The translations under genes were made by a program, and so were the position numbers. Positions 1-64,000 of a stretch of DNA of 64,000 nucleotides are shown piece after piece. The stretch lies in NCBI RefSeq assembly GCF_016820655.1, contig NZ_WSFT01000039.1, positions 62,001-126,000 of the forward strand, in the 5' to 3' direction. This stretch comes from Anaeromonas frigoriresistens (GTDB lineage: Bacteria; Bacillota; Clostridia; Tissierellales; SIT17). Each line of letters begins with the position of its first letter. Within the stretch, counting starts at the first letter, position 1. The notes beneath the pieces are model-generated. The model was given only the letters and a program-made list of their open reading frames with translations, did no database searches and was not told where the DNA came from.

Positions 1-2
1 GT

Positions 3-446
3 AGATCCTCTTGTTCCCTAGAGGAGGAAATAGAATACTATATAAAAGATTTTGATGAGTACGTATTTGATACATGGGAGGATTTTATAAAAGTAGAAAA
101 AGGTGCATACATGAAATGGTCCCCCCTCAAAGAGGTATCTTCAAGAGATCTTATGAAGAAGGAAGACGGTAAACAGAAATTTAGAGCCAGTGGAAATACA
201 GCAAGAAGAGCTATTTTATCTATGTCCAAAAATCCAACAAAGGAAATCTGGGACAATCTATCAAATAACATCCTTTTATTACAAAGTACTTTACCAGAGT
301 CTTGGTTAAATATAAGAAATACATTAAGTAATGAATTTAGACAAGAGACCAATGCAAAAGTTAAAAAAATTGATAATACAACTCATATGCTTCATTGGGA
401 TAAGCCAGAAATAATAGTAAAAGAGATAATTAATTGGTTTAAATAA
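3..446 (+). CDS. Alpha/beta hydrolase, C-terminal part (5' end outside window)
   Basis: The reading frame is open from base 3 and ends at TAA 446, so the start lies upstream of the window; an internal ATG at 111 is not needed. The visible part resembles the C-terminal half of alpha/beta-fold hydrolases: a beta-strand that would carry the acid (LLLQSTLPESW), then NTTHMLHWDKPEIIVKEI, where the first histidine is the likely catalytic one and the HWDKPE stretch is the usual ending of lipase/peptidase-like members. The nucleophile serine and oxyanion region are not in the window, so substrate cannot be guessed. Confidence 0.6.
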   Translation, partial: RSSCSLEEEIEYYIKDFDEYVFDTWEDFIKVEKGAYMKWSPLKEVSSRDLMKKEDGKQKFRASGNTARRAILSMSKNPTKEIWDNLSNNILLLQSTLPESWLNIRNTLSNEFRQETNAKVKKIDNTTHMLHWDKPEIIVKEIINWFK

Positions 447-588
447 AAATAGGTGTAATTCTTTATCTTGAATATACTGAATATTAAGAATTAATCATAT
501 TTTTATAATTTAAATCATTTAATAATATTAATTTTTATTTTCTTTAGAACATAATGATATAAAAAGAAAATTATTCAAGGAGGACTTT

Positions 589-996
589 ATGGAAGATTTA
601 AATTATTTCAGTACATTATGTTTTGCCTGGGCATTTGTAGGAATTGGAAGTAGAATTTTGATGATTCGTTACGGGAAGAAATGGATAGACTGGGAATTGG
701 ATAAAGCTTACGCAAAAGAAAAGCCTAAATGGATCTATATTGTAAGTGTTATAAGTTTAATAATTGTAGGATATACCTGGTATCAAGTGTTTAATATGGA
801 CATTAAATATAGCTGGATAATAGCAATATTAGTTTCTTTAACCTTAATAAAGATATTTAATTTAATTTTTAATTACGATAAATTTAGAGAATTTGTAGAT
901 TCTACCTTAAACAATAAGAGAAAGTTCAAGCAATTGAATATAAGTGTATTTATTTTTTCAATTATATTTATCTTAATGGGAATATTCCTTTATTAA
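589..996 (+). CDS. Small integral membrane protein, unknown function
   Basis: 135 residues with a strong AAGGAGGA site about 7 bases before the ATG. Four hydrophobic stretches (roughly residues 8-24, 48-66, 76-94 and 115-134) are separated by short basic loops such as RYGKKW and NNKRKFK, which suggests a four-pass protein. No catalytic or binding motif is recognisable. It sits alone between a hydrolase fragment and an MBL-fold gene. Confidence 0.6.
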   Translation: MEDLNYFSTLCFAWAFVGIGSRILMIRYGKKWIDWELDKAYAKEKPKWIYIVSVISLIIVGYTWYQVFNMDIKYSWIIAILVSLTLIKIFNLIFNYDKFREFVDSTLNNKRKFKQLNISVFIFSIIFILMGIFLY

Positions 997-1054
997 TATT
1001 TTCAATTATATCTGTTTATATATTAATTAAAAGTAAAAAACAGGGGGAAATAAT

Positions 1055-2020
1055 ATGAACGCAAAAGAAGTGAATTTTAAATCTGAGTATTTTAATATTA
1101 TAGAAATAGCAGAAGGAGTATATGCTGTACTAGAAAAAGGAATAGGGAAAACTGGTAGTAATGCAGGAATAATAGACTTAGGTAAGCATACAGTAATATT
1201 TGATACTTTCTTAAATATGGATGCAGCCAAAGACCTTAAAAAAGCTAGTATAGAATTAACAGGCAAGGAGCCTTCTTATATCATCAATAGCCATAGTCAT
1301 GGTGATCACATAGTTGGAAATCAACTATTTAAAGACAAAGGAATCTTGATGAGTTCGCCACAAGTAAGAGATGAATTAATTAAATTTAAAAATGAACTAA
1401 AAGCAGAAAAAAGCATGTATATAGATAGAGTTAAGGAACTTGAAGAAGCTCTAATCAAAGAGAAAGACGAAGGGGCAATTATGAATTTAAAAAATGAATT
1501 ATTTTTCCTAAGCAACTTTTCAAGACCGGAATTAGATATTTGGATACCAGAGATAACATTTGAAGATGAAATTATATTATATGGAACAAAGAGAAATTTA
1601 CAATTAAAGACATTCGATATAGGTCATTCTAAAGGAGATGCAATAGCATATATCCCAGAAGAAAAAATATATTTTATGGGAGATTTATTATTTGCGAAAA
1701 GTCACCCTTGGTTAGGCCATGGAAATCCTGAAGAGTTTCTTACTATTCTTAGAGATATATCCAAAAAGGATATTAAATACTTTGTACCGGGGCATGGACC
1801 TCTCGCTACAATAGAAGATGTATATTTGGAAATAAAATATATAGAAGAACTTTTAGAGTTAGTAGAAAAAAATAATTATTCAGAAGAAAAACAATACTCA
1901 TTGGATGAAATTTCTCCTGAGTTTAGAGAGTGGAGAACCTTATCCTTTAATTGGAATATACAATTTCTTATAGAAAGAAATAAGGAAGCTAACAATAAGT
2001 CAAAATGTATAGACTTCTAA
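1055..2020 (+). CDS. MBL-fold metallo-hydrolase
   Basis: 321 residues; the start has an AGGGGG site 8 bases upstream. The metallo-beta-lactamase fold is shown by H80-S-H82-G-D84-H85, H191 in DIGHSKGD, D210 in FMGDLLF and H247 in PGHGP, which supply a complete dinuclear metal site. There is no signal peptide, so it is probably cytoplasmic. An insertion of charged helical sequence (about residues 105-150) separates the first metal motif from the later ones. This arrangement resembles the group annotated as MBL-fold hydrolases near SoxH/cyclase-like proteins, but the substrate is unknown. Confidence 0.85.
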   Translation: MNAKEVNFKSEYFNIIEIAEGVYAVLEKGIGKTGSNAGIIDLGKHTVIFDTFLNMDAAKDLKKASIELTGKEPSYIINSHSHGDHIVGNQLFKDKGILMSSPQVRDELIKFKNELKAEKSMYIDRVKELEEALIKEKDEGAIMNLKNELFFLSNFSRPELDIWIPEITFEDEIILYGTKRNLQLKTFDIGHSKGDAIAYIPEEKIYFMGDLLFAKSHPWLGHGNPEEFLTILRDISKKDIKYFVPGHGPLATIEDVYLEIKYIEELLELVEKNNYSEEKQYSLDEISPEFREWRTLSFNWNIQFLIERNKEANNKSKCIDF

Positions 2021-2021
2021 T

Positions 2022-2087
2022 TTTCAGCAAGATAAAACTATTAGTATGATAGAAGAAGCTATAAATTGGTTAGATATGTATTTATAA
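2022..2087 (+). pseudogene. C-terminal remnant of an alpha/beta hydrolase-like gene
   Basis: An open frame with no start encodes QDKTISMIEEAINWLDMYL and then TAA, directly before the next gene. This is the kind of amphipathic last helix that ends alpha/beta hydrolases; the first gene of the window ends similarly in EIINWFK. The rest of the gene is absent. The identification rests on a short stretch and is an inference. Confidence 0.3.
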
Positions 2088-2099
2088 GGGGTGATAAAT

Positions 2100-2477
2100 A
2101 TGAATGTTAAATATGTCATTAATGGAGAACTCAATGCTGAAGAAATAATTGAAGTATTTAAAAGTGTAGGATGGAATAAAAATAAAGATATAATTGTACC
2201 AGCTTTTAAAAATTCTTATTATATAATGGCTTATTATGAAGATGAATTACTAGGATTTTCTAGAGCAATTTCTGACAATTACTATTATACAGGAATATAT
2301 GATGTGGTAGTTAAACCAGAGTATCAAGGAAGGGGTATAGCCAAAAGGATGGTTGAATCATTAGTAGAAGAGTTTAAAGGAACTTACTTTTTCCTCACAT
2401 ATACAGAAGGGAAAAGAGCCTTTTATGAAAAATGTGGATTTGAAGATAATTCAAATGCTATGTGGATACCTTTATAA
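2100..2477 (+). CDS. GNAT family N-acetyltransferase
   Basis: About 125 residues. The start chosen is ATG 2100 because AAGGGGTGA lies 6-7 bases upstream; an in-frame GTG at 2091 overlaps that site. The acetyl-CoA binding signature of the GNAT fold is clear: VVKPEYQGRGIAKRMVESLV (R/Q-x-x-G-x-G/A), followed by EKCGFEDN near the C-terminus. The domain spans the whole protein. Such single-domain GNATs acetylate small molecules or protein N-termini; the acceptor cannot be predicted. Confidence 0.85.
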   Translation: MNVKYVINGELNAEEIIEVFKSVGWNKNKDIIVPAFKNSYYIMAYYEDELLGFSRAISDNYYYTGIYDVVVKPEYQGRGIAKRMVESLVEEFKGTYFFLTYTEGKRAFYEKCGFEDNSNAMWIPL

Positions 2478-2527
2478 AAACCTTTTAGCAGAGAATATCT
2501 TAAAAAGTATAGGAGAGAGAGGATAAA

Positions 2528-3442
2528 GTGAAAACAATTTTATTCAAAGGGATTTTAAATGGATTTGACCTAATAGGAAGAAAATTTTATTACAATAATG
2601 ATTTACCTAAAGATGTATATAGTGTAAGAAATAGAGAATACTCTTTTAAGAGTAAATATAATAAATTAGATATCCATTTTCCAGAAGGTAATACAGAGAA
2701 ACTACCTATAATGATATATATTCATGGTGGAGGATGGACTATAGGGAATAAGGGGAACTATACAAAATTATGCCAAACTATTGCAAATGAAGGGTTTTTA
2801 GTTTTTAATATAAATTATAGATTAGGACCTAAAAATCAACATCCAAGTCAAGTTATAGATGTAATTGATGCAATCAAATGGGTTAAAGAGAATTATACAG
2901 ATTATAATGGAGATATCAATCAGATTTTTTTAGGTGGGGATTCAGGAGGAGCTCATCTATCAAGTTTGGTATCATGTATTCTAACTAATGAAAATTTAAG
3001 AAAGAGTTATAACATAGAAACGCCTATAGTAAAAGAACAGCTCCTTGGTCTAATACTATATTATGGTGCATATAATTTTGATACATTAATAGATACTGGG
3101 TTTCCCGCTATCAAAATTATGGTTAAAAGCTATATAGGTACAAAGAAACCAGAAGAGTCTCAGTATATAGATCAAATATCGCCTATAGATCATATTACAA
3201 AAGACTTTCCGCCAGTATTTATAACAGCAGGTAAAGTAGATTGGCTTTATAGTCAGACCGCTGAAATGATAGAGGAACTTGATAGAAAAGGAATACAATA
3301 TAGTAAATTAATATTTGATAAAACCACAAAAGAAGCACAACATGCATTTATTAATTTCTATAAAAGAGATTGTACCAAAGAAGCTTATAATGCCACAATA
3401 GAATTTTTGAAAGAAAACATTAAACATTCGGTAAAGATTTAA
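2528..3442 (+). CDS. Alpha/beta hydrolase, HSL-type carboxylesterase
   Basis: 304 residues from GTG 2528, preceded by AGGAGAGAGG. The protein shows the hormone-sensitive-lipase family plan: HGGGW oxyanion motif at 66-70, nucleophile S139 in GGDSGGAH, acid D238 in AGKVDWL and H272 in EAQHAF. It should hydrolyse short-chain carboxylic esters in the cytoplasm; no signal peptide is seen. It is the last gene before a strong terminator and follows the GNAT gene by 50 bases, so the two may be co-transcribed. Confidence 0.85.
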   Translation: MKTILFKGILNGFDLIGRKFYYNNDLPKDVYSVRNREYSFKSKYNKLDIHFPEGNTEKLPIMIYIHGGGWTIGNKGNYTKLCQTIANEGFLVFNINYRLGPKNQHPSQVIDVIDAIKWVKENYTDYNGDINQIFLGGDSGGAHLSSLVSCILTNENLRKSYNIETPIVKEQLLGLILYYGAYNFDTLIDTGFPAIKIMVKSYIGTKKPEESQYIDQISPIDHITKDFPPVFITAGKVDWLYSQTAEMIEELDRKGIQYSKLIFDKTTKEAQHAFINFYKRDCTKEAYNATIEFLKENIKHSVKI

Positions 3443-3449
3443 TATGTAT

Positions 3450-3486
3450 CCCCGACTATATTATTTAGTAGTCGGGGAATTGTTTT
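3450..3486 (+). terminator. Intrinsic terminator
   Basis: A perfect 9-bp stem, CCCCGACTA (3450-3458) with TAGTCGGGG (3469-3477), is followed by AATTGTTTT. It closes the esterase transcription unit. Confidence 0.85.
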
Positions 3487-3584
3487 GGAAATAAAAAAAT
3501 TGTACAAGTTCTATAGAATAGTAATTTTATGACAAGCTTCTAAATATATATTATATATGTGACTACAAAAGGAGATGTATATTT

Positions 3585-4013
3585 ATGAAGTATAGTTATA
3601 AGAAATATTTGTTTATTGTATTTAGTTTCACTTTATATTTTATATTAAGATTTCAAGTATCCTATTATATTACAAGTTTAATCCAACAAGAAAATTTCAC
3701 CCATATCCTTTATTTCCCCTGGTCTTATTATTTGTATCATATTATATTTAATGCTTCATTTGGGATGTTAATAGGTTTAGAATATATCTTAAATGAGAGA
3801 AAAAAGAGAGGGGAATGGATGCTGGATTTAGGGAGGATAGGATTTTTAACATTGCCTATATTTCTACTATCCTTAGTGGAATTTATATACTTTAAATATA
3901 CTAATATTTATTTAATAAAAACAATAATAGAACATTTCAATATAAGTATTACTTTGTTACAAATACTATTTGGTTTTACTTTAATTAAAAGTTTTTATAA
4001 AAAAGTTTGTTAG
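3585..4013 (+). CDS. Integral membrane protein, unknown function
   Basis: 142 residues, very rich in aromatic and aliphatic residues, with an AAAGGAGATG site before ATG 3585. Four membrane segments are likely (about 8-27, 46-63, 80-98 and 115-135); the middle loop LNERKKRGEW is basic and probably cytoplasmic. No family was recognised. It has its own terminators on both sides and so is probably monocistronic. Confidence 0.55.
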   Translation: MKYSYKKYLFIVFSFTLYFILRFQVSYYITSLIQQENFTHILYFPWSYYLYHIIFNASFGMLIGLEYILNERKKRGEWMLDLGRIGFLTLPIFLLSLVEFIYFKYTNIYLIKTIIEHFNISITLLQILFGFTLIKSFYKKVC

Positions 4014-4021
4014 ATAAAATT

Positions 4022-4069
4022 AAAAACAAGAAAAGGATTAAGAATATTCTTAATCCTTTTCTTGTTTTT
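4022..4069. terminator. Bidirectional intrinsic terminator (24-bp palindrome)
   Basis: A perfect palindrome of 48 bases centred on AAGAATATTCTT, with A-rich and T-rich flanks on the two sides, lies 8 bases after the stop of the upstream membrane-protein gene. Confidence 0.85.
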
Positions 4070-4133
4070 AAAAGGTTTTTAAACAAAATAGCTAGAATAT
4101 AGAAATAAGTAATAGTCAAAGGGGTTGATCAAA

Positions 4134-4268
4134 ATGAGAAAAATTATAAAAACTAATAATATAACTCTACATAAATTTAATAGTTATGATATATCAGATA
4201 TTTTTATTAGGCAAGCAGAATATATGAAGCAGAATCAATTGAGGAGGTCATGTGTTGATAAAAGTTAA
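4134..4268 (+). CDS. Short ORF upstream of and overlapping a GNAT gene (possible gene remnant)
   Basis: ATG 4134 has an AAAGGGG site 8 bases upstream and opens a 44-codon frame that runs into the start region of the next gene and overlaps it by 17 bases. The first 35 residues look like the beginning of a normal soluble protein (MRKIIKTNNITLHKF...), but the tail LRRSCVDKS is simply the next gene's ribosome binding site read in this frame. I think it is more likely a truncated gene or a coupled leader ORF than a functional protein. Confidence 0.35.
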   Translation: MRKIIKTNNITLHKFNSYDISDIFIRQAEYMKQNQLRRSCVDKS

Positions 4269-5064
4269 TCCAAATAAAGCTATATTTAATATTTTTGAAA
4301 ATAAACTGGAAGTTAAATATGTGTTTCAATCTATGATTGAGGGAAACACACCATGTGAAGTATATATAGATGATGAAGTAAATCCATCCATAATGGTGAT
4401 ATGGGATACTAAAAATACTTTCTACTTTGGAGAAAATAATGCTACGGCAGATGAAAAGAAAAAAGCTATTGAGTTTATTAGAAAAGAGATCATATATAAG
4501 GATGATAAGAAAAAGTTAGAAATTGGCAAGCTATATTACTCATCTCCTGTATGGAAGGATTTTTTGATTGAACTATTTAATAATAACGAACCTAGAGTAT
4601 TTCAAAGGCATTTATATAAACATAGTGGTAAATTAAATACTAATATCATCTTAGATCCTTCTGTAAAAATAATAGAAATAACTAAAGATATTCTTAATAA
4701 TGATTCCCTAGAAAATATATCAGAGTTAATAGATGAAATAAGAGGCATGTGGGGAACTAAAGAGGCATTTCTAAATGAAGGTTTTGGTTATTGTACTATA
4801 GTAAATGATAATACCATTGCCGGATGGTGCACAGCAGAATATATGAGTGAGAGTAGTTGTGGATGTGGAGTGGAGACTATTGAAGAATACCAAAGAAAAG
4901 GGTATGCAACTATTATGGCAACAAAAATGGCTGGAAGAGCTAATGAATTAAGTTTAGATCTTTATTGGGATAGTTGGAGCTGGAATGAAGGTTCAGTTAA
5001 AACAGCTGAGAAATCTAACTATAATCATATAACTGATTATGAAGTGTTATTTGTAGAGTTATAA
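4252..5064 (+). CDS. GNAT family acetyltransferase (zwittermicin-resistance-like GNAT)
   Basis: About 270 residues. The start is ambiguous: GTG 4252 is only 4 bases after AGGAGG, while TTG 4255 has a better 7-base gap; both give nearly the same protein. The C-terminal 120 residues hold the acetyltransferase fold with ETIEEYQRKGYATIMATKMA (acetyl-CoA loop) and WDSWSWNEGSVKTAEKSNY. The long N-terminal domain and overall length match the GNAT group that includes the zwittermicin A resistance protein family; that link is from family resemblance, and resistance to that antibiotic is not implied. Confidence 0.7.
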   Translation: MLIKVNPNKAIFNIFENKLEVKYVFQSMIEGNTPCEVYIDDEVNPSIMVIWDTKNTFYFGENNATADEKKKAIEFIRKEIIYKDDKKKLEIGKLYYSSPVWKDFLIELFNNNEPRVFQRHLYKHSGKLNTNIILDPSVKIIEITKDILNNDSLENISELIDEIRGMWGTKEAFLNEGFGYCTIVNDNTIAGWCTAEYMSESSCGCGVETIEEYQRKGYATIMATKMAGRANELSLDLYWDSWSWNEGSVKTAEKSNYNHITDYEVLFVEL

Positions 5065-5084
5065 AAATTTAAGAGGTGATTAAT

Positions 5085-5486
5085 ATGTATTTTCCTTCAA
5101 AAAGAGATTTATGGTTAGGTGTAGCGATTTTTGGAATTATAGGATTTACCACTCTATTTATATTGGTGGATTTAGGAATAACTATGGTTAGTATTATTAT
5201 GATATTATCATTTTTATTTGCTGCTTGGCTTTGGTTTGGTACAGGGTATTACATTGAAGATGAAATGATAAGAATTAAGTGTGGCCCATTTAGATCAAAA
5301 GTAAATATTAAAGACATAGAATTAATAAAGAAAACAAATAATCCTATATCGTCTCCAGCATTATCTTTAGATAGAATAGAACTAAAAAGTGCTAATAGAC
5401 TTTTAGCTATAATCTCACCAAAGGATAAAATGAAATTTGCAGAGGTTTTAAAGGAGAAAAATCCAAATATCAGTATAGAATTATAG
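5085..5486 (+). CDS. Membrane-anchored bacterial PH-domain protein (bPH_4 / SunI-like)
   Basis: 133 residues from ATG 5085, the start that fits the AGAGGTGA site; an in-frame GTG at 5076 overlaps the site. Two adjacent membrane segments (about 9-27 and 31-50) are followed by a small beta-rich domain with YYIEDEMIRIKCGPF, ALSLDRIELKS and SPKDKMKFAEVL. This is the layout of the bPH_4 family, to which the sublancin immunity protein SunI belongs. It lies just upstream of a lantibiotic-type ABC resistance locus, which makes an envelope-protection role plausible but unproven. Confidence 0.6.
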   Translation: MYFPSKRDLWLGVAIFGIIGFTTLFILVDLGITMVSIIMILSFLFAAWLWFGTGYYIEDEMIRIKCGPFRSKVNIKDIELIKKTNNPISSPALSLDRIELKSANRLLAIISPKDKMKFAEVLKEKNPNISIEL

Positions 5487-5521
5487 TTTTAAAGGTGAGA
5501 TTCTAGTATAAAGCTTAAATT

Positions 5522-5571
5522 TTTATAAAAGAATCCCCAGAGAGAATTCTCTCTGGGGATTCTTTTATAAA
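5522..5571. terminator. Intrinsic terminator (25-bp palindrome)
   Basis: A perfect palindrome centred on GAATTC, with GAATCCCCAGAGA on the left and its complement plus TCTTTTAT on the right. It isolates the resistance locus that follows from upstream transcription. Confidence 0.85.
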
Positions 5572-5578
5572 TTTAAAT

Positions 5579-5618
5579 CTTAAGGATAACTTAAGGTTAT
5601 CTGAAAGCCTGCTTAAGG
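5579..5618 (+). promoter_or_regulatory. Three CTTAAGG repeats, probable response-regulator operator
   Basis: CTTAAGG occurs at 5579-5585, 5590-5596 and 5612-5618, that is at distances of 11 and 22 bases, so all three copies face the same side of the helix. The third copy lies where the -35 box of a promoter with -10 TATATT (5634-5639) would be. OmpR-type regulators bind phased repeats in this position, so the regulator encoded downstream (8124-8852) is the obvious candidate. Binding itself is inferred. Confidence 0.55.
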
Positions 5619-5663
5619 TGGGAAACTTATACTTATATTAAGAAATCTAAGGAGGTAATTATT

Positions 5664-6590
5664 TTGAAGAAATACTTAATTGAAACTGATAATCTTACTA
5701 AGAAATTTGATGGATTTGCAGCAGTAAATAGCATTAACTTAAAGATTCCCCAAGGAGGAATATATGGCTTTTTAGGACCTAATGGAGCTGGTAAATCCAC
5801 AACTATCCGTATGCTTTTAGGTCTAATAAGTCCTACGGAAGGAAAAGCAAAATTATTTGATAAATCTATAGATAAAGATAGATTAGATATATTAAAAAAA
5901 GTAGGATCAATGGTAGAGAATCCTTCATATTATGCACACTTAACAGCTTATGAAAATTTAAATATAATTCGAGAAATCTTAAATGTAGAGAAATCTGAAA
6001 TTGAAAGAGTACTAAATATTGTAGGATTACTAGAAGTTAAGGATAAAAAAGTAAAGAAGTTTTCAATGGGAATGAAGCAACGACTAGGTATTGCACAGGC
6101 ATTAATAGGAAATCCTGAATTACTAATTTTAGATGAACCTACCAATGGATTGGATCCAGCAGGTATAAGAGAAATTAGAGCTTTAATTAAAGGCTTGCCT
6201 GAAAAATTAGGAATAACTGTAGTGGTGTCAAGTCATATACTAAGTGAAATAGAATTGATGGCCACAGATGTAGGTATAATCAATAAGGGGAATTTAATCT
6301 TTCAAGGAAGTCTAGAGGAGTTACAAAAAAGAAGTTTAGCACAAATTAAGATAGGAGCTGAGCCTAAAAAGGAAGCAATAGACCATTTACTAAAAAGAGG
6401 ATATCAAGTAGAAGAAAGAGATAAATACATTTATATAAAAGAATTTTCTAGTCCATCTATATTAACTAAAGAACTAGTGATAAATAACTTTGAGGTCTAT
6501 CATATTAGTGAAGATAAAAGCAACTTAGAAGATATATTCCTTGATATAACTAGGAAGGAGAATCAAGATGAAATTACCAATATTAATTAA
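5664..6590 (+). CDS. ABC transporter ATP-binding protein, lantibiotic/bacitracin resistance type (CprA/BcrA-like)
   Basis: 308 residues from TTG 5664 behind a strong AAGGAGGT. The nucleotide-binding domain fills the first 220 residues: Walker A GPNGAGKST (38-46), signature FSMGMKQR (133-140) and Walker B LLILDEPTNGLD (153-164). The C-terminal 80 residues are the extension typical of drug and peptide resistance ATPases. It is the first gene of a five-gene set with two permeases, a response regulator and a kinase, the same content and order as the cprABC-cprRK peptide-resistance locus of C. difficile. It should power removal of cationic antimicrobial peptides at the membrane. Confidence 0.85.
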   Translation: MKKYLIETDNLTKKFDGFAAVNSINLKIPQGGIYGFLGPNGAGKSTTIRMLLGLISPTEGKAKLFDKSIDKDRLDILKKVGSMVENPSYYAHLTAYENLNIIREILNVEKSEIERVLNIVGLLEVKDKKVKKFSMGMKQRLGIAQALIGNPELLILDEPTNGLDPAGIREIRALIKGLPEKLGITVVVSSHILSEIELMATDVGIINKGNLIFQGSLEELQKRSLAQIKIGAEPKKEAIDHLLKRGYQVEERDKYIYIKEFSSPSILTKELVINNFEVYHISEDKSNLEDIFLDITRKENQDEITNIN

Positions 6591-7320
6591 GACTGAATTA
6601 AGTAAACAGCGACGAGGGTTTATATGGCTTATGATATTAGGTATACCTTTAGGTACTACTATGGCAATGTTTTTGGATATGTATATAAGATATCATGATT
6701 ATTTATATGTAAAGGGGCAGGAACTAGGATTTACTTCCTGGGATATTTTACTTAGAGAAAACCATCGAGTATTAGGATGGGGGATATTCCTACCACTTTT
6801 TATAGCTGTTATTGCTACTATAATTCATTATACAGAATTTGAAGAAGATAATTGGAAGAAGCTCTTGACATTACCAGTAAGGAGATGGGAAGTCTATATA
6901 TCAAAGCTTATAACAATAGTTATTTTTAGTTTTATTATGATAGCATTAAATTCTTTAGGATTAGTTTTAGTTGGAAAAGTAATTGGATTTCCTGAAGCAA
7001 TTAATTATAGATTATACGGAGAATATATTTTATATCAATATGTTGCCATATTAGGAGTAGTAGCCCTTCATAACTTTTTAAGTTCCCATACTAAAAATGT
7101 TATTATACCAGTTGTTATTGGTTTTTTAGGAATAATAGTAGCTCCTGGGGTACTAAGTAAAAACCCTGATCTAGCAAAGTTAATTCCCTATACTTATACT
7201 TATTATATCAATAATTTGAATGTTGGTAATTCCTCAATAGCTTTATATGGTGGAATTATTTCTATGATACTTATATCTGTAGTAGGAATTTTATCCTTTA
7301 ATAAAAAAGATATATTATAA
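6568..7320 (+). CDS. ABC-2 type permease of lantibiotic-resistance transporter (CprB/LanE-like)
   Basis: 250 residues; the ATG lies inside the end of the ATPase gene (23-base overlap) with its own AAGGAG site, so translation is coupled. Six hydrophobic segments are visible, and the first loop carries NWKKLLTLPVRRWEVYISK, a motif shared with the second permease (NGWKQLLSLPIRREDVYISK) and with LanE/MutE-type subunits. It should form half of the membrane channel. Confidence 0.8.
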   Translation: MKLPILIKTELSKQRRGFIWLMILGIPLGTTMAMFLDMYIRYHDYLYVKGQELGFTSWDILLRENHRVLGWGIFLPLFIAVIATIIHYTEFEEDNWKKLLTLPVRRWEVYISKLITIVIFSFIMIALNSLGLVLVGKVIGFPEAINYRLYGEYILYQYVAILGVVALHNFLSSHTKNVIIPVVIGFLGIIVAPGVLSKNPDLAKLIPYTYTYYINNLNVGNSSIALYGGIISMILISVVGILSFNKKDIL

Positions 7321-7331
7321 GGAGGATTATA

Positions 7332-8069
7332 ATGTTTAATAATTTAAAGATAGAATTTATGAAAATTAAAAGATCAAATATATTTCTAGTAGCTACATTT
7401 TTTCCTATTTTAGCAGTAATACAAGGATTTAGCTTTGCTAAAAATATTAAAGGACAGGAGGAAATTGATTTATGGGGTGCTCTCTTCTCTGGTAGTACAT
7501 TAATGTATGGGATGCTTATATTACCAATATTTATCACAATAATTTTTGCTATCATAACTAGAATCGAACATAGTAATAATGGGTGGAAGCAATTATTATC
7601 TCTACCCATAAGGAGAGAAGATGTATATATATCGAAATTAATATTAGGATGTATAGCGGTACTATATAATTTAGTAGTATTTTTGATCGGTATATTGATA
7701 TCAGGAATAATACTAGGGGGAAAAGGTTCCATCCCTTTAGATATTATAGTTCTGAGACCTCTATTAGCATTTATATCTTCACTACCTATAATAGCAATAC
7801 AATTTTATATTAGTTTTAAATTTAAGAATGTAGGAGTTCCTTTAGGGGTAGGAGCGATTTTTACCTTGCCAACTATATTGATTGCAAATTCAACTAAATA
7901 TTGGATTTTTTATCCTTGGACTTATCCTGTACTTACTATGATGCCAAACTTCGTCACATCAGCAGAACAAACTTTAAGATATGGAATAATGTATGGTGTT
8001 AGCATCTTGAGTTTTATTTCAATTATAGGTGTAGGACTTTATAAGTTTAGGAGCAAGGATATAATATAA
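7332..8069 (+). CDS. ABC-2 type permease of lantibiotic-resistance transporter (CprC/LanG-like)
   Basis: 245 residues, 11 bases after the first permease, with AAGGAGG before the ATG. It is a paralogue of the preceding permease: the same six-segment layout and the same WKQLLSLPIRREDVYISK loop. Together with the ATPase it completes a three-component transporter of the LanFEG/CprABC class. Confidence 0.8.
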   Translation: MFNNLKIEFMKIKRSNIFLVATFFPILAVIQGFSFAKNIKGQEEIDLWGALFSGSTLMYGMLILPIFITIIFAIITRIEHSNNGWKQLLSLPIRREDVYISKLILGCIAVLYNLVVFLIGILISGIILGGKGSIPLDIIVLRPLLAFISSLPIIAIQFYISFKFKNVGVPLGVGAIFTLPTILIANSTKYWIFYPWTYPVLTMMPNFVTSAEQTLRYGIMYGVSILSFISIIGVGLYKFRSKDII

Positions 8070-8123
8070 TATGTAATGGTAAATTGTAGTATAATTAAAG
8101 AAACTTAATTAGAAGGTGATTAT

Positions 8124-8852
8124 ATGATTAATGTTCAGGATATATCTCAAAAGAAAATATTAATAATAGATGATGAGATAGAAATATTGAATCTTTTAGA
8201 AACAGTTCTTATGAAGGAGGGCTTTCAAAGGATATTTAAAGCATCTAATGGAATTGAAGGTGTAAAGCTAGGTAGAGAAGAGAACCCTGATATAATAATT
8301 CTTGATATTATGCTACCGGATATAGATGGTTATGAAGTATGTAGGCAAATAAGGGACTATAGCATAGTACCAATCATATTCTTATCAGCTAAAACGGATG
8401 ACTTAGATAAACTTTTAGGGTTAGGATTAGGGGGAGATGATTATGTAACAAAGCCCTTTAGTCCTAAAGAAGTAGCCTTTAGAATTAAAGCCCATTTTAG
8501 AAGAAATGAATACTTTAATATAGAAAATAAGTTAGATAATAAAAAGCAATATCACTTTGATGATATTAAATTAGATTCTGAAACGGGAGAAGTATTTAAA
8601 GGTAGCAGACTGATATCCTTAACAGCTAAGGAATATGGTATTCTTCTATTTCTTGCTAGACATCCTAATCAGATACTAAGTAAAAATAAAATATGTGAAA
8701 ATGTATGGGGTGATGAATATATAGGCTATGATAATACAATTATGGTCCATATAAGACACCTAAGAGAAAAACTAGAGGATAATCCTAGTGATCCTAAGTA
8801 TATTAAGACCATTAAAGGATTAGGATACAAGCTGTCTATAGGGAGAGATTAG
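8124..8852 (+). CDS. OmpR-family response regulator of the peptide-resistance locus (CprR-like)
   Basis: 242 residues. The receiver domain has the acidic pair in IIDDE, phospho-acceptor D61 in IILDIMLPDIDG, the SAK switch residues and VTKPF with the conserved lysine. A linker of about 20 residues leads to a winged-helix DNA-binding domain (LTAKEYGILLFLARHP, IMVHIRHLREKLEDNP). It sits directly after the transporter genes, 1 base before the kinase gene. Likely target: the CTTAAGG repeats upstream of the ATPase gene. Confidence 0.85.
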   Translation: MINVQDISQKKILIIDDEIEILNLLETVLMKEGFQRIFKASNGIEGVKLGREENPDIIILDIMLPDIDGYEVCRQIRDYSIVPIIFLSAKTDDLDKLLGLGLGGDDYVTKPFSPKEVAFRIKAHFRRNEYFNIENKLDNKKQYHFDDIKLDSETGEVFKGSRLISLTAKEYGILLFLARHPNQILSKNKICENVWGDEYIGYDNTIMVHIRHLREKLEDNPSDPKYIKTIKGLGYKLSIGRD

Positions 8853-8853
8853 T

Positions 8854-10260
8854 ATGAAGTGGAAAATAACTGGGAGGTTTCTAATTGCGATAATAGTTAC
8901 AATAACTATCTCTTTGTTTGCATTTCTAATAATTAATCTTTTTCGTATAAACAACTATAATATGAATTCTTCGAACATAGCCTCTGAGAGACGAGGCCCT
9001 GATTTTACTTTAGAATTTGGAGAAAATATAGAATATGAAAATGGAGATATATTCATACAAGAAAGTCAAATAGAAGATTTAAAAAAGCATGATAATTGGA
9101 TACAGATTTTAGATGAGAATGGTACTGAGATATATAGTAGATTTAAACCTGAGGAAGCCCCTGCCCATTATACCCCAGGCAAATTAATATTTTACCATAA
9201 ATATCCTGGGTCAGTAGGAGGCTATACTATATTTGTAGGAATAATTAATAGAGAAGGTAAAGAGTTAAGTTATATAATGGGATATCCTAGCGAAAAGATT
9301 TCAAAAGTTCAATTTATATATACTCCTGAAACCATAATATCAGATATTTTCAAGATGTTTTTTACTTCTTTAATAGTTATTAGTATAATTGCTCTGATAA
9401 TAGGATATATATTTAGTTCTTTTTTAACTAAACCTATATTAGGTATTATAGAAGGAATTCAAAATTTATCTAGAGGTAAATTTGATGAAAAGTATAAGTC
9501 TAAAGGAGTATATAATGAAGTTTATGATAGTTTAAATACTTTATCTATAACTTTAGGTAGAAATGAAATAGAAAGAGAAAAAACTGAAAAAATGAGGGAA
9601 GAATGGATTACTAATATAACCCATGATATCAAGACTCCATTATCTTCTATTAGAGGTTATTCAGAAGTATTATTAGATACGGATTATGATATATCAAAAG
9701 AGGAAGCTAAAAAGTATGCTCAGGTGATAAAAGATAAATCCAACTATATAAGTAATCTAGTAGAGGATTTAAAACTTACCTATGAACTTAATAAAGATAA
9801 TACTAATATAAAAGAGAAGGAAGAAAACTTAGTCCATATTCTTCGAGAAACTATTATAAGTATATTGAATAATCCTCAGTATGAGAATAGACATATAGAC
9901 TACCAACCAATAAAGGAAGAGATTATATTTAAAGGGGATTATCTACTTCTTCAAAGGGCCTTTACCAATCTCATATATAATGCTTTAATTCACAACCCAG
10001 AGGACACTAATATTCAAGTAAGAATAAAGGAAGAAAAAGATATAATTATTGAGATAGAGGATAATGGAAAGGGAATATACAAGGAAGATTTAGATAAACT
10101 TTTTGATAGATATTATAGAGGAACTAATACAGGGGAGGCTCATAAAGGGTCAGGTCTAGGAATGGCAATAGCAAAAGAAATTATTGAGCACCAAGGGGGT
10201 AATATAGAAGTAATAAGTAAACTAGAAAAGGGTACAATGATTAGAATTCATTTTAAATAA
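8854..10260 (+). CDS. Sensor histidine kinase of the peptide-resistance locus (CprK-like)
   Basis: 468 residues. Two membrane segments (about 8-30 and 168-190) enclose an extracytoplasmic domain of roughly 135 residues, rather than the intramembrane type used by BceS. Then come a HAMP-like linker, H257 in NITHDIKTP, N-box NLIYNALIHNPED, G1 box EDNGKGI and G2 box GSGLGMAIA. The start follows the regulator stop by one base. The large external loop suggests direct sensing of peptide or membrane damage, as proposed for CprK. Confidence 0.85.
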   Translation: MKWKITGRFLIAIIVTITISLFAFLIINLFRINNYNMNSSNIASERRGPDFTLEFGENIEYENGDIFIQESQIEDLKKHDNWIQILDENGTEIYSRFKPEEAPAHYTPGKLIFYHKYPGSVGGYTIFVGIINREGKELSYIMGYPSEKISKVQFIYTPETIISDIFKMFFTSLIVISIIALIIGYIFSSFLTKPILGIIEGIQNLSRGKFDEKYKSKGVYNEVYDSLNTLSITLGRNEIEREKTEKMREEWITNITHDIKTPLSSIRGYSEVLLDTDYDISKEEAKKYAQVIKDKSNYISNLVEDLKLTYELNKDNTNIKEKEENLVHILRETIISILNNPQYENRHIDYQPIKEEIIFKGDYLLLQRAFTNLIYNALIHNPEDTNIQVRIKEEKDIIIEIEDNGKGIYKEDLDKLFDRYYRGTNTGEAHKGSGLGMAIAKEIIEHQGGNIEVISKLEKGTMIRIHFK

Positions 10261-10402
10261 GACTAGCTTTAGTATTGTTTATTTATTAGGAAGTATGCAA
10301 AAAAATAGAAGGGTATTATTATCTCTTTATAGAAATATATTTAGAAGAATAATTATTTAAAATGCATCAGATAAGTGAAGCATTAAAGAAAGTAGGTAAG
10401 AC

Positions 10403-11968
10403 ATGATAGAAAATATAAAGAGTATTTTTTTCAATAAAAAGAAGGTTATCTATGATATCAATAGGAAAAGAAAATTTAAGCTTATAAGGTCTTTATTTGA
10501 TAAATATAAAGAAAAGGATAATTACATAGATGATAGTACCTGGGATGATCTTAATATAGATAAAGTATATTCTCAATTAGATAGAACCCTGACTACCCCA
10601 GGAGAACAGACATTATATAAAATATTGAGAACTCCCTTAATAGATAAAAAATTATTAGAAGAACGAGGAAAGATTATAGCTATCTTTAATAAAAATAAAG
10701 AGCTTAGAACAAAAATTCATGAAGAATTAATTAAACTAGATAGAACTGATGATGACGTTATATTTGTATTAAAAGAAAGATTACATTCTGATTTTATTTT
10801 AAAAGTAATATATAATTTATTTGCTTTAATATCAGTAGTAAATATAGCACTAATCTTTATTATACCTGGCTATAGAGATGTTCTAATAGCTACATTAGTC
10901 GTAATAAGTGGTATGAATATGTTCTTACACTATGCAGCAGGAAGGAAAATTGGAGATAAAATCGAGGCAATACAATATACAGGGAATATGATAAAAATTA
11001 GTGGAAGTTTGCTTTCAATCATTCATAATGAATTGCCTAATTATCATTTTGAGCTAAAAACAATCTATAATAAAATAAAAATGATAGGAAGAAAATCAGG
11101 AATTATTTCAAAAGTAGAAGGGCTAGATGTTATCGCAGATTATATTAATATCTTATTCCTAGTAAAAGAAAGAAACTATTACTCAATAGTTGATGATGTG
11201 AATAAATATAAAGAAGATATTATAAAATTATACAATTTAATAGGGGAGATAGATGCATATATTTCTATTTCATTATATAGAGAAAACTTAAGTTATTATA
11301 GTGAACCTATATTTATAAAGGATAAAAAAGTATTAGAAACCGAGGGATTAATCCACCCTTTACTAGAAAATCCAGTAGCTAACTCTATATCCTTTGAAGA
11401 AGGAGGAATGATTCTAACAGGATCTAATATGAGTGGTAAATCTACTTTTTTAAGAACTATTGGAGTAAATGCTTTACTGGCTCAAACTATATATACTGTG
11501 TTGGCAAATGAATATAAATCTAGCTTTTATAAGATAGTGAGCTCAATTAGCCTACAGGATAATATAGGCGAGGGAAAAAGCTATTATTTTGCTGAGGCAG
11601 AAGCTATATTAAAAATGATAAATACTAGAGGTGAGGAAGTAACTACATTGGCTCTGATTGATGAAATTTTTAAAGGAACTAATCCGGTAGAAAGGATAAA
11701 TGCTGCAGCAGAGATATTAAATTATTTAGAAGAAAATGGGGCATTTACCATAGTTGCAACCCATGATTTAAATTTGATTCCTTTAATAAGTGGTTATATA
11801 AGATATTATTTCATGGAGAATATGACAGATGCAGGAATGGTTTTTGACTATAAGCTAAGAAAGGGTGTATCTCCCACTAGGAATGCTGTAAAAATACTTA
11901 AATATATCAATTATCCCGAGGATTTATTACATAGAATTGATAAAAGGTTATTAGAAAATGAAGGATAA
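10403..11968 (+). CDS. Membrane-anchored MutS-family ATPase
   Basis: 521 residues. The C-terminal ATPase domain is of MutS type: Walker A GSNMSGKSTF (340-349), Walker B with TLALIDEIFKGTNP (415-428) and the signature ATHDLNL (452-458). The N-terminal mismatch-binding domain of MutS1 is absent; instead there is a helical lever-like region with two adjacent hydrophobic segments (about 134-154 and 158-177) that probably form a membrane hairpin. Similar MutS-like proteins with a membrane segment occur in Firmicutes and Bacteroidetes, and their role is not established. It is unlikely to act in normal mismatch repair. The gene stands alone between two transporter loci. Confidence 0.75.
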   Translation: MIENIKSIFFNKKKVIYDINRKRKFKLIRSLFDKYKEKDNYIDDSTWDDLNIDKVYSQLDRTLTTPGEQTLYKILRTPLIDKKLLEERGKIIAIFNKNKELRTKIHEELIKLDRTDDDVIFVLKERLHSDFILKVIYNLFALISVVNIALIFIIPGYRDVLIATLVVISGMNMFLHYAAGRKIGDKIEAIQYTGNMIKISGSLLSIIHNELPNYHFELKTIYNKIKMIGRKSGIISKVEGLDVIADYINILFLVKERNYYSIVDDVNKYKEDIIKLYNLIGEIDAYISISLYRENLSYYSEPIFIKDKKVLETEGLIHPLLENPVANSISFEEGGMILTGSNMSGKSTFLRTIGVNALLAQTIYTVLANEYKSSFYKIVSSISLQDNIGEGKSYYFAEAEAILKMINTRGEEVTTLALIDEIFKGTNPVERINAAAEILNYLEENGAFTIVATHDLNLIPLISGYIRYYFMENMTDAGMVFDYKLRKGVSPTRNAVKILKYINYPEDLLHRIDKRLLENEG

Positions 11969-12047
11969 AGAGAAATTTTATCGAATAGAGTAGTTTAAAA
12001 GGTTTTGTTAATTAATTGTCAAATATTTGAAGGGGAAGGAGACTTAC

Positions 12048-12962
12048 ATGAAACTAGAAGTAAAAAATTTATATAAAAGCTTTACTAACACTGAAGTGTT
12101 GCATGGAATATCATTTTCTGTAGAAAGTGGTAGAGCTTTGGGGTTATTAGGTAGAAATGGAGCTGGAAAAACTACTACTATAAGAATTATCATGAATTTA
12201 TTTGAAGCTAATAAAGGAGAGGTTCTTCTAGACGGTAATAAATTCATAAGACAAAATCATCATATAGGATATTTACCAGAAGAAAGAGGGTTATATCCTA
12301 AGAAAAAAGTATTAGAGCAGTTAATTTATCTTGGTCAACTTAGAGGATTATCTAGCAAAAATAGTAAAGAAAATGCTCTTTACTGGTTAAATAGATTAGG
12401 TGTTGAGGAATATAAAGATAAAAAATTAGAGACTTTATCTAAAGGAAATCAACAAAAGGTACAATTAGCAGAAACATTTTTAACTAATCCTGATATTGTT
12501 ATATTGGATGAACCCTTTAGTGGACTAGATCCTGTAAATTCACAAATATTAAAGGATATAATCAATGAAATGATCAAAGAAAATAAACTACTTATATTCT
12601 CCAGTCATCAAATGGGATATGTAGAGGAATTTTGTGAAGAGATAGCGTTAATAAATAAAGGAAATATAGTTCTTACTGGAAATCTAAAGGATATAAAAAA
12701 GGAATATGGTAAAAATAGATTAACCATAAGTTCAGATGAATTGTCCTTAGATGATCTAAAAAGTATTATTCAAAAAGACTTAAGTCAAATAGCGAGAGTT
12801 ATAGAAATGCGAAAAGACTTTTTGATTATTGAATTATTAGGAAATAACTCAAAAAATGATTTTTTAAGATCTATAGTAGAAAAGGACATAGATATTGATC
12901 AGTTCTCTACCTATGAACCAAAATTAGAAGATATATTTGTTGAAAAGGTAGGTGAGAAATAA
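12048..12962 (+). CDS. ABC transporter ATP-binding protein (NatA-like)
   Basis: 304 residues from ATG 12048, chosen because AAGGAG ends 6 bases before it; an in-frame TTG at 12027 lies upstream of that site. Walker A GRNGAGKTT, signature LSKGNQQKVQLAET and Walker B IVILDEPFSGLDP are intact. The KGNQQK signature and the C-terminal domain are those of NatA/EcsA-type exporters. It overlaps the permease gene by one base (TAATG) and forms a two-gene operon with it. Cargo (sodium ion, drug or peptide) cannot be told from sequence. Confidence 0.85.
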   Translation: MKLEVKNLYKSFTNTEVLHGISFSVESGRALGLLGRNGAGKTTTIRIIMNLFEANKGEVLLDGNKFIRQNHHIGYLPEERGLYPKKKVLEQLIYLGQLRGLSSKNSKENALYWLNRLGVEEYKDKKLETLSKGNQQKVQLAETFLTNPDIVILDEPFSGLDPVNSQILKDIINEMIKENKLLIFSSHQMGYVEEFCEEIALINKGNIVLTGNLKDIKKEYGKNRLTISSDELSLDDLKSIIQKDLSQIARVIEMRKDFLIIELLGNNSKNDFLRSIVEKDIDIDQFSTYEPKLEDIFVEKVGEK

Positions 12963-14203
12963 TGAGAGATTTTTTTACTGTATTTAAATTTGAACTAATG
13001 GGATTCTTAAAAAAGAAAGCATTTATAATCTCTACTGTAATAATTTGTTTGGCTTTAATAATTGGATTATCTATACCTACCATTAGAGATACATTCTTTG
13101 CCTCAGATGAAAAAGGAGAAGGTAATTCAAGTGAACAGCAACAAGAGCAAAGTAATAATGTATATGGATACGTTAATAAAAATAACAGTATTACTAATGT
13201 AGAAATATTAAAAGAAAACTTTTTTATTGGTCAATTAAACGAGGTAGATAGTATAGAGACTCTTGAGGAAAAGATTAATTCAGGAGAATTTGAAGCAGGA
13301 TATATAGTAGAAGGTCCTACTGAATATAAATACGTAGTAAAAAATAATGAAATGTCTGATATGAGTCAAATGCCCTTTGAAGAGGCATTGAAGAAAACCT
13401 TTAGAGTAAGTGAATTAAATGAAAGAGGAATAGAGTACAGTCAAGTGGAGGATTTAATATATCCTAATGTTCAATCTGAAACAAAAGTGTTAGGAAAAGA
13501 TAGTGTGAGTAATTATCTTTATACTTATATATTGGTATTTGGATTATATTTTATGATTATACTTTATGGTCAGTTGATAGCCACATCCGTTGCCAGTGAA
13601 AAAAGTAATAGAACTATGGAGGTTTTAGTTACTAGCACTAAAACTAGAAATCTAATATTTGGTAAAGTTCTAGGAGGAGCACTGGCAGGAGTTATACAAT
13701 TTGGGCTTATTCTGCTTACTGCAACTGTAACGTATAGACTAAATGCTGAGGCATGGAATAATAAGCTTGATTTTGTTTTTGATATACCTTCAGAGGTAAT
13801 ACTCAATTTTGCTGCCTTTGGTATATTAGGTTATCTGTTCTATGCATTTATATATGGAGCTTTAGGGGCTTTAGTTTCAAGAACAGAAGATGTAAGTTCT
13901 AGTGCTACCCCTATAACATTACTATTTATTGGAGTTTTCTTTGTATCCATGATGGGAATGCAAAATACAGAAGGAATATTGTTAAAAATTGCTTCTTTTA
14001 TTCCCTTTAGTTCCTTTATGTCCATGTTCGTAAGAATATCAATGGGAAGTGTATCTACACTAGAGATAATTATATCTCTTGGTATCTTATTGATATCTAC
14101 TATATTAGTAGGGATATTCGCAGCAATGATATATAGAATGGGAACTTTAATGTATGGTAATAGAGTTAAACTAAAAGATGCTATTAAGTTATTAAAAAAT
14201 TAA
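12962..14203 (+). CDS. ABC-2 type permease (NatB-like)
   Basis: 413 residues. A first membrane segment (about 18-38) is followed by a hydrophilic external domain of roughly 150 residues and then five C-terminal membrane segments. The conserved ASEKSNRTMEVLVTST loop is typical of the NatB/YhaP group. Partner of the ATPase immediately upstream. Confidence 0.85.
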   Translation: MRDFFTVFKFELMGFLKKKAFIISTVIICLALIIGLSIPTIRDTFFASDEKGEGNSSEQQQEQSNNVYGYVNKNNSITNVEILKENFFIGQLNEVDSIETLEEKINSGEFEAGYIVEGPTEYKYVVKNNEMSDMSQMPFEEALKKTFRVSELNERGIEYSQVEDLIYPNVQSETKVLGKDSVSNYLYTYILVFGLYFMIILYGQLIATSVASEKSNRTMEVLVTSTKTRNLIFGKVLGGALAGVIQFGLILLTATVTYRLNAEAWNNKLDFVFDIPSEVILNFAAFGILGYLFYAFIYGALGALVSRTEDVSSSATPITLLFIGVFFVSMMGMQNTEGILLKIASFIPFSSFMSMFVRISMGSVSTLEIIISLGILLISTILVGIFAAMIYRMGTLMYGNRVKLKDAIKLLKN

Positions 14204-14331
14204 TAACTTAATATGAAGGAATATAATCAATAATATAAAACCATTTAGGAACACTTAAACTTCTAATTCATATATTATTATTAAGCTTATATTTATTAAG
14301 CTATATTATGAGATTAGAAGGAGGAGTATTA

Positions 14332-14448
14332 ATGTCTGGACGTAGAGGTTTACTTGGAGGATTTGGAGATAACAGTGAATTGTTATTCTTCTTTTTATTA
14401 CTAGTTGTATTATTCACTAATTCTTATGGTGGATACGGAAAATACTAA
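14332..14448 (+). CDS. Small hydrophobic Gly/Tyr-tailed protein (38 aa)
   Basis: The ORF has a full AAGGAGGAG site 7 bases before ATG 14332 and its own terminator 12 bases after the stop, so it is very likely a real gene. The peptide has a basic Gly-rich start (MSGRRGLLGGFGDNSE), a 15-residue hydrophobic core (LLFFFLLLVVLF) and a polar tail with GGYGKY. This layout resembles YjcZ-type sporulation small proteins and similar clostridial membrane peptides. Family membership is not certain. Confidence 0.65.
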   Translation: MSGRRGLLGGFGDNSELLFFFLLLVVLFTNSYGGYGKY

Positions 14449-14460
14449 TACACAATATAA

Positions 14461-14496
14461 AATAAAAGAAGCTGAAAAGCTTCTTTTATTTTTTTA
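14461..14496 (+). terminator. Intrinsic terminator
   Basis: A 13-bp stem, AATAAAAGAAGCT (14461-14473) with its complement at 14478-14490 and a GAAA loop, is followed by six T. Confidence 0.9.
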
Positions 14497-14499
14497 TGA

Positions 14500-14838
14500 T
14501 TATACATAATAAAAATATGACTACTGTCTAAGGAACATAAAATAGTTATATTAATGGTAAAAAACATTAATTAAACGTGAGTTTTAATATACAATATAAG
14601 TATCAATGAAATATTTAAAATACTTTGGCTTTTCTACAAATTAAAACATTTTTCTGCATTAAGGATATGATATAATTTCTTTTCGTGAGGGTATTTTAAA
14701 TATGATAAGAACTTTAAATCAAAACAAAATAACTAAGTGCATAACAAGCCTTTAAAATTCAGTTCACTCTCTTCGAATAATATAATATAGACTTTAAACT
14801 TATACTTAAATTATAATATTTTAATTATACTATCTATA
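14500..14838. other. Intergenic region without a convincing gene
   Basis: Very A+T-rich. A possible -10 element TATAAT lies near 14671, and a 17-codon ORF starts at ATG 14701, but neither is convincing. I looked for a c-di-GMP riboswitch in front of the GGDEF/EAL gene and did not find its conserved core. Confidence 0.4.
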
Positions 14839-14867
14839 TTGACTAATAAAGAATGGACAGATAAATT
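14839..14867 (+). promoter_or_regulatory. Possible sigma-A promoter of the GGDEF/EAL gene
   Basis: TTGACT (14839-14844), a 17-base spacer and TAAATT (14862-14867), about 30 bases before the start codon at 14899. The -10 box is weak. Confidence 0.35.
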
Positions 14868-14898
14868 TATAAAATATACTTAAAGGTGTGAAGAATAA

Positions 14899-17244
14899 AT
14901 GCAAAAAGTAAGAACCGGTATTTTAGCTACATCCATTTTTGTTTTTCTATATGTATTTTTATTTTGGATTGCAAAATATAATATAGATCTAATTAATACC
15001 ATTCGGAAGTCTTTATTTATTGTTGCCCCTATAATAGCATGTTTTTTCATTTTTAGAGGCTATAAAAAAGTAAATGGTAATATGAAAAGTTTTTGGTTGA
15101 TAATGGGTATTGGAACATTTTTATATGCTTGTGGTATATCTTTTAATATTATTAATTATGATTTTAATTATGAAAATAATAATCCCTTTACATTATTAAT
15201 TTCTCATTATATTTTTATATTAGATATTTTATTATATACTATAGTATTTATTAGATTAATTCGCAAACATAAAAATAATAATTATATTCTACAGTTATTT
15301 ACTGATAATCTAATTGTATGTACAGTTATAGTTACTATTGGTTGGATTTATATACTGGATAAATCTGTTGTTTCCTTTGAACTAGAACAACAACTATTAC
15401 TACCACTTATATTTACTGCTATACAGATATCTGGTATACATACTCTTACCACTTTGTTATTCACTGGAAAATTGGTAAAAATAAACAAAGGATTTATTTT
15501 AGGTATAATTAGTGTAACTGTACACATAATAACAAATTTTCTGTATTATTATACTGATATCTTAGGATATTATCTCCCTGTATTTATGGATTTGATATGG
15601 GGGACAAGCATAATTTTAGCAGGATTATCAAGTCTATATAAACAGGAACATAAAGAAGTGGAGTATAAATTAACAAAGGTGAAAAGGATATTCAATTTAT
15701 ATTCTATTATGATACCATACATAAGTATATTAACTATAATAATAATAGGCATTATAAAATGGCCTAATGATTTTCCTATTATGATAGGTGGCGGAATAGT
15801 TATAATTTTAATGGTAATTCGTCAAATTATAATTGAGGTAGAAAGAAATAAATTAATTAAAGATTTAGAAAAAAAACAATATAATTTAGAAGAAAAAGTA
15901 CTTCGAAGAACAGAGGAACTTGTTGATAAAAACTCTAAGTTAGAGTATATTGACTATCATGATAGCTTAACAGGGATACCTAATCGTAGAGCTTTAACAA
16001 ATGAAATTAATAAGGCTTTAGTAGAAGCAAAAAGGAAAGGTGAGCTAGTAGGAGTATTTTTTATTAATCTAGATAATTTTAAATATACGAATGACTTATT
16101 AGGACATGCAGGAGGAGATAAACTCTTAAGAAAAGTATCTAATAGATTTAAGAGTGTTATAGAGAGAAACAAGAATTGTCAGATTTTTAGAATTAGTGGA
16201 GATGAATTTATTTTACTGTCTACTAACTTTACAAAAATGAAATCAATTGAAAATTTAATAGGAAAATTACAAAAAATAATATATAAGCCTATTTTTATTG
16301 ATGGGCATAAAATTCAATTAACTTTAAGTATTGGAGTATCTGTATATCCTCTCCATGGAGTAGAGGAAAGTATATTATTTAAAACAGCTAATGTAGCGAT
16401 GTATGAAGCAAAAAAAAGAGGTAAAAGAGCTTTTTGTATATATGAGGATAATATGAATGATAATCTTATGGAAAAGGTTAACTTACAAAAAGATATATTG
16501 AAAGCCTTAGAAGAAAAACAATTCCTATTACACTATCAACCTCAATTTGATCTAAGAACAAATAAAATTACTTCAGTTGAAGCTTTAATAAGATGGAAAC
16601 ATCCTATGAAAGGATATATTCCACCAAAAGAATTTATTACTCTTGCAGAAGAGACAGGACTGATCATGCCTATTGGGACTTGGGTCTTAACCCAAGCATG
16701 TATGCAAATAAAAGAATGGCATGAGAAAGGGTGGTTTGTAAAAGTAGCGGTTAATATATCTCCAAAACAGATATTTCAGGATGATTTTATAAATGTTATA
16801 TCTAATATTATCAATGATATAGATATAGATCCTAAGTACTTAGAGTTAGAGATAACTGAAGATGTATATATAAATGGTAATTATAATATTGAAAAATTAC
16901 AGGATATTAAAAAAATGGGTATTACTATTTCAATAGATGATTTTGGTACAAGCTATTCATCCTTGGCCTATCTTAAAAAGTTACCTGTTGATGTAATTAA
17001 GATTGATAAAGAATTTATAGATGGACTATTAAATAATACCTATGACCTATCAATTTTAAAAGGAATCATCACTATTGCTAGAAACTTAGACTTAAAACTG
17101 ATAGCTGAAGGAGTAGAATTGGAGAAACAGGTGGAGATTTTAAAATATTTAGAATGTGATATGGTTCAAGGATATGTTATTGATAAACCCATGCCTCCTA
17201 AGATTATTGAAGAAAAATATTTAATTAAGAAAGTTCTAGCTTAA
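14899..17244 (+). CDS. Membrane GGDEF-EAL protein (c-di-GMP turnover)
   Basis: 781 residues. The first 300 residues hold about nine hydrophobic segments, forming a multi-pass sensor. After a short coiled coil comes a GGDEF domain whose active-site loop reads SGDEF (residues 433-437) instead of GGDEF; such variants can stay active. The EAL domain (about 520-770) looks intact: E561-A-L-I-R-W, [27 protein letters not shown] and AEGVE. The safest reading is a c-di-GMP phosphodiesterase with a possibly active or GTP-sensing GGDEF domain. A histidine kinase gene follows 22 bases later and may be co-transcribed. Confidence 0.85.
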
Positions 17245-17266
17245 AGTTTTATATGGGGAGGTATAT

Positions 17267-19369
17267 ATGTTTAATAAATATAAAGAGTTAAAAAAATTCT
17301 TAGAGTTGATACTAAATATATCAAATAAATTTATAGGTATAAGTGATTTAAATAAATCAATTAATTCTGCTCTTGAAGATATAGGAAAATTTAAAAAGGC
17401 TAGTAGAATATATATTTTTCTCTTCAATGAAGATAGAAATTATGTGAATAATTGCTATGAATGGTGTAATGATGATATAGAATCTCAAATTAATATATTT
17501 AAAATTATAAAAACTTCATCAATTTCCTGGGTTATAAGCCAGATTACTAAGCATGAAAAACTAAAAATTAATAACATTAAAAAACTACCTACAGAAGCTT
17601 ATCAAGATAGTTTACTATTAAAGAAAAACAAGGTAAAATCTACCCTTATATTTCCTATAAAAAATAATAACACAACAATTGGATTTATAGGTTTTGATTA
17701 TGAAAATAAGCAGAAAAGATGGAATATTATTGACTTGTATTTATTGGGAAAATTAAGAGATATATTAGGTAGTGCTTTAGACAAAGAAGATAAATTCAAA
17801 TCATTAGAAAATAAAAATACATACTATGAAAAGCTATTTAAAAATTCAATTAATCCTATAATATTAACAGATATAGAAGGAGGTTTTATTGATTTTAATA
17901 AAGCTGCACTAGATTTTTTGGAAGTAAAAGAAAAGGATATTGTTGGAAAGAAGATATGGGATTTTTATCCTGATTCTCTTATGAATAGTCAAAAAATTAA
18001 TTTTATAGAAAATAGTATAAATACTTATATGGAAAAGAAATTTTGTATTAATGGAGAATTGAAGACGTTGATTTTTAATAAATTTCCTATCACGATAAAT
18101 GGTAAAAAACACCATTTTAATATTGGACAAGATATTACTCATTTGAAGAAATTAGAATATAAGTTAGAACAGAATGAACAATTTTATAAGAGTTTATATG
18201 ATTATAATGTGGACTTTGTTTTTTCCTTAGATCTACAAGGTAATATTATAATGGTTAATACAAGAGTTAAAGAAATGACAGGCTATACAGCGGAAGAACT
18301 TATTGGAAGATACTTTACTGAATTTGTGCCTCAGGAGGAGCTTGAAAAAGTTGTAAGAGAATTTAGTGATACAATAAAAGGTAATTCAAGAATGTTTGAA
18401 TCTATTGCCTTTCATAAAAAGGGACAAAAGGTGATTTTAGATATACAAACAGTCCCTATAATAATTGATGAGAAGGTTACAGGAGTATATATAATTGCAA
18501 GAGATATAACCGAGATGAAAGAAACAGGCAGGACTCTTAGAAAGCTCTTAAAAGAAAATGAAAGATTGCTTAAAGAGACTATTGAAAACGATGAGATTAA
18601 AACAGAATTTTTCTGTAATCTTTCCCATGAATTTAAGACTCCAATTAATTTAATACTGGGAGTAGCTCAGCTATTAGAAAAATATAACTTTGAAGAAGTA
18701 AAGAAGTTAAATCCTCAGCATATAAAGATTATTAAACAAAACTCATATCGCTTATTAAAATTAGTAAATAATCTAGTTGATATTTCTAGAGTAGATGCAA
18801 ATTATATGCAATTTAATCCCCGATCCTATGACATTGTGAACGTAGTGGAGAATATTGTACTATCTGTTGCTGACTTTGCTAAAAGTAATGGTTTAGATAT
18901 TATATTTGATACCCAGGTTGAAGAAATTGTAATGGATTGTGATGTGGATAAAATAGAGAGAATACTATTAAACTTAATATCTAATTCCATCAAATTCACC
19001 GATCCTTGTGGAAGTATATTTATTGATATTGAAAAGGATTTAGATAACCTTATATTAAAAGTTAAAGATACAGGAATTGGAATATCGAAGGATAAGATAA
19101 ATATTATCTTTGATCGTTTTAGACAGGTAGATGCCCTTTTAAATAGAAGAAGTGAAGGTAGCGGTATCGGATTATCCTTAGTAAAGTCCTTTGTTGAAAT
19201 GCATGAAGGAAAAATCACAGTAGACAGTGAAGTAGGAGTAGGCACTACTTTTTTTATTAAAATACCTATTAAGAATGATAAAATTACAATAGAAGACAAT
19301 AGCTATCATTCAGAAGATAATAATTTAGTAGAAAAAATGAATATAGAGTTTTCTGATATATACTATTGA
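17267..19369 (+). CDS. Soluble GAF/PAS sensor histidine kinase
   Basis: 700 residues with no membrane segment. Order of domains: GAF-like (about 25-185), PAS (about 195-300), PAS (about 305-420; VNTRVKEMTGYTAEELIGRYF), a coiled linker, and HisKA with H454 in NLSHEFKTPIN. The ATPase part has N-box NLISNSIKFTD, VKDTGIGISKDK, FDRFRQVD and GSGIGLSLVK. There is no receiver domain and no response regulator gene next to it, so it is an orphan kinase. Its closeness to the GGDEF/EAL gene suggests a shared regulatory output. Confidence 0.85.
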   Translation: MFNKYKELKKFLELILNISNKFIGISDLNKSINSALEDIGKFKKASRIYIFLFNEDRNYVNNCYEWCNDDIESQINIFKIIKTSSISWVISQITKHEKLKINNIKKLPTEAYQDSLLLKKNKVKSTLIFPIKNNNTTIGFIGFDYENKQKRWNIIDLYLLGKLRDILGSALDKEDKFKSLENKNTYYEKLFKNSINPIILTDIEGGFIDFNKAALDFLEVKEKDIVGKKIWDFYPDSLMNSQKINFIENSINTYMEKKFCINGELKTLIFNKFPITINGKKHHFNIGQDITHLKKLEYKLEQNEQFYKSLYDYNVDFVFSLDLQGNIIMVNTRVKEMTGYTAEELIGRYFTEFVPQEELEKVVREFSDTIKGNSRMFESIAFHKKGQKVILDIQTVPIIIDEKVTGVYIIARDITEMKETGRTLRKLLKENERLLKETIENDEIKTEFFCNLSHEFKTPINLILGVAQLLEKYNFEEVKKLNPQHIKIIKQNSYRLLKLVNNLVDISRVDANYMQFNPRSYDIVNVVENIVLSVADFAKSNGLDIIFDTQVEEIVMDCDVDKIERILLNLISNSIKFTDPCGSIFIDIEKDLDNLILKVKDTGIGISKDKINIIFDRFRQVDALLNRRSEGSGIGLSLVKSFVEMHEGKITVDSEVGVGTTFFIKIPIKNDKITIEDNSYHSEDNNLVEKMNIEFSDIYY

Positions 19370-19384
19370 TAAAAAAGCTTTAAA

Positions 19385-19414
19385 GGCCATCCAATTATTA
19401 TTGGGTGGTTTTTG
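19385..19414 (+). terminator. Intrinsic terminator
   Basis: CCATCCAA (19387-19394) pairs with TTGGGTGG (19401-19408) with one G-U pair; a run of five T follows. Confidence 0.8.
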
Positions 19415-19430
19415 TAATATAAAATTACAA

Positions 19431-19459
19431 TTGACAAAAAAGAAGACCTCTTATATAAT
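19431..19459 (+). promoter_or_regulatory. Consensus sigma-A promoter of the iron-transport operon
   Basis: TTGACA (19431-19436), a 17-base spacer and TATAAT (19454-19459): a perfect consensus. The Fur box begins 9 bases further, over the expected transcription start. Confidence 0.85.
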
Positions 19460-19467
19460 CTATAATT

Positions 19468-19486
19468 GATAATAACTATCATTATC
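19468..19486 (+). promoter_or_regulatory. Fur box
   Basis: GATAATAACTATCATTATC matches the 19-base consensus GATAATGATAATCATTATC at 16 positions and keeps the inverted repeat. It lies over the transcription start of a siderophore uptake operon, so repression by iron-loaded Fur is expected. Confidence 0.85.
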
Positions 19487-19509
19487 ATATATACAAAGGA
19501 GGAAGTAAT

Positions 19510-20493
19510 TTGAAAAATAATTTTAAAGTTTTAGCTATATTAGTACTTATAATGTTAGTATTTGTAGGGTGTAGTAATGAAAGTCAAGATACACCTGAAC
19601 CTAAGGAAGAGGGCAGTAAAGATATTAAAACTATTGAACATCAATTAGGAACAACTGATATTGAAGAAACTCCAAAGAATATTGTAGTTTTAGAATGGGT
19701 ATATGCTGAAGATCTTTTAGCTTTAGGTATCCAGCCTTCAGGTGTTGCTGATATAGAAGGATATAATAATTGGGTTAATGTAGATGTAAATTTAGATGAT
19801 GATGTAGTAGATGTAGGAACTAGACAAGAACCTAATCTAGAAACTATTGCAAGTTTAAATCCAGATTTGATAATTACAGCAGGATTTAGACATGAAGCTA
19901 TATATGATAAATTAAACGATATTGCTCCAACTTTAGCATTTAATCCTTATCCAGAAGAAGGAGAATATACTCAATATGAAGAGATGGAAGATACATTTAA
20001 TAAAATCGCAGAAGTAGTAGAGAAAGAAGAAGAAGCTAAAGAGGTGTTAGAGCAGTTAGATAAAAAATATGAAGAAGCTAAAAAAGAAATAGAAGAATCA
20101 GACTTAGAAACAAAAGACTATGTATTATCCCAAGCTTATAGCTCTCAAGATGTACCAACTATTAGATTATTTACAGATAATTCAATGGCAGTAGAAATAT
20201 TCTCTAGATTAGGATTAAATAATAGCTTTGAGACTGATAATTTTGAACTATATGGTTTTGCTACAGCAACAGTAGAAGATTTAATTCCAGTTCAAGATGC
20301 TAATTTCATCTATATTGTACAAGAGGATGATAATGTGTTTGATAATCAATTAAAAGACAATCCAGTATGGAATAAACTAAGTTTTGTTGAAGAAGATAGA
20401 ACATATTCATTAGGTGGAGACACTTGGGTATTTGGTGGGCCATTATCCGCAGAGGTAGTAGTGGATAAAGTTTTAGAGGTTCTTATTAAATGA
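19510..20493 (+). CDS. Iron-siderophore ABC transporter, substrate-binding lipoprotein
   Basis: 327 residues from TTG 19510 behind AAAGGAGG. A lipoprotein signal ends in VFVGCS, giving a lipid-anchored cysteine. The mature protein is a two-lobe FecB/FhuD-type periplasmic-binding fold with a rigid connecting helix (EAKEVLEQLDKKYEEAKKE). The recognition motif of the family, PDLIITAGF, is present. It belongs to a Fur-controlled operon with a double permease and an ATPase. The residue pattern fits a ferric-citrate or hydroxamate-type siderophore, but the exact ligand is open. Confidence 0.9.
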   Translation: MKNNFKVLAILVLIMLVFVGCSNESQDTPEPKEEGSKDIKTIEHQLGTTDIEETPKNIVVLEWVYAEDLLALGIQPSGVADIEGYNNWVNVDVNLDDDVVDVGTRQEPNLETIASLNPDLIITAGFRHEAIYDKLNDIAPTLAFNPYPEEGEYTQYEEMEDTFNKIAEVVEKEEEAKEVLEQLDKKYEEAKKEIEESDLETKDYVLSQAYSSQDVPTIRLFTDNSMAVEIFSRLGLNNSFETDNFELYGFATATVEDLIPVQDANFIYIVQEDDNVFDNQLKDNPVWNKLSFVEEDRTYSLGGDTWVFGGPLSAEVVVDKVLEVLIK

Positions 20494-22565
20494 TAGAAAA
20501 AAGGAGATATAAAAATATTTATAATATCCTAGGGAAGGAATTTCCTCAGAGTATTAAACTTCTCTTTATATATGGAGGAGGAATATTAATATTAATATCT
20601 CTTTTAATACTTCACGTATCCCAAGGAAGAGTAGATTTAAGTTTCTCAGTAATATATGAGGCTATATTTTTTCCTAAGGATATTTTAGAACATCATCTTG
20701 TAAGACAAATGAGACTTCCAAGATCAGTGATAGGCATCATTGGTGGCGGGGCACTAGCTACCTCTGGTGCCCTTTTACAAAGTCTTACTAGAAATCCTCT
20801 ATCTTCCGCTACTACATTAGGAATAAATGCAGGTTCTTATTTGATGGTTATAGTTGTAGCTGTTTTCTCTCCCAGTATTTTTGCGGGATATTCATTAGTG
20901 CCTTCATTAGTCGGAGGAGTACTAGCAGCTATAGGGGTATATTTAATCTCAGGAGGCCCAAGATCTACTCCTATTCAGATGACCCTTGCAGGAACAGCTA
21001 TTTCATTAGTATTAGCTTCAATTACAGGAACATTGCAATTATTTTTTGAAAATGAAACAGCAGGATTATTTTTGTGGGGATCAGGAACACTTATCCAAAA
21101 TGATTGGAACGGAATACAATTTTCTTTTGGATGGATAATGTTAGCCCTGGCTATTTCTATAATAATGAGTCATAAGTTTGACTTATTAGAATTAGGAGAT
21201 GATATTGCCACTTCATTAGGACAAAAGGTTTTACTGATAAGATTTACTGGATTAGCTTTAGCAGTATTTCTTTCTGCTATAACTGTAAGTGTAATAGGAC
21301 CAATAGGTTTTGTAGGCATAATTGCTCCCCATTTAATAAAACTAATGGGATTTAAAAAGCATAGAATTCTATTATCTGCTTCATTTCTATGGGGAGGAAT
21401 CATATTATTAGGTGCAGATGTTCTAGCAAGGGGGTTATTTGGGAAGGCAGGAGAGCTTCCGGTAGGTTCCTTTACTGCTATGATAGGGGCACCCTGGCTC
21501 ATTTGGTTAGCTTATAGAATAGGGAAAAAACAAAATCAAACAAATAATTCCTCTAAAACTAGTGTAGGAACAAATTTATTTGATTATAGCTATTATAAAA
21601 TACTAATTGCACTGATAGGATTAATAATTATATTTGTACTATTTGGATTATCAATGGGAGCTTCAAATATTAAAATAGTTGAAGTTATAAAAGTATTAAT
21701 AGGAAATGGAAATGATTTTTCCAAAAATATTATATTAAATGTCAGATTACCAAGGATAATAGTAGCTTTATTAGCAGGAGGAGCATTAGCTGTAAGTGGA
21801 CTATTACTTCAAGGAGTTTTAAGAAATCCTCTAGGGGACCCGTCTATATTAGGGGTAAGTCCTGGAGCTGGATTAGGAGCTCTTATATTTTTACTTTTTT
21901 GGCCAGATCAACCAATAGAATTATTGCCTTTAGCAGCTTTTTCAGGGGCATTGATCGCTTCTAGTATTATATATTTAATAGCCTGGAGATCTAATTTTAA
22001 ACCCTCCATGTTAGCTTTAATAGGAATAGCGGTATCTGCTTTTTGTTCTGCTGGGATTCAGATATTAGTAAGTACGGCTAAATTGGGAGTTACAGTTGCA
22101 TTAACATGGTTAGCTGGAAGTACCTATGCTAAAGGCTGGGCTGAATTAGGAAATCTTATAGCATGGCCACTAATTTTAATACCTATTGCTTGGATCATAG
22201 CACCTCAACTAGATACCTTAGCTTTAGGAGATGATATGGCTAGTAGTTTAGGTATACAAGTGAAAAAAACTAGGTTATTTATTTCTTTAATTGGAGTATC
22301 TTTAGCAGCTTCTGCAGTATCTATAGTAGGAACTGTTGGTTTTGTAGGTTTACTGGCACCCCATGGAGCTAGAATGTTAACTAATTCAAATCATCGAAAG
22401 TTAGTAGTGTTGACATCTTTATTAGGAGGTATGTTACTAGTTTTTGCTGATCTTATCGGAAGAACAATATTTATTCCTAAGGAGATACCATCTGGATTAA
22501 TTGTTGCCATATTAGGAGCTCCTTACTTTATTTGGCTTATGAGAAATTCAAAAAAGATAAGATGA
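20490..22565 (+). CDS. Fused FecCD-type iron-siderophore permease (FhuB-like)
   Basis: 691 residues, about twice the usual 330, made of two tandem FecCD domains (about 20-345 and 365-690). Each half carries the family core: RLPR near its start, GALLQSLTRNPLSSATTLG or GLLLQGVLRNPLGDPSILG in the middle, and GPIGFVGIIAPHLIK or GTVGFVGLLAPHGAR near the end. One polypeptide thus supplies the whole channel, as FhuB does. It overlaps the lipoprotein gene by 4 bases (ATGA). Confidence 0.9.
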   Translation: MIEKRRYKNIYNILGKEFPQSIKLLFIYGGGILILISLLILHVSQGRVDLSFSVIYEAIFFPKDILEHHLVRQMRLPRSVIGIIGGGALATSGALLQSLTRNPLSSATTLGINAGSYLMVIVVAVFSPSIFAGYSLVPSLVGGVLAAIGVYLISGGPRSTPIQMTLAGTAISLVLASITGTLQLFFENETAGLFLWGSGTLIQNDWNGIQFSFGWIMLALAISIIMSHKFDLLELGDDIATSLGQKVLLIRFTGLALAVFLSAITVSVIGPIGFVGIIAPHLIKLMGFKKHRILLSASFLWGGIILLGADVLARGLFGKAGELPVGSFTAMIGAPWLIWLAYRIGKKQNQTNNSSKTSVGTNLFDYSYYKILIALIGLIIIFVLFGLSMGASNIKIVEVIKVLIGNGNDFSKNIILNVRLPRIIVALLAGGALAVSGLLLQGVLRNPLGDPSILGVSPGAGLGALIFLLFWPDQPIELLPLAAFSGALIASSIIYLIAWRSNFKPSMLALIGIAVSAFCSAGIQILVSTAKLGVTVALTWLAGSTYAKGWAELGNLIAWPLILIPIAWIIAPQLDTLALGDDMASSLGIQVKKTRLFISLIGVSLAASAVSIVGTVGFVGLLAPHGARMLTNSNHRKLVVLTSLLGGMLLVFADLIGRTIFIPKEIPSGLIVAILGAPYFIWLMRNSKKIR

Positions 22566-22584
22566 TTTTAAAAGGAGGCTAATT

Positions 22585-23376
22585 ATGAGCGGCTTAAAAG
22601 CAAAAGATCTTACATTAAGTTATGGAAGCAAAAAAGTAATCAATAGTATAGATTTAGATATCCCTGAAGGGGAAATAAGTATATTTATTGGGAGTAATGG
22701 ATGTGGTAAATCTACTTTACTTAGATCCTTTGCTAGATTGATGAAACCAAGAGAGGGTAATATAGTACTAGATGGTACTAAAATAACAAAGTGGCCAACT
22801 AAAAAGATTGCTAAAAGGCTATCTATATTACCCCAAGGACCTATAACCCCGGAAGGGATAACAGTAGAAGAATTAGTAAAGCAAGGACGATATCCTTATC
22901 AAAACTGGATGCATAAATTTAATGATGAAGATAATAGAATGGTGAAACAAGCCCTAAAAGATACACAAATCGAAGAACTTGCAGATAGACCAGTAGACTC
23001 TCTATCTGGAGGTCAAAGACAAAGGGCATGGATAGCTATGGTATTAGCTCAAGGAACTGATATGATTCTATTGGATGAGCCTACTACTTATTTAGATATG
23101 ACTCATCAAATAGAGATATTAGACTTACTATATAAACTTAATAGAAAGCAAAAAAGAACTATAGTAATTGTACTTCATGATTTGAATTTAACCTGTAGAT
23201 ATGCTGACCATATAATAGCTGTGAAAGACGGAAAGATATACAACCAAGGAAGTCCAAAGAAAATAATAAATAAAGAATTAGTAAAAGAAGTCTTTGGAAT
23301 GGAATGTGAAATAATGAAAGATCCATTATATGATACACCAATGTGTATTCCCTATAGCGGTGGAATTGCTATATAG
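22585..23376 (+). CDS. Iron-siderophore ABC transporter ATP-binding protein (FecE/FhuC-like)
   Basis: 263 residues. Walker A GSNGCGKST (36-44), signature LSGGQRQRAWIAM, Walker B MILLDEPTTYLDM and the switch histidine in VLHDLNL are intact. It closes the three-gene Fur-regulated operon and should energise the fused permease upstream. Confidence 0.9.
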   Translation: MSGLKAKDLTLSYGSKKVINSIDLDIPEGEISIFIGSNGCGKSTLLRSFARLMKPREGNIVLDGTKITKWPTKKIAKRLSILPQGPITPEGITVEELVKQGRYPYQNWMHKFNDEDNRMVKQALKDTQIEELADRPVDSLSGGQRQRAWIAMVLAQGTDMILLDEPTTYLDMTHQIEILDLLYKLNRKQKRTIVIVLHDLNLTCRYADHIIAVKDGKIYNQGSPKKIINKELVKEVFGMECEIMKDPLYDTPMCIPYSGGIAI

Positions 23377-23418
23377 AAATTAAAACTTAAATTAAAGAGT
23401 CTAGTCAAAAATCTTTAC

Positions 23419-23448
23419 TTGACAGGATTCTAGGAAGAATGATATATT
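23419..23448 (+). promoter_or_regulatory. Sigma-A promoter of the riboflavin operon
   Basis: TTGACA (23419-23424), an 18-base spacer and TATATT (23443-23448), just upstream of the FMN riboswitch. Confidence 0.75.
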
Positions 23449-23469
23449 TTAAACATAAAAGTGAATATA

Positions 23470-23583
23470 ATCTTCAGGGCAGGGTGAAATTCCCGACCGG
23501 CGGTAAAGTCCGCGAGCCATATGAAAATATGGTTGACTTGGTGAGATTCCAAGACCGACAGTAAAGTCTGGATGGAAGAAGAT
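23470..23583 (+). ncRNA. FMN riboswitch (RFN element)
   Basis: The conserved RFN core is complete: ATCTTCAGGGCAGGGTGAAA at the 5' end, CCGACCGGCGGTAAAGTC, a variable stem GAGCCATATGAAAATATGGTT, TTGGTGAGATTCCAAGACCG, ACAGTAAAGTCTGGATG and the closing GAAGAAGAT that pairs with ATCTTC. It lies between the promoter and ribD and is followed by an intrinsic terminator, so FMN should stop transcription of the rib operon. Confidence 0.97.
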
Positions 23584-23646
23584 ACATAGGATATAAGTAT
23601 ACATCTATCATTATATAGGTATATTTATACTACTATTATTGTTATC

Positions 23647-23682
23647 AAGCTCTGAAGGGTTACCTTCAGAGCTTTAATTTTT
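23647..23682 (+). terminator. Riboswitch-controlled terminator
   Basis: AAGCTCTGAAGG (23647-23658) pairs perfectly with its complement at 23663-23674, loop GTTA, then TAATTTTT. Its position between the aptamer and ribD identifies it as the expression platform. Confidence 0.85.
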
Positions 23683-23771
23683 GCCAAAAGGGTAAAAATA
23701 TAATTAATAAATATTGTAAAGGATATAATAAAATACGTGATTTTTTGTAAAATCAAATTAGGAGTGAGTGT

Positions 23772-24872
23772 ATGGATATAAAGTATATGAAAAGTGCCAT
23801 AGAACTCTCAAAAAAAGGCAAGGGTTATACTAATCCAAATCCTTTAGTAGGTGCTGTAATAGTTAAAGAAGATAAGATAATTGGAGAAGGATTTCATGAA
23901 CTTTATGGAGGCCCCCATGCTGAGGTAAATGCCTTTGCAAATGCTAAAGAAGATATTCAAGGGGCTACAATGTATGTGACATTAGAACCCTGCTCCCATT
24001 TCGGAAAAACACCTCCCTGTGCAAACAATATTGTGGAAAAAGGTATTTCAAAAGTTGTAATTGGAATGAGAGATCCCAATCCATTGGTTGCAGGTAAGGG
24101 AATTGAAATTTTAAGGAATAATGGGATAGAAGTTAAGGTAGGAATTTTAGAAGATGAAATCAAGAAAGTAAATGAAATTTTCATTAAATATATAACTGAA
24201 AATAAGCCCTTCTGTATTCTAAAGACAGCAATGACATTAGACGGTAAAATTGCATCTAGTACTGGAGATTCAAAGTGGATTACTAATGAAGTATCAAGGC
24301 ATTATGTACATCAGATAAGGCATAGGGTCTCTGCTATAATGGTTGGAATTGGTACTGTACTATCAGATGATCCTCAGTTAACTACAAGGCTTGATGATGG
24401 TGGAGTAGACCCAATAAGAGTAATTGTAGATACCAATGGAAGGATACCCTTAGATGCTAAGGTGTTAAATATAAAGTCAAAGGCTAAGACAATTATAGCC
24501 ACCACAGAAAAAATAGATAAAGAAAAAATGAAAGCAATTAAAGAAAAAGGTGCAGAAGTTATCATTACACCTTTAAAAAATGAAAGAGTAGATTTAGACA
24601 ATTTGATGTTTCAATTAGGAAAAATGAAAATAGACAGTGTTCTCTTAGAAGGAGGTTCTACTCTAAACTATAGTGCTTTAGAACAAGGTATTGTAGATAA
24701 AGTATTATCATTTATAGCCCCTAAGATAATAGGAGGTAAAGATGCTAAGACTCCAGTAGGTGGTAAAGGTAGGGAAAAGATAGAAGAAGCATTTATTCTT
24801 AAAAATATGACTATAGCAAGATTTAGTGAAGATATCATAATTGAAGGTTACTTAGGGAAGGAAGGTGGATAA
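23772..24872 (+). CDS. ribD: Bifunctional riboflavin deaminase/reductase RibD
   Basis: 366 residues. The N-terminal deaminase domain shows the zinc site H49-A-E51 and C74/C83 in PCSHFGKTPPC; the C-terminal reductase domain (about 150-366) holds KTAMTLDGKIAS, GIGTVLSDDPQLT and the LLEGGSTL motif. It performs deamination of the pyrimidine and then reduction of the ribose side chain. First gene of the rib operon under the FMN riboswitch; its stop overlaps the base before ribE. Confidence 0.95.
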   Translation: MDIKYMKSAIELSKKGKGYTNPNPLVGAVIVKEDKIIGEGFHELYGGPHAEVNAFANAKEDIQGATMYVTLEPCSHFGKTPPCANNIVEKGISKVVIGMRDPNPLVAGKGIEILRNNGIEVKVGILEDEIKKVNEIFIKYITENKPFCILKTAMTLDGKIASSTGDSKWITNEVSRHYVHQIRHRVSAIMVGIGTVLSDDPQLTTRLDDGGVDPIRVIVDTNGRIPLDAKVLNIKSKAKTIIATTEKIDKEKMKAIKEKGAEVIITPLKNERVDLDNLMFQLGKMKIDSVLLEGGSTLNYSALEQGIVDKVLSFIAPKIIGGKDAKTPVGGKGREKIEEAFILKNMTIARFSEDIIIEGYLGKEGG

Positions 24873-25523
24873 ATGTTTACAGGACTTATAGAAGAGATAG
24901 GTATAGTTGATAGAGTTGTTAAGGGTATGAAATCAGCTCAAATAACAATAAAAGCTAAAAAAATCATAGATGATGTAAAGCTAGGAGATAGTATAAGTAC
25001 TAATGGAGTGTGTCTTACAGTTATAGATTTTGACAAAAGTAGCTTTACTATAGATATTATGCCTGAAACAATGAGACGTAGCAATCTAAAGAATATAAAA
25101 TCTGGTAGTAAAGTTAATCTTGAAAGAGCAATGAAACTAGGAGATAGATTTGGAGGACACATTGTCTCTGGTCATATTGATGGAGTAGGAGTTGTTAAAG
25201 CATTAGAGGAAGAAGATAACGCTACTTGGGTTTCAATAGAGTCCTCTTCAGAAGTGATGAAATATATAATAAATAAAGGATCTATAGCTATTGATGGTAC
25301 CAGTTTAACTGTTGCTTTAGTAGAGGGCAATGTTTTTAAGGTATCAATTATACCATTAACTAAAGAAGAAACCACTTTGTTAAGTAAAAAAGTTGGTGAT
25401 GAAGTAAATCTAGAGTGTGATATGGTTGGAAAATATATTGAAAGATTTATGACCTTTGGAAAAGTAGATGAACCTAAAAATAATATAGATATGAATTTCT
25501 TAAGAGAAAATGGATTTGTATAA
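24873..25523 (+). CDS. ribE: Riboflavin synthase, alpha subunit
   Basis: 216 residues with the typical start [10 protein letters not shown] and two tandem lumazine-binding halves ([13 protein letters not shown] in the first, [14 protein letters not shown] in the second). [13 protein letters not shown] is also present. It dismutates two 6,7-dimethyl-8-ribityllumazine molecules to riboflavin. Its start follows the ribD stop with no gap. Confidence 0.95.
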
Positions 25524-25537
25524 AGGAGGGTGCAATA

Positions 25538-26749
25538 ATGTATAAATTTAATACAATAGAGGAAGCAATTGAAGATATTAAAGCAGGAAAAATGATAGTA
25601 GTAGTAGATGATGAAGACAGAGAAAATGAAGGAGATTTACTTATGGCTGCTGAGAAGGCTACTCCTGAGGCGATAAATTTCATGGCCAAATATGGTAGAG
25701 GTCTTATATGTACTCCCATGACCAAGGAAAGGTTAAGTGAATTAGATATACACCCTATGGTATCTGTAAACACAGATCCAAAGGAGACAGCCTTTACGGT
25801 ATCAGTAGATTCTATAGAAACTACCACTGGAATTTCAGCAGGAGAAAGATCTATGACTGTACAAAAGTTAATAGATACTGATGCAACAGCAAAGGGCTTT
25901 AATAGACCTGGTCACATATTCCCTCTAGTAGCAAAAAAAGGAGGAGTATTAAAGAGGGCGGGACATACTGAAGCAGCAGTAGATTTGGCTAAGATGGCTG
26001 ATTTATATCCTGCAGGAGTCATATGCGAAATTATGAATGATGATGGAACAATGGCTAGAGTACCTCAGCTTATGGAATATGTAAAGGAACATAATTTAAA
26101 AATAATAACTATAGCAGATTTAATAGCATATAGAAGAGAAAATGAATCCTTAGTAAAAAGAGCCACAGAGGCCACTATGCCTTTAAAATATGGAGATTTT
26201 AAAATAGTAGGTTATGTTAATAAGCTTAATGGTGAGCATCATGTAGCCCTAGTTAAAGGAGATGTATCTGATGGAGAACCCGTATTAGTAAGGGTTCATT
26301 CAGAATGCTTAACTGGAGATGCCTTTGGATCTCTTAGATGTGATTGCGGAGATCAGTTTGATTTAGCTATGAAGAAAATTGAAAATGAAGGTAGAGGAAT
26401 ATTACTTTACATGCGACAAGAAGGTAGAGGTATAGGTTTAATCAATAAAATCAAAGCTTATGCTCTACAAGACCAGGGTATGGATACAGTAGAAGCTAAT
26501 ATAGCTTTAGGATTTCCAGAGGATATGAGAGACTATGGTATCGGTGCCCAAATATTATCAGATTTAGGGGTTAAAAAAGTAGAACTTATGACCAATAACC
26601 CTAAAAAACTATCTGGAATAAGTGGCTATGGTATAGAAGTGGTTAAAAGAGTACCGATACAAATGAATCATAATGAAAGAAATGAATATTATTTAAAAAC
26701 TAAAAAGAAAAAAATGGGACACATGCTAAATTTTAAGGAGGAAAAGTAA
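25538..26749 (+). CDS. ribBA: 3,4-dihydroxy-2-butanone 4-phosphate synthase / GTP cyclohydrolase II
   Basis: 403 residues. N-terminal DHBP synthase: [10 protein letters not shown] (25-34) and [10 protein letters not shown], with [12 protein letters not shown]-terminal GTP cyclohydrolase II: zinc cysteines C257, C268 and C270 in HSECLTG...LRCDCGDQ, and [10 protein letters not shown]. Both catalytic sites look complete, so one enzyme feeds both arms of riboflavin synthesis. Confidence 0.95.
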
Positions 26750-27211
26750 ATGAAAACATATGAGGGAAATTTAATAGCTAAAGGTTTAAAATTTTCTATA
26801 GTTGTTGGGAGATTTAATGAATTTATAGGAAGTAAATTACTATCTGGAGCTATAGATACTTTTAAGCGTCACGGTGTATCAGAAAATGATATAGAAGTAG
26901 TATGGGTGCCAGGAGCGTTTGAAATGCCTTTAGTAGCAAAAAAATTAGCTAAATCAAAAAAATATGATGGGGTTATATGCGTAGGTGCTGTTATTAGAGG
27001 AGCTACTCCACATTTTGATTATGTATCTAGTGAAGTAACAAAAGGCATAGCCAGTGTATCTTTAGAAACAGAATTACCAGTAGTATTTGGAGTACTTACA
27101 ACTGATACTATTGAACAGGCTATCGAAAGAGCTGGAACAAAAGCAGGTAATAAAGGATCTGATGCAGCTCTTACAGCTATAGAAATGGCAAATTTATTAA
27201 GAGAAATATAG
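26750..27211 (+). CDS. ribH: 6,7-dimethyl-8-ribityllumazine synthase
   Basis: 153 residues, the usual size. The phosphate and pyrimidine binding motifs [18 protein letters not shown] and [14 protein letters not shown] with the catalytic histidine are present. Its ATG follows the ribBA stop directly. It completes the standard Firmicutes order ribD-ribE-ribBA-ribH. Confidence 0.95.
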
Positions 27212-27217
27212 GGTAAG

Positions 27218-27877
27218 ATGAATATGTTTGAAAATGTCAAAACTATATTTTTAGACTATGATGGTACAATTCATAATAGTATAAAAATTTATGGAAATGC
27301 CTTTAGAAAAGCATATAGTTATTTGGTAAATGAAGGTGTAGCACCAGAAAAAGTATGGAATGATGACGAAATTTCCTATTGGTTAGGGTTTAGCAGTAAA
27401 GTAATGTGGAAAGAGTTCATGCCAAATCTTGATCCAAATATCATAGCTAAAGCAAGCAAAATGATAGGTAAAGAAATGCTCCGTCAAATAAATAATGGAG
27501 AAGCAGTACTTTACCAAGAAGCAATAGAAACTTTGAGATATTTAACAGAGAAGGGATATAATTTAGTATTTTTAAGCAACTGTAGTATAAGTTATAGAGA
27601 TAAGGCAAGACAAACCTTTGGACTCGATGAGTACTTTGTTGAAATGGCTTGTTCTGAAGAATATGAGTATATTCCTAAATATGAAATCCTATCTAAATTA
27701 AAGAAAAAATATCCTAACGATATGGTGATGATAGGGGATAGATTTCAAGATATAGAAGCGGGGAAGAAAAATAGTATTTTAACCATAGGTTGTAACTATG
27801 GTTTTCATCAACCTAGTGAATTAGATGATGCTGATGTGAGAATAGATAATATAAAAGAATTAAGAAATATATTGTAA
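27218..27877 (+). CDS. HAD-family phosphatase in the riboflavin operon
   Basis: 219 residues. HAD motif I FLDYDGTIHNS (nucleophile and acid aspartates), motif II FLSNCS, a lysine before motif IV and GDRFQDIEAG are intact, with a four-helix C1 cap between motifs I and II as in phosphoglycolate phosphatases. It starts 6 bases after ribH and precedes the operon's terminator. No other enzyme in the operon does the dephosphorylation between RibD and RibH, a step that HAD enzymes perform in B. subtilis and E. coli, so that role is a reasonable inference. Confidence 0.8.
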   Translation: MNMFENVKTIFLDYDGTIHNSIKIYGNAFRKAYSYLVNEGVAPEKVWNDDEISYWLGFSSKVMWKEFMPNLDPNIIAKASKMIGKEMLRQINNGEAVLYQEAIETLRYLTEKGYNLVFLSNCSISYRDKARQTFGLDEYFVEMACSEEYEYIPKYEILSKLKKKYPNDMVMIGDRFQDIEAGKKNSILTIGCNYGFHQPSELDDADVRIDNIKELRNIL

Positions 27878-27887
27878 TTGCATAGAT

Positions 27888-27923
27888 AAATTAACTCCTC
27901 CTTATATAAGGAGGAGTTAATTT
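27888..27923. terminator. Bidirectional intrinsic terminator
   Basis: A perfect 36-base palindrome centred on TATA, AAATTAACTCCTCCTTAT and its complement, sits between converging genes. It ends the rib operon on the + strand and the membrane-protein gene on the - strand. Confidence 0.9.
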
Positions 27924-27942
27924 ATTGTTTAAAGTAATAGAA

Positions 27943-28392
27943 TTAATCCTTTATATATATCTTGATATGAGTATAATATCCATAAACTATTCCATAAGGT
28001 ATTAAATATGAGAAGAATGTGAAAAGTAGATTCCACCTTGGATAATAAATTATTTTTCCGGAAAGAAGAAATACAGCTTCTAAAGCTGTTGCAATCAAAG
28101 AAAGTATTATTAAGATTAAAAAAGGAGATAATTTTTTATGGTTTCTGGCCAGGTAGATAAAAAATACTCCTATCAAAGAAAAATAGCCTAAGTCAAAGGG
28201 TAAAGCAGCGAAACTGTGCCATTTAACGGGTGTAAGAGTCCAGAATTTTAAATAAAAGCCAAAAGCATTAACGGTATGAGCTATAAGGCTAGAAAAAGGA
28301 AAAATAAATAATACTACCTTTTTATCCTTCCTATATATTAAATACATTAAAATCCAACTAAATCCTAATCCAAATACATAGTTAAAAACCAT
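27943..28392 (-). CDS. Integral membrane protein (CBO0543-like)
   Basis: 149 residues on the minus strand, with AAAGGAAG about 9 bases before the ATG. Five membrane segments are likely. The run FPFSSLIAHTVNAFGFYLKF and the paired tryptophans resemble the CBO0543 family of clostridial and bacillar membrane proteins, whose function is unknown; this is from memory of the family and moderately certain. It is one of only two - strand genes I can support in the window. Confidence 0.6.
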   Translation of the reverse strand: MVFNYVFGLGFSWILMYLIYRKDKKVVLFIFPFSSLIAHTVNAFGFYLKFWTLTPVKWHSFAALPFDLGYFSLIGVFFIYLARNHKKLSPFLILIILSLIATALEAVFLLSGKIIYYPRWNLLFTFFSYLIPYGIVYGYYTHIKIYIKD

Positions 28393-28603
28393 TCCTCAAG
28401 CTTCCTTTCTTTAATAAATAATATTATTTCTATTAATTAGTATAAGTAAGTTTATATAAAAATATTTTTATTCTTCATAGTGATTCAATTAGTTGTAATA
28501 TAAACTTAACCTTAATCTAGTAAGACGTGGGTATAACTGTAATATAGATGTTTTATCAAAGTTCTTTATATATGAATATCATATTATAAAGGAGATGAAA
28601 CTG

Positions 28604-29800
28604 ATGGATAGTAAGAAAAAAATTATAATTGGTGTAGTATCAATTATATTTATAATATTAGTGGTTTTGATAATATCCATAGCATTAAAAGCCAATATAT
28701 TATCTACTTTTCTAAATAAAGAAAATATTGATCCAATAGAATCTGAAACTATAGATACAGTAAAAGATGATAAACATCCCGGTGAAGAATCAGCAGATAT
28801 TACTAATCCAAACTTAGACACTGAAATTGAAGATGAAAAAGAAAATAATATAGAAACCTCTAAAGAAGAATTAACCGCAAATAATCCTAAAGAATACACA
28901 GATAAACAAGAGTCGGATAACTCTCAAGAAGATGAACCAAATAAGGAAGAAGAATTAGAAAATCCAACTCACTCTGAACCTAAAGAAAAAGATATAGTTA
29001 TATATGTAGGTCAAAAATTAAATATTCCCGGTAGTGGACAAGCAACTACAAATCAACCAGCTAAAGTTGTAAGTAGTGGTATAAACACAATCTATGATAA
29101 ACAAATAGCATTGACATTTGATGCAGGTTGGATATATGAACCTACTATAGATATATTAAATGTCTTAGATAAATACAATGTAAAATCTACTTTTTTCTTA
29201 AGAGGATATTGGGTTAAAGATCATACAGATTTAGCTAAAGAAATAATAAGAAAAGGACATATAATAGAGAATCATTCACTAACTCACCCACATATGAGAG
29301 AAATGAGTGAAGAACAAATTAGAAATGAGATAAGAGAAACTGCTAGAATAATTAAAGAAAACGTTAATAAAAAATCTTATCTATTCAGACCTCCCTTTGG
29401 TGAATATGATGATAGAGTTTTAAAAGTATTAGGTGAAGAAGGTTATTCTTATGCCGTCATGTGGAGTATAGATACCCATGACTGGGCAGAAGAAATAAGG
29501 GGTAACAAGGTTACTACTCAATATATTATAGATAGAGTTTTAAATAATGCAAACCACAAAGGGATAATACTAATGCATATAGGACATCAAAAAACAGTGG
29601 AGGCATTACCGGAAATAATAGAAGGACTAAAGTCAAGGGGATATACCTTAACTACAGTAAATGAAATGTTAAAAAAGACAACTAATACTGATATAAAAGA
29701 TAAAATATATATAGTTAAAAAAGGAGATACTTTATATAGTATTTCAAAAAGATATAACATAACAGTAGAAGAAATAGTAGAATTAAATAATCTAGAATAA
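28604..29800 (+). CDS. Membrane-anchored polysaccharide deacetylase with C-terminal LysM
   Basis: 398 residues from ATG 28604; an in-frame ATG at 28595 would touch the AAAGGAG site. One N-terminal membrane segment (about 5-27) is followed by an acidic, low-complexity spacer of about 100 residues that should span the wall. The NodB domain then shows LTFDAGW, the metal histidines in HSLTHPH, RPPFGEYD, DTHDW and ILMHIG. A LysM motif, YIVKKGDTLYSISKRYNI, ends the protein. The usual metal-binding second aspartate of TFDD is alanine here, as in some peptidoglycan deacetylases. Likely acts on wall or spore-cortex glycans. Confidence 0.85.
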   Translation: MDSKKKIIIGVVSIIFIILVVLIISIALKANILSTFLNKENIDPIESETIDTVKDDKHPGEESADITNPNLDTEIEDEKENNIETSKEELTANNPKEYTDKQESDNSQEDEPNKEEELENPTHSEPKEKDIVIYVGQKLNIPGSGQATTNQPAKVVSSGINTIYDKQIALTFDAGWIYEPTIDILNVLDKYNVKSTFFLRGYWVKDHTDLAKEIIRKGHIIENHSLTHPHMREMSEEQIRNEIRETARIIKENVNKKSYLFRPPFGEYDDRVLKVLGEEGYSYAVMWSIDTHDWAEEIRGNKVTTQYIIDRVLNNANHKGIILMHIGHQKTVEALPEIIEGLKSRGYTLTTVNEMLKKTTNTDIKDKIYIVKKGDTLYSISKRYNITVEEIVELNNLE

Positions 29801-29801
29801 A

Positions 29802-29840
29802 AAATGCCTTCTAAATTTATATTTGGAAGGCATTTACTTA
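29802..29840 (+). terminator. Intrinsic terminator
   Basis: AAATGCCTTC (29802-29811) pairs with GAAGGCATTT (29826-29835), with further A-T pairs inside the loop. Confidence 0.75.
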
Positions 29841-30016
29841 TATGTATCTTTAAAAATGATTTTACTTTTATAAATAAATAAAGGTAATGTAAATTGGAAT
29901 GGAGAAATCAATAAACTAGAGTATTTACTTCAGTAGAAAAAATAATCAAGAAAAATAAAGAGTTAGAAGAGAAAGTTAAAATATTTATAATTTAAATAGA
30001 GGGAGTGCTTAATTAT

Positions 30017-31258
30017 ATGAAGAGTAATAAAGAGCATAAAATATTACAACCTAAGTATTGTGATAAGTTTCGGTGTAATCCAATAAAATGTGAAGAAAGT
30101 TGTTGTGAAAGATGGAAAATAATTATTGATAAAAATACATACAAAAAATACATCAATAGTGAAAATGAAGTAATCAAAAAGATTGTAGAAAAAGGTCTTT
30201 CTAGAAACGAAAAATCTATGAATGGCGATGACTTTGCAATTGTTAACCTTAATAGTGAAATGATGTGTCCATTTTTAAATCAGCATAATCTCTGTGAGAT
30301 TTTCATCAATATGGGGGAAAATAGTTTATCAAAAACCTGTAAAAGTTATCCTAGAGCAATTGTATTAATGGAGGATGAAATAGAACGAGGATTAGAATTG
30401 TCTTGTTCCGTTGCTGCTGAACTAGCTTTATTAAATGACAAAGGAATTGAACTTGAGGAGATTAGAGATATCATAGAATTTGATGATTTATATGTAGTTT
30501 CCCCTCTTACTAAAGACTTGGAGCAAGTAGAAATGATTAAAGAAATAAGAACCCAAATTATTAATATCTTACAAACACGATCCATTAAGTTAAGTGAAAG
30601 GTTAGAATTTATAGGTTATTTCTTGAATGAAATAGTAAGTGATATTGATTTTTCAAGAAAGTATAATGAAGAATCACTATCTAAGATTAAAGAGGTAAAT
30701 ATTCTCCATGATGTAGAAAAATTAAAATCTACAAAAAAAGAATTTCAATTTAAAAATAACTATCAGTTCCACCATTTAAATACTATACTTTCAATGAAGT
30801 TTAAAGAAGGAGACAGTGTAAGTTTCTTTTCTAAGAGATATATAGAGTGCTTGATGCAAGTATTGGATGTGTTTTCCGAAGTAAAAGATAAGAACTTAGA
30901 AAACCATTATAAGATAAATTATGAAAAATATCTAAAACCTTACTTAGAGGAAAAATCCTATATTTTAGAAAATTATCTTGTTAATCATGTTTTTATTTAC
31001 AGTAGTGAACTCTTTAACTTAAATAACATTTGGAATTCATACTTGAAACTATGTGTCATTTATGGGTTGCTTAAATTAAATTTAATAGGACTAGCTACTT
31101 ATCATAAAGGAATGAATGATGATTTAGCACTTAAACTTATTCAGTCATTAACAAAAACTTTTATACAAGATAAGACCTATTGGCAGTCCGTGATTAAATA
31201 TTTAGAAAAAGAAAAATTAGTTGAACTTAATAAGTTGATAACACTTTATGTAGATTAA
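30017..31258 (+). CDS. fliB: FliB-type flagellin lysine-N-methylase
   Basis: About 413 residues. ATG 30017 is preferred over GTG 30005, which directly abuts the GGGAG site. The family's N-terminal cysteine cluster is present: FRCNPIKCEESCCERW, then CPFLNQHNLCEIF and KTCKSYPR, likely binding an iron-sulphur cluster or zinc. The remaining 300 residues are helical and match the usual length. FliB methylates lysines of flagellin in Salmonella; homologues in Clostridia are widespread. No flagellar gene lies in this window, so the substrate here is inferred only from the family. Confidence 0.8.
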   Translation: MKSNKEHKILQPKYCDKFRCNPIKCEESCCERWKIIIDKNTYKKYINSENEVIKKIVEKGLSRNEKSMNGDDFAIVNLNSEMMCPFLNQHNLCEIFINMGENSLSKTCKSYPRAIVLMEDEIERGLELSCSVAAELALLNDKGIELEEIRDIIEFDDLYVVSPLTKDLEQVEMIKEIRTQIINILQTRSIKLSERLEFIGYFLNEIVSDIDFSRKYNEESLSKIKEVNILHDVEKLKSTKKEFQFKNNYQFHHLNTILSMKFKEGDSVSFFSKRYIECLMQVLDVFSEVKDKNLENHYKINYEKYLKPYLEEKSYILENYLVNHVFIYSSELFNLNNIWNSYLKLCVIYGLLKLNLIGLATYHKGMNDDLALKLIQSLTKTFIQDKTYWQSVIKYLEKEKLVELNKLITLYVD

Positions 31259-31800
31259 TCTATGGATAATAGAAAATAGAGTAGATCTTATATATGATCT
31301 AACCACCACGGGAAAAGATGGAGATGATATTATTAGAGTAATAGAATCTACGCATGGTGTCATGAATATAAAATTGTCGGAAGAATTACTGTAACTCCTT
31401 ACAGGTAAAAAATTAGAAGATCTATAAGTAAATATATTCAAAAATGATTACATAATAGTTTGAATAAGAGATAAAATAATTATCTTAATCTATCATGTAT
31501 TAAATTCACTCTCGGATTTTACTTAACTTTAAAAAATTTGATGAAAAGCAAATCATATTTTGACAAATATTACTCTGATATTATAGTCATCTAAATTTAT
31601 TTAATCATAACAAATCCCTATATTATCATACTCTGCTTCAATAAATGCTTATAAAGGCTCGTTTTGAATAACATATTTTTTGTTTATAATATCAAAAAAT
31701 ATACAAAAGAATAATTTCCTAGGAAATAATGTTGAGAAAGCAAGAAAAAGAGAGAGGTTATGATTAACATAAAATACGTAACAAAAAAACCTTTTATTCT
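31259..31800. other. Intergenic region with a gene remnant
   Basis: No intact gene. An open frame 31266-31394 without a start encodes a soluble-looking 42-residue piece (VDLIYDLTTTGKDGDDIIRV... ending in LSEELL and TAA), probably the end of a lost gene that I cannot identify. The rest, to 31800, is A+T-rich and featureless to my reading. Confidence 0.35.
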
Positions 31801-31809
31801 TTTTGAATA

Positions 31810-31838
31810 TTGACATAATTATCAATTTAATATATTAT
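31810..31838 (+). promoter_or_regulatory. Strong sigma-A promoter of a non-coding transcript
   Basis: TTGACA (31810-31815), a 17-base spacer and TATTAT (31833-31838). Transcription should begin near 31845. No ORF with a ribosome binding site follows within the next 300 bases. Confidence 0.75.
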
Positions 31839-31844
31839 CCAATT

Positions 31845-32093
31845 ATAGTAATATTGATTATGAAAGGTGGAATGCTATCCGGCAACACTTGATGTTAGCA
31901 AATCAAATAACATAAGTGAAGCGCGGAGATGAAGGGTAAAGTCTTAAATTGAATTTAATAGGAGAACAACACTGTTATTTTTAACAGTTAATTGTTATAC
32001 CTAAATTTCAATTTAGATTTTAATCCTTTATCTCGCGGCATAGTTTGTACCTGTTATTAGGGGCCGTAGATTAAAGTCTATAGCTCCTTTTTT
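31845..32093 (+). ncRNA. Candidate structured non-coding RNA, about 250 nt
   Basis: A consensus promoter and an intrinsic terminator bracket a stretch with no ORF. Its core folds into one long rod: GAGATGAAGG (31926-31935) pairs with 32025-32034 (one G-U), AAATTGAA (31946-31953) with TTCAATTT (32007-32014), AACAA (31965-31969) with TTGTT (31992-31996), and ACTGTTA (31971-31977) with TAACAGT (31982-31988) around a TTTT loop. A 5' domain contains TGCTATCCGGCAACA with a possible small hairpin to TGTTAGCA. Its G+C content is higher than that of its surroundings. It could be a known clostridial RNA such as the raiA or 6S type; I cannot assign it. Confidence 0.65.
32060..32093 (+). terminator. Intrinsic terminator of the candidate ncRNA
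   Basis: GGGGC (32060-32064) and GTAGA (32066-32070) pair with TCTAT and GCTCC (32077-32087), with one C-A mismatch, followed by six T. Confidence 0.8.
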
Positions 32094-32154
32094 ATATGCT
32101 TTTTTTCATAATTATATTGCTAAATAAAAATAGGAAAAGAGGAAAGTGAAAATA

Positions 32155-32976
32155 ATGTTAAATGGATTATTTAAATATCTAAAGAAACCAGAATTGTATG
32201 CATCCAACACCTGTAAGTTTTGGGATGATGAACATATTTCAAAAGGAATGTTAGAGGCTCATTTGAATCCTCAATGGGATGCAGCTAGTAGAAAAAATGA
32301 TTTTATCCTGGAATCAGTAGAGTGGATTTCCAATATAGTGCCATCATCAAAATATAAAACACTTTTAGATTTAGGATGTGGACCTGGTCTTTATGCTGAA
32401 AGATTTTTTGAAAAAGGATATCAGGTTACTGGTATAGATTTTGCCAAGAGATCAATTAATTATGCTAAGGAAAGGAATCAAGATATAAATTATCTTTATA
32501 AAAATTATTTAGATATTAATTATAAAAATGAATTCGATTTAGTGACATTGATTTACTGTGACTATGGAGTATTGTCCAGTGATAATAGAGAAATTTTATT
32601 AAAGAAAATTTATGACTCCTTAAAGAAGGGAGGGAAATTTATATTTGATGTTTTTACTATAAAGGAATTTGAAGATAAGAAAGAGAATAATACATGGTAT
32701 GTAAGTGAAAAAGGTGGATATTGGAAACCTGATAGACATATATGTCTAGAATCTCATTTTATTTATGAAGATGATATTAGATTAGATCAATATACAATAA
32801 TTGATAAGTTTGGAAAGGTAGATATAATAAGAAATTGGTTTAAAGGATATACAAAGAGTACTATAATTGCAGAAATCAAAAAAGCTGGTTTTAGTAAAAT
32901 AGAATTATATTCAGATGTAACGGGTAAGCCATATTGTGAAGAACCTAAAACTATGTGTATTGTGGTTGAAAAATAA
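32155..32976 (+). CDS. Class I SAM-dependent methyltransferase
   Basis: About 273 residues. ATG 32155 is preferred because AAGAGGAAAG ends about 11 bases before it; GTG 32146 lies too close. The SAM-binding motif LLDLGCGPGLYAERF, the acidic residue in VTGIDFAKRS and the post-motif FDLVTLIYCDYGVLS are typical of methyltransferases of the Methyltransf_11/25 type. The N-terminal 60 residues with KFWDDEHISKGMLEAHLNP may close over the active site. Small-molecule acceptor unknown. Confidence 0.8.
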   Translation: MLNGLFKYLKKPELYASNTCKFWDDEHISKGMLEAHLNPQWDAASRKNDFILESVEWISNIVPSSKYKTLLDLGCGPGLYAERFFEKGYQVTGIDFAKRSINYAKERNQDINYLYKNYLDINYKNEFDLVTLIYCDYGVLSSDNREILLKKIYDSLKKGGKFIFDVFTIKEFEDKKENNTWYVSEKGGYWKPDRHICLESHFIYEDDIRLDQYTIIDKFGKVDIIRNWFKGYTKSTIIAEIKKAGFSKIELYSDVTGKPYCEEPKTMCIVVEK

Positions 32977-33011
32977 AATAAATATTATAGATTATTTTAG
33001 GAGGGGTAATT

Positions 33012-33512
33012 TTGAAAATTTATGAAACTGATAGGTTATACCTTAGAACCTTAAACATAGAAGATATTGACTCTGTAATGAGCTTCTGGGGAGATGAAGA
33101 AGTTATGAAATATTGTGGAGGAGCAGGGAATAGAGAACAGGAGATGAAATCTCTCAAGTTTTACATAAATCTTCAAAAGGAAAAAGGACACTCTCCCTAT
33201 GCAATAATTTTAAAAGAAAATAATGAAGTAATAGGGGTATGTGGATTTAATCCTCCTGATAATAATGAAGATATAGAATTAGTCTATCACTTTGCAAAAG
33301 GATACTGGGGAAAAGGATACGCAACTGAGGCAGCTATAGCTTGTGTGAATTATGCAAGAAAATATTTAAATAGGGATACAATAGTTGCTTTTATCGATCC
33401 TTCAAATAAATCTTCTGAAAATATTTTAATAAAATTAGGTTTTATATTTAAAGGTGTGAAGTGGCATGGAGGAAGTAAGAATGAAGATCTGTATTTTGAA
33501 CTCACTTTATAG
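33012..33512 (+). CDS. RimJ/RimL-type GNAT acetyltransferase
   Basis: 166 residues from TTG 33012 with AGGAGGGG upstream. It begins with ETDRLYLRTLNIEDIDSVM, typical of the RimJ/RimL group. The acetyl-CoA loop is AKGYWGKGYATEA, followed by IDPSNKSSENILIKLGF. Members acetylate ribosomal protein N-termini, tRNA-linked or small-molecule amines; the target is open. It follows the methyltransferase by 35 bases and may be in the same transcript. Confidence 0.85.
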   Translation: MKIYETDRLYLRTLNIEDIDSVMSFWGDEEVMKYCGGAGNREQEMKSLKFYINLQKEKGHSPYAIILKENNEVIGVCGFNPPDNNEDIELVYHFAKGYWGKGYATEAAIACVNYARKYLNRDTIVAFIDPSNKSSENILIKLGFIFKGVKWHGGSKNEDLYFELTL

Positions 33513-33784
33513 TAGTATTAGGAGGCGAGAATATGTAAGATAATTTGTAGATAAGAAATTGAAAAAGATATTGAAAAGTTTATAAGTATAGGGATGAAAG
33601 ATGACGAATCATTGACAGAATAATGTGATTTTTTATATAATTTTTATAATAAGGAATATAGTGTATGTAATTAGATAGTAGTTTAAATATACTTTTATAT
33701 TATATATAATACTTAGAATATTAAATATATAGTTGTAATAATTATAGTATTTATAGTAAACTAAGCGTATGGAAAAGTAGAATT
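33513..33784. other. Intergenic stretch with a broken small ORF
   Basis: A GGAGGCG site and ATG at 33532 are followed at once by a stop. A later open frame encodes EIEKDIEKFISIGMKDDESLTE and a stop, which looks like the tail of a decayed gene. The remainder up to the recombinase pseudogene is A+T-rich without a recognisable element; the left end of the transposon should lie here. Confidence 0.35.
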
Positions 33785-33802
33785 ATGGGAGTGTATATAA
33801 TT

Positions 33803-34919
33803 ATGGAAGTAGTAAAAGTAAAAACAGAAGAAGGAAAAGAGAGATACTTTGTAGCAGATGATAATGGATTACCTATAGAGTCAATACTAAAGTTTATTAA
33901 GTTTAAGGATAATACTAATTATGCAAGAAATACATTAAGAATGTATTGCCAACATTTAAAACTATACTTTGAGTACCTATAACAAAGAGAGTTGAATTTT
34001 CAAAAAGTAACTATTGATGATTTAGCATTATTTGTGAATTGGTTGCAAAATCCATATAAAAGTCTAAAGGTCATCCCTACACACCAAGTACAAACAGCAA
34101 GAAGTCCAAGAACAGTAAACATTATAGTAAATACTGTATTGGCATTTTATGATTATATACTAAGGCACGAGGAATATAGTAATAATATTTCTGACAGACT
34201 AAAGAAGTTTGTGGCTACACCAAGTAGAAACTTTAAAGGTTTCTTGTATGGAATAGCACATGAGCAAAAGAAAGTAACGAGCAACATATTAAAACTGAAA
34301 GTACCTAAGTCTAAGCCAAAGACATTATCAAAAGAAGAAATAGGGACACTTATAAGAGCCTGTAATAACCTTAGAGATAGGTTTCTATTAACATTGTTAT
34401 ATGAAACTGGCATGAGAATAGGCGAAGCCTTATCTTTGTGGATTGAGGACTTTGATATAAGCGATATGGTTATAGATTTACAAGATAGAGGTGAACTTGA
34501 AAATAATGCTGAAATAAAGACAGTATAAAGTCCTCGAAGAATAGACATATCTCAAAACTTAGCAGATAAATTTATGGAATATATAGCAGATTATCATACA
34601 GAAGAAGTTGAAACTAATCATATATTCATTAAGTTAAGTGAAGCAATAAATATAAACCTATGAATTATACTGATACAGATAATTTATTTAGAACATTAAA
34701 GAAAAAGACAGATATATATGTTACTCCACATATGTTTAGACATAGTTCATTAACTTTATTAAGAATGGCAGGATGGCAACCTGAACTAGAGCAGGGCATA
34801 AAAACATTTATACTACTTTAAACACTTATATACACCCTTCTGACGAAGAAATAACGAAAGAGTTTAATAAAACTCAAACCAATTTAGACTTAAACATATA
34901 CAACGAAGGGGATGAATAA
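33803..34919 (+). pseudogene. tnpA: Tn554 TnpA-like tyrosine recombinase, broken
   Basis: From ATG 33803 the frame encodes an N-terminal SAM-like DNA-binding domain (TNYARNTLRMYCQHLKLYFEYL), stops at TAA 33980-33982, and continues in the same frame to a second TAA at 34526-34528. It then shifts frame around 34660 and again around 34790. The catalytic residues of an integrase can still be read across the breaks: ETGMRIGEALSL (arginine I), HMFRHSSLTLL (HxxR) and GHKNIYTTLNTYIHP (histidine and tyrosine). Total length about 370 codons, close to Tn554 TnpA (361). It ends one base before the GTG of tnpB. Confidence 0.85.
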
Positions 34920-34920
34920 A

Positions 34921-36888
34921 GTGAAGGATTTACAGATAATAAAAAGCAATAAGCAAAGTAAGTAGGATGAAATAATCGAATATCTTAGTCAAGATAATAG
35001 ATATTGATTAGAAAATGATAAATGGGATTTTGCAAAAGAGTTTTTCATTGCTAAATCTATAACAGTTGGGACATCTGGGTATTCAAGTGTTGATTTTTCT
35101 GATTTTGATAATAAATATATAAAAAACGAATTTAAGTTTTATGTATGTTATAGTTTTAAAAATAAACTTTTAAAGAACTCATATATTGCTAAGATTAGAA
35201 GTTCTTTAATATATATATCTATATTTTTCAATAAAAATTTTAATACTTTAAAGACACTTCAAGATATAAATATTAATGAATTTAATATCAAATACAATAG
35301 TTATTTATTGAGTATCTCAAAATCTAAATCAGCCGAAATGTCAAGTGTATTCGGAACAATAGACTTTATCAAAGATTTCTATGATGATAGAGAAGAAATT
35401 GAAAAAGATATATGGTATTCAAAAAATATTAAAGGTGCTAAAATACCTGCAAGTGGTTCAAGTCATGGTAATTATAATTCAATTAATTTTACTGCTATAC
35501 CTTTATATTATAGAGAAACTGTTAAAAGATATTTTAGAACAATAATTACTAAAAAAAGTTGGATGACTTGCAATAATACACTTAAATATTTAAGTTATTT
35601 TTTTAATTATCTTTATTCAAATAAATATCAAGATGGTTGTATTGAAGATTTAAATAGAAATGATATAGAAAAATATTTATACTATGTGTCAAATGACAGA
35701 AAAGATAAAAATAAAACGGAAAACTCTAAGTATATAAGTTTTGTTAGAACATTTTTAGAATATATTCAAATGGCTCAATATGATAAAGCACCAAAAAAAG
35801 AAGTATCATTTTTAATATTTCAAGATGACATTCCTAAAAGAGAACTAAACAAAGATGAAGTAAAAAAAGCAAAGTTTGTTCCAGAACCTATATTAAAACA
35901 ATTAGATAATAATATCATGGATTTAGATAGACCACAATTCATACCTATTTATATTCTTCTTCGTGAAACTGGATGGAGAGGTACGGATATATTAAACCTT
36001 AGATATGATAATTGCTTAGAGCAGATATGGAATAGTAAAGAAGAGAAATATAACTATTACCTTTGTGGTGAAATAACTAAAACAGGTATATCACAACTTA
36101 AAATTCCGATAAGAGATAAAGTTGCAGAAATGATTCAAAAATCTATTGATAAAGCAAAAGAACTAAGCACAGAAGAAAATAATCCTAAGAAGCATTTATT
36201 CAATACTTATGAAGGTAAATTAAAAGGCAAACCATTGGCGAAAGCCACACTTTTAGCAACGATTAAGAGGCTAATAGTTCAAAAAGATATTAGAGATGCT
36301 AACGGTAAATTATACCACTTTAGGCTTCATTCATTAAGACATACAAGAGCCAAAGAATATGTAGAACAAGGTATGGGAATAAGCGTTATACAACAGATTT
36401 TAGGACATCAAAGTTTACAAATGACAGTTCATTATGCTACTGTATCGGAAAATGTATTATATGAGAAATGGAAGAATACAGAGGACTTAGAATTGTTTAA
36501 AGTTGATACTACAACTAATGAACTTGTTGAAGTAGATACATCTTCTACCGAAGGTGAAAATCTCATTAGATATGAATATGTAAAAAAGAATTTAGATGCC
36601 GTTAGAGTTCCATTTGGAGTATGCTTTAAAGCCTCTAAATTACCTTGTAAGCAACAGATGAACCATTGTTTAACCTGTGCAAGTTTCTGTACTACGGTTG
36701 AAAATATACCTGAATATGAAGAAGAAATTGAAAAGGTTAGGCAACAAATCGAAATAAGTGATAGATGTGGCAGAGAACTTTGGGCAGAGAAAAATAAACA
36801 GTATTTAAATATATTAGAGCAAACATTGGGAAAAGTTAAAGAACATAAATTAGTTCATAAAAATGGAAAGTCAAGGGAGGAGTTATAA
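34921..36888 (+). pseudogene. tnpB: Tn554 TnpB-like tyrosine recombinase with two early stop codons
   Basis: The natural frame starts at GTG 34921 just after tnpA and is 656 codons long, like Tn554 TnpB (630). Codon 15 is TAG (34963-34965) and codon 29 is TGA (35005-35007); from there it is open to the end. All catalytic residues remain: RETGWRGTDIL, HSLRHTRAKEYV and LGHQSLQMTVHYATVS. A C-terminal cysteine cluster (CKQQMNHCLTCASFC) is present. Internal starts such as the TTG at 35308 could still give a shortened protein, but the N-terminus would be lost. Confidence 0.8.
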
Positions 36889-37265
36889 TGGCAGACCATA
36901 CTGAAGGACTTAAAAGATATGCAAAACAGAAAACACAATTAACTTTAGAAAAATTAGATAAAGCCATTAGAGAACTTTCTTTGAATGAAGAAAAAATTAA
37001 CTTTAATAGTGTATCTAATTTAAGTGGAGTTTCCAAGACTTTTCTTTATAACAACGAAGAAGTTAAGAAAAGAATTGAAAAACTTAGAGATAAACAGACG
37101 AGTAAAACTATGAATAAAAGAGCCAAATATGATAAAACTGCTAAAGCAAAAGATATTATTATAATGTCAAAAGATAAAAAAATTAAAGAATTAGAAGAAG
37201 AAAACAAGAAACTTAAAGAGCAATTAGAGATTATTAGAGGTAAATTATATGAAAATTTAAAATAA
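36888..37265 (+). CDS. tnpC: Tn554 TnpC-like protein (DUF6262 type)
   Basis: 125 residues, the same length as Tn554 TnpC. Its ATG overlaps the tnpB stop (TAATG). An HTH-like N-terminal part (TLEKLDKAIRELSLNEEKI, VSKTFLYNNEEV) is followed by a C-terminal coiled coil rich in Lys and Glu (about residues 80-120). In Tn554 this gene product helps set insertion frequency and orientation. It is the only intact gene of the three. Confidence 0.8.
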   Translation: MADHTEGLKRYAKQKTQLTLEKLDKAIRELSLNEEKINFNSVSNLSGVSKTFLYNNEEVKKRIEKLRDKQTSKTMNKRAKYDKTAKAKDIIIMSKDKKIKELEEENKKLKEQLEIIRGKLYENLK

Positions 37266-37311
37266 CAGTAGTTCGTAATAGTAGAATATGACACACAAAG
37301 GAGAGATTTAA

Positions 37312-37830
37312 ATGAGGTACTTTTTTGACTTTATGTTATTATTAATAATTTACTTTCTATTCTTTTACAGAAGGTGGAATGAAAAATCTAAAAAGATACT
37401 TATAATTAATACACTAATGTATGCTTATATTACAATGGTTCTATTCGTTACACTAATGCCATTTACAATACCCCTAATAAATGGAACAAATAATATGTTT
37501 CTTCAAACTGCAAATTTTATACCTTTTAGAGATTTAAAGTCAAACTATAACGGAGCAATTAGAGAAATTGTTTTAAATATTGTTATGATGATACCTTTCG
37601 GTTTTTTATATGCTATTATTAAGAGACAGGGCATCTTGAAAATAATTATGTCCACATTTCTTTTTAGTTTAGTAATTGAAATTTCTCAATTAATGAGTGC
37701 ATGGTGGGGTGGTTTATCATCTCGCTCATTTGATATTACTGATTTAATTACAAATACATTTGGAGGCTTAGTAGGATATACTATTTTTCTTGTTTTAAAG
37801 CCACTAATTTTAAAAGTATTAAAAAAATAA
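37312..37830 (+). CDS. VanZ-like membrane protein
   Basis: 172 residues with AAAGGAGAG before the ATG. Five membrane segments and the conserved VanZ features are seen: LMPFTIPLING near the second segment, NFIPFRDLK, NIVMMIPFGFLYA, EISQLMSAWWGG and FDITDLITNTFGGLVGYTIF. VanZ confers low teicoplanin resistance in Enterococcus; most homologues have unknown roles in envelope biology. It directly follows the transposition genes and could be cargo of that element. Confidence 0.85.
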   Translation: MRYFFDFMLLLIIYFLFFYRRWNEKSKKILIINTLMYAYITMVLFVTLMPFTIPLINGTNNMFLQTANFIPFRDLKSNYNGAIREIVLNIVMMIPFGFLYAIIKRQGILKIIMSTFLFSLVIEISQLMSAWWGGLSSRSFDITDLITNTFGGLVGYTIFLVLKPLILKVLKK

Positions 37831-37906
37831 TCGCTGTAAACTTTGATTACTCAAGATGACATTTGCTTCACAATTTTCATATTATGCGAACTAAAATTAA
37901 TTAAAT

Positions 37907-37937
37907 CATAGACTACATTGATTACATGTAGTCTATG
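37907..37937. repeat. Perfect 12-bp hairpin
   Basis: CATAGACTACAT (37907-37918) and ATGTAGTCTATG (37926-37937) form an uninterrupted stem with a 7-base loop. There is no T-run after it, so it is a weak terminator at best; it may also mark an element border. Confidence 0.6.
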
Positions 37938-38003
37938 TATATAACAAGTAAAATGCAGTATTGTGTCAGAGTATACACGAGATATTTAAAGGAGTGGGGA
38001 AAA

Positions 38004-38099
38004 ATGAATAGTAAAACTAACAAGTATAAAGGAAGTAAAACTCTACGCAAAGTCTGTCGATATGACACTGGCGATAGTTGTGTAGGGGTAAATAAGTAA
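38004..38099 (+). CDS. 31-residue ORF overlapped by nested RNA stems (possible leader peptide)
   Basis: ATG 38004 has an excellent AAAGGAGTGGGG site. The peptide is basic at first (NSKTNKYKGSKTLRKV) and contains two cysteines (VCRYDTGDSCVG). It matches no family I know. Its last 52 bases form the left arms of two perfect stems whose right arms lie after its stop codon; the stop (38097-38099) immediately precedes the right arm of the inner stem. This is the geometry of a translated leader controlling the gene at 38180. Confidence 0.5.
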   Translation: MNSKTNKYKGSKTLRKVCRYDTGDSCVGVNK

Positions 38100-38137
38100 T
38101 ATCGCCTTTCTAAAAAAATTTATCTAAACAGACTTTG
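38048..38137 (+). promoter_or_regulatory. Nested-stem RNA element upstream of the CD3324-family gene
   Basis: Outer stem: CAAAGTCTGT (38048-38057) with ACAGACTTTG (38128-38137), 10 perfect pairs. Inner stem: GGCGATA (38070-38076) with TATCGCC (38100-38106), 7 perfect pairs. The stems nest correctly and end 25 bases before the next gene's ribosome binding site (about 38162-38169). Ribosomes translating the 31-codon ORF would open both left arms. Function is inferred. Confidence 0.55.
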
Positions 38138-38179
38138 TATCCTTAATAATAAAATATAATTTTAAGGAGAGAAGTTTTT

Positions 38180-38449
38180 ATGAATTATATCAATGCTGAA
38201 AAAATATTACCAGATAGATTAGTAAGAGAAATTCAGAAACATATCCAGGGTGGCTATGTATATATACCATCTATCCCTGAAAAACGTAAGAAATGGGGAG
38301 AAAATTCAGGACACAGAGAATATATAAGAAAAAGAAATAAACAAATATCTAATAAGTATCAAAATGGTCATACAATTCAGGAGCTTGCTGAAGAGTTTTT
38401 TCTTTCAGTTAATAGTATTAAAAAAATCATATATACAAAAGTCAGTTAA
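38180..38449 (+). CDS. CD3324-family small HTH protein
   Basis: 89 residues with AAGGAGAG upstream. The sequence starts MNYINAEKILPDRLVREIQKH, continues with GGYVYIPSIPEKRKKWGE and ends in a helix-turn-helix (NGHTIQELAEEFFLSVNSIKKII). This is the pattern of the CD3324 family known from C. difficile and relatives, probably a small DNA-binding regulator of unknown target. It follows the nested-stem leader and has its own terminator. Confidence 0.75.
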   Translation: MNYINAEKILPDRLVREIQKHIQGGYVYIPSIPEKRKKWGENSGHREYIRKRNKQISNKYQNGHTIQELAEEFFLSVNSIKKIIYTKVS

Positions 38450-38453
38450 ATTA

Positions 38454-38486
38454 GAGTTACTACTCTTTTGAGTAGTAGCTTTTTTT
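38454..38486 (+). terminator. Intrinsic terminator
   Basis: TACTACTC (38458-38465) pairs with GAGTAGTA (38470-38477) around TTTT, extended by three more pairs; a run of seven T follows. Confidence 0.9.
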
Positions 38487-38603
38487 GTATAAAAAATAAT
38501 ACAGAGATGTTATTTATCTTTTAAGTAGTATGTATAGGATGCTATAATTACTTTGAGATAGAATTAGAGAGGCTCATAATATAAATACTTAGGAGGAACT
38601 GAT

Positions 38604-39377
38604 ATGGATAATCCTATATTACAATCAATGCTAAATAGAAAGTCTATCCGTAAATATAAGTCGGATATGCCAACAGATGAAATAATACAAGCTATTGTAA
38701 GATCTGGACAACAAGCTCCTTTTGCTTATCAATGCTACAGTATCTTATTGGATCGAAAAAATAAGCACCCCTTTGGAGCACCATTACAATTTACAATTTG
38801 TGTGGATCTACATAAGTTAGAAATGATTATGAAAAAAAGAAACTGGACCATTGTCATAAATGACCTTTCGATGCTAATTATGGGCATACAAGATGCTGCC
38901 TATACAGCAGGTAATATGGTAATGGCAGCCGAAAGTTTAGGTTTAGGTAGTTGTTTCATAGGTGCTACTCCTTACTATGCAAAAAAAATCGTTGAAGAGT
39001 ATAAGCTTCCTAACAAGGTATTTCCTCTTGTACAGTTAGTTATGGGTTACCCAGCAGAAGATCCGACTCCTCGTCCTCGCTATCCAATGGAGTATTGTCT
39101 TTTTGAAGATCAGTATCCTGAATTTACAGATGAAATGATTGATAATGCCATAGCTGAAATGGATGAAGGTTATATTAATCAAAATTATTACCGAGATATG
39201 AATAATATGATTCCTATTAAAGATGGTAGCAAAGAGTTATATACATTTGATAATTATGGGTGGACAGAACATATATCTCGTAAAGCAGGTCAGTGGCTTG
39301 AGTCCCCTGAGGAGTTACTAGAACAATTTGAAGCTTGTGGGTTTAATATACGCTATGAGTCTGCTAAAAATGATTAA
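38604..39377 (+). CDS. Nitroreductase-family protein (NfsA-type)
   Basis: 257 residues with AGGAGG before the ATG. The FMN-binding start RKSIRKYKSDMPTDEIIQAIVRSGQQAPFAYQ is typical, as is the central AAYTAGNMVMAAESLGLGSCFIGAT and the MGYPAEDPTPRPR motif that ends the catalytic core. The last 60 residues form a charged helical tail ending in an LESPEELLEQFEACGF segment. It should be an FMN-dependent NAD(P)H oxidoreductase, cytoplasmic; the physiological substrate is unknown. Confidence 0.85.
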   Translation: MDNPILQSMLNRKSIRKYKSDMPTDEIIQAIVRSGQQAPFAYQCYSILLDRKNKHPFGAPLQFTICVDLHKLEMIMKKRNWTIVINDLSMLIMGIQDAAYTAGNMVMAAESLGLGSCFIGATPYYAKKIVEEYKLPNKVFPLVQLVMGYPAEDPTPRPRYPMEYCLFEDQYPEFTDEMIDNAIAEMDEGYINQNYYRDMNNMIPIKDGSKELYTFDNYGWTEHISRKAGQWLESPEELLEQFEACGFNIRYESAKND

Positions 39378-39421
39378 GTAGCATTTACAGAGAAAAAAAG
39401 GGAGTATTTCAAAAGAATATA

Positions 39422-39466
39422 AAATCCTCAAACTGGTTAATTACTAAGTTTGAGGATTTCCTTTTT
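39422..39466 (+). terminator. Intrinsic terminator
   Basis: A perfect 13-bp stem, AAATCCTCAAACT with its complement at 39447-39459, then CCTTTTT. Confidence 0.9.
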
Positions 39467-39484
39467 GAATTGTTCATACACCCT

Positions 39485-39540
39485 AAATATATGATAAATA
39501 AATAAGCTCCAAACTATTTATTTATCATATATTTTTATAA
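39485..39540. terminator. Long A+T-rich hairpin, second terminator
   Basis: 20 perfect base pairs (39485-39504 with 39515-39534), a 10-base loop and a T-run after it. It may end transcripts from either side. Confidence 0.65.
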
Positions 39541-39636
39541 AAGAATAATAGGTATTTTGATTACTCTATTTCATAGGTGGTAAAAATATTATAGTTGAAA
39601 TATTTTTTTATAACTAAATATTTGGGAGGAATTAAT

Positions 39637-40803
39637 TTGAAGAAAACTTGCATATTGCTATTAATATTTCCAATTATTTTATTTACTTCATGTCAAATAG
39701 AAGAAGTAGAGACACCTCAATCTACACCAGCTGAAGAAAGTAAAAATGAGGATGAAGATACCAATGAAGCAACCGGAGAACTTTCCGAGAGCTCAACAGA
39801 AGATTTAAAGTATAAAACTGAAATAATAGCTGAGAATCTTGAGATACCCTGGGAGATAGTGCCTATCTCAGATGGTAGAATTTTCATAACAGAAAGACCA
39901 GGTCGGGTGTTATTACTAGATGAGGGAGAAATTTATGACATACATAATGTTGAGCATATAGGAGAGGGTGGACTTTTAGGGATGGACTTAAGTCCTGATT
40001 TTAAGAATAATAACATTATTTATCTTTACTATACCTATGCTGAAGGAAATCAGATTTATAATAGGGTATCTCGATTTACTTTTGAGGAAAACACCCTTAA
40101 TAATGAACAAATAATTCTTGATAAGATACCTGGTTCTCAATTTCATAATGGAGGAAGGATAAAATTTGGTCCGGATAATAAGCTTTATATTACTACTGGA
40201 GATGCTCAACAAGAGAATTCTTCTCAGGATATAGACACCTTATCGGGAAAAATTCTTAGGATTAATCCAGATGGTACAATTCCTACTGATAATCCTTTTG
40301 ATAGTAGTCCGGTGTTTGCCTATGGACTCCGAAATCCCCAAGGATTAGCTTGGCATCCAGTGAGTGGTCAGCTTTTTGCTAGTGATCATGGTCCTAATAG
40401 GAAGGATGAAATCAACTTAATACAACCAGGAAAAAATTATGGATGGCCTATAATTACCTGTGACGAAGAATCATTAGAATACGAGAATCCAATAGCATGC
40501 TATTCAGATTTCACATTAGCTCCTTCTGGAATTACTTTTCTTCCCTGGAGCAATATAGAAGAAACTCCTTTATATATTGCTGGACTTAGAGGAAGTATGG
40601 TCATGAGAGTTGATTTAGATAATGAAGGTAACTTTATAAGGCAAGAAAGACTTTTGCAGGACTTGGGACGTATTCGTACTGTAATTTATCATGAATATGC
40701 TTTTTATATAGCTACAAATAAGACAGATGGGAGAGGGACTCCAATGGAAGGAGATGATAAGATCATAAAGGTTACACCAATATTAAATGCCTCAGATGAA
40801 TAA
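39637..40803 (+). CDS. Lipoprotein with glucose/sorbosone dehydrogenase (PQQ-type beta-propeller) domain
   Basis: 388 residues from TTG 39637, chosen because GGGAGGA lies 6 bases before it and the product then begins with a proper lipoprotein signal (KKTCILLLIFPIILFTSC). A Glu/Asn-rich linker leads to a six-bladed propeller of the GSDH family: LEIPWEIVPISDGRIFITERPGR at the start, GLLGMDLSPDF, FGPDNKLYITTGD and ASDHGPNRKDEINLI. Homologues oxidise sugars with PQQ, but no PQQ synthesis genes are nearby and many Gram-positive members have unknown activity. Confidence 0.8.
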   Translation: MKKTCILLLIFPIILFTSCQIEEVETPQSTPAEESKNEDEDTNEATGELSESSTEDLKYKTEIIAENLEIPWEIVPISDGRIFITERPGRVLLLDEGEIYDIHNVEHIGEGGLLGMDLSPDFKNNNIIYLYYTYAEGNQIYNRVSRFTFEENTLNNEQIILDKIPGSQFHNGGRIKFGPDNKLYITTGDAQQENSSQDIDTLSGKILRINPDGTIPTDNPFDSSPVFAYGLRNPQGLAWHPVSGQLFASDHGPNRKDEINLIQPGKNYGWPIITCDEESLEYENPIACYSDFTLAPSGITFLPWSNIEETPLYIAGLRGSMVMRVDLDNEGNFIRQERLLQDLGRIRTVIYHEYAFYIATNKTDGRGTPMEGDDKIIKVTPILNASDE

Positions 40804-41211
40804 GCTTGGGTCATTTTTGGTTAGTAGTATTTGCTTTTTATAATTTTACTATAAGGACCATTAACCAGGATGAGAATTTTGTATTCTTTCAAATAAAAAA
40901 ATATAAATATGTAACTAAATGATGAGTAGAATACAGAATAAATATGATAATTATCTGTTAATATAGAGGAATAATGATATTAATTGAAGAAGTATATATA
41001 AGACAAATGTCTTATATATACTTCTTTTTAAACTCACAGATTATTCATTTCTATATATGAAGAAAATAAGGAACTTAGTAATAAAAAAGAAATTAATACA
41101 AAAAGTTATAATTGGATATAGTAAGTAGGTTTTTTTAAAATTCTACACTATTTAAATTAAAAAAATTTATCATAGAATCATGTATAGAATTAGATTCAAC
41201 AGGAGGAAAAT
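40804..41211. other. Intergenic region with one strong terminator
   Basis: Apart from the palindrome at 40986-41027 nothing gene-like is seen; a 23-codon ORF at 41057 lacks a ribosome binding site. The promoter of the two-component system at 41212 should lie in the last 150 bases, but no box stands out. Confidence 0.4.
40986..41029. terminator. Intrinsic terminator (long palindrome)
   Basis: GAAGAAGTATATATAAGACA pairs with the complementary arm ending in ACTTCTTTTT, about 20 pairs, with a very small loop. Confidence 0.8.
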
Positions 41212-41889
41212 ATGACTATTTTATTGATAGAAGATGATATAAAATTAAAAGAATATATAATGGAATACTTAGAAGCCTATGAGTATGATGTTGAGGAAGT
41301 TAATGATTTTGACAAGGTAATGGATAGAGTAGAGGAAATTAAACCTGATTTAATAGTTTTAGATATCAACTTACCTAAATTCGATGGATTTTACTTCTTA
41401 AAGATTATAAGAAAATTATATAATATCCCAGTAATAATACTATCTGCTAGAAGCGATGAAGGTGAGCAGATTAGAGGAATGGAGATTGGAGCAGATGATT
41501 ATATAACTAAGCCTTTTAGTATAGGGATTTTACTTGCTAAAATAAATGCATTATTAAGAAGGGTATGTGAATACAGTGAAACTGAGGATGAAGAACAGGG
41601 TGAGTTATCTATAAGACATGAAAGTATGAAGTTAAGCTATAAAGATAAAATTATAGATCTGACAAAAAATGAGTACAGAATATTAAATATACTTTTAAAT
41701 AATATTGGAAAAGTTATTACAAGGGAAGAATTGTTAGAGGTTTTATGGGATGATACTACCTTTGTTGATGATAATACTTTAACAGTTAATATGACTAGGG
41801 TAAAGAAAAAACTAAGTAATTTAGGGATTGATAATGCTATTATAACAAAAAGAGGGGTAGGATATGTCTTTAATGGAATTAATAATTAA
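41212..41889 (+). CDS. OmpR-family response regulator (BceR-like)
   Basis: 225 residues behind GGAGGAAAAT. Receiver: IEDD, phospho-acceptor D51 in LIVLDINLPKFDG, LSARSDEG and ITKPF. Output: winged helix with LTKNEYRILNILLNN and NTLTVNMTRVKKKLSNLG, where NMTRVKKKL is the pattern seen in BceR-type regulators. The gene order regulator-kinase-ATPase-FtsX permease is that of Bce peptide-detoxification modules. Confidence 0.85.
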   Translation: MTILLIEDDIKLKEYIMEYLEAYEYDVEEVNDFDKVMDRVEEIKPDLIVLDINLPKFDGFYFLKIIRKLYNIPVIILSARSDEGEQIRGMEIGADDYITKPFSIGILLAKINALLRRVCEYSETEDEEQGELSIRHESMKLSYKDKIIDLTKNEYRILNILLNNIGKVITREELLEVLWDDTTFVDDNTLTVNMTRVKKKLSNLGIDNAIITKRGVGYVFNGINN

Positions 41890-42877
41890 GGTATTAAGGA
41901 GAAAAAGTATAGAGTTAATTGTTTTACTAATAAATGCCCTCCTTATAGTATTATTTTATAATTTACTATATGAAAATAACGAAGTAGTGTATCCATTAAT
42001 GTTAAGTGGATTTGTAATATTAACGTATTTTATCATTGCTACTATAAGATATAGAGGATTTTTAGAAAAGCTAAAAGAGAGTATAGTAAGCCCTGATTAT
42101 AATAATGTAGATGTTAATTCCAATGAGAAAGAGATATTATATACAATAAGTGATATTCATCAAAATTATCTTAAGGAAATTCATACATTAAAGCAATCTA
42201 TAAATGACAAAGATAATTTATTTTCCCAATGGATTCATAATATGAAAACTTCAATAACTGTAATAAGTCTAGCTTGTGAAAAGAGCACTCCCTATACTAA
42301 AGATAATAAATATATTGATGATATAAAGGAAGAAAATAATATACTTAAAAAGAATCTAGAAGAAGCTCTTAATGTATTAAGATTAGAGGATTTCTCGAGG
42401 GATTATATTACAAGTTCTTGTAATTTAAGGGAACTTGTAAACGATGTAGTTAATAATAAGAAAAGGGATTTTATATACAAGGGGGTTTTCCCTAAGGTAG
42501 ATATACATGAGAGAACTTATGTCTACACCGATAAAAAATGGTGTGGATACATGTTAGATCAAATAATATCTAATGCTATAAAATATTCAAAAAATGCAAA
42601 AGCAAATAAGATAGAAATATATGAAAAAAATAATATTGATACAATAGAACTATTTATTAAGGATGAAGGTGTAGGTATAACTAAAGAAGATTTATCAAGG
42701 GTATTTGATCCATTTTTTACTGGGGTCAATGGTAGAAAAGAAAGAAGTGCAACTGGGATTGGCCTTTATATGGTAAGAAGTATAGCAAAAAAGCTTGAAC
42801 ACAGTGTTGAAATAGAATCTGAGATTGGAGTTGGAACACAAGTTAAGATTATATTTAATAAGCAAGATATTTACTAA
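41864..42877 (+). CDS. Intramembrane-sensing histidine kinase (BceS-like)
   Basis: 337 residues, overlapping the regulator gene by 26 bases. Two membrane helices (about 16-34 and 42-61) are joined by a loop of only a few residues, so there is no extracellular sensor domain; such kinases sense through their partner transporter. H125 in SQWIHNMKTS, NAIKYSKNAKANK, IKDEGVGITKED and ATGIGLYMVRSIAKKL complete the catalytic core. Confidence 0.85.
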   Translation: MSLMELIIKVLRRKSIELIVLLINALLIVLFYNLLYENNEVVYPLMLSGFVILTYFIIATIRYRGFLEKLKESIVSPDYNNVDVNSNEKEILYTISDIHQNYLKEIHTLKQSINDKDNLFSQWIHNMKTSITVISLACEKSTPYTKDNKYIDDIKEENNILKKNLEEALNVLRLEDFSRDYITSSCNLRELVNDVVNNKKRDFIYKGVFPKVDIHERTYVYTDKKWCGYMLDQIISNAIKYSKNAKANKIEIYEKNNIDTIELFIKDEGVGITKEDLSRVFDPFFTGVNGRKERSATGIGLYMVRSIAKKLEHSVEIESEIGVGTQVKIIFNKQDIY

Positions 42878-42900
42878 ACTAAATAGAAAGCCTTTCAAGA

Positions 42901-42918
42901 ATGTAAGGTTATGTAAGG
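42901..42918 (+). promoter_or_regulatory. Direct repeat ATGTAAGG x2, possible response-regulator site
   Basis: ATGTAAGG at 42901-42908 and 42911-42918, spaced by 10 bases, upstream of the transporter genes that start at 43016. A phased pair of short repeats suits an OmpR-type regulator such as the one at 41212. A terminator hairpin lies between the repeat and the transporter genes, so the site may act at a distance or not at all. Confidence 0.4.
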
Positions 42919-42952
42919 GAAATCCATTTGAAGATTATGGATTTCCTTTTAT
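42917..42952 (+). terminator. Intrinsic terminator after the kinase gene
   Basis: GGAAATCCAT (42918-42927) pairs perfectly with ATGGATTTCC (42937-42946); TTTTAT follows. It separates the regulatory genes from the transporter genes. Confidence 0.8.
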
Positions 42953-43015
42953 ACTAAGAATATAAACTAGTGTAAATATTAGCACTGTATTTCTAGTATA
43001 TGAGGAGGGTATGAT

Positions 43016-43771
43016 ATGGAGATTTTAAAGGTAAACAATTTAACAAAGGTATATAATGCCTATAAGGAAGCAAAGGAAGTTAAAGCATTAGATGGTATAA
43101 GTCTTACTGTCAACAAGGGAGAGTTTGTTGGAATAATGGGCCCCAGTGGAAGTGGTAAGACTACACTTTTAAATATTCTTTCCGGGGTTGATAAATGTAC
43201 TTCAGGGGAAGTATTTATCAACAACAAAGATATTAGTAGTATGAAGAAGGATCAGATGGCTTTATTCAGAAGAAGGAATTTAGGTTATATATTTCAGGAT
43301 TTTAACTTATTAGATAGTTTAACGTTACAAGAAAATATAGCACTAACCCTTATTCTAGATAAGAAAAGACCACAAGATATTGAAAATAGAGTTAATAAAC
43401 TTATGAATTTTTTTAGTATAGAAGGTTTAAAGGAAAAGTACCCTTATCATATTTCAGGAGGGGAAAAGCAAAGAGTCGCTGCAGCAAGAGCTTTAATTAA
43501 TGAACCAGCTATAATTTTTGCAGATGAACCAACAGGAAATCTTGATTCTAAATCAGCAACTAATATAATGAGCATAATGAGTAAGATGAATGATGAAATG
43601 AATAGTACAGTACTAATGGTAACTCATGATCCATTCGCAGCATCATTTTGTAAAAGGGTTATTTTTATAAAGGATGGTAAAGTCAAAATAGAAATCAATT
43701 CACATGGCGATAGAAAGAAGTTTTTTGATAAGATTTTAGAAGTTCAAAGTGTTATAGGGGGAGTAAACTGA
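43016..43771 (+). CDS. ABC transporter ATP-binding protein (BceA-like)
   Basis: 251 residues with GAGGAGGG before the ATG. Walker A GPSGSGKTT (42-50), signature HISGGEKQRVAAARAL, Walker B AIIFADEPTGNLDS and the MacB/LolD/BceA-type switch region VTHDPFAASFC are intact. It overlaps the permease gene by one base. With that permease it should form a peptide-antibiotic sensing and detoxification transporter. Confidence 0.9.
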   Translation: MEILKVNNLTKVYNAYKEAKEVKALDGISLTVNKGEFVGIMGPSGSGKTTLLNILSGVDKCTSGEVFINNKDISSMKKDQMALFRRRNLGYIFQDFNLLDSLTLQENIALTLILDKKRPQDIENRVNKLMNFFSIEGLKEKYPYHISGGEKQRVAAARALINEPAIIFADEPTGNLDSKSATNIMSIMSKMNDEMNSTVLMVTHDPFAASFCKRVIFIKDGKVKIEINSHGDRKKFFDKILEVQSVIGGVN

Positions 43772-45852
43772 TGACCTTTTCTTCTATAGTTCGAAAAAAC
43801 TTCATTTATAATTTTAACAAGTATATATCCTTTTACTTTGTTAATTCATTAATTGTTGCAATGCTATTTATGTATGGTAGTTTAATTTTTAATTCAACAA
43901 TAGTAAATAACATAGGTAAATCATCACTATATGATACTGTTATCGTATCATTAGGTGGTACAATACTGTTTTCAATAATTTTTATCACTTATACAAATGT
44001 ATCTTTCTTAAAAAATAGGGGTAAAGAGTTTGGAGTATATCTTACTTTAGGTATGACAGCAAAGGACTTAACAAAGCTAATATTTATAGAAAATATTGGT
44101 ATTATGATAGCAGCATTAATAACAGGGATTTTAGGTGGAACTTTATTTGGAAGATTGTTTTATATGGGATTAAATAAAATATTAGGGGGAACTACAATTC
44201 TATATGAGATTAATTATGAAAGTATATTATTAAGTATAGGTGTCTTTACCCTTATATCCTTAGGTAACTTTTTATTTAATATGATATTTATAAGAAAAGT
44301 ATCAGTAATAGATGTCATAAAAGTCCATAGAAAAAAGGAAGTAGGAAAGGCTAGAATGTTAATAGGCGCTATTTCTTTAATGATATTGATAGTGTCAACT
44401 TATTATTTGCCAAAGGCTTTATTTAAGGAGATTTTTAAGGAACAATCCTATATTATAGGCGTTTTTATAGGTTTGATAATAGTATGTCCATACATGGTAA
44501 TCGGATCATTTATTTCAATAGTCAAATATGTCCTTAGTAAATTTCCTAAGTTATATAATAATAACATAATGATTTTATCAAATTTATCACATAGATTTTT
44601 GGCATATAAAAATGTTTTATATATGCTTTCGTTACTAGTTGCTGGAGCAATGTTTTTTGTAGGTTTTAGTTATTCACTATATACAACAGCTAGAGAGGAT
44701 ATAAATGCTGATAATCCCTATGATATTATGTTTGTTGAAAATAGTAAATATAATAGAGTTGAAAAAGAAGAAATATCAAATATAATAGATGAGAACAATG
44801 GTAGGATAGAAAAGTATAATGTATTAGAGTATTTAGAAGTTCCAGTGTTTAGAGATGAAGGCGATGAATTAACTTTAGGCAGTTCTAGGGGAACAGTTAT
44901 AAGTGAAGAAAATTATAATCAACACATGAATACTAATATAGATGTAGATTCAAAAGCAGCTTTATTCTTAATGGTACCTGATGAGACGAAAATGATCTTT
45001 GAATACCCCACATCTATTTTGATAAATATAAATGAAAAACAATTGGAAAAAGTTAAGTATATAACATCAAAAAATAACTTTGAGATAAGTAAAAAAGACT
45101 TTAAAGATATTGCAGGAGATGCTACATCCCTATATCTAGATAAAAGCATGATAAAAGAAAAAGATGGTGTAAAATTTACAAATTATTTAGGGACTAGAGT
45201 TTATTCTTCTGGTCGTGCTCTTGTTTTAGACAATGAAGATTATGAAGTATTAAAAGAAAGCTTAAGTGATGCTTCATTAAAGAAGCTACATCTAATGAAT
45301 GTAAAAAATAGTGATAAAGCTTTTGAAGCATTACTTAGCTATTTAAAAAAAGCTAATGGTCTAGATGATTCATATTGGAATGAAACTGATATTTTTAGCA
45401 TCCCATTTGAGGATGAAAGGGGTACTATAGAGTCCTACAGACCTGTATATAAAGAAGAACTTATAAAGTTACAGCTAGACAGAAGGGGAGTTGCATTATT
45501 TACATTGACATTTATAGGGTTATTATTTGTAATAGCTAATGGAGTAGTTTTATACTATAAAGTACTATCAGATGCAGATAATGAGAAGGAAAGACTAGTT
45601 GCATTAACTAGAATAGGTGTATCAGAAAAAGAAATTAAAACTATGATTAGTAAAGAGTTAGCCATAACATTCTTTATACCAATCCTTATTGGCGGAGGAA
45701 TGGGACTATATTTCTTATATGTCATATTCTCTAACTCAGAAGTAATAGAGTTATTTATGAGAAAGGCCTTTATGATTTTAATTTGGGGATCAATGTTTCA
45801 GATTTTATTTTATATCATAAGTAGAAAAAAATATATAAAAGAAGTTATGTGA
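43771..45852 (+). CDS. FtsX-type ABC permease (BceB-like)
   Basis: 693 residues. Ten membrane segments in the BceB order: one near the N-terminus, three in the first FtsX domain (about 55-180), further segments up to about residue 310, then a large extracellular domain (about 315-560) and a C-terminal FtsX domain. The conserved FLKNRGKEFGVYLTLGMT and RLVALTRIGVSEKEIKTMIS amphipathic loops are present. The large external domain is where peptide recognition occurs in this family. Confidence 0.9.
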   Translation: MTFSSIVRKNFIYNFNKYISFYFVNSLIVAMLFMYGSLIFNSTIVNNIGKSSLYDTVIVSLGGTILFSIIFITYTNVSFLKNRGKEFGVYLTLGMTAKDLTKLIFIENIGIMIAALITGILGGTLFGRLFYMGLNKILGGTTILYEINYESILLSIGVFTLISLGNFLFNMIFIRKVSVIDVIKVHRKKEVGKARMLIGAISLMILIVSTYYLPKALFKEIFKEQSYIIGVFIGLIIVCPYMVIGSFISIVKYVLSKFPKLYNNNIMILSNLSHRFLAYKNVLYMLSLLVAGAMFFVGFSYSLYTTAREDINADNPYDIMFVENSKYNRVEKEEISNIIDENNGRIEKYNVLEYLEVPVFRDEGDELTLGSSRGTVISEENYNQHMNTNIDVDSKAALFLMVPDETKMIFEYPTSILININEKQLEKVKYITSKNNFEISKKDFKDIAGDATSLYLDKSMIKEKDGVKFTNYLGTRVYSSGRALVLDNEDYEVLKESLSDASLKKLHLMNVKNSDKAFEALLSYLKKANGLDDSYWNETDIFSIPFEDERGTIESYRPVYKEELIKLQLDRRGVALFTLTFIGLLFVIANGVVLYYKVLSDADNEKERLVALTRIGVSEKEIKTMISKELAITFFIPILIGGGMGLYFLYVIFSNSEVIELFMRKAFMILIWGSMFQILFYIISRKKYIKEVM

Positions 45853-45889
45853 CTTCTGGAAATTAAATGCATACTACTGTTTTGAAAAA

Positions 45890-45929
45890 TCTGCCGTTAT
45901 AGGGATACAATCATCCTTGGCTTTTTTAT
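45890..45929 (+). terminator. Weak intrinsic terminator
   Basis: An interrupted stem (GCC, AGG and GAT on the left; ATC, CCT and GGC on the right) is followed by six T, just after the BceB-like gene. Confidence 0.4.
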
Positions 45930-46091
45930 ATTAATCAAAGATTGAAAGTAGTGATTGTATTTTTGTATTTCTTCTATAAACTTTTTTGATTCTTTAAAAG
46001 GTACAATTATGATTAGACAGGTTCAAATAATGTATAAATTTCATATTATGAGTATGAGAAAGATTAATACTATATGTGGGAGGTATACCTT

Positions 46092-46730
46092 ATGAATAAA
46101 TCAATTCCTGATAAAAATATACCGTTGATTACCTATAATCCAATTACTTCACATATACACCATTCTAGCTATCCTAGAATTTCATCTGATGTTTTTATTG
46201 GACTTGGTAGTGTAGTATTAGGAGACGTTACTATAAAAGGTCCTGTTTTTATTGGTTTTCACAATATTATACGTGCTGATTATGGTAGCCCGTTTTTTAT
46301 TGGCCCAGGCACAAGTATTCATGACCACTGTCTAATTCATGGTCAACCAAATCAATATGTTAAAGTAGGTGCATATAAATGGTCTGTCCATATTGATGGA
46401 GAGGTTAGCATTCTCCATGGATCAGCAGTACATGGTCCCTGTAGAGTAGGAAAGAATACATTTATTGGTCAACATGTATCCATTTTTGATGCGGAGATTG
46501 GTCCAAATTGTGTAATTATGCATGGTGCTAATATCACTGGAGGAGTAAAGATTGCTGAAGGCCGGTATGTGGAGCCAGGTAAAACCATATTTGAACAGGA
46601 AGAAGCAGATAAACTTCCTTCTGTACCTGGAGATCATTTATCTGTAAATCCAGAAACTGTTAATGGATATATGGAGCTCCTTTACACCTATAATAGTCAA
46701 ACATCACTTGGTCAAAAATTATATGATTAA
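46092..46730 (+). CDS. Gamma-carbonic-anhydrase-like hexapeptide-repeat protein
   Basis: 212 residues from ATG 46092, which fits the GTGGGAGGT site better than the in-frame GTG at 46074. A left-handed beta-helix of hexapeptide repeats runs from about residue 30 to 155. The three zinc histidines of the gamma class seem present at H83 (CLIHGQ), H109 (SILHGS) and H114 (AVHGP), along with R61 and D63 in RADYG. The C-terminal helix packs against the helix prism as in Cam/CamH proteins. Hydration of carbon dioxide is possible; many homologues lack measured activity. Confidence 0.75.
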   Translation: MNKSIPDKNIPLITYNPITSHIHHSSYPRISSDVFIGLGSVVLGDVTIKGPVFIGFHNIIRADYGSPFFIGPGTSIHDHCLIHGQPNQYVKVGAYKWSVHIDGEVSILHGSAVHGPCRVGKNTFIGQHVSIFDAEIGPNCVIMHGANITGGVKIAEGRYVEPGKTIFEQEEADKLPSVPGDHLSVNPETVNGYMELLYTYNSQTSLGQKLYD

Positions 46731-46823
46731 GAGATTAGATAAATTGGTAAATGAGACTATTAGGGTAGGATTAAGAGACGCTTCTATATAGATATTTTAC
46801 GAAATAAATTGAATAGAATATTA

Positions 46824-46868
46824 ATAATCCGGTTAGGGTAGATTTCACCTTGACCGGATTATCGTTCT
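46824..46868 (+). terminator. Probable terminator hairpin
   Basis: TAATCCGGT and neighbours (46824-46839) pair with 46847-46862 over about 15 positions including G-U pairs. The following T-run is poor. Confidence 0.5.
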
Positions 46869-46980
46869 GAATTAAAAAGCAGTAGCAATAAAAATATAAT
46901 AAAAATTAATAAACATTTATTGATAATCGATAAAAATCATGCTAAAATAAAAGTAATAATAAATAAGTGAGGTGCTTTTT

Positions 46981-47460
46981 ATGAAACGAGAAACACTTTT
47001 TTTAAAGATTGCTGTTATTCTTATTGGAGTTCCAATTCTTGCTTTATGTATATTTGTATTACCTTGGATAGCTAAGGATGCAGCAGAAAGTAGTATTAAA
47101 ATGGCCTATATTCTATATGGTATTTTAACAATTATGTATGTGTCAGCAATACCATTTTTTGCTGCATTATATCAAGCGATTAAACTTTTAAGCTATATTG
47201 ATAAAAACGAAGCTTTCTCAGAATTATCGGTAAAAACTTTAAATAATATAAAAAAATATGCAATTACAATCAGTGCCCTGTATGTAGTTGGAATGCCGCT
47301 TTTCTATATAGTAGGTGAGGTAGATGATGCACCAGGTGTTATATTGATTGGAATGGCTTTTATTTTTGCACCAATGGTTATCGCAGTATTCGCTGCTGTA
47401 CTTCAAAAGATATTAAAAAATGCCATAGATATAAAAAATGACAATGACTTAACGATATGA
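46981..47460 (+). CDS. DUF2975 family membrane protein
   Basis: 159 residues from ATG 46981 (the GTG at 46972 overlaps the GAGGTG site). Four membrane segments are predicted, with SYIDKNEAFSELSVKTLNNIKKYA between the second and third: this cytoplasmic loop is the signature of DUF2975. Such genes are nearly always paired with a short XRE-type HTH gene, as here. The pair is thought to act as a membrane-linked transcription switch; the signal is unknown. Confidence 0.8.
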   Translation: MKRETLFLKIAVILIGVPILALCIFVLPWIAKDAAESSIKMAYILYGILTIMYVSAIPFFAALYQAIKLLSYIDKNEAFSELSVKTLNNIKKYAITISALYVVGMPLFYIVGEVDDAPGVILIGMAFIFAPMVIAVFAAVLQKILKNAIDIKNDNDLTI

Positions 47461-47470
47461 GGTGAATAAC

Positions 47471-47683
47471 ATGGCAATTATAATCAATATTGATGTGATG
47501 TTAGCTAAAAGGAAAATGAGCGTTACAGAACTTTCGGAGAGAGTTGGAATAACAATGGCTAACATTTCTATATTAAAAAATGGAAAAGCAAAAGCTATTA
47601 GATTTTCCACTTTAGAGGGAATATGTGAAGCTTTGGAGTGTCAACCGGGGGATATTCTAGAATACAGAAATGATACAGAGTAG
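47471..47683 (+). CDS. Short Cro/CI-type HTH regulator (YozG-like)
   Basis: 70 residues from ATG 47471, with GAGGTGA 5-6 bases upstream. The protein is just one HTH: LAKRKMSVTELSERVGITMANISILKNGK, ending in GICEALECQPGDILEYRND. This is the YozG-type partner of DUF2975 membrane proteins, and the genes are 10 bases apart. Confidence 0.85.
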   Translation: MAIIINIDVMLAKRKMSVTELSERVGITMANISILKNGKAKAIRFSTLEGICEALECQPGDILEYRNDTE

Positions 47684-47725
47684 ATTCGTTAAATCATCAG
47701 CAATGTTTATCGGAGGAGATAGTAT

Positions 47726-49072
47726 ATGAAAATTAAATTAATCCAACCAACAATGCTACCAAGGCCAATGGATACAAAGTTAAAAACAAGAATGTCTCCT
47801 TCTCTAGCTTTATTAACCTTAGCAAATCTTACACCAAAAGAGCATGAAGTTATTATTGAGAATGAAAATGTTGAAAAGATAGACTTTGATGAAACTGTAG
47901 ATTTAGTAGCAATAACCGTTACTGTAGATGTGATGAATAGAGCGATGGAGATATCAAGAGAGTTCCAAAAACGTGGAGTGACAGTAATAGCAGGAGGTAT
48001 ACATGTTACAGCAAACCCAGAGAGAGCTTCTAATAGTTTTGATGCAATTTGTGTTGGGATAGCTGAGAGAGTTTGGACAAAAATACTTGAGGATAAAGAA
48101 AATAATTTACTTAAGAAGATATACTCTGATATAGGAAATATTGATGGTAGTGAAATAGTATCACCAAAATATGATAGTATTGATAATAAAAAATACTTAT
48201 ATGCAAACATAATTAGTACAAGCAGGGGATGTCCTTTTAAATGTGATTTTTGCTATAATAGCTGCACTAATTCTCTTAAAACTTATATTAATAGACCGAT
48301 AGACGATGTAATTAGAGATATCAATGTATTAAAAACAAAACATATAATGTTTATTGATGATAACTTTATTGGAAATCCTAAATGGACAAAAGAATTACTA
48401 AAGCAAATAAAGCCTCTTAAATTAAAATGGAATGCAGCGGTTACATCTAATATAGTAGACATGCCTGAACTATTAGATGAAATGAAAGCAGCAGGTTGTC
48501 AAAGTCTTTTTATAGGATTTGAAAGTATAAATAGTAAATCAATAGAAAGTGTTCATAAAGTGCAAAATAGTGTAAAAAGATATGAGAAGCTTGTAGATGA
48601 AATTCATAAAAGAGGAATAATGATAAATGCAAGTTTTGTATTTGGATTAGACGAGGATGATGAATCTATATTTAAGAATACATTAGAATGGATAATTAAA
48701 AATAAAATAGAAACGGTAACTTCTCATATAATGACACCCTATCCTGGAACAAAGCTATATGAATTATTATCAGAGGAAAATAGAATTGTAGATTTTAATT
48801 TGTCTAATTATAATACTGCTCATGTGGTATATAAACCAAAGAATATGACTCCAAAAGAATTATATAATGGCTATATATGGCTATATAAAGAGTTATATAC
48901 ATTTAAAAATATATTGAAAAGGCTACCAAAATCTAAAAAGCAATGGATTCCATTTTTGACCTTTAACTTTTTTTATAGGAAATTTGGAAGACTAACTGAA
49001 CTGTTGTGCAATATTGTTTCCTTTGAAAGGATAGGGAGAGTTGCTAGATGGTTTGCTTATAAAACAAGGTAA
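47726..49072 (+). CDS. B12-binding-domain radical SAM protein
   Basis: 448 residues. The N-terminal 150 residues form a cobalamin-binding-like Rossmann fold (SPSLALLTLANLT, VAITVTVDVMNRAMEIS, VIAGGIHVTANPE), though the histidine of the base-on motif is not evident. The radical SAM core begins at TSRGCPFKCDFCYN, with the three cluster cysteines C-x3-C-x2-C. The rest (FIDDNFIGNPKWTKELL, GFESINSKSIESVHKVQ, TPYPGTKLYE) is the standard barrel. Class B methylases and uncharacterised relatives share this plan. Substrate unknown; it stands alone. Confidence 0.85.
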   Translation: MKIKLIQPTMLPRPMDTKLKTRMSPSLALLTLANLTPKEHEVIIENENVEKIDFDETVDLVAITVTVDVMNRAMEISREFQKRGVTVIAGGIHVTANPERASNSFDAICVGIAERVWTKILEDKENNLLKKIYSDIGNIDGSEIVSPKYDSIDNKKYLYANIISTSRGCPFKCDFCYNSCTNSLKTYINRPIDDVIRDINVLKTKHIMFIDDNFIGNPKWTKELLKQIKPLKLKWNAAVTSNIVDMPELLDEMKAAGCQSLFIGFESINSKSIESVHKVQNSVKRYEKLVDEIHKRGIMINASFVFGLDEDDESIFKNTLEWIIKNKIETVTSHIMTPYPGTKLYELLSEENRIVDFNLSNYNTAHVVYKPKNMTPKELYNGYIWLYKELYTFKNILKRLPKSKKQWIPFLTFNFFYRKFGRLTELLCNIVSFERIGRVARWFAYKTR

Positions 49073-49378
49073 GTGGTGGATTTTGATTGTAAAGATATAC
49101 TTCAATCAATGAAGGTTAATAGAGATTTTACTTTAGTAGAAGTGTGTTTTAAAACTATATAGGATATGTTAAGATTTAAATAATCAATTACAAATGAGTG
49201 TAATCACCATCAAAAGAACCAATTTTTAATTATTAGATACATAATTCTTGAATAAATAGATAAAGATAGATACAATTGTAATTACAACGAGGATTTAAGT
49301 AGTATTACTAAATTCTCTAACCCTAGAGTTAATTTATTAGTAGGGTTTGGAGATTAAATCATAAAAGGAGGAAATATA
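49073..49378. other. Intergenic region before deoD
   Basis: An ORF of 28 codons at 49077 immediately after the radical SAM gene has no ribosome binding site. A 7-bp stem AACCCTA (49319-49325) with TAGGGTT (49341-49347) lies about 30 bases before the deoD start without a T-run; it could be an operator or mRNA structure. A purine riboswitch was looked for and not found. Confidence 0.4.
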
Positions 49379-50092
49379 ATGAAACCAACACCACATATTG
49401 AAGCAAAAAATAAGGATGAAATTGCAAAAACTGTTTTGATGCCTGGAGATCCCCTTCGAGCAAAGTTTATAGCAGATACATTTTTAGAGGATGTAAAACA
49501 GTTTAACAGCGTAAGAAATGTTTTAGGATATACCGGAACTTACAAAGGAAGAAGAATTTCGGTGATGGCAAGTGGTATGGGAATGCCCAGTATAGGAATC
49601 TATTCCTATGAACTCTATAAGTTTTACGATGTAGAAAATATTATTAGAATCGGATCCTGTGGAGGCTATACTCCAAAGGTAGAACTGTATGATGTAATTT
49701 TAGCAAAGGATGTCTGGAGTGAATCTAGCTATGCTAAAGTGCAAAATGGCTATGAAAGTGATGTTATTGAAGGCACTCCTGAATTAAATCAGCGCCTTAT
49801 AAAATATGCAAATGAGTTAGAGATTCCGATGCATATAGAAAGAATTCATTCTTCAGATGTGTTTTATAGAGAAAATTTTGAAGAATATAAGGAAATTTAT
49901 GAGAAGCATGGCTGTGTAGCAGTAGAAATGGAAGCTTTTGCTCTTTTCCACAATGCCAGAGTGCTTGGGAAAAATGCAGCATGTTTACTTACTGTCTCTG
50001 ACAACTTAACAACTCAAGAGGCAACAACTTCCGAAGAACGACAAAATGCATTTACTAATATGATGAAGATTGCCTTAGAAATGGCAGAATAG
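49379..50092 (+). CDS. deoD: Purine nucleoside phosphorylase DeoD-type
   Basis: 237 residues, the family length, behind AAAGGAGG. Motifs are complete: MPGDPLRAKFIAD, RNVLGYTGTYKG, SGMGMPSIGIYSYEL, IRIGSCGGY and VEMEAFALF, then LTVSDNLTT with the catalytic aspartate. It cleaves purine (deoxy)nucleosides with phosphate to base and sugar-1-phosphate for salvage. Single gene with a perfect terminator. Confidence 0.95.
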   Translation: MKPTPHIEAKNKDEIAKTVLMPGDPLRAKFIADTFLEDVKQFNSVRNVLGYTGTYKGRRISVMASGMGMPSIGIYSYELYKFYDVENIIRIGSCGGYTPKVELYDVILAKDVWSESSYAKVQNGYESDVIEGTPELNQRLIKYANELEIPMHIERIHSSDVFYRENFEEYKEIYEKHGCVAVEMEAFALFHNARVLGKNAACLLTVSDNLTTQEATTSEERQNAFTNMMKIALEMAE

Positions 50093-50140
50093 AAAAATAA
50101 GGAGAAGAAGTTAGTTAACTAACTTCTTCTCCTTATTTTT
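50093..50140. terminator. Intrinsic terminator (24-bp palindrome)
   Basis: A perfect palindrome centred on GTTAAC begins directly after the deoD stop codon and ends in a T-run. Confidence 0.95.
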
Positions 50141-50233
50141 GTCTTTAATGATTTTCAGTTATGCTTTATCTTCAAGCTAACAGTTATGTTCTACTAATTA
50201 TGTCATATATTATATTATACGGGGGGATATAAC

Positions 50234-51034
50234 ATGAAGAAGTCATTATTAGGATTAGTTGTATTATTAATGTTAACAGGTTGTCAGCAAAGCAATAACA
50301 CCAATGTTGAAAATACATCAATTGATGAGATAACAACATATAAAGAAACCATAAAAGATGGTAAAGTAGAAATCGATAGAATTTCTTATGATATCAAATC
50401 AGTCACAAAGATTATAAATACATACGATGAGAATGAGAATATTATAGAAAAAAACACAACAAATGATGATTCTGAAATACTTATTGAGTATCTATATGAA
50501 AATAATCAACTAATTGAGGATAGAGCATACTCAAAGGACGAACTATCATTTACTAATTACTACTATTATGAAGATGATTTGTTGATGAAAAAGAAGACTG
50601 TTCATAAAGGTGGTTTAGAAACCCGTACAGAATATTCCTATGGAGATAAGACTGAGACCCGAACACATTATAATTCGGATGGTAGTATATCTTTTATCAC
50701 AAAAGCATACCTAGATGAAGATGGTAAGATGGTGGAAGGTATTATTACTAATGCAGAGGGAGAGGAAAGTGAGTCGATTTCATACCATTATAAAAATGAC
50801 CTTTTGATAAAAGGAATTAGTAAGAAAGAAGGTATGAAGATCAAGACATTCAATTATAAGTACAATAATATTGGTGATAAAATTATGGATTATATTATCT
50901 TTCATGGGGAAGTAAATACTTTATTGGTTAATTTTTATGATATTGAATATGATGAGAACTTATTACCTAAAACTGTTACTATCTATCGAGTACAGTCCCA
51001 GATAGCAGATGAAGATATTAGGGACTTTCAATAA
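50234..51034 (+). CDS. Lipoprotein with YD/RHS-like beta repeats
   Basis: 266 residues. The signal peptide ends in a lipobox, LLMLTGCQQ. The mature part is built of repeating beta-hairpins of about 20 residues with Tyr and Asp/Glu: IEYLYENNQLIEDRAYS, NYYYYEDDLLMKKKTVH, TEYSYGDKTETRTHYN, ISYHYKNDLLIKGISK, FNYKYNNIGDKIMDY. These resemble the YD/RHS repeat pattern of carbohydrate-binding surface proteins. Function is not known; probably exposed on the outer face of the membrane. Confidence 0.65.
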   Translation: MKKSLLGLVVLLMLTGCQQSNNTNVENTSIDEITTYKETIKDGKVEIDRISYDIKSVTKIINTYDENENIIEKNTTNDDSEILIEYLYENNQLIEDRAYSKDELSFTNYYYYEDDLLMKKKTVHKGGLETRTEYSYGDKTETRTHYNSDGSISFITKAYLDEDGKMVEGIITNAEGEESESISYHYKNDLLIKGISKKEGMKIKTFNYKYNNIGDKIMDYIIFHGEVNTLLVNFYDIEYDENLLPKTVTIYRVQSQIADEDIRDFQ

Positions 51035-51094
51035 TAGGAATATGAGAATGAATTTGGTAGCAATCTATATAGAGGATAATTTATGAGTATTTAA

Positions 51095-51139
51095 AACAAG
51101 GATGTATCAGTATTAGAGCTGATATATCCTTGTTTTTTT
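51095..51139 (+). terminator. Intrinsic terminator
   Basis: AACAAGGATGTATCAG (51095-51110) pairs with CTGATATATCCTTGTT (51119-51134), with one G-U pair, then five more T. Confidence 0.9.
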
Positions 51140-51268
51140 AATAGATAATAAAAAAGCATATAATGCTTTATTTACAGTATTGATATTAAAAACAATAAGA
51201 AAACCGTAAAAAGAAGGAATGCATATGAATTTGTAGAAACATTACATTATAGAAAAGAGGTAGATATT

Positions 51269-52024
51269 ATGAATAAGGTAAATTTTCAAAACTCTAGAGG
51301 ATTAAATATCGTTGGTAATTTAAATAGTGTTGATTCAAATACAGTAATTATAATGGCTCATGGATTTACTAGTAATAAGGCATCAAGGGGTAGATTCGAC
51401 AAGTTAGCAGAAGCTTTAAACAAAGCTGGGTATGATGCATTAGCAATTGATTTTAGTGGTTGTGGAGAAAGTGATGATGATTTTCTGACTGTGGAGAAAG
51501 AAGTAGATGATTTGAATTCAGCTATTCAATTTGTAAAATCTAAAGGGTATGAAAGAATTGCCCTGTATGGACATAGTCTTGGTTCTCTTATTTGTTTGAA
51601 GTGTTATAGTAATGAAATAGTAACAATGGTTTTATCAGGGGCTTTAACTGGACCTATGAAATATAATTGGGATGAATTTTATACAAAAGAACAAATGCAA
51701 GAATTAGAGGAAAAGGGATATTTAACAGAGCATACTCCAAAAGAAGTAAGGAAAAAGGTTTTAGTAGATAAACAAATTTTAAAAGATTTTGAGATGATTA
51801 ATCAGGAGAACCTATTGAGAGATGTCAATTGCCCAGTGTTGATAATCCATGGTAATAATGATGAAGAAGAAAAGCAGCTTTATGAAAGATCTAAATCAGC
51901 AATGACATTACTTTCAAATGACTCAAAATTAAAAGTTATTGATGGAGCAGATCATAGTTTTCTTGAGCATTTTCGCATATTAGTTGTGTTGACTATTGAT
52001 TGGTATAAGAAGCATCTTAATTGA
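51269..52024 (+). CDS. Alpha/beta hydrolase (serine aminopeptidase / BAAT-like)
   Basis: 251 residues with AAGAGGTAG upstream. The fold is clear: MAHGFTSNKASRGRF (oxyanion region), AIDFSGCGESDDD, nucleophile in LYGHSLGSL, acid in IIHGNNDEEE and histidine in GADHSFLEH. No secretion signal. Members of this group act on esters, amides or lipids; the exact one is not predictable. Confidence 0.85.
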   Translation: MNKVNFQNSRGLNIVGNLNSVDSNTVIIMAHGFTSNKASRGRFDKLAEALNKAGYDALAIDFSGCGESDDDFLTVEKEVDDLNSAIQFVKSKGYERIALYGHSLGSLICLKCYSNEIVTMVLSGALTGPMKYNWDEFYTKEQMQELEEKGYLTEHTPKEVRKKVLVDKQILKDFEMINQENLLRDVNCPVLIIHGNNDEEEKQLYERSKSAMTLLSNDSKLKVIDGADHSFLEHFRILVVLTIDWYKKHLN

Positions 52025-52146
52025 TATATTGGAGGTCAAATGAAAGATTAAACAAAATTAGAATATATGAATGCGTATACCTATATAGAAGGATGAGGAT
52101 AATTTAAATAAATAGTTCAACATATATATTAAAGGAGAGAAAAACT

Positions 52147-52800
52147 ATGAAATTAATTATATTTGACTTAGATGGAACACTTTTTAGGACTGAAACAGTT
52201 GATATAGTGGCAATAAACAGAGCTTTAGAGGAGAATGGATATAAAAATAGATATAAATCAGAAATTCTTAAATTAATTGGCGTGACCTTAGATGAAGCTT
52301 GTATTTCTTTGATAAATACAAAGGATAAAGATGTTATTGAAAAATTAAAAAAAGATATAATAAGGTTTGAGAAAGAAGAAGTTGAAAAATATGGAGAATT
52401 GTACGAAGGGGTTTTAGAAGGTCTGATACGATTAAAGAATCTAGGTTTTACTTTATGTATCTGTTCAAATGGAAATGAAGAATATATCAAGCAAATATCG
52501 AAAAAATTTAATTTACCCGAAATTTTTGAAGAAATATCTTATAGTGATAGTAAATTCACCAAATCACAGAGAGTAAGGCGTATAAAGGATAAGTATAGAG
52601 CTGACAAGTTTATCATGGTTGGAGACAGAACAAGTGATATAGAAGCAGCAAGGGAGAATGATGGCATTTCTATTGGAGTGACATATGGATTTGGTAAGGA
52701 TGAACCTCATCAGGCTGATTACATAGCAAAGGATTTTAATGAGATAGAAAGTACAATAGAAGAAATATTTAAGGAAGAAAATTTGATTAGTTATTCATAA
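52147..52800 (+). CDS. HAD-family phosphatase
   Basis: 217 residues with AAAGGAGAG before the ATG. HAD motif I IFDLDGTLFRT, motif II CICSNG, a lysine in FTKSQRVRR and motif IV VGDRTSDIEAARE are complete; a C1 helical cap lies between I and II. It resembles phosphoglycolate-phosphatase-like enzymes and, more distantly, the HAD protein of the rib operon. Substrate unknown. Confidence 0.85.
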   Translation: MKLIIFDLDGTLFRTETVDIVAINRALEENGYKNRYKSEILKLIGVTLDEACISLINTKDKDVIEKLKKDIIRFEKEEVEKYGELYEGVLEGLIRLKNLGFTLCICSNGNEEYIKQISKKFNLPEIFEEISYSDSKFTKSQRVRRIKDKYRADKFIMVGDRTSDIEAARENDGISIGVTYGFGKDEPHQADYIAKDFNEIESTIEEIFKEENLISYS

Positions 52801-52871
52801 AGATATTATACAAAGAAAATAGAAATTTGAAGATAACGTTATAAGGAATATATCTAAAAGGGGCATAGAAA

Positions 52872-53294
52872 ATGATCCAATCAATTGTACATATAGCTTT
52901 GGTAGTAAAGGATTATGATGAAGCTATAGAATTTTACACCAAAGTATTAAATTTCACATTAATAGAAGATACATATCAGCCAGAACAAGATAAGAGGTGG
53001 GTAGTAGTATCACCCCCGGAGTCAAAGGGTACAACAATTTTATTAGCGCGAGCTTCTAAACCTGAACAAGAGCAATTTATAGGGAATCAAACAGGGGGAA
53101 GAGTATTCTTATTTCTAAACACGGATGATTTTTGGAGAGACTATAATGATATGATTTCAAAAGGTATAGAATTTGTGAGGGAACCAAAAGAGCAAGATTA
53201 TGGTTTAGTAGCTGTGTTTAAAGATCTTTATGGAAACTTATGGGATCTACTACAACTAAATGAAGATCATCCAATTTCTCAACTAATGAAATAG
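52872..53294 (+). CDS. VOC-family (glyoxalase/dioxygenase-like) protein
   Basis: 140 residues. Two beta-alpha-beta-beta-beta modules: IVHIALVVKDYDEAIEFYTKVL with a metal histidine at the start, and GRVFLFLNTDDFWRDYNDMI in the second half, ending VFKDLYGNLWDLLQL. The usual metal glutamate is not obvious at the C-terminus (NLWDLLQ instead of NLWELLQ). Probably a small-molecule lyase or a resistance-type binding protein; cannot be resolved. Confidence 0.8.
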   Translation: MIQSIVHIALVVKDYDEAIEFYTKVLNFTLIEDTYQPEQDKRWVVVSPPESKGTTILLARASKPEQEQFIGNQTGGRVFLFLNTDDFWRDYNDMISKGIEFVREPKEQDYGLVAVFKDLYGNLWDLLQLNEDHPISQLMK

Positions 53295-53675
53295 AGTTAA
53301 AAATAATATTAATATTATAGCACATTTAGATAATCTAGATGAGTTTATGAATAAATTACATATTAATATAAATTATGGAATTCATACTATGCAAAAACTT
53401 CGTGTTGTTCTTGCTCAGATTTTATCTTTAGTTATTGTTTACCTGTAAAGTGTTAAAAAGAAAAAAGGACAAACTAGAGTAGAATTATCTTATTAAAGAT
53501 GAATTAAATATTTACAACATGTATAGTTTAATGAGGTACTTATTTAAGTAAATTAACTATTTAGTCAAGCGAGGCCCGTAACCCTTAATACATTTTAGAC
53601 AGAAGTTATTATGAGTGTTAAAATGATAAGGATAAATATATTTATTTTGAATAGTATTTAGGGGGAAGGATCAAA
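53295..53675. other. Intergenic region with a possible gene tail
   Basis: An open frame without start (about 53318-53447) encodes a piece ending in RVVLAQILSLVIVYL, then a stop; a further fragment reading CKVLKRKKGQTRVELSY follows. These look like the end of a lost membrane-protein gene. The rest holds only A+T-rich DNA and the promoter region of the LytTR-type gene. Confidence 0.35.
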
Positions 53676-54755
53676 TTGCTAGAAATAAAAAATTTATATA
53701 AAGAGCATCAGGGAATCATATTTAATCATATAGATTTATCATTGTCACATGGGCACGCTCTAAGTATAGAGTGTACTAGAGAGGCTAGTGATATGCTTAT
53801 AGACCTAATTTTAGGAAAACATATACCTGCTAAAGGTGAAATACATATAGAAGAGAAAGTAAATACTGAGTACATAAAAAAAGGATTAATAAACATTGGT
53901 ATAGTATTGAGAGAAGAAGGATATTATGAACGATTGACAGTTAAGAGTTATTTAAAGTTTTACAGTGAACTTTTAGATAGTCAAGTTAATTATAAGGATA
54001 TAATGAGGAAGCTTGCCTTATTGGATATTGGACATATGAAAATATCCACATTGTCTTATTCACAAAAAAGAAGACTTAGCTTTGCTAGAGAGAGACTTAA
54101 AAGGCTTAAATTATTGATATTTCAGGAACCAATACTTAATATGGATAGAGATGGTGTAAGGATTGTATTAGAGAACTTAGAGGAATTAAGACTAGAGGGA
54201 GTAGCCATACTAAATACTTCTGTATCATTAAAGGAAACAATCATATTAGGAGGACAATCCTATATTCTTGATGAAGGTGGTATGAAAAAGGTACAAACAG
54301 ATGATGAAGAAATTGAAAGAAAATATTCTAATGTAGACGATAAAGGTGAAACTAATATCCCAAAAAAGGATAAATATGAAAAAGTAGATATTGATAAAAT
54401 AGAAATGAAGCCTAGGTATAAGATAGAGAAGATTCCAGCAAAGATAGGAGACAAAATACTGTTATTTAACCCTACCGAAATAGATTATATAGAAAGTGAA
54501 CAAGGTATAAGCAGCTTAAGTGTAAGGGGAGAAAACTTTGTGTGTACATTTTCTCTTAGTGAACTAGAAAATAGATTAAAGCATTTTGGATTCTTTAGAT
54601 GTCATAGGTCATATTTAGTAAACCTTCAGAGAGTAAGAGAGATTGTAACTTGGACAAGAAATAGCTTTAGTTTGACCTTAGATGATAAAAACAAGAGCTC
54701 TATTCCTTTATCTAAGGGTAGAATAAATGATTTAAAAGACATATTGAATTTATAA
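53676..54755 (+). CDS. LytTR regulator fused to a degenerate ABC-ATPase domain
   Basis: 359 residues from TTG 53676 behind GGGGGAAGGA. Residues 1-215 follow the fold of an ABC ATPase, but Walker A is gone (IECTREASD at 31-39 where GPNGAGKST is expected), the signature is LSYSQKRR (127-134) and Walker B reads LLIFQEP with glutamine in place of aspartate. ATP hydrolysis is very unlikely. An acidic linker leads to a complete LytTR DNA-binding domain (about 256-357; FNPTEIDYIESEQG, FFRCHRSYLVNLQRV). Such fusions are known in Firmicutes near ABC-2 transporters and are thought to regulate them. Confidence 0.8.
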   Translation: MLEIKNLYKEHQGIIFNHIDLSLSHGHALSIECTREASDMLIDLILGKHIPAKGEIHIEEKVNTEYIKKGLINIGIVLREEGYYERLTVKSYLKFYSELLDSQVNYKDIMRKLALLDIGHMKISTLSYSQKRRLSFARERLKRLKLLIFQEPILNMDRDGVRIVLENLEELRLEGVAILNTSVSLKETIILGGQSYILDEGGMKKVQTDDEEIERKYSNVDDKGETNIPKKDKYEKVDIDKIEMKPRYKIEKIPAKIGDKILLFNPTEIDYIESEQGISSLSVRGENFVCTFSLSELENRLKHFGFFRCHRSYLVNLQRVREIVTWTRNSFSLTLDDKNKSSIPLSKGRINDLKDILNL

Positions 54756-54906
54756 TATATACTTAAGTTAAGCAAATAAACGAAAATTAAAGGGCTAAAA
54801 TGCTCCACTTAACCCCAAATATACTCTCCTCATAGTGAAAATATAGTTTTTAAGCAGTATTGATATTATAATAGACTCATAGAAAAGAGAAGGAGAGATA
54901 TACACT

Positions 54907-54972
54907 ATGGAAAACATTATTTCAGTAAAATGGATAACATGGAGTAAGAAATACAAGGGGGATTGGAAATGA
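54907..54972 (+). pseudogene. 5' remnant of an ABC ATPase gene
   Basis: ATG 54907 has a good AAGGAGAG site. The 21 codons read MENIISVKWITWSKKYKGDWK, close to the usual start of ABC-2 type ATPases (MENI-VKNLSKKYKG), then hit TGA. A matching 3' remnant with ABC ATPase ending is found at 55759-55944, just before the permease. Together they mark a destroyed ATPase gene. Confidence 0.55.
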
Positions 54973-55595
54973 AAAATAATATGACAAAGAAATATAAAAT
55001 AAATATTCGTGATAAACGAGGAACGTTAGTAATAATACTTATAAATATGATGATTTTTATTGCTCTAAATACGATTCCTGACATTGGAGATAAATTATTG
55101 CTTGATCCTAAGATAAATATAATAATGAAAAGACCTTGGACATTAGTGACAGTATTTTTTTCACACGAAATACTTATTCACATCTTTGCTAATATGGGGC
55201 TACTTTTATGTTTTGGTTCAAGATTAGAAAAGATTACAAGTTCAAAAATTATTTTTGCAGTATATTTAACTTGTGGATTCGTTGGTAGTCTTACAATTAT
55301 TCCAGTTGCTTATCTTAATGGATTTAGTGGATTAATACCGGGTGCATCCGCATCAGTTTTTGGTATTGTTGCAACATTCGCAGCCATGCGTCCTAATACT
55401 AAAGTGATGGGCGGAACAGCAAAGCAGTGGGCAGCAATGTTATTTGCCTTTAATGCAGTGCTATGGATTTTAAAACCTCAAATATCTATCGGTGGTGGCG
55501 CTCATGCTATAGGAATAGTAATAGGACTGATTTTTGGTTATTATCTGAAAAATAAAGAAACTAAAAGGTCAAATATTGGAGAAAATATGTTATAA
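54969..55595 (+). CDS. Rhomboid-family intramembrane serine protease
   Basis: 208 residues from ATG 54969 (the in-frame TTG at 54963 is less likely). Six membrane segments. The loop motif HIFANMGLLLCFGSRLEK, the catalytic serine S127 in PGASASVFG and catalytic histidine H179 in GGAHAIGIVIG support an active protease; the GASA motif differs slightly from the usual GxSG. It lies between the two ends of a broken ABC ATPase gene, so it may have been inserted there. Target proteins unknown. Confidence 0.75.
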   Translation: MKNNMTKKYKINIRDKRGTLVIILINMMIFIALNTIPDIGDKLLLDPKINIIMKRPWTLVTVFFSHEILIHIFANMGLLLCFGSRLEKITSSKIIFAVYLTCGFVGSLTIIPVAYLNGFSGLIPGASASVFGIVATFAAMRPNTKVMGGTAKQWAAMLFAFNAVLWILKPQISIGGGAHAIGIVIGLIFGYYLKNKETKRSNIGENML

Positions 55596-55632
55596 AAGAA
55601 GTGAACTCTATGAGAGATTAAATATATAAAAG

Positions 55633-55679
55633 AAGAATGGCTATACACGTAGAGCATTAGTAATATAGCCATTCTTTAT
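55633..55679 (+). terminator. Intrinsic terminator
   Basis: AAGAATGGCTATA (55633-55645) pairs perfectly with TATAGCCATTCTT (55664-55676). Confidence 0.7.
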
Positions 55680-55758
55680 ATTATCTAATATATTAACGTG
55701 AAACATTAAGACAGCTTTTTAAAATGAAAGATAAATTGTCTATAGAGGATGATCCTAA

Positions 55759-55944
55759 GAATTGAAGTTAAAATATAATGACAATAACTTTAGAATCTTT
55801 ATCAAAACAAAAGATTATTTTAGTACAATTAATAATAAAAACTGTGCAGATAAAATATATAAATAGATGAATACAGCTGAACTTTTATCGATTTATTCTA
55901 ATCTAAAAGAAATATCCTTAAGGTTAACAGGGAGGGAATTATAA
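55759..55944 (+). pseudogene. 3' remnant of an ABC ATPase gene
   Basis: A frame with no start reads LKLKYNDNNFRIFIKTKDYF..., hits TAG at 55864-55866 and goes on in the same frame with MNTAELLSIYSNLKEISLRLTGREL and TAA at 55942-55944. The last part is the classic C-terminus of ABC-2 ATPases (NLE-IFLKLTGRELR). Its stop overlaps the permease ATG by one base, the normal layout of an ATPase-permease pair. The ATP-binding core is missing. Confidence 0.75.
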
Positions 55945-56663
55945 TGGAGTTATCTATTAGAAGAGTGAAGGCATTGATAAAAAAAGAAATCAAGGATTTC
56001 ATAAGAAATAAAAATGTTTCTATCATATGTTTACTTCCTGTAGTATATGCACTTATAGCTGTAAATGCAGGCAAATTAGGAAATGTAATGCCTAAAATAG
56101 ATATGTTAAATATGGGATTAAGTATGAATCTCACACTAGTGTCGACTTTTTCAATTTCTATGTTGATTGCTGAAGAAAAAGAAAAGAATACTAACAGGAC
56201 TTTGATATTATCTTCTGTGTCACCAGTAGAATTTTTATTAGGAAAAGCTATATGGATAATATTATTCTCAGTTATTACCAATATAATAATGTATTTAATA
56301 ATAGGAATCGATATTCAGTATATAGGATATTATATACTTTGGTCTACTCTCGTAGTTTTAACTATGGTGCAAATAGGTGGAGTAATAGGTTTGATTTCTC
56401 ATAATCAGATGTCTACAGGTGTAGTTGGCATACCAGTCTTAATAGTATTTTTAATTATACCTTTGTTAGCATCATTAAATGATACACTTAAAAGAATAGC
56501 ATTATTACTGCCTAACTATAGTGTTCAAGTAGTACTGGATAGTCTTATAAATGGTAAAGGATATAATAGCTTTACTTACAATATACTAGTAATATTAGTA
56601 TGGATATTAATTGCTGCCATAGTGCTTGCTTACACATATAATAAGACGGGTTTAGATAAATAA
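55944..56663 (+). CDS. ABC-2 type permease, orphaned
   Basis: 239 residues. Six membrane segments, with LIAEEKEKNTNRTLILSSVSPVEFLLGKAIW in the first long loop, typical of ABC-2 permeases. Its natural ATPase partner, which should precede it, survives only as two end fragments. The LytTR/degenerate-ATPase gene upstream probably regulated this transporter. Unless another ATPase serves it, the permease is not functional. Confidence 0.75.
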   Translation: MELSIRRVKALIKKEIKDFIRNKNVSIICLLPVVYALIAVNAGKLGNVMPKIDMLNMGLSMNLTLVSTFSISMLIAEEKEKNTNRTLILSSVSPVEFLLGKAIWIILFSVITNIIMYLIIGIDIQYIGYYILWSTLVVLTMVQIGGVIGLISHNQMSTGVVGIPVLIVFLIIPLLASLNDTLKRIALLLPNYSVQVVLDSLINGKGYNSFTYNILVILVWILIAAIVLAYTYNKTGLDK

Positions 56664-56929
56664 TAATAAAAAGGAATGCCAATATCAGATTATTGTGATA
56701 CAGGTTATTTTGAATAGCATCTATAGAAATACAATGGAATATATCAAAGTAACTGTGATTTTATCAAGTTTAAGTAGTTTAATAAAATAAGTTTATTGTA
56801 TTTAGAATAAACTTGTATTCGACATATTAAAAAGGATAAAATAATCTTACTACAATAAAATTTATGATATAGGATAATTTTAAGATATAATGATATTTAT
56901 AGTAGCTTTTGGTAAATAGGGGGAACCTA

Positions 56930-57578
56930 ATGGATAATATAACTTTAATTCAAAAAACTTTAGATTATATTGATGATAATATTTTAGAAGAAATAACAAC
57001 AGAAAATTTAGCTAAAATAGCAGGATTTACTAAGGCCTTCAAAAAGACATTTGGTTATTCACCAAATTTTTATAGAATCCATGCTCCTATAGGTATACCC
57101 CAGAGAGTTGATTTGAAAAGACTAAAGGATAATATGACCGGGGGCATTATATTGCAGCCTAAAATAATTAATAATAATAGTTTTAGAGTAGTTGGTTATG
57201 AGTTTAAAACGACTTTAAAGAACAATGCTCATTGTAGAGATATTCCAGCCTTTTGGTATAATTTTGAAACTGAAGATAAAGAATTTAAATTATATGAAAC
57301 GCAGAATCCACCTAAGCATGGAGAGTATGGGATATGTACAAGTACTAATTTAGAGAATAATGAATTTTCATATATTTTAGGTGTAGAAGTGACTAGTTTT
57401 GATAGTGCTTTAGGGGAAATGTATACTTGAAGAGTGGTTTCCAAACTCACCCTATGAGATTGATAATACCTATCCAGACTTTGAATTCTACAATGAAAGA
57501 TGTCACCCTTGGGAATATGAAAAGCTCCACATGTATATATACATACCAATAAAATTAAGCGAAAGTCGTAACCTTTAA
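56930..57578 (+). pseudogene. AraC-type regulator with effector-binding domain, internally deleted and frameshifted
   Basis: ATG 56930 follows AGGGGG. The frame starts like an AraC HTH (IQKTLDYIDDNILEEITTENLAKIAGF) and then jumps directly to FTKAFKKTFGYSPNFYR, so about 55-60 residues of the domain are missing between two Gly-Phe-type sites. A GyrI-like effector-binding domain follows, stops at TGA 57428-57430, and continues in another frame with WFPNSPYEIDNTYPDFEFYN to TAA 57578. It cannot make a working regulator. Confidence 0.8.
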
Positions 57579-57597
57579 TGGTTTCGACTTTTTTTAT
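57563..57597 (+). terminator. Intrinsic terminator
   Basis: AAGTCG and AACC pair with GGTT and CGACTT around a 6-base loop, followed by seven T; the pseudogene's stop codon lies in the loop. Confidence 0.85.
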
Positions 57598-57752
57598 TTT
57601 TATTACTAACTTTACATATAACAAAATAGGAAAAGAAAATTAAATTAAATTAAGCAGTGATAATATGTAGCTGTAGAGATCATATATATTAACATTATTA
57701 AAGCTATGTATACTTATTAAGTTAAATAATAAGTAATGAAAGGAGACAGTAT

Positions 57753-58538
57753 ATGAATAAAGAGAAGAACAATATTTCCAATACTGCTAAGTGGTTTTGG
57801 AAGTATGGAAAAGATAGATATTTTTATGTATTAGGAATTATTATATGTATTGGGTTAATTACAGGAAGTAACATACTTCGAGCAAAGGTTTTGAATCAGT
57901 TAATTACAGTATCAATATAAAGAAAGACAGAGGAACTATTAGCTGTAATAATTACGTTAATTGCAATTGTTATTCTGGGGTTATTATCAACGACTTTTCT
58001 TTCCCTATTTAAAACTCGCTTTGTCGCAATAACTGCAGCTAATATTAGAAGAGGTTTTTTTAGTAGTTTGCTTAAAATGCCTATATGGAAAATGGAGTCT
58101 CTTTCTTCCGGGTCTATAATCTCTCTATATAATAATGAATTAAATAAGATTATTAGTTTAATTTCAGGAAAATTTGTAGATGCTTTATTGCAGCCTATAG
58201 TGTTTATAGGGGTTTCGGTTTATAGGGTGATGATTAACTGGTAGCTTTACTTCATATGCTATATCTTTTTGCCCTTAGTAGTAGTTATAATAAATAAGTT
58301 GTCAAAGAAAAATTCTTCTTATGCATATAAGTACTATGAAAAGATTGGATATGCAAATGAATTATCTAAAGAGTGCATTGATGGAATAACAGAGATAAAG
58401 ACCTTTAATCTAGAGGATTCTATTGCTGAAAAATGTAAGAAGGCTTTTGATGATGTTTTGTTTTATATTCCTCAGTCTGAAAAGTATGATGCATTATCCC
58501 TGCCAATCTGGTTATTAAATCTTCAATTATTATATTAG
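57753..58538 (+). pseudogene. ABC exporter membrane half, truncated with in-frame stops
   Basis: ATG 57753 has AAAGGAGA upstream. The frame encodes the membrane domain of an ABC exporter of the MsbA type: AKWFWKYGKDRYFYVLGIII, RFVAITAANIRRGFFSSLLKMP, LSSGSIISLYNNELNKI, KECIDGITEIKTFNLED. In-frame stops occur near 57918 (TAA) and 58242 (TAG). The gene breaks off at about 58525 and the nucleotide-binding half is missing. Confidence 0.85.
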
Positions 58539-58959
58539 AGAAACGACCTCTGCTTATCGTGAGAAAACAGTTGGATATGAACATTTTCTTAAATTTATCG
58601 ACACTACAGATATTTATTGTGGCTTTGCTATTAAAAATAATGAAAATAAAATCTTGGGATTTTGTTTATTAGAAGTCTATAGCTCTCTTTCAACATTTTC
58701 AGAAGTAGCCGAAATAATGTATTATATTGATAAAGACTACACGGGAAAAGGAATTGGTACTATAGCATTAAAAAAACTTGAAGATGAAGCAAGAAAAAGA
58801 AAAATTAGAAAGTTATTAGCAGATATTTCATCAGACAATATAAGTAGTATAAAGTTTCATGAGAAAAATGGATTTATAGAATATGGTAGACTAAAAAATA
58901 TCGCAAACAAGTTTCATAGATATTTTAGTGTTGTATTGATGGGCAAGGAGCTAGATTGA
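58525..58959 (+). pseudogene. GNAT acetyltransferase lacking its N-terminus
   Basis: The frame begins without a start at NYYIRETTSAYREKTVGYEHF, a sequence normally found near residue 17-20 of phosphinothricin-acetyltransferase-like GNATs, and runs through YYIDKDYTGKGIGTIALKKLEDEA (acetyl-CoA loop) to FHEKNGFIEYGR. The missing start coincides with the break point of the ABC exporter pseudogene, so a single deletion fused the two genes. An ATG at 58654 would lack the first strands of the fold. Confidence 0.75.
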
Positions 58960-59162
58960 TATAGTATTATATTTAAATAATAAAAAATGTTAGCAACAAT
59001 TATATATATTAAAAATCTCCTATAGAATAGCTACGGTGAAGCGTATTATAAGTAACGGTGGTTATTCTAAAAATTATTTAAGTAAGTATATATTTACTGC
59101 AAGTCATGTCAAGTTTCCGGTTAGATAGTTTGGTATAATATTCTTACAGGGAGGGATCATGG

Positions 59163-59549
59163 TTGTCAATTAATACGGTAGAAAGCATGGTTAACTGGAT
59201 AGAAGTTAATATTAAAAGGAATCCAACACTGCCAGAAATGTCAAATTACGTTGGATACTCTCAGTTTTATTGTTCAAATAAATTTCATGAATATGTTGGA
59301 ATTACTTTTAAACAATACTTATCAAAGCGTAAATTAACTCTAGCTGCGATGGAAGTGAAAAATACACAGGATAGACTTTTAGATATAGCATTAAAATATG
59401 GATTTTCCTGTCAAGAAAGTTTTACAAGGGCCTTTGTGGATGCTTTTGGATGCACCCCCAATCAATATAGAAAGACTTCGGCTACCATTCAATTATATAT
59501 GAGGCCTACTAAGCTTCCTGTTGAAAATGTTGAATTTTTGAAAACTTAA
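59163..59549 (+). CDS. AraC-family HTH transcriptional regulator, short
   Basis: 128 residues from TTG 59163 behind AGGGAGGGA; the ATG at 59159 is out of frame and stops at once. Both HTH units of AraC are complete: LPEMSNYVGYSQFYCSNKFHEYVG and LLDIALKYGFSCQESFTRAFVDAFGCTPNQYRK. Only about 20 residues follow, so there is no effector domain, unlike the usual 280-300 residues. Either a naturally short regulator or a truncated one. Confidence 0.8.
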   Translation: MSINTVESMVNWIEVNIKRNPTLPEMSNYVGYSQFYCSNKFHEYVGITFKQYLSKRKLTLAAMEVKNTQDRLLDIALKYGFSCQESFTRAFVDAFGCTPNQYRKTSATIQLYMRPTKLPVENVEFLKT

Positions 59550-59577
59550 ACAAAGAAGTTAGTAAAGGGAGAGTAGA

Positions 59578-60447
59578 ATGAAATTAGGTAGAAATGATTT
59601 ATGTTGGTGTGGTAGTCAAACTAAATACAAAAAATGTCATGAGGAGTTTGATAATAGGATTGAGCTTTATAAAGCCCATGGACATATAGTCCCACCTATG
59701 AATATTATAAAAAGTACTGAACAAATAATAGGAATACGTGAAAGTGGAAAAGTTAATATTGCAGTTTTAGATTACATTGCTGAACATATCCAGACAGGTA
59801 TAACTACAGAAGAAATTAACCAACTTGTCTATGAAAAAACAGTAGAATTTGATGCTATACCAGCACAACTTGGATACGAAGGATTTCCCAAAAGTGTATG
59901 TACTTCTATTAACGAACAGGTATGTCATGGGATACCATCAAAAGATACAATACTAAAAGATGGAGATATTATCAATATTGATGTTTCAACCATCTATCAA
60001 GGATATTTTTCAGATTCATCTAGAATGTTCTGTATTGGAGATGTATCTGACAAGAAGAGAAAACTGATTCGCATTGTGCAAGAATGTATTGATTTAGGAT
60101 TAAGTCAAGTAAAACCCTGGGGATTTATTGGAGATATGGGTCAAGCAATACATGAGCACGCTATAAAAAATGGATACTCCGTAGTAAAAGAAATAGGGGG
60201 ACATGGGATTGGATTAAAATTTCATGAAGAACCATTTGTAAGTTATGTTTCCAAGAAAAAAACAGAGATGTTGATGGTGCCAGGCATGATATTTACCATA
60301 GAGCCCATGATTAATGCAGGGACGGAGGAAATATTCTTAGATAAGAAGAATAGTTGGACTATTTATACGGCAGATAGACAGCCTTCAGCTCAGGAGGAAA
60401 TTATGGTATTAGTTACAAAAGACGGATATGAAGTATTAGCATATTAA
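59578..60447 (+). CDS. map: Type I methionine aminopeptidase with N-terminal SEC-C motif
   Basis: 289 residues. An N-terminal SEC-C zinc motif (LCWCGSQTKYKKCHEEF) is followed by the catalytic domain. Metal ligands are D135, D146, H209, E242 and E274, with substrate-side H117 and H216 also in place. The last ligand motif reads AQEEI instead of the usual QFEHT, a mild change. It removes N-terminal methionine from new proteins. SEC-C fused forms are frequent as a second Map in Firmicutes. It follows the AraC gene by 28 bases. Confidence 0.9.
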   Translation: MKLGRNDLCWCGSQTKYKKCHEEFDNRIELYKAHGHIVPPMNIIKSTEQIIGIRESGKVNIAVLDYIAEHIQTGITTEEINQLVYEKTVEFDAIPAQLGYEGFPKSVCTSINEQVCHGIPSKDTILKDGDIINIDVSTIYQGYFSDSSRMFCIGDVSDKKRKLIRIVQECIDLGLSQVKPWGFIGDMGQAIHEHAIKNGYSVVKEIGGHGIGLKFHEEPFVSYVSKKKTEMLMVPGMIFTIEPMINAGTEEIFLDKKNSWTIYTADRQPSAQEEIMVLVTKDGYEVLAY

Positions 60448-60457
60448 AATTTAATAC

Positions 60458-60512
60458 AAACCTCAGTTATAGCGATAAAATGAACAATATCATGAGTAGC
60501 TGGGGTTTTTAA
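60458..60512 (+). terminator. Probable intrinsic terminator with long loop
   Basis: AAACCTCAG (60458-60466) pairs with CTGGGGTTT (60500-60508) with one G-U pair; T-run follows. The loop is 33 bases. Confidence 0.6.
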
Positions 60513-60733
60513 TATTGATATTAAGGGAAAAAGCTTAAAACTAGTGACTAAATATCAATAATCATACTCCCAAAGGAAACCTGAAGAAATATTGGGTTAG
60601 TATCTAAAAACTAGATGAGTAACGTAGATTAAGAGTTTATACACTCCACGGATATATGAGTGGTTAGATCATTAGGACTTTTAGGATTCTATAATAAGTA
60701 TAAGAAAAAAATGATCGAAGAAAGGCGATTTAC

Positions 60734-61552
60734 TTGAAGAGTAGAAGGACAAGAATCATTGCTTTTATAGGAATAACATACCTTTTAACTATATTATTTC
60801 ATATTTTATTGAAATTATTGGGAGGACAATCAAATCCATTCACTATTAATCTATTAGGTATTCCTATGCTCTTTCCATTTGTTGCTGTGCTTATGATACA
60901 AAGAACATTTTTAAAAGAAAAGCTTAAATCTTATATTGACCAATTTCTTAAACCTAATTGTTGGTTTTTATATGCATTACTAATTCCTATATTAATGGCG
61001 TTGTTTGTGAATATGTTGGGAATAATTTTATTTGAAAGTAATATCATAGGCATAAAAGGTGCTATAAAAATATTAGTAGTAAACATAGCTTTAGGAGTAT
61101 CAATTGCAGCTGGATCTGCCTTTTTTGAAGAAGTAGGTTGGAGAGACTTTTTATATAAAGAATTAAAACATGTAGGTGTTATAAAATCCTCTATATTAAC
61201 GGGAATTGTGTGGGCTGTGTGGCATATGCCAGTTGTAATAGGTTATAAATATGCAGATAGTCTCTTAAAAGGTTTAATAATTAACACCTTACAACTATTT
61301 ATACTCTCATTAATAATTAGCTATATTAGATATAAGTCCGGATCTGTAATTGCTGCTTCAATAATACATGGAATGATAAATACATTATTTCTTTCTTCTT
61401 ATACTATTTTTTTTAGTACTACAGATGTTTTTGATGTTGAATGGATCAGAATTCTAGCTGGATTTCTAGTTTTAGCTATTATTCTGATATACAAATATAT
61501 TAAGAAAAAAAGAGAACAGGGTCTTTATTTCAGCAAAACCAAAGCAGTTTAG
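60734..61552 (+). CDS. CPBP-family intramembrane metalloprotease
   Basis: 272 residues from TTG 60734. Eight membrane segments. The CPBP (Abi/CAAX-protease) motifs are complete: E132-E133-V-G-W-R137, H164 in WAVWHMPVVIG and H212 in SIIHGMINT. Bacterial members are linked to CAAX-like processing, bacteriocin self-immunity or membrane protein processing; which applies here is unknown. The start overlaps the end of a short frame (YNKYKKKMIEERRFT) that may be the remnant of an upstream gene. Confidence 0.8.
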   Translation: MKSRRTRIIAFIGITYLLTILFHILLKLLGGQSNPFTINLLGIPMLFPFVAVLMIQRTFLKEKLKSYIDQFLKPNCWFLYALLIPILMALFVNMLGIILFESNIIGIKGAIKILVVNIALGVSIAAGSAFFEEVGWRDFLYKELKHVGVIKSSILTGIVWAVWHMPVVIGYKYADSLLKGLIINTLQLFILSLIISYIRYKSGSVIAASIIHGMINTLFLSSYTIFFSTTDVFDVEWIRILAGFLVLAIILIYKYIKKKREQGLYFSKTKAV

Positions 61553-61703
61553 AGATTCTTTATAAATAAAAACCTAGGTTAGAGCGATACAATGAATATT
61601 TACATAAATTCAAGAACTTATTACTATTAAAGTATTAAATAAGCATAACTGAGTTATATAATTTTATGAACTAGGGGAGAGATCATATAAAAAGAGACAA
61701 GTA

Positions 61704-62147
61704 TTGATAGGTAAAAAAGTTGAATTAACACCAACAACAGAAAAGGATTTAGATTTTATTTGTAATTTTGAAACAGATAAAAGTTCATGATCTTATTATT
61801 TTTAGAAATAAGGACGAAAGAGAATATCGATTGGGATGGCATATATTTAGAGCTATAATGATTATCGTAAAAGTTGGGAAATTGGATATGCAGTGCTACC
61901 TGATTATCAGAAATTTGGATACGGAATTGAGAGTGCGAGTCTTTTATTAAAATTTGGATTTCAAAATCTAAAAGCACATAAAATTGTTGGAATGTGTAAT
62001 AGTGAAAACCTTGGATCTTCAAGGATTATGCAAAAAGTTGGGATGTGTAGAGAGGAATTTTCAGAGAAGAATTGTTTTGGAATGGGAAATGGACTGACCA
62101 ATATTTTTTTTTCAATATTAGATAAAGAGTATTTTTATAATAAATAA
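61704..62147 (+). pseudogene. RimJ/RimL-type GNAT, frameshifted
   Basis: A first frame (IGKKVELTPTTEKDLDFICNFE) stops at about 61788; a second frame continues with SWEIGYAVLPDYQKFGYGIESASLLL, FGFQNLKAHKIVGMCNSENLGSSRIMQKVGM and ends at TAA 62147. Together they give a nearly full GNAT with the middle disrupted by at least one frameshift and a deletion between 61780 and 61880. Not functional. Confidence 0.8.
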
Positions 62148-62233
62148 TATAACCATGTATTTATATATAGTATGTATATAGAAGAAGTCAGAGGACATTT
62201 ACAACAGGTTGATAGGGTTGTATCTATAAGGGG

Positions 62234-63181
62234 TTATAGTTCCCTATCAATCATTTTAATATAACCTTTTATTTCATCGGTTAATTCTATTCCTTTATAC
62301 CATGTTTCTCCTTTATACCATGTTTCCATTGACAAAGGTTCGTTGTTAAAGTATCTAGCCTTTATTATTATTTCTGGTCTATATTCAAAGTGTAATATAT
62401 CGAAGTGGTACCATTTACCTCCCCAGATAAAACCATTTTTTTCAAATACTCTTACTATTTCCCTTGGGTATTCAGATAATCTTTTTTGTCCTTGATCGTT
62501 ACTGGCCCATTTCCAATAATCTCTATCGTCTCTTTTTAAATCAATAGCTATTCCAAAGGAGTGGGGACTTAGACGTTTAGTCCCTGAAATAACACGATAG
62601 TTATATGTACCACTAGATGGAAATAAGCAGGAGTATATTTTATTATTTTTCATAGCTAATAAAGATATCTCCCTTATGCTATTTTTTAAGGCTTCTTCTG
62701 CATTGTTATTTCTATTAAAGGAAAAATATTTATTGTTTAAACTTACCTTTTTAAGGTTAAGCTCCACTTCTCTTCTTGATTCTCCGTAAACTTCCTTAAA
62801 GAAACTGTCTACTCTAATCCGGCCAGGGTCAATATTCTTATCCATGATTGTATGTATATCCTTTATAGGATATATCTGTTCCATCATATCCTGTAAGTCT
62901 GGGTTATTTAATTTTTCCTCAAAACTCTTTTCAATTTTATCATCATAAAGAATTTTATTTCCAGATTGCATTATTAAATATACATTTTCCCCTTCTTTTG
63001 TTAAATCTCTAATATACCCTGGATAGGCCATCATTAAAGATAAAATATCTCTTTTCATATTTATTTCATAACCACTAATTTTTTCACTAGGATAGATCAT
63101 ATCACTGATAAATTCATTTTTATTGCAGGATGTTAATAACAAAAATAATATACTAACAATAAATATATTTTTTTTCTTCAT
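62234..63181 (-). CDS. M15-family D-Ala-D-Ala carboxypeptidase lipoprotein
   Basis: 315 residues on the minus strand. The start is ATG at 63181, with GGAGGAGG 7 bases upstream; an upstream in-frame start would cover that site. The signal peptide ends in the lipobox LLLTSCNKN. The catalytic zinc site of peptidase family M15 is near the C-terminus: RLSPHSFGIAIDL (H and D) and WYHFDILHFEYRPE (third ligand HF-E/H). A 25-residue tail carries a tandem copy ETWYKG-ETWYKG. It should trim peptidoglycan stem peptides outside the cell. Confidence 0.85.
   Translation of the reverse strand: MKKKNIFIVSILFLLLTSCNKNEFISDMIYPSEKISGYEINMKRDILSLMMAYPGYIRDLTKEGENVYLIMQSGNKILYDDKIEKSFEEKLNNPDLQDMMEQIYPIKDIHTIMDKNIDPGRIRVDSFFKEVYGESRREVELNLKKVSLNNKYFSFNRNNNAEEALKNSIREISLLAMKNNKIYSCLFPSSGTYNYRVISGTKRLSPHSFGIAIDLKRDDRDYWKWASNDQGQKRLSEYPREIVRVFEKNGFIWGGKWYHFDILHFEYRPEIIIKARYFNNEPLSMETWYKGETWYKGIELTDEIKGYIKMIDREL
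62293..62326. repeat. In-frame tandem duplication of 18 bases
   Basis: CTTTATACCATGTTTCTC at 62293-62310 is followed directly by a second copy that matches through 62326. In the coding strand it doubles the hexapeptide ETWYKG of the M15 lipoprotein. Confidence 0.9.
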
Positions 63182-63354
63182 GCCATCATCCTCCTCCAAT
63201 ATTATAATTCCCAATTCAGTAAAAAAAATAAGACTCTATTTAAGAATATTCGAGGTTATTATCTATGTTTTAGTATTAGAATCAAAATACAAACATACTA
63301 TTAACTAATTATGATTTTGGAATAAATATATTTTAATGAAAGGTATACATAGAT

Positions 63355-64000
63355 ATGAAGAATATTAATAGAAAAAATCTTTTTAAAAGTGAATCTTTAA
63401 TTAATGCTTTTATTTTAATAGCTCTAATACTGTTATTATATTTAATTACTTCATTATACTTTATCAATCATTGCTTTTTTAACACTGTAATAAATGGAGT
63501 AGATGTATCATTAAAATCACATGATGATGTAGAGGATATAATTAAAAGTTATATCGTAGATTACAGGTTGCAGTTAATTGAAAGAAATGGAGAAATTGAA
63601 GAAATAATAGGGAAAAATATTGAAATGCAATATAATGTAAGGAATAATATTCATACAATTTATAGACTACAAAACTCATTTAAATGGGGAGGCTCATTAT
63701 TCAAGAAGCAAAGATATTATGTAGATAATTTGTTTATGTATAATGAATATAAATTAGAAAATAAAATAAATCAATTAAATTGCTTAAATGAAGAGATTAT
63801 AGAACCTCAAAATGTTAGTTTTAAGTATGAAAATAGTTTATATGAAGTGAGTAAAGAAGTATACGGAAATAAAATAAATAAATATAAGTTAATTAAAAAT
63901 ATAAAAATGAGTATTTTGCATGGAGAAACAATATTAGATTTAAATGAGAACTTTTGTTACGAAAATCCGAAGTACACTTTAAGTTCTGATAAAACTCTAA
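63355..64000 (+). CDS. L,D-transpeptidase/peptidoglycan-binding-type protein, N-terminal part (runs off the window)
   Basis: ATG 63355 opens a frame that stays open to the window end. A membrane segment (about residues 18-38) is followed by INGVDVSLKSHDDVEDII, IEMQYNVRNNIHTIYRLQNSFKW, MYNEYKLENKINQLNCLNEEIIEP and HGETILDLNENFCYENPKYT. This is the putative peptidoglycan-binding domain (PG_binding_4 type) that precedes the catalytic YkuD domain in many clostridial L,D-transpeptidases. The catalytic part would lie beyond base 64000. Confidence 0.7.
   Translation, partial: MKNINRKNLFKSESLINAFILIALILLLYLITSLYFINHCFFNTVINGVDVSLKSHDDVEDIIKSYIVDYRLQLIERNGEIEEIIGKNIEMQYNVRNNIHTIYRLQNSFKWGGSLFKKQRYYVDNLFMYNEYKLENKINQLNCLNEEIIEPQNVSFKYENSLYEVSKEVYGNKINKYKLIKNIKMSILHGETILDLNENFCYENPKYTLSSDKTL

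Follow-up and report, generated by a model that had tools for sequence, protein, structure and literature searches.

The yjdF riboswitch binds diverse azaaromatic compounds (PMC4793209) and is a leader of Firmicutes which is thought to sense toxic-type aromatics, controlling the gene that follows. It is as a leader of this sort that the RNA considered here would resemble it. The two nevertheless differ, as no scanned member of the present family gives an Rfam match to yjdF, the gene set is a different one, and an outer helix and a long rod, both seen in this family, are not mentioned in the abstract on yjdF (PMC4793209). Antibiotic-responsive leaders have been found as well by Term-seq (Dar 2016, via PMC11109978; review PMC5418344). 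The likeness in this case is a terminator placed between a promoter and a resistance-type gene, with induction presumably occurring via read-through. These Term-seq leaders, however, reportedly rest mainly on short upstream ORFs, and no ORF is conserved in the present family.

Other described RNAs are more distant. The smtA motif, or ‘Soda Lake RNA’, is exclusive to Thioalkalivibrio, is longer than 350 nt, and is not considered by its authors to be cis-regulatory; the RNA considered here occurs in unrelated organisms and is of another size, and is thereby set apart by description rather than by sequence (PMC11109978). The raiA and 6S RNAs are alike in size and in their rod-like look, and an earlier note on this DNA had likened the RNA to them. 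Neither model matches, however, either in the window, that is, in the whole 64-kb stretch of DNA which was analysed, or in 20 homologues, and this RNA instead is associated in cis with genes. With Rfam 15 cmscan at gathering cut-offs the window gives nothing at this RNA, its sole match being an FMN riboswitch (RF00050, 125 bits, 23466-23587) upstream of riboflavin genes (ORFs at 25538 and 26750). A permissive scan of the region returns unrelated families alone, far under their cut-offs, and among the 20 homologues no other family either exceeds its gathering cut-off. The RNA is absent from Rfam and appears to be undescribed, as the earlier note had suspected it might be. The family was not recognized in PMC11109978 nor by keyword in PMC6429828, PMC2864571, or PMC8632094, a search which subscription journals mostly lie outside of, and an earlier description is possible.

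The locus and its family

Features of the locus, in window positions, are as follows:

31810-31838, plus strand: sigma-70-type promoter, i.e., TTGACA (31810-31815), 17 nt, and TATTAT (31833-31838)
31846-31863, plus strand: 5' arm of the outer helix, starting at about the predicted transcription start (31844-31846)
31860-31932, plus strand: conserved 5' (sensor-like) domain, with consensus RAAGGUGGNAUGNNRUYCGGCNA-hairpin-GCNYGGAGA
31878-31881 (UCCG) with 31924-31927 (CGGA), plus strand: P0, 98.5% paired
31886-31897 with 31908-31918, plus strand: P1 hairpin, with a bulged purine, a 10-nt loop, and two-sided compensatory changes
31926-32034, plus strand: long rod with apical hairpin CUGUU/AACAG, from the MFE fold and own-versus-cross duplex test; lower-rod cells 87% paired
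32016-32039, plus strand: rod 3' strand, a candidate antiterminator able to pair with the terminator 5' arm
32035-32056, plus strand: tail, pairing in the terminated fold with AAGGU...GCUAUCCG of the 5' domain
32059-32093, plus strand: intrinsic terminator (hairpin 32059-32088, U-run 32088-32093)
32106-32122, plus strand: 3' arm of the outer helix, past the terminator and covarying with the transcript start
32155-32976, plus strand: class I SAM-dependent methyltransferase, the proposed regulated gene (Pfam Methyltransf_25, 1.7e-15)
33012-33512, plus strand: GNAT acetyltransferase, possibly the operon's second gene (Pfam PF13302, 1.8e-32), 35 nt past the methyltransferase

The promoter has 11/12 consensus matches. 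As 7 promoter-like sites are found in this AT-rich DNA versus 9.5 expected, one such site alone is unremarkable. Across the family, the -10 of the best promoter-like match ends 19-22 nt before the conserved 5' domain in 21/36 members, the window's spacing included. No ORF of at least 60 aa overlaps 31442-32145. Positions 31842-32093 fold with an MFE of -82.6 kcal/mol versus -47.9 ± 4.5 kcal/mol for 200 dinucleotide shuffles (z = -7.67, with no shuffle equal), and the predicted fold is a single long rod along with a 5' domain that bears a side hairpin. The terminator hairpin, which a simple terminator scan missed, is followed by T6 and has a folding energy of -13.9 kcal/mol. Judging from the position of the outer-helix 3' arm, the functional unit extends beyond 32093, to ~32122. 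Adjoining the unit of RNA, methyltransferase, and GNAT gene, at 33785-37265, are site-specific recombinase genes that resemble a Tn554-type set, with two tyrosine recombinase ORFs, one at 33785-34528 that seems to be broken and one at 35308-36888, followed by a TnpC-like ORF at 36888-37265.

About 37 members were found across Clostridia and relatives along with one Enterococcus plasmid, the RNA being 250-290 bases in length. BLAST of related genomes supplied two copies, of 88-90% identity, in other families of the window's order, and found no copy in the three genomes of the window's own genus, which lack the gene as well. In both of the close copies the homology spans the -35 box, the RNA, and the terminator, through to the next gene's start codon, with none upstream, and one of the two precedes a different gene than does the window's RNA. 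This end point at a start codon, together with first genes that vary from locus to locus, counts in favor of a cis-acting leader.

Named genomes, searched by pattern, yielded further copies in Alkaliphilus transvaalensis, an uncultured Alkaliphilus MAG, and Clostridiaceae bacterium M8S5. In the last of these (locus L034) the rod is large and expanded, with an extra hairpin set, and the terminator is a long-range pairing of GUAGCUUGGAGAA with UUCUC..GCUAC ahead of the U-run. With covariance models built on the 73-nt 5' domain, one family (147 genomes) yielded 15 clear members and an order that includes Alkaliphilus (297 genomes) yielded 12, with further members turning up in two more families of the phylum. 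The models' matches upstream of methyltransferase genes include Monoglobus (E 8e-8) and an Enterococcus gallinarum plasmid (E 1.4e-6), E-values which are rough. On a Monoglobus plasmid (L223; NZ_OY725736.1 183774-188577), the RNA and methyltransferase are flanked by a recombinase gene and by a cysteine-rich KTR gene. Mobilizable tet(W) elements include a class I SAM methyltransferase (PMC12904643), with no kinship to the L223 family being implied.

In a sample of 391 genomes spread evenly over the class there are strong matches in just 3 genomes, and so sporadic an element fits something that is passed sideways. Phage and plasmid collections gave no match upon DNA search with the window copy, nor did viral contigs with a strict pattern. 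A looser pattern gave at least 120 matches among viral contigs, with 0/80 of those examined with the model reaching E 0.1. Weak model matches (L041-L048, L063, L064, and L077) were excluded as probable chance matches, and L080 (29.6 bits, before a VOC/glyoxalase-like ORF) counts as no more than a possible member.

Pairing within and around the leader

With 33 members aligned, 97% of the pair cells in P0 and P1 of the 5' domain hold standard pairs. Covariation scores 0.299, versus 0.211 when shuffled (0/500 as high), and drops to <0.1 once partners are slid. Two-sided changes are seen at 8/15 pairs of the domain, all of them in P1 (8/11), with P0 displaying none and one-sided variation alone (G-C/G-U/A-U at one pair, C-G/U-G at another); the counts of two-sided changes, here and below, were taken from alignments fitted to the structure of the model or from one made with MAFFT. 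The consensus promoter, the ORF-free stretch of ~250 bases, the long rod, and the terminator which the earlier note had described are all indeed present, and homologous regions, via this covarying structure, bear out its view of a real structured RNA with a conserved 5' domain. A likeness of AAGGUGGNA to a T-box, in which an invariant UGGN binds the acceptor end of the tRNA, was considered as well, and was dropped since UGG is not kept in the family, being missing at this place in L057, L075, L076, L080, L223, and L224; there also is no cmscan match.

A terminator hairpin plus U-run is found ~180-260 nt from the start of the domain in nearly all members, with the stem covarying, i.e., with many two-sided changes. 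The rod 3' strand (typically UUUACUCU) is complementary to the terminator 5' arm (AGAGUAAA), and in 27 members a member's own strands pair better than do strands taken from other members. For nine representatives which are <72% identical, in own-versus-cross tests that still keep some shared ancestry, the antiterminator duplex comes to -12.2 (own) versus -9.4 (cross) kcal/mol (0/20000 permutations), the rod duplex to -21.9 versus -14.8 kcal/mol, and the pairing of tail with 5' domain, weaker in this regard than rod or antiterminator, to -12.6 versus -11.0 kcal/mol (363/20000 permutations). Read as alignment columns, 89% of the antiterminator is paired, and just 2 of its pairs show two-sided changes.

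The antiterminated fold is never the MFE, the terminated state being so in every member. Its cost is ~8-30 kcal/mol at full length, 0-20 at pause length, and ~15 in the window copy. Being so costly, either much energy would have to come from a signal, or the switch would be a kinetic one, or instead the antiterminator would not be the real partner. A switch is thus something that we infer. P0 and the OFF-state pairings do share overlapping segments, as a switch requires.

Just after the terminator is a segment that is complementary to the transcript's first 16-20 nt, by up to 20 pairs, giving rise to the outer helix. Among 34 members, own arms pair at -15.8 versus -8.9 kcal/mol for cross (0/20000), as compared with a control segment further downstream at -6.4 and -6.4 kcal/mol, i.e., own equal to cross. 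Twenty members have a clear promoter, and in these, counting from the -10 hexamer, complementarity amounts to 30-55% at +1 to +5, 75% at +6, and 85-100% from +7. The boundary of the outer helix coincides, that is, with the transcription start as predicted for sigma-70, which both supports the promoter call and argues for selection on an RNA rather than on a DNA repeat. As this helix needs sequence past the terminator, polymerase must pass the terminator, and it is the read-through mRNA, judging from these pairings, rather than the terminated RNA alone that is under selection as RNA.

The mean probability of the outer helix is 0.78 in computed folds of read-through leaders. In L051, L071, L075/L076, L223, and L224 the helix is weak where it exists at all, and the window copy is interrupted, with 9 pairs in its main register. 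In L040 the 3' arm still follows the terminator though the gene starts 270 nt later, suggesting that the arm has a role independent of the ribosome binding site. Decay of mRNA can be RNase J/RppH-dependent, and hiding the 5' end from decay enzymes would be the likeliest purpose of the outer helix.

The genes that follow

In all of the 36 members having a downstream ORF of at least 140 aa, the first such ORF is on the same strand as the RNA, usually 220-520 nt from the start of the 5' domain. Seen here, as would be expected of a leader, are a same-strand, 5' UTR position (36/36), an intrinsic terminator before the gene, and a conserved, covarying 5' domain. Most of the downstream genes belong to one family of class I SAM-dependent methyltransferases, with motif W-x-[DE]-x-x-[IM]-[SG]. 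Others encode nitroreductases, a nucleotidyltransferase-like protein (weak NTP_transf_2), a GNAT protein (L040), or Methyltransf_32 (L055 and L074). In the 147 genomes of one family, the RNA is present in 11/12 that possess the methyltransferase versus 4/135 that do not (Fisher p = 1.3e-12), and it adjoins a methyltransferase copy in 10/11 of the genomes carrying both. Decayed nucleotidyltransferase or methyltransferase remnants are found directly behind intact RNA in L033 (3624-4000), L036 (~5450-5600), and L049 (~1790-1920). In L033, which is from Alkaliphilus transvaalensis ATCC 700919, an intact methyltransferase gene follows such a remnant.

The AlphaFold model of the window methyltransferase has a pLDDT of 90.8, and its closest structures are small-molecule or natural-product methyltransferases, i.e., 1wzn (Z 23.0, rmsd 4.2 over 226 residues) and, as further matches, CgnL, SgMT, NmbA, PsmD, and CcbJ, a shared fold that does not establish the substrate. 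The list of structural matches is free of rRNA methyltransferases, though the enzyme may yet modify rRNA, and PADLOC returned merely weak methyltransferase-domain matches (mad2). The nucleotidyltransferase-like ORFs (L061, L032, and L035) form a family of 336-341 aa that matches NTP_transf_2/DUF4037 only marginally and, by sequence, has no relative in the PDB; the protein model in this case is poor (pLDDT 60.7), having been built from three sequences. Going by these families, the genes taken together have the look of detoxification or drug modification.

A proposed switch and its alternatives

Comparison among members, at the level of sequence, supports the family itself, the promoter position, P1/P0, the rod, the terminator, the complementarity of terminator and rod, the outer helix, and the association with genes. 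We consider it probable that the RNA is an undescribed cis-acting leader by which transcription attenuation would control a detoxification- or resistance-type gene, with induction by a toxic compound being probable and with the 5' end of the read-through mRNA closed. The leader, that is, probably serves as a switch which decides whether the message for the enzyme gets completed.

By default, the 5' domain would hold the tail, the rod would close, and RNA polymerase would halt at the terminator. Upon induction, the 5' domain would be stabilized by a signal, for which a toxic small molecule is the likeliest candidate, with P0 taking UYCG and YGGA, segments which otherwise would help to hold the tail and the rod's foot. 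The rod 3' strand, thereby released, would bind the 5' arm of the terminator, letting transcription proceed into the gene. In the resulting read-through mRNA, the first 16-20 nt would pair just past the terminator, closing the leader and hiding the 5' end, which probably would shield the mRNA from 5'-end-dependent decay. A more specific version of this mechanism can be offered tentatively. That is, the RNA may be a new class of riboswitch, one that takes a toxic natural product or an antibiotic as its direct ligand and induces varied resistance enzymes, with its 5' end captured past the terminator, thus protecting only the read-through mRNA.

Switching might be mediated not by a small molecule but by a protein, such as the methyltransferase itself or an RNA-binding antiterminator. 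Two states that are far apart in energy would be consistent with this, as would there being no known ligand. Protein mediation seems unlikely to us, however, as no regulator gene is constantly nearby and as the same RNA precedes unrelated enzymes, such that autoregulation by one of these enzymes is unlikely. A trans-acting regulatory RNA that merely lies upstream of accessory genes, in keeping with the ‘stand-alone’ RNA of the earlier note, would explain why the RNA has its own promoter, a strong terminator, and a very stable fold when short, with the terminated state as MFE throughout. Yet the invariable same-strand association is with a small set of gene types, a covarying helix requires sequence past the terminator, and close homology stops at the next gene's start codon; ‘stand-alone’ has to be given up, and a trans-acting role is distinctly improbable.

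It also is very doubtful that an antibiotic acts by stalling a ribosome on a short upstream ORF, i.e., translation-dependent attenuation of the erm type. Resistance-type genes do lie downstream, and an SD-like AAAGG followed by an AUG is present in most members. No upstream peptide is conserved across members, however, as a stop codon comes directly after the AUG in L034, L037, and L073 and other bases take the place of the AUG in L052, L053, L056, L059, L074, and L079, and AAAGG is just 4 nt from the AUG. That a mobile DNA element carries the RNA and has the inverted repeats as its ends, as patchy distribution, the three same-genus genomes without RNA and gene, and nearby recombinases might suggest, is scarcely credible, as the repeats differ in sequence between members yet stay complementary and begin at the transcription start, inside the stretch of homology, which takes in the promoter as well, rather than at its edge, a starting point that largely refutes their being terminal inverted repeats.

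An attenuating leader, then, is the preferred reading, and what the family provides is a well-delimited orphan leader that is diverse enough for biochemical work. As the leader is tied to resistance- or detoxification-like enzymes, identifying its signal would also reveal the substrates of those enzymes. A helix that reaches from the first transcribed base to past the terminator is an unusual design, one which offers a testable link between antitermination and 5'-end protection. Should the signal be an antibiotic, then this leader would be an RNA that senses a drug directly, and would do so in a context of mobile resistance.
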